This document shows, piece after piece, positions 1 to 12,145 of a stretch of 12,145 nt of DNA. This DNA comes from Armatimonadota bacterium (GTDB lineage: Bacteria; Sysuimicrobiota; Sysuimicrobiia; Sysuimicrobiales; JACQTN01), in the NCBI GenBank assembly GCA_016210785.1, contig JACQTN010000466.1, positions 1 through 12,145 on the forward strand, given 5' to 3'. The position numbers were made by a program, and so were the translations under genes. Each line of letters opens with the position of its first letter. The stretch's first letter is position 1. A model generated the notes under the pieces. The model searched no databases. It was not told the origin of the DNA and worked only from the letters and a program-made list of their open reading frames with translations.

Positions 1-2
1 AG

Positions 3-1289
3 CTACCTCGTGGACGTCCTCGCCGCCACGCGCTCGATGTTCGCGAGGATGGCGTCCAGGCGGGCCGGGTTCTGGACGTATTCGAGCGTACCCTTCCAGA
101 ACGCGCCGTTGACCGCTTCGGGCATGAGGTCGGAGCCATCGAATCGGACGATCCGCGCCGAGGCCAGGATCCCTGCCGCCCGGCGGCCCAGCGGATCGGG
201 ATAGACGCTTGTGGGCACCCCACGGTTCGGAGAGAGTGCGCCACCCCGTTTGACCCAAATGGCCTGGGCCTGCGGCGTGACGAGCCAGCGGATCAGCGCC
301 CGCGCCTGTGGTGTGTCGCGGAACATGGCGAAGAGGTCCCCTGCCACCACCGCCGCTCCCGTGTATCTGGCATCGATGGTCGGAAATTCGAAGAAGTCAA
401 TGTCCGCTACCGGCTTGAGGTGCGGGAACTGCTTCTGGATGAAGTCCTGAATGAAGGTGGCCTGGTGGTGCAGGTAGCAGCGGGGCGGGTCCAGGAACAT
501 GGGGAAGGGGGATTCGCCAAAATTGGTGGCCAGTACCCCCTGAGGTCCGCCGAGGACGAACCGCGGGGTCGTGGCGATCTTTCCAAAGGTCTGCCACGCC
601 CGCTTCACTGCCGCGTGGGTCCATGGGATCTGATGTGTGACCCAGCGGTCGTAGGTCTCCGGACCCGCGGACCGCAGCAGGATGTCCTCGATCCAATCGG
701 TGGCCGGCCATCCACTGGCGGCGCCGCTCTCAAGGCCGATACACCAGGGCGTCGTCCTGGTCCGGGCGGCGCGCTCGGTCAGCGCCATCAGCGTGTCCCA
801 GGTCTTGGGGCGTTGATAGCCAGCCTTAGCCCATGCCCGGGGGTTATACCAGATGAGCCCTTTCAAGGACGCCTTGACGACGGCCCCGTACAGCCGGCCG
901 CCGGTACTGCCCAGGTCGATCCAGCCGGCGGTGTACTGCTGCCGCACGGCGCGCATGTCCAGCACCATGTCCAGCGGGATGAGCCGCCCGCGCCTGGCGA
1001 ATTCGGCCATCTGTCCGGGACCCGGCAGCCCGGCCAAGTCGGGAGGATTGCCGGCCTGAACCCGCGTGGTCAGGACCGCGCTCAGATCGCGCGTCCCCTC
1101 ATACGCGACTCGGACCCCGGTCTGCGCTTCAAAGGGCCGGACCATGGCCAGGAAACTCTCGCGTTCGCCACCTCCCCACACGGCCAGCACCGTAACGGTG
1201 CCCCCTAACCGCTGGGGAGCCGCGGCCGCCGCTGGCAGGATCGTCGTGATCAGGGTCAGCGCGGCTGCCATCTGCAGGCATCGCCACAT
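3..1289 (-). CDS. ABC transporter sugar-binding protein (extracellular solute-binding family 1)
   Basis: A 428-residue secreted solute receptor that should deliver a sugar or oligosaccharide to an ABC importer. Residues 1-24 form a signal peptide: WRC, a hydrophobic run (AAALTLITTILPAAAAA) and an Ala-rich cleavage site. There is no lipobox cysteine after it, so the mature protein is predicted to be periplasmic rather than a lipoprotein. The mature start (GGTVTVLAVWGGGERESFL), the PPDLAGLPGPGQ segment, the WYNPRAW motif near residue 148 and the C-terminal ALIRWLVTPQAQAIW segment are typical of family 1 receptors, closest in my recollection to the alpha-glucoside (AglE-like) branch. A strong ribosome binding site (GGGAGGAAG) lies 5 bases before the ATG. 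The stop is complete at the window edge, so any permease genes would lie to the left, outside the window. Divergent from treY, which makes an alpha-glucan or trehalose substrate plausible but unproven. Confidence 0.88.
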   Translation of the reverse strand: MWRCLQMAAALTLITTILPAAAAAPQRLGGTVTVLAVWGGGERESFLAMVRPFEAQTGVRVAYEGTRDLSAVLTTRVQAGNPPDLAGLPGPGQMAEFARRGRLIPLDMVLDMRAVRQQYTAGWIDLGSTGGRLYGAVVKASLKGLIWYNPRAWAKAGYQRPKTWDTLMALTERAARTRTTPWCIGLESGAASGWPATDWIEDILLRSAGPETYDRWVTHQIPWTHAAVKRAWQTFGKIATTPRFVLGGPQGVLATNFGESPFPMFLDPPRCYLHHQATFIQDFIQKQFPHLKPVADIDFFEFPTIDARYTGAAVVAGDLFAMFRDTPQARALIRWLVTPQAQAIWVKRGGALSPNRGVPTSVYPDPLGRRAAGILASARIVRFDGSDLMPEAVNGAFWKGTLEYVQNPARLDAILANIERVAARTSTR

Positions 1290-1784
1290 CGCCCTTCCTC
1301 CCGGTGGAATAGTGAGTTCTCCTCGATGGTCCTGGCAGCCATCTACGAAACAAAGAAGCTCTCACGACCAGTATACCCCGTGTACTTCATACCCCGACAC
1401 CAGGGTACACATGTGCGTCCAGATCCATTTCTCTTCACGCGCATTCCCTGCCGCAAGCCCCCACTGCGGTTGTTCGTCCATGAGATTACCGTGCACGGGG
1501 TAGGAATGGATGGTCACGCACCGGTCCAGGGATTTACAGAGCACCACGGGGAGCTTGGGGGCTGAGGAAGCGGGTCAGCGAAGGACAGCGCTCGCGTTCA
1601 GGGAATTTGGAGACCTGGAGAGTCTGGCTGGGAATAGACTGGTCATGGCTGAGACGAGTCTGGCACAGAACCGGTGGCGCAGGGAACACGCGGAATGCGC
1701 GCCACGGCCAGAACTGACGGTACGGTTGCCCTGCGGCACCATCCCATTCTCGTTTGCCGCGGGTCGCATCGCGGCGTTCACCCC
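1290..1784. other. Gene-free divergent region between the sugar-binding protein and treY
   Basis: No coding region is recognisable in these 495 bases; the short open frames have no family resemblance. The left third holds the ribosome binding site and a possible promoter of the sugar-binding protein gene, with short repeats (see 1370-1410). A perfect 10-bp palindrome, CCGTGCACGG, is at 1489-1498. A 9-bp direct repeat, GAGTCTGGC, occurs at 1620-1628 and 1656-1664, upstream of treY. No good -35/-10 pair could be picked for treY. Confidence 0.6.
1370..1410 (-). promoter_or_regulatory. Possible promoter and operator of the sugar-binding protein gene
   Basis: Read on the minus strand, TATACT (1370-1375) is a good -10 hexamer about 80 bases before the ATG, but the matching -35 (GTCGGG, 17-base spacer) is poor. 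Two copies of CGGGGTAT on the minus strand (1373-1380 and 1389-1396, 16 bp apart, so on nearly the same helix phase shifted by half a turn) and an inverted pair GTGTAC (1380-1385) / GTACAC (1405-1410) overlap or flank it. Repeats over a -10 suggest a repressor or activator site, as is common for sugar transporters, but no regulator is identified here. Confidence 0.3.
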
Positions 1785-4430
1785 GTGAACGCCACGTACC
1801 GGCTTCAGCTCCGGCCCGGATTCGGGTTCGCGGAGGTGCGGACGCTGCTGCCGTACCTCCGGCGGCTCGGCATCAGCCACCTGTACCTGTCGCCCATCAC
1901 CGAGGCCCGGCCGGGGAGCCTCCACGGTTACGACGTCGTGGATCACAGCCGTATCCGCGAGGAACTCGGGGGCGCCCAGGGCTTCTCGGATCTCCAGCAG
2001 GAGGCCCGGGCGCTGGGCCTGGCCCTCATCCTGGACTTTGTCCCCAACCACGCCGATGCGGGCCCCACGAGCTTTCGCTGGCAGGACGTTTTGGCGTACG
2101 GTCCCCATTCCCCTTATGCCCGCTACTTCGATGTCCAGTGGGACCCCCTGAAGCCGGAGCTCAAAGGCAAAATCCTCCTGCCGTTCCTGGGCCGGCCGTA
2201 CGGCGATGCGCTTGACGGGGGAGAGATCACGCTCGCCTACCACGGCGGACGGTTCTACGCCGCCTACCACGCCCACCGGTTCGCCCTCTCTCCGGCCACG
2301 TACGCCGACATCCTCGACGCAGCCCGGCCGCTGGCCCGGGAGGAGGCCATCGATCTGGCGGAGACGGTGCGAGCCTATCGGCTGCTGAGCCCGTCACAGC
2401 GCGAGGCTCTGGAGGCCCTGAGGCCCCGGCTCGAAGATCTGGCCGCACGCATTCCGCTGGATCGCGTGCTTGAACAGTTCACCGGCGAACGCCTCCACGC
2501 TCTGCTGGACCAACAGTTCTGGCGCCTGGCGCACTGGAAGACCGCCGGCCACGAGATCAACTACCGGCGGTTCTTCTACGTCAACGAACTGGTCGCGCTG
2601 AGGGTCGAAGACAACGACGTGTTCGCCGAGATCCACGGCCTGATGGGCGCTCTGGTTGCCGAGGATGGTGTGGAGGGTGTCCGCGTGGACCACGTCGACG
2701 GACTGTTCGACCCTCACACATACCTGGAGCGGCTCAGACGAGTGGGTGCCCGCCGGATCTGGGTGGAGAAGATTCTGGCCCCCGACGAGATCCTGCCCGA
2801 AGCCTGGGATGTCGAAGGGACGACCGGCTACGACTTTCTCAACGACGCCATGGGCGTGCTGACCTGGCCCGGGGGTGAGATTCCCCTGGATCAGATCTAC
2901 CGCCGGTTCGTCCCCCGGACCCCGCCATACCCGGTGGAGGTCTACCGCAGCAAGCTGTTGGTGATGCGGCATCACCTGGCCGGGGAGCTGTTCCGCCTGG
3001 CCTACGACCTGGATCGTATCTCTGAGGCTGACTATCACACCCGGGACTTCTCGTTTGAAGCGCTGCGCGAGGCCATCGCCGAGGTGGTGGCCGCGCTGCC
3101 GCGCTACCGGACCTACCTGCCTCACGACCGCGATCAGGCGATGGAGGTGCTGCGGGTGGCCATCCACCAGGGGCGCCAGAGGCACCCTGCCGGCGAGCCC
3201 AGCATCTTCGAGTTCATCCTGCGCGTGCTCCTGGGTGAGGTACGACCGGACCTGCGGGAGGCGGCGATGGTCTGGACGGGGCGTTTCCAGCAATACGCGT
3301 CAGTGGTGATGGCCAAGGGCGTCGAGGACACGGCGTTCTACCGCTACTTTCGCCTGGCGGCACTGAACGAAGTCGGAGGCGATCCCCGCCGCTTCGCGCT
3401 TCCGGCCGAAGCCTTTCACTCCCGGGCTCGCTTCCGGAGCCTGCGGCGTCCGCACACGCTCCTCACCACCGCCACGCACGATCACAAGCGGGGAGAGGAC
3501 ACGCGGATGCGCCTGATCGCGCTGGCCGAACTCTCCGAGGCTTGGCGGCGGACCCTGAGGCTTCTGGCACCTCTGGTCCGGCGCTACGGCGGTGAGCGAG
3601 GGCCCTCGCCGGCCGACATGTACCTCTTCTTTCAGACCCTGGCCGCCCTGTGGGAAGGGTCGCACCGGGGCGATCTGGCAGACCGCCTGCTGGCGTACAT
3701 GCACAAAGCCGCTCGGGAAGCCAAACTGCACACCAGTTGGTTGAATCCCGATCCGGACTATGAAGCGGCGGTGGAACGGTTCGTCAGGGGCGTGATGGAC
3801 GATCCCCGGCTCATCCGATGGCTCGGCCCCCTGGCCCGGGACCTGGCCCGCTACGGGTTCATCAACGGCCTCACCCAGGTCGTGTTGAAGATCACGTCGC
3901 CCGGAGTGCCCGACTTCTATCAGGGTTCGGAGTTCCTCGACCTCTCTCTGGTGGATCCGGACAACCGCCGGCCGGTGGACTTCCAGTGCAGGCGCCTGGT
4001 TCTGGACGAGATCGAGCCGCTGATTCAGGAACCGGACGCCCAGGTGCTGCAGCGGATGCTGGCGGCCGGAGACGAAAGGCTGAAGCTGTACTGTATCGCC
4101 CGGCTCCTCAGGCTACGGCAGCAGCAGCCCGGGCCGTTTCGTGGCAGCTACCAGCCTCTGGCGGTGCAGGGACCGGGTGCGGAGCATTTCCTCGCCTACG
4201 CCCGGGAAGGGGAAGCACACGTCGTCCTGGTAGTCGTGCCCAGGTTCCCTGCAACGATGGACGCCCGGCGTGGATTCACCAGCGCCCGCGTCCTGCTTCC
4301 CGCGGCCCTCGTCCGCGAGGCGCCGACCGAGGTCCTCAGCGGCAGGGTCCTCCACGTGCCGGAGCACCTCGATCCCACCGGCCTACCGCTGCCGTGGGCG
4401 GTCTTCCTCACGCGGCGGTCCGTCGACTGA
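1785..4430 (+). CDS. treY: Malto-oligosyltrehalose synthase (TreY, GH13)
   Basis: Intramolecular transglucosylase that converts the reducing-end alpha-1,4 bond of a malto-oligosaccharide to alpha,alpha-1,1, giving maltooligosyl-trehalose; TreZ then releases trehalose. Numbering from GTG 1785 (881 residues), the order is: ATYRLQLRPGF at 3-13, LYLSPI at 33-38, GH13 region I DFVPNHAD at 84-91, region II RVDHVDGLF with nucleophile Asp302, region III WVEKIL with acid/base Glu328, the TreY hallmark MAKGVEDTAFYRYFRL at 509-524, region IV THDHKRGED at 564-572 with Asp566, KLHTSWLNP at 647-655, and PGVPDFYQGSE at 706-716. The family start is at ATYRLQL, which favours GTG 1785 although it lacks a visible ribosome binding site. 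The frame stays open to ATG 1695 (preceded by AGGGA) and GTG 1674, which would add 30 or 37 unconserved residues. No treZ or treX adjoins it. Converges on the YihY-family gene with a 20-bp gap. Confidence 0.96.
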   Translation: MNATYRLQLRPGFGFAEVRTLLPYLRRLGISHLYLSPITEARPGSLHGYDVVDHSRIREELGGAQGFSDLQQEARALGLALILDFVPNHADAGPTSFRWQDVLAYGPHSPYARYFDVQWDPLKPELKGKILLPFLGRPYGDALDGGEITLAYHGGRFYAAYHAHRFALSPATYADILDAARPLAREEAIDLAETVRAYRLLSPSQREALEALRPRLEDLAARIPLDRVLEQFTGERLHALLDQQFWRLAHWKTAGHEINYRRFFYVNELVALRVEDNDVFAEIHGLMGALVAEDGVEGVRVDHVDGLFDPHTYLERLRRVGARRIWVEKILAPDEILPEAWDVEGTTGYDFLNDAMGVLTWPGGEIPLDQIYRRFVPRTPPYPVEVYRSKLLVMRHHLAGELFRLAYDLDRISEADYHTRDFSFEALREAIAEVVAALPRYRTYLPHDRDQAMEVLRVAIHQGRQRHPAGEPSIFEFILRVLLGEVRPDLREAAMVWTGRFQQYASVVMAKGVEDTAFYRYFRLAALNEVGGDPRRFALPAEAFHSRARFRSLRRPHTLLTTATHDHKRGEDTRMRLIALAELSEAWRRTLRLLAPLVRRYGGERGPSPADMYLFFQTLAALWEGSHRGDLADRLLAYMHKAAREAKLHTSWLNPDPDYEAAVERFVRGVMDDPRLIRWLGPLARDLARYGFINGLTQVVLKITSPGVPDFYQGSEFLDLSLVDPDNRRPVDFQCRRLVLDEIEPLIQEPDAQVLQRMLAAGDERLKLYCIARLLRLRQQQPGPFRGSYQPLAVQGPGAEHFLAYAREGEAHVVLVVVPRFPATMDARRGFTSARVLLPAALVREAPTEVLSGRVLHVPEHLDPTGLPLPWAVFLTRRSVD

Positions 4431-4450
4431 CTCTTCCCGACCGGGCCTGG

Positions 4451-5290
4451 TCATAGCCGCGTTGCCTGGATCCGCACCATGACCTCGGCGCCAATCAGCA
4501 CCACCAGGGCCACAAGGTATACCCAGATCATGAACACCACCACGACCGCCAGGGGCCCGTAGACCAGCGGATAGTCGGCCATCGTGGTCAGATACCAGAA
4601 GAAGGCACGCTTGACGCCTTCGAAGAGGAGCATGGCGGTCAGCGTGGCTGCCAGGACACTGCGCCAGGCGAAACGGAGGTTGGGCAGGAAACGGTAGACG
4701 GCCAGGAACGCCAGTCCGGAGAAGATCCATGGGCTGGCCCGGGCGGTCAGCGCCAGGGCGAGGCTTCTCCGGACAAACTCCGCCGCTACGTCCGGCGATC
4801 GTATCCTCTCGACCATCGCCAGAATCCCGCTGGCGACCAGCGACAGGCTCAAGAATGCGCCCCCCAGGAGGACCATGGCCAGTTCTACCAGCTTGCGACG
4901 CCAGAACGGTCTCGCTCGGGGTACGCGGAGCACGCGATTCAGGCTGTGGCGCAATGTGCTTGCCACCGCCGTGGCGCCCCAGAAGAGCCCGACGGTGGCC
5001 AGCACCCCGACGGTCCCGCGGGTGTGAATGACCGCGGCCAGCGTCCCCTTGACCAGGGTCACACCATCCGGGGGAAGGTAGGGCCGGAGGGCATTCACAA
5101 TCGCCTGCTGTGCCTGCCACTGGTCGACGACGCGGCCCAGCAGTGCGATGAGCCCCACCAGCAGGAGGAACAGTGAAAGGGTCGCCGTGTAGGCGATGGA
5201 AGTGGCAAGCACGAACACATCATCCTGGATCAGGCGTTGCCAGAAGTCCAGGACCATGCGCAGTTGCGCGGGCGCCGTTCCCTTAAACAT
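4451..5290 (-). CDS. YihY/virulence factor BrkB family inner-membrane protein
   Basis: A 279-residue polytopic membrane protein with six predicted membrane segments, at about residues 29-51, 89-111, 137-160, 180-202, 211-233 and 243-268. Family marks are the early TSIAYTATLSLFLLL segment, NRVLRVPRARPFW around 118-130, the YRFLPN motif at 199-204 and the final YGPLAVVVVFMIWVYLV block from 244. Family members were once annotated as ribonuclease BN (rbn), which is wrong for this fold; BrkB-like members have been linked to resistance or export, but no general function is established. The length is normal for the family. No clear ribosome binding site precedes the ATG at 5288-5290, and an ATG 11 codons in is an alternative. 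It is divergent from the c-di-AMP leader and trehalose synthase gene and convergent with treY; a role in envelope or osmotic adaptation is only a guess from that context. Confidence 0.88.
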   Translation of the reverse strand: MFKGTAPAQLRMVLDFWQRLIQDDVFVLATSIAYTATLSLFLLLVGLIALLGRVVDQWQAQQAIVNALRPYLPPDGVTLVKGTLAAVIHTRGTVGVLATVGLFWGATAVASTLRHSLNRVLRVPRARPFWRRKLVELAMVLLGGAFLSLSLVASGILAMVERIRSPDVAAEFVRRSLALALTARASPWIFSGLAFLAVYRFLPNLRFAWRSVLAATLTAMLLFEGVKRAFFWYLTTMADYPLVYGPLAVVVVFMIWVYLVALVVLIGAEVMVRIQATRL

Positions 5291-5743
5291 GTGTACTGAG
5301 ATGGCTTCCCGTTGCGCCTCGTCCGTTCCTTCGGCGGTGCCCGCGCGGTCCAGGCGTCCCCGTCAAGCACGTCGTCGGGGAGGCCTCGCACGGTTCTTCG
5401 CGCCCAATGATTCAACGAGAGATCAGGACGTGTTCGCAAACGTGAACCAGGTGGAGTCAGATCACGTATCTTGGGGAGAAACGCCGCAGTGTTTGCGCCA
5501 GCGCAACGATGCCCGGCTGCATCTGTGGCATGGTTAACATAGACACGCAGCAAGGCCCGGGGGTCCTGTTCCAGGAGTGCAGGCAGGACCGGGCATTTGC
5601 AGGCTTCCGTGGCAGAGAACGGCAAGCCACAGCCGATGCCTGGTGTGCCAGGTTCCCGCGGTGTGATCGCCGGCCTCATGCAAGAGCCCGAGGAGGTGGC
5701 CTGATCTCCCGGCCGCGCGCGGCAACCGCCGGCACGGGAGTCT
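5291..5743. other. Gene-free region upstream of the c-di-AMP riboswitch
   Basis: No recognisable gene in about 450 bases; a long minus-strand open frame running through it is an antisense shadow of the trehalose gene. Structured spots: a perfect inverted repeat TTGCGC-CA-GCGCAA at 5493-5506; a hairpin with arms GGTCCTG (5562-5568) and CAGGACC (5584-5590) without a T tract; and a GC-rich nested hairpin just before the riboswitch, GATCTCCCG (5703-5711) pairing with CGGGAG (5735-5740) and GAGATC (5744-5749). The riboswitch transcript should start in or before the last part, but no convincing promoter hexamers were found. Confidence 0.55.
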
Positions 5744-5891
5744 GAGATCGCAAAGCCGCAGGTGACGAGGAACGCCGAATCCCTTCGGGGAGCGGGGAAC
5801 CCAAAGGTGGGGCGAATCTCGCCGTCACGGCGAGTAGGGCGCTCTCTGGGCCCGAGCCCGTCAGCTAACCCCGCAGGCGTACCAGAGAGGG
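5744..5891 (+). promoter_or_regulatory. Cyclic di-AMP riboswitch aptamer (ydaO/yuaA type)
   Basis: The conserved core matches the ydaO/yuaA aptamer in order: ACGCCGAATCC (5772-5782), GCGGGGAACC (5792-5801), GGGGCGAATCTCG (5809-5821), GAGTAGGGC (5832-5840), GAGCCCGTCAGCTAACC (5854-5870) and GCAGGCGT (5873-5880). The pairings agree with the known fold: closing stem ACGCC 5772-5776 with GGCGT 5876-5880; GCGGGG 5792-5797 with CCCCGC 5869-5874; hairpin CTCGCCG 5818-5824 with CGGCGAG 5828-5834; GGGC 5837-5840 with GCCC 5850-5853; and the pseudoknot CTCTCTGG 5842-5849 with CCAGAGAG 5882-5889. This class binds c-di-AMP and usually switches the downstream gene off when ligand is high. A terminator follows directly, then the OtsA-OtsB fusion gene, which is the evident target. 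The 5' boundary is approximate. Confidence 0.95.
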
Positions 5892-5920
5892 GTGTGGTCA
5901 TGGTCCGGACGGCCCAAGAG
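5842..5920 (+). promoter_or_regulatory. Candidate antiterminator of the c-di-AMP switch
   Basis: CTCTCTGGGCC at 5842-5852, inside the aptamer, can pair with GGCCCAAGAG at 5911-5920, the 5' arm of the terminator: ten base pairs with only C5846 bulged. This helix excludes both the aptamer pseudoknot (5842-5849 with 5882-5889) and the terminator stem. It therefore supplies the alternative ligand-free structure expected of a transcriptional OFF switch. Seen by eye; not folded by program. Confidence 0.7.
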
Positions 5921-6019
5921 GCATCTCTTTGGGCCGTTTTTTCACTTCTCGCCGCGTTCTCGTGGCGGGGGAAAGCCGCGGCGGGCCGGGCCGCACCAGG
6001 TGGGGGTGACGAGAGATGA
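5900..6019 (+). CDS. Possible 39-residue leader peptide in the riboswitch expression platform
   Basis: An ATG at 5900 is preceded at 7 bases by AGAGGGG (5886-5892), a good ribosome binding site that lies in the 3' strand of the aptamer pseudoknot. The frame reads through the terminator hairpin and stops with TGA at 6017-6019, overlapping the otsAB ATG (ATGA, 6016-6019). The peptide has a hydrophobic middle (LWAVFSLLAAF, residues 10-20) and a Gly/Ala-rich end, with no recognised family. It could be a coupled leader whose translation competes with the terminator, or a chance frame. Confidence 0.2.
   Translation: MVRTAQEASLWAVFSLLAAFSWRGKAAAGRAAPGGGDER
5909..5942 (+). terminator. Riboswitch-controlled intrinsic terminator
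   Basis: The stem ACGGCCCAAGAG (5909-5920) pairs with CTCTTTGGGCCGT (5925-5937) around a GCAT loop, with one bulged T at 5930, and runs straight into six T residues (5937-5942). It lies 17 bases after the aptamer and 73 bases before the otsAB start codon, so it is placed to stop the transcript before the gene when c-di-AMP is bound. Confidence 0.9.
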
Positions 6020-8367
6020 CTCTTGCAACCATCGCGCACGACACCGGGCACATGGCGCGGGCGGTCGAGGAGACGCTGCGTGGACGCACTCTGGTCATCG
6101 TGAGCAACCGTGAGCCCTACGTGCACCGGCGGGGAGTGCGCGGGGTCGAGGTGGAGCGTCCAGAGGGAGGCCTGGTGGCCGCACTGGACCCGGTCCTCCA
6201 GGCGACGGGTGGCGTGTGGGTCGCCTGGGGGAGCGGCGACGCGGACTTCGAGGTGGCGGACGATCGCGGGTGCGTTCCCGTGCCTCCAGGGGCGCCGCGG
6301 TACACCCTGCGGAGGGTGCGCCTGATCCGCCCAGAGGTGGATCGCTACTACCTGGGGTTCGCGAACCAGTCCATCTGGCCGCTGTTCCACATGGCGATGG
6401 ACAAAGCCCGCTTCACCCGCCGGTACTGGACGGCCTACCAGGCCGTCAACCGGCGTTTCGCGGACGCGGTCATGGAGACAGTGGGCGCGGACGCCGTGGT
6501 CTGGATCCACGATTACCACCTGGGGCTGTGCCCCCGCTATCTTCGCCAGCGCCGGCCGGACCTGTTCTTGACACACTTCTGGCACATCCCCTGGCCGGCC
6601 CGCGATGTCTACCGCATCTGTCCCCAGCGCGCAGAGTTGCTGGAAGGGATGCTGGCCAACGATCTGATCGGCTTTCATGTGCCTTCGTACGTCCAGAACT
6701 TCCTGGACTGCGCGGAGCAGGAACTGGGCGCGGCTGTGGACCGCGCCGCGGGCGTGGTGGAGTACGAGGGGCACCGCACGCGGGTGGCGGCATTCCCCAT
6801 CAGCATCGACGTGGGCGCCTGGGAAGAAGCTGCGGCCTGCCGCGCCTGCGAGCGGTGGATGGCACACCTCATCCGGCGTTTCCGCCTGCGCGACCGGCTC
6901 ATCGGCGTAGGCGTGGACCGCATCGACTACACCAAGGGCATCCCTGAGCGGCTGCGGGCGCTGGAGTTGCTGTTCCAGCGTTACCCGCGGTTCCGCGAGC
7001 GGTTCGTCTTCATCCAGAAGGCCGCGCCCAGCCGCACCCGCATCCAGGCCTACCGCCAGCTGCAGGAGACCGTGGAGGAGGAGATCGCCCGCATCAACGC
7101 CCAGTACGGCACGGACACCTGGCAGCCCATCATCTACATTCCCCGACCCCTGCCGCCGGAAGCCATGGCGGCGCTGTACCGGATGGCCGATGTCTGCCTG
7201 GTGACTCCACTGCAGGACGGCATGAACCTGGTGGCCAAGGAGTTCGTCGCCTCGCAGGTGGACGGCCGCGGCGTGCTGGTGCTCAGCGAGATGGCGGGCG
7301 CCATCGAGGAGGCGGCGTGGGCGGTCCCCGTCAACCCCTTCGACCCCGAGGGCGTGGCCGACGCGCTGGCCGGCGCCCTGGAGATGCCGCCCGCGGACCG
7401 GCAGTGCCGCATGCGGCAGATGCGTGCCCACCTGCGGCGGCACGACATCTATCACTGGATGGCGCAGCACTTTCAGGCGGCCGGCCATCTCCTGGCGGCT
7501 CGCGCCCACACGGGTCCGGCGCTGCACGCCCTGGACACCCTGCGGCGAGACCTGTCGGCGCGCGGCCGCCTGGCAGTGCTGCTGGACTTCGACGGCACCC
7601 TGGCCCCGATCGCAGACCGGCCCGAAGATGCGCAGATCCCTCCCGCCACCCGCGCCACGCTGGCGCGCCTGGCCCGCCATCCCCGCTGCACGGTGGCGGT
7701 CATCAGCGGGAGGACCCTCGAGGATGTGCAGCGGCGGGTGAACCTGGACGGTGTGGTGTACGCAGGAAATCATGGGCTGGAGTGCACGTGGGACGGTGGC
7801 CTCATGGTGGTGGAGGGAGCGCTGCGGCTGCGGGACGACCTGGCAGAGTGTTCTCGAAGTCTGCTCGAGCGCCTGCGCAACGTCGAGGGAGTCATCGTGG
7901 AGGACAAAGGCCTGAGCCTGAGCGTGCACTATCGCCTGGCGCGGCCCTCCGACGTGGACCAGGTGGAACACGCGGTGCTGGAGACCCTCAACCAGATTCC
8001 CGCCGGCCGGCTGAAGACGGTCAAGGGGCACAAGGTGCTGGAGATCAGGCCTGACCTGGACCGCGGCAAGGGGAGCGCCGCCCTGTGGCTGTTGGCGCAG
8101 GTGGCGGGGCCGCGGTGGCGCCAGGAGCGCGCGGTATTGTACGCCGGCGACGACACCACGGACGAAGACGCGTTCGCCGCGCTGGCAGGAAGCGGGGTGA
8201 CGGTGAGGGTGGGACCGGCTCCGCAACAGACGGCGGCCGGCTACTCGCTGCAGGGGCCGGAGGAACTGGCGCGACTCCTGGCAATCATCGCCGGGTGGCT
8301 GGAGTCCGATGCTCTGGTGACCGCTGGCCACGACCGGGGTGTCGCGCTGCCGACGGGGTCGCCGTGA
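6016..8367 (+). CDS. otsAB: Fused trehalose-6-phosphate synthase/phosphatase (OtsA-OtsB)
   Basis: Cytosolic bifunctional enzyme of 783 residues: the N-terminal GT20 domain (about 25-490) should make trehalose 6-phosphate from a nucleotide-glucose and glucose 6-phosphate, and the C-terminal HAD domain (about 515-765) should remove the phosphate. GT20 marks are SNREP at 30-34, GGL at 51-53, [12 protein letters not shown] at 114-125, WIHDYHL at 163-169, HFWHIPWP at 187-194, [15 protein letters not shown] at 299-313 (Arg302, Lys307) and DGMNLVAKE at 401-409. HAD marks are DFDGTLAP at 524-531, ISGR at 563-566, GNHGLE at 584-589, the lysine of RGKG at 685 and [10 protein letters not shown] at 711-720. 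All catalytic positions appear intact. Fused enzymes occur in plants, yeast and some archaea and bacteria. GGGGGTGA (6002-6009) is the ribosome binding site. The 5' leader carries the c-di-AMP riboswitch and terminator, implying repression by c-di-AMP. A related GT20 acceptor, such as glycerol 3-phosphate, cannot be excluded by eye. Confidence 0.94.
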
Positions 8368-8645
8368 CCGCCCACTGGCAGCGGCCTGTCACGGCTGGTT
8401 GCCGGCGATGGCGGCAGCGCCCGGATGCGCACGCGCCCCCGCGACGCACCCACTATTCCTTCCCGCTTCCACCGGCTGAGGATGCAGCTGACCGAGTACA
8501 GGGTCGTGCCGGTCAGACTCGCCAGGTCCCGCTGAGAGAGCGCCACTTCCACGACGCCGTCGTCTCCTAAGCGCGAAACTGCCTGGCCTGCCAGCCTCCG
8601 CAGGGCCCGCGCGGCCTTGCCAAGACGACATCTCACCGGTATCAT
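8241..8645 (-). pseudogene. Crp/Fnr-family helix-turn-helix fragment lacking the sensor domain
   Basis: Residues 7-76 of this frame (about 8418-8627) match the C-terminal DNA-binding part of Crp/Fnr regulators: RLGKAARALRRLAGQ resembles the pre-HTH helix (usually RLARALLRLA), then VALSQRDLASLTGTTLYSVS and ILSRWKREGIV form the winged helix-turn-helix, and GASRGRVRIRA the wing. The cyclic-nucleotide-binding domain, normally about 150 residues before it, is absent: upstream bases turn into unrelated sequence and then the intact EamA gene on the other strand. After about residue 76 the frame continues as Pro/Ser-rich sequence antisense to the end of otsAB. Best explained as a truncated regulator relic. 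A small expressed HTH protein from the ATG at 8645 (GGAG 10 bases upstream) is possible. It otherwise accounts for the 343-bp gap between otsAB and the transporter gene. Confidence 0.65.
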
Positions 8646-8710
8646 GGGTCCTGTTCTCCGGCTCCGCGGCTCGCCACCCTTGCGGACTGCCGGGGCCGGC
8701 CGCGTTGACT

Positions 8711-9649
8711 ATGAACCGCCACATTCTGATCAAAGGGTACCTCTTCGCCGTCATCTCCTGCCTGTTGTGGAGCACCAACTTCGTGGTGGCCCGCGCCATC
8801 CGCGACATCGTCGGCCCCTTCACCATCACCTCGATCCGCACGGCGCTGGCCGTGGCCATCCTGCTGCCCTTCGTGCGGGCGCATGGGGGCCTGGGCGACC
8901 TGCGCGCCCGCTGGCGGTTGTGGCTGGCCTGCGCCGTCACGGGCGTGGTGGGCACCAGCGGGTTCACCTACTGGGCGCTCCACTTTACGCTGGCGGTCAA
9001 CGCCGCCCTCATCAACGGGACCGGACCGCTCTTCACCATCGTCCTGGGACGCGCAATCCTGCGTGAGCCTGTCGGCCCGGCGGTGCTGGCCGGATTCACC
9101 CTCTCCTTTGTCGGCGTGATCTGGATCATCTCTGGCGGCAACCCCGCGGTGCTGTTAGGGCTGCATGTCAACATCGGGGACGCGATGCTGATCTTCGTCA
9201 TGACGCTGTGGGCGCTCTACTCGGTCCTGGGCCGCAAGATCATGGCGCAGACGCCGACCACCATGTTCACCGGGAACACGCTGCTCACCGCGCTGCCTTT
9301 CGTGCTGCTGATGGGGAGCGTAGAGGTGGCGAGCCAGGGCCCGCCGGTGCTGGGCTGGCCGCTGGTAGGGGCGTCGCTGTACCTTACGCTGGCCAACACG
9401 GTGGTGGGCTTCTTGCTGTGGAACGAGGCGGTGCGGCTGATCGGACCCACACGCGTGGCCATCACCTACAACACGGTGCCGCTGTTCGGCGCCATCCTGG
9501 CCCTGCTGTTCCTCGGAGAGCCGCTGGCCTGGCACCACGTGGTGGGCGGGGCGCTGATCATCGTGGGCAGCACCGCGGGGATCCTGGCCACCGGGGAGCA
9601 GCGCGGTGAGGCGGTGGAGCCGCGGGCAGCGGGAGTGCCCAGGAACTGA
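8711..9649 (+). CDS. EamA/DMT-superfamily transporter
   Basis: A 312-residue inner-membrane protein of the drug/metabolite transporter superfamily, with about ten hydrophobic helices arranged as two EamA repeats (about residues 8-140 and 155-295). Marks include the first-helix CLLWSTNFVVARAI, the IRTALAVAILLPF segment, ALHFTLAVNAALINGTGPLFT in the first repeat, ALYSVLGRKIMAQ opening the second, and NTVVGFLLWNEAVRLIGPTRVAI then PLFGAILALLFLGEPL near the end. Members export or import small metabolites such as amino acids, and the substrate cannot be read from sequence. ATG 8711 is chosen since MNRHILIKGYLFAV starts the first helix; TTG 8705 adds two residues, and neither has a visible ribosome binding site. 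Ends 6 bp from the convergent flavin oxidoreductase gene with no obvious terminator between. No functional link to the neighbouring Crp fragment can be shown. Confidence 0.9.
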   Translation: MNRHILIKGYLFAVISCLLWSTNFVVARAIRDIVGPFTITSIRTALAVAILLPFVRAHGGLGDLRARWRLWLACAVTGVVGTSGFTYWALHFTLAVNAALINGTGPLFTIVLGRAILREPVGPAVLAGFTLSFVGVIWIISGGNPAVLLGLHVNIGDAMLIFVMTLWALYSVLGRKIMAQTPTTMFTGNTLLTALPFVLLMGSVEVASQGPPVLGWPLVGASLYLTLANTVVGFLLWNEAVRLIGPTRVAITYNTVPLFGAILALLFLGEPLAWHHVVGGALIIVGSTAGILATGEQRGEAVEPRAAGVPRN

Positions 9650-9655
9650 AAGCAC

Positions 9656-10666
9656 TTAGGCGCGGGCGAGCGCGGGCATCACCTCGCGCCCGATCAGGCG
9701 CAGCGATCGCAGGACGCGCTCGTGGGGCAGGCCTGCCCAGTGTACGCGGAGGACCAGGTGCGTGATGCCCAGCACCTGGCGATACCTGCGGATCTGCGCC
9801 ACGCACTCTTCCGGTGTCCCCACGATGAAGCGATCGCCCACCAGTTCCTCATACGGGACGGCCAGCGGATCGTGCGCGGGCATCGCCCTGTCCTGGCCCC
9901 AGGTCACGTAAGTCTGGTACTTGCGCTCCAGGTAAGGACGCGCCTCGCTGTGCACAGTGCGCCGGTCCTCGCCCACGAAGCACTCGCGGAAGAGCGGGAT
10001 GTCCTCCGGCATGGGAAGTCCCAGCCGCGCCCGCTCCTCCCGGTACAAGGCCATCTGTGCCTCCAGCACCGCCAGGCGCGAGTGGGGCGCGATGAACCAG
10101 GTGTCGCCCAGGCGCGCCGCCCGGCGCACGGCGCCGTCGTTGTTGGCGGCGATCCAGATGGGCGGATGCGGCTGCTGCAGCGGCCGGCTCACCAGCGTGG
10201 CGTTCCGCAGCGTGCAGTAATCGGTCTCGTAGGTGACCGCCTCGCCTGCCCACAGGCGCCGCACGATGTCCAGGTGCGTGGTGAAGCGGCGTACCCGCCC
10301 CGCGCGCGGCACACCGAAGGCGTCATACTCCTCCTCCCGATACCCGAGGCCGACGCCGAAGATCAGCCGGCCGCCGGTGAGCACGTCGAGAGTGGCCATC
10401 TCCTCCGCCACGTACACCGGGTTCACCAGGGCCAGCAGGAGCACGCCGGGGCCGATGGACATCCCGGGCACGCGCGACGCCACGTAGGACAGCACGGGGA
10501 CCGGCTGCAGCATCTGGTACGGCGTGGACAGGTAGTGGTGGCCGGTGAACAGGGAGACGAAGCCCACCTCGCGCGCCACCTCCACCTGCTCCACGTGCTC
10601 GGCGAAGCGCGCCGCCATGGACTCGCCGGGCCCGTGCTGAGAGGCGAGGAAGAGACCGAACTTCAT
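9656..10666 (-). CDS. LLM-class (luciferase-like) flavin-dependent oxidoreductase
   Basis: A 336-residue TIM-barrel oxidoreductase of the bacterial-luciferase superfamily, which uses FMN or coenzyme F420; substrate unknown. It starts MKFGLFLASQHGPG, has TGHHYLSTPY at 41-50 (the usual EHH-like substrate/flavin loop), IGPGVLLLALVNPVYVAEEMATLD at 71-94, the signature LTGGRLIFGVGLGYREEEYDAFG at about 96-118, LWAGEAVTYE near 136, PPIWIAANN in the second half, and the C-terminal FIVGTPEECVAQIRRY region. Length is normal. The start codon overlaps the stop of the fumarase beta gene (ATGA) and has AGGGAG 5 bases upstream, so it is the third gene of that operon and translationally coupled. The context suggests oxidation linked to hydroxy-acid or carboxylate catabolism, but this is inference; the family is too broad for a substrate call. 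Confidence 0.92.
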   Translation of the reverse strand: MKFGLFLASQHGPGESMAARFAEHVEQVEVAREVGFVSLFTGHHYLSTPYQMLQPVPVLSYVASRVPGMSIGPGVLLLALVNPVYVAEEMATLDVLTGGRLIFGVGLGYREEEYDAFGVPRAGRVRRFTTHLDIVRRLWAGEAVTYETDYCTLRNATLVSRPLQQPHPPIWIAANNDGAVRRAARLGDTWFIAPHSRLAVLEAQMALYREERARLGLPMPEDIPLFRECFVGEDRRTVHSEARPYLERKYQTYVTWGQDRAMPAHDPLAVPYEELVGDRFIVGTPEECVAQIRRYRQVLGITHLVLRVHWAGLPHERVLRSLRLIGREVMPALARA

Positions 10667-11292
10667 GATGACTCCCTGGAAATCTCCGAAGGGCTTCGGC
10701 CGGCTTCAGCAGGGTTCCCGGAGATTTCAGGGCGGTCAGCCGGGCGCCGGTAGCGGGCGCGGCCCTCCTCGTAGAGGTCGCCGCCGTGGACGTCGTTGAC
10801 GACCACCACCGGAAAATCCTCTACCACGAGCCGGTAGATCGCTTCGGGGCCCAGGTCGGCGAAGGCGATGATCTCCGCCTCCGTGATGCGCTGCCCGAGC
10901 AGCGCCGCGGTCCCCTCCACGGCGCCGAAGTAGACGCAGCCGTGGCGAATCAGGGCCTCCTTCACGGCGGTCGACCGCGCGCCCTTGCCGATCATCCCGC
11001 GCAGCCCCCGCGCGATGAGCAGCGGCGCCACCGGGTCCATGCGCGAGGCGGTGGTCGGCCCGGCGGCACCGATGGGCCGCCCCGGCCGCGGCGGCGTGGG
11101 GCCGCAGTAGTAGATGATCTGGCCGGTGAAGTCCACCGGCGGCGGCGAGCCTTCGGCGATCAGGCGGGCCATGCGCTCGTGGGCCGCGTCGCGCGCCGTG
11201 TACACGACGCCGTGCAGGCGCACCAGGTCGCCGGTGCGCAGCCGGGCCACGTCCGATGCCGCGAGCGGCGTGGTGAGGTGGATGGGCTCCAT
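10663..11292 (-). CDS. Class I fumarase/L-tartrate dehydratase beta subunit
   Basis: A 209-residue beta subunit of the two-subunit, iron-sulfur hydro-lyase family (fumarate hydratase class I, L(+)-tartrate dehydratase). It works as a heteromer with the alpha subunit encoded just upstream. Motifs: LTTPL at 6-10, GDLVRLHGVVYTARDAAH at 21-38, IIYYCGPTPPRPG at 59-71, the substrate-binding GPTTASRMD at 78-86, GMIGKGARS at 99-107, YFGAVEGTAALL at 121-132 and DLGPEAIYRLVVEDFPVVVV at 146-165. The family normally ends near GGDLYEE (about residue 175); residues 181-209 are an unconserved tail encoded by a DNA inverted repeat. The gene begins 46 bp after the alpha gene, with GGAGA 13 bases before the ATG, and overlaps the next gene by 4 bp. 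Fumarase and tartrate dehydratase cannot be told apart from this sequence. Confidence 0.92.
   Translation of the reverse strand: MEPIHLTTPLAASDVARLRTGDLVRLHGVVYTARDAAHERMARLIAEGSPPPVDFTGQIIYYCGPTPPRPGRPIGAAGPTTASRMDPVAPLLIARGLRGMIGKGARSTAVKEALIRHGCVYFGAVEGTAALLGQRITEAEIIAFADLGPEAIYRLVVEDFPVVVVNDVHGGDLYEEGRARYRRPADRPEISGNPAEAGRSPSEISRESS
10674..10732 (-). repeat. Inverted repeat covering the ribosome binding site of the flavin oxidoreductase gene
   Basis: CCCTGGAAATCTCCG (10674-10688) and CGGAGATTTCAGGG (10719-10732) are complementary over 14 pairs with one bulged G, around a 30-base loop. It lies in the last codons of the fumarase beta gene. In the mRNA the 3' arm includes four bases of the AGGGAG ribosome binding site (10672-10677) of the next gene, so the hairpin would hide it until ribosomes finishing the beta gene melt the stem. 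Confidence 0.65.
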
Positions 11293-11338
11293 CAGGCGCA
11301 GACGTCTCCGGCGTGATGGATCACGGCGCCGGGCGCTC

Positions 11339-12145
11339 TCACAGCGTCACCATGCCGGCGCGGTGGGAGTGGCAGTCCAGGTTCACCGCCACGGGCAGCG
11401 CGGCAATGTGGGTAGGGTGGGTCTCCACGTGCACCGCCAGCGCCGTGACGCGGCCGCCGTAGCCCGCCGGGCCGATGCCCAGCGCGTTGACGCGGTCCAG
11501 GATCTCGCGCTCCAGCGCCGCGGTATCCGGTTCGGCGTGCGGCGCGCCGACCGGCCGCAGCAGGGCGCGCTTGGCCAGCAGCGCCGCCTTCTCGAAGGTC
11601 CCGCCGACGCCGATGCCCACCACCAGCGGCGGGCTGGGGTTCGGCCCCGCCTCGGCGATGGTGCGGTCGATGAACGCCAGCATGCCCTCCCGCCCGTCGT
11701 GGGGCGTGAGCATAGCCAGCCGGCTCATGTTGTCGCATCCCTGTCCCTTGGCCAGCATCCCGATGGTGAACCGGTCGCCGGGTACGATGTCGTAGTAGAC
11801 GATGCCTGGCGTGTTGTCGCCGGTGTTGACCCGGTCCAGCGGGTGGCGCACGATCGAACTGCGCAGGTAGCCCTCGCGGTAGCCCTGCCGCACACCATCC
11901 TGCAGCGCATCCGCGAGCGACCCGCCGGTGACCCTCACGTCCTGCCCCATGTCCACGAACAGCACCGCGGTCCCGGTATCCTGGCAGATGGGGTACCAGT
12001 GGTCGCGGGCGACGCGGGCGTTCTCGATCAGGTGCTGCAGCACGTGCTTTCCATGCGGCGACTCCTCCATCTCCACGGCGCGCTCCAGGGCGGCCAGCAT
12101 GTCGGCGCCCATGCGGTGGTTGACCTGGATGCACAGGTCGCGCAC
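11339..12145 (-). CDS. Class I fumarase/L-tartrate dehydratase alpha subunit (5' end outside the window)
   Basis: The catalytic [4Fe-4S] subunit that interconverts fumarate and malate or dehydrates tartrate. The visible 268 residues begin inside the N-terminal domain: the codon at the edge is GTG, but relatives have roughly 10-20 more residues before RDLCIQVNHRMG, so the gene is cut by the window edge. Motifs, numbered from the edge: EESPHGKHVLQHLIENA at 27-43, PICQDTGTAV with Cys54, HPLDRVNTGDNTPG at 101-114, LAKGQGCDNMS with Cys137, VVGIGVGGTFEKAALLAKRALLR at 175-197, GYGGRVTALAVHVETHPTHIAALPVAVN at 228-255 and LDCHSHR with Cys258. The usual cluster cysteine before PP in the middle of the protein (typically CPP) is Ser171 here. 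First gene of the visible fumarase-oxidoreductase operon; its promoter lies outside the window. Confidence 0.92.
   Translation of the reverse strand: MRDLCIQVNHRMGADMLAALERAVEMEESPHGKHVLQHLIENARVARDHWYPICQDTGTAVLFVDMGQDVRVTGGSLADALQDGVRQGYREGYLRSSIVRHPLDRVNTGDNTPGIVYYDIVPGDRFTIGMLAKGQGCDNMSRLAMLTPHDGREGMLAFIDRTIAEAGPNPSPPLVVGIGVGGTFEKAALLAKRALLRPVGAPHAEPDTAALEREILDRVNALGIGPAGYGGRVTALAVHVETHPTHIAALPVAVNLDCHSHRAGMVTL

Follow-up and report, generated by a model that had tools for sequence, protein, structure and literature searches.

Architecture of the otsAB locus

The window (the whole stretch of DNA that was analyzed, 12,145 nucleotides) stems from a fragmentary assembly of 616 contigs. A search with cmscan places a match to the ydaO/yuaA family (RF00379) at positions 5763–5894 of the plus strand (99.2 bits, E 4.7e-23, gathering score 38). 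All 134 model positions are covered by this match, a full-length c-di-AMP riboswitch aptamer, and it is the sole Rfam match up to E 1 within the window. The sequence-only reading had recognized such an aptamer from its letters, which the covariance model bears out. The extent given there, 5744–6100, points to the right locus, but its start lies 19 bases too early and its end falls within the downstream gene.

The structure carried over from the cmscan alignment comprises a closing stem (5773–5776 with 5876–5879, spanning 5773–5879 of the plus strand) and, inside it, a next stem (5792–5797 with 5869–5874). Both consist of standard pairs, as do all 26 mapped pairs of the aptamer, so that the conserved core stems are formed. 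An alignment of 19 sequences, including that of the window, reveals a long invariant core; it holds 19 of the 20 aptamers of the phylum, L011 being omitted because its aptamer is identical to that of L010. A pseudoknot between an internal loop and the 3′ tail is a feature of the c-di-AMP riboswitch class. In the window, the loop strand CTCTCTGG (5842–5849, plus strand) is complementary to the 3′ tail CCAGAGAG (5882–5889, plus strand), which matches the class pseudoknot as given in the accessible part of PMC9337991. The aptamer also lies where a 5′ leader element of RF00379 is expected, being followed by a terminator and by otsAB on the same strand from position 6016. Judged by its sequence, the predicted riboswitch is a regular member of the c-di-AMP class.

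The otsAB gene (6016–8367, plus strand) encodes a fusion of trehalose-6-phosphate synthase (GT20, residues 26–487; PF00982, E 2e-134) and trehalose-6-phosphate phosphatase (residues 522–747; PF02358, E 4e-41). The protein scores 704.4 bits against the bifunctional family model NF011071 (cut-off 634), whereas it stays below the cut-off of the single-domain OtsA model TIGR02400 (475 versus 564.85). A role as glucosylglycerol-phosphate synthase was rejected, with a TIGR02398 score of 318.9 that is far below the cut-off of 569. The 30 relatives with solved structures are trehalose-phosphate enzymes and VldE-type kin. OtsAB is a predicted bifunctional trehalose-making enzyme; from a nucleotide-glucose and glucose 6-phosphate, such enzymes produce trehalose. 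Compared with the bifunctional OtsAB family (NF011071/PRK14501; GT20 plus T6PP), whose two domains and cut-off it shares, the protein itself shows nothing unusual, whereas its regulation differs. The ATG at 6016 follows the aptamer end by 121 bases, and otsAB is the nearest downstream gene on the same strand. Its earlier designation as the target of the riboswitch agrees with this position, with the presence of both domains and with the recurrence of the pairing in the phylum.

Upstream lies a divergent gene for a BrkB/YihY membrane protein (4451–5290, minus strand; PF03631, E 1e-48). Pfam matches and gene order place a brkB homologue inside the riboswitch operon of four genomes (G016, G018, G002, and G017). 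To our knowledge, the function of this widespread membrane family is unsettled. Further upstream, treY encodes malto-oligosyltrehalose synthase (1674–4430, plus strand; TIGR02401, 865.2 bits, cut-off 498.65), a predicted second route to trehalose near otsAB, for which riboswitch control is not implied. A consensus scan of 5291–6100 found no sigma-70-like promoter.

Terminator and competing pairings of the leader

Between aptamer and otsAB, folding predicts an intrinsic terminator hairpin with a core at 5909–5937 of the plus strand, which G-U pairs extend to 5907–5939. The G+C-rich hairpin stretch 5903–5943 has a predicted energy of −21.5 kcal/mol (z −4.55), and none of 200 shuffles was equally stable. 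The hairpin runs into six uridines (5937–5942, plus strand), the longest U run among the 19 leaders. A simple consensus terminator scan does not list the hairpin at 5909–5937, perhaps because of a one-base bulge.

The right shoulder of the terminator contains a segment, CTCTTTGG (5925–5932, plus strand), that is complementary to the 3′ tail with one G-U pair. According to duplex energies, the tail can thus pair either with the loop strand, as pseudoknot, or with the right shoulder, as antiterminator. A permutation test on 17 leaders (G009 has no terminator and was omitted, as was G026, whose pieces are identical to those of G025) showed that both pairings are more stable within than between leaders: 4 of 20,000 permutations were as low for tail and right shoulder, and 1 of 20,000 for tail and pseudoknot loop. 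The control pairing of the tail with the left shoulder had no within-leader advantage (19,875 of 20,000 permutations as low), so that a left-shoulder antiterminator as in PMC9337991 finds no support here.

Of the 17 tails, 3 (that of the window among them) place their native shoulder no higher than 12th or 13th among 17 partners. In a comparison of 18 leaders with simple shuffles (G009, without terminator, again omitted), one leader (G032) showed no excess of tail/shoulder pairing (0.69), and two others lay at 0.06 and 0.07. The minimum of the whole-leader fold, calculated without pseudoknots, combines aptamer and terminator and not the antiterminator, with a z of only −1.36.

A hairpin after the tail is kept in 18 of the 19 distinct leaders. 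At least four T follow it in only 6 of the 19, the U run being short or broken in most relatives and practically absent from the otsAB leader of G005; termination is therefore less certain in the relatives than in the window. The exception without terminator is G009, where the otsAB ATG stands two bases past the aptamer and the tail is purine-rich. This tail could act as a Shine-Dalgarno sequence and so allow OFF control of translation. Neither G009 nor L246 from the Omnitrophota leaves room for a terminator.

Distribution of the aptamer–trehalose pairing

The phylum of the window contains 20 RF00379-type aptamers in 17 of 43 genomes. Sixteen precede otsAB, brkB-otsAB, or treT-(mscS)-brkB-otsAB (mscS lies within the riboswitch operon of G002), and a 17th precedes brkB at a contig end. 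This survey of genes downstream of further aptamers, of a kind proposed along with the sequence-only reading, rules out a lone accidental pairing of aptamer and otsAB. In all 19 distinct leaders, the aptamer is followed by a gene on the same strand. The second aptamer of G000 is situated between treZ/DUF3536 and a small gene with a glycogen-binding domain. Some otsAB genes of the phylum have no aptamer (L071 was omitted from the comparison of these loci). A diadenylate cyclase domain is encoded in 39 of the 43 genomes, including G000.

Outside the phylum, trehalose-type genes lie downstream of 12 of 110 aptamers examined in Chloroflexota and 2 of 31 in Omnitrophota, and of none of 30 each in Nitrospirota and the phylum of the Geobacteraceae. 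The places examined were 110 of 138, 30 of 60 plus L166, 30 of 56, and 30 of 35, respectively, and stretches ending at contig ends were scored as misses. Among the best 80 loci, aptamer model R1 matched only L074, itself from the phylum of the window, and none of the 77 loci whose title lacks Armatimonadota or Armatimonadetes; a whole-genome aptamer search for 38 of the 80 found an aptamer in 4. That the association is restricted to one phylum is overturned by the aptamer-side search, with its trehalose genes in Chloroflexota and Omnitrophota. Several candidates were not counted: L196 and L205 (weak TreT matches that fit general GT4 families better), L212 and L218 (weak phmmer scores alone), and L203 (aptamer and phosphatase domain on different strands). 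The tree leaves out L157, L010, L252, L304, L326, L076, and L142.

Proposed control of trehalose synthesis by c-di-AMP

The aptamer, the terminator, the gene, their conserved association, and the competing pairings are supported by computation. Ligand binding, the direction of switching, and an osmotic or turgor trigger are inferred. The likely mechanism is an OFF switch in the otsAB leader, by which c-di-AMP would silence the gene through premature termination of its transcription. In the ligand-bound state, the pseudoknotted aptamer (5842–5849 with 5882–5889) would retain the 3′ tail, the terminator (5909–5942) would form, and RNA polymerase would halt ahead of otsAB. At low c-di-AMP, the tail would instead pair with the right shoulder (5925–5932) and disrupt the terminator, so that OtsAB and, in turn, trehalose could be made. 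A change in osmotic pressure or turgor would be the trigger, and the operon partners MscS and TreT are compatible with osmotic adjustment. The terminator logic of the OFF type put forward from the sequence holds up, given the stable hairpin with six uridines and the joint variation of the tail/right-shoulder and tail/loop pairings.

It appears unlikely that c-di-AMP has the opposite effect and turns on otsAB, or that its main point of action is translation or RNA stability instead of termination. Translational control has been published for the c-di-AMP riboswitch of Corynebacterium glutamicum nlpC (PMC9960051, accessible part), G009 and L246 lack space for a terminator, and most of the 19 leaders have a short or broken U run; however, the window possesses a stable hairpin with six uridines, the tail shared by pseudoknot and right shoulder means that the bound aptamer favors the terminator, and the class members described in the accessible parts of PMC9960051 and PMC9337991 are OFF switches. 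It is very unlikely that otsAB is run from a separate downstream promoter, with the aptamer being a relic or hitch-hiker. Although the consensus scan located no promoter and the assembly is fragmentary, 19 of 19 distinct leaders place the aptamer before a same-strand gene, 18 keep the hairpin, and tail, loop, and shoulder covary.

A further explanation concerns purpose only and is compatible with the OFF-switch RNA mechanism: the switch is real, trehalose serves desiccation, heat, or carbon storage instead of osmotic adjustment, and c-di-AMP reports the state of growth or envelope. The setting of the second G000 aptamer and the treY gene near otsAB bring glycogen-linked trehalose into play, whereas mscS in the G002 operon and the role of c-di-AMP in potassium and osmolyte balance (PMC9960051 and PMC9337991, as far as accessible) favor turgor, and we regard this explanation as possible but the less probable purpose.

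The otsAB leader shares with the RF00379 class the full-length match, the conserved core, the pseudoknot complementarity, and the terminator platform. In the accessible literature, the targets named for the class are transporters of potassium and amino acids, cell-wall hydrolases, and, in general terms, genes for osmoprotectants, whereas trehalose synthesis dominates here. In Bacillus thuringiensis, the c-di-AMP riboswitch that controls kdpFABC (PMC6488665, in part) likewise affects potassium and hence osmotic balance, but by potassium import instead of solute synthesis. Another related system is the tandem Na+/c-di-AMP riboswitch on the osmolyte-synthesis gene ablA of Dehalobacter sp. CF, which, in the accessible part of PMC9337991, is also a c-di-AMP OFF switch whose aptamer nucleotides compete with the terminator. 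There, the gene serves N-acetyl-beta-lysine, a Na+ switch comes first, and the partner of the aptamer is the left shoulder of the terminator, whereas the pairing supported in the otsAB leader involves the right shoulder. No Na+ aptamer precedes the c-di-AMP aptamer in the window, where the leader has no second Rfam match, provided that the library includes the Na+ family.

According to the sequence-only reading, a fused OtsA-OtsB enzyme is not known as an established target. This stands in that the literature search, covering partial texts and not the class surveys Nelson 2013 and Block 2010, did not bring up any trehalose gene controlled by a c-di-AMP riboswitch; it is tempered by ablA and by a review that credits the class with osmoprotectant synthesis and transport (PMC7288161, in part). 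Within this literature, the trehalose target looks new.

More broadly, chances are about even that this arrangement emerged or was retained in four distinct lineages of GT20 enzymes across three phyla, and that throughout the phylum of the window the riboswitch is the switch of one pathway, with 16 or 17 of 20 copies on trehalose synthesis (otsAB and treT, joined in some genomes by MscS and BrkB). c-di-AMP would then directly set de novo synthesis of a compatible solute, with BrkB as an osmotic partner. The phylum is known here from assembled genomes only, and the targets named are open to in vitro tests without culture. c-di-AMP is best known for restraining the uptake of potassium and solutes (PMC9960051 and PMC9337991, accessible parts). 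If true, riboswitch control of otsAB, treT, and mscS would widen the reach of this signal to the making of a compatible solute from sugar, and brkB in the operon would give a widespread membrane family a genetic context. The recurring pairing of aptamer and trehalose genes points to a direct RNA link from a turgor signal to the synthesis of a protective sugar.

Aptamer, terminator, and otsAB in the window

The window carries a c-di-AMP aptamer (RF00379, the ydaO/yuaA class) at 5763–5894 of the forward strand, which matches all 134 model positions with 99.2 bits (gathering threshold 38; E = 4.7e-23) and is the sole Rfam match in the window at E values up to 1. When the family structure was transferred to the window aptamer, 26 of 26 pairs were standard. 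By everything that computation can test, this aptamer is a member of the ydaO class. A terminator hairpin (core 5909–5937) starts 14 bases past the aptamer and leads into six U; the fold of 5903–5943 reaches −21.5 kcal/mol (z −4.55), a stability equaled in none of 200 shuffles, and a consensus terminator scan gave no entry at this hairpin. The gene that follows, otsAB (6016–8367, forward strand), encodes a GT20 domain (E = 2e-134) and a trehalose-phosphatase domain (E = 4e-41), and its product scores 704.4 bits against the NCBIfam bifunctional OtsAB model NF011071 (cut-off 634). Its 30 relatives of solved structure are trehalose-phosphate enzymes and VldE-type kin. The sequence-only reading, which had proposed a c-di-AMP aptamer with a terminator in front of a fused otsAB, is borne out in all three elements.

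Other genes of the window are brkB/yihY (4451–5290, reverse strand), which is divergent from the aptamer, treY (1674–4430, forward), a gene for an extracellular solute-binding protein (3–1289, reverse), and genes for an EamA transporter, a luciferase-like oxidoreductase, and fumarase-type subunits. The source assembly, G000, is incomplete (3.73 Mb in 616 contigs; completeness 72.39, contamination 4.23) and contains one diadenylate cyclase domain and a second c-di-AMP aptamer (C285:8424–8562, locus L073). Upstream of the latter lie treZ (TIGR02402, 752.6 bits; cut-off 538.8) and a gene for a GH57/DUF3536 protein; downstream lies a small ORF (L073 8725–9117) with an AMPK1-type glycogen-binding domain. 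With otsAB at the first and treZ/DUF3536 beside the second, both G000 aptamers sit in trehalose neighborhoods.

Aptamer targets across Sysuimicrobiota

Aptamers were sought in 43 genomes of the phylum, G000 included, which belongs to CSP1-3/Sysuimicrobiota in GTDB; 17 of these genomes contain a total of 20 aptamers. Downstream genes were read from the aptamer loci, with Pfam checks on part of them. Twelve aptamers immediately precede otsAB, two precede brkB and then otsAB (G016 and G018), and the others in this set are followed by treT-mscS-brkB-otsAB (G002) or by treT-brkB-otsAB (G017, whose otsAB is truncated by the contig end). Summed, these gene orders place trehalose-synthesis genes after 16 of the 20 aptamers, or 17 with G015, where brkB lies at the contig end; such a copy occurs in 16 of the 17 aptamer-bearing genomes. 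The G015 and G018 cases are possibly not independent, since their aptamers (L011 and L010) are identical in genomes labeled as different genera, and binning overlap is possible. The remaining aptamers precede the glycogen-binding ORF of G000, an operon for ABC sugar-type transport whose last gene encodes an MGH1-like glycoside hydrolase (G005), and a gene for a G8-domain protein (G004).

The aptamer loci cover the GT20 part of otsAB, and the phosphatase part was taken from a separate domain search on the same contigs. The otsAB frame of G004 is broken in the assembly into a 426-residue frame and a 651-residue frame over the phosphatase. PF21269 is the basis of the treT calls; with the narrower TreT model of NCBIfam, the G002 protein reaches 398.1, under the model's cut-off of 775. 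G032 has the order otsAB, DUF5752 gene, treT. Trehalose-phosphatase domains were found at 34 places in 29 of the 43 genomes, and diadenylate cyclase domains in 39. No RF00379 match (E up to 1) was obtained at 17 phosphatase-gene loci of the phylum without a nearby aptamer, three of which (L056, L057, and L064) have unseen leaders because the gene begins at the contig end. L064 probably holds the distal portion of the G017 otsAB.

Several neighboring genes recur. The brkB/yihY gene (window, L156, L157, L010, L072, and L011) lies within a riboswitch operon in four genomes; a fifth genome has it behind an aptamer where the contig stops, and the window copy is divergent from the aptamer. These positions suggest an osmotic role. 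DUF5752 genes stand beside treT or other trehalose genes at L160 4176–6057 and L073 711–1352 (Pfam) and at L156 6109–6774 (by eye). The ABC operon behind the second G005 aptamer (L154 1555–7292, G005:C35), which closes with the MGH1-like PF22422 gene, perhaps allows a glycoside solute to be imported and used.

Proposed switching mechanism

The 3′ tail of the leaders is complementary to both the pseudoknot loop and the right shoulder of the hairpin. In the window, tail (5882–5889), loop (5842–5849), and shoulder (5925–5932) read CCAGAGAG, CTCTCTGG, and CTCTTTGG; the three pieces of the usual type among relatives are CGAGAGAAGG, CTCTCG, and CCTTCTCC. GAGAGC stands opposite GCTCTC in G016, G017, and G018, and GAGACG opposite CGTCTC in G028. 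Against 300 simple shoulder shuffles per leader, tail/shoulder pairing gave values ≤0.05 in 15 of 18 leaders; G027 gave 0.06, the second G005 leader 0.07, and G032 failed (0.69). When partners were permuted among 17 leaders, values were as low in 4 of 20000 permutations for tail and right shoulder, 1 of 20000 for tail and pseudoknot loop, 19875 of 20000 for the control of tail and left shoulder, and 13820 of 20000 for loop and left shoulder, and with one representative for each of the seven tail types in 232 and 20 of 20000 for tail with right shoulder and with pseudoknot loop, respectively; because the pieces were delimited manually and come from related sequences, these figures are indications rather than exact probabilities. 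The native shoulder ranked only 12th or 13th of 17 for three tails (window, G032, and the second of G005).

Ligand binding would keep the tail in the pseudoknot, so that the terminator could form and the gene would be turned OFF. The minimum free energy fold of 5763–5943 consists of aptamer plus terminator, which fits the expected OFF form; the ON form gains no direct support from it. The window, with its run of six T, offers the strongest case for termination, because a run of at least four T follows the hairpin in 6 of 19 leaders and is shorter or broken in the others. G009 lacks a terminator, and its ATG lies two bases past the aptamer; here the purine-rich tail could act as a Shine–Dalgarno sequence, in which case the same ligand state would turn translation OFF. 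L246 from Omnitrophota resembles this arrangement. In G009, an alpha-amylase-family gene (L158 39–1520; trehalose-synthase-like by eye) ends 42 bases 5′ of the otsAB-preceding aptamer, which may therefore lie inside a transcript.

Distribution beyond the phylum and known targets

From the GTDB species genomes, the best 80 loci with an otsAB relative were taken, and among them a model built from 19 phylum aptamers matched L074 alone, itself a member of the phylum. With each phylum named after the record title of its central genome, RF00379 was present in 62 of 400 Chloroflexota genomes, 45 of 237 Omnitrophota genomes, 51 of 295 genomes where the center is titled Nitrospirota, and 29 of 247 where it is titled Geobacteraceae. 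Searching the aptamer strand by phmmer with proteins of the window's phylum, we found trehalose-type genes after 12 of 110 Chloroflexota aptamer loci, in nine genomes (L197, L211, L222, L284, L291, L294, L299, L303, L304, L309, L326, and L331), after 2 of 31 in Omnitrophota (L246 and L252), and after 0 of 30 in each of the Nitrospirota and Geobacteraceae phyla. Permease-like genes were seen by eye at two Nitrospirota loci. Family-level checks covered L197, L211, L222, L246, L252, L299, L303, L304, L326, and L331. The order is treT and then a GT20 gene at L304, and a phosphatase-like gene and then a GT20 gene at L326; L331 encodes a fused OtsAB. The product of several Chloroflexota GT20 enzymes is less certain owing to their divergence, as with L197 (325.2 bits against NF011071, cut-off 634, for a sequence clipped by the locus end).

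Further arrangements were observed at these aptamers. At L252 (1692–3143), the GT20 enzyme is fused behind a sensor-kinase-like N terminus; at L303 (146–1978), the ATG lies directly 3′ of the aptamer, and the GT20 enzyme has ∼120 additional N-terminal residues that by eye resemble a response regulator. An MscS channel gene follows the aptamer at L319 (1640–2521, reverse strand; Chloroflexota G542:C102), and a GH57/DUF3536 protein gene, of the family found beside treZ in G000, lies downstream at L286 and L305 (Chloroflexota).

In a rapidly built phylogeny of 111 GT20 domains (LG+G4, SH-aLRT support only), aptamer-linked enzymes occupy four places: the main clade of the window's phylum (14 linked, 7 unlinked), two groups of Chloroflexota that stand apart from each other, and a single Omnitrophota row amid unlinked Omnitrophota. 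At least seven changes between linked and unlinked are required on this tree, which does not distinguish gain from loss, has weak deep branches and a flagged long branch (L303), and includes Chloroflexota and Omnitrophota linked rows selected for being linked.

In the parts of the literature consulted, targets of the class are given as K+ and amino acid transporters, cell-wall and osmotic-shock genes (PMC7266159); for Bacillales and Clostridia, transporters of ions, osmoprotectants, or amino acids, and for Actinobacteria, cell-wall genes (PMC9960051); and osmoprotectant synthesis and transport (PMC7288161). A c-di-AMP switch also lies behind a Na+ switch on the osmolyte-synthesis gene ablA and is reported to act as an OFF switch in vitro (PMC9337991). 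No report of otsA, otsAB, or treT as c-di-AMP riboswitch targets was found in the literature searched; a supplementary listing in the primary surveys is possible.

The window riboswitch is a regular representative of an established class and has a physiologically sensible target, for which we found no earlier report. The finding of the sequence-only reading is real, correctly read, and wider than could be known from one contig, and the coherent phylum-wide target set lifts it above routine. In the single riboswitch operon of G002 (treT, MscS-type channel, brkB, and otsAB; L072, G002:C22, about 1791–7487), solute synthesis and a solute-release channel are placed together downstream of one c-di-AMP aptamer.
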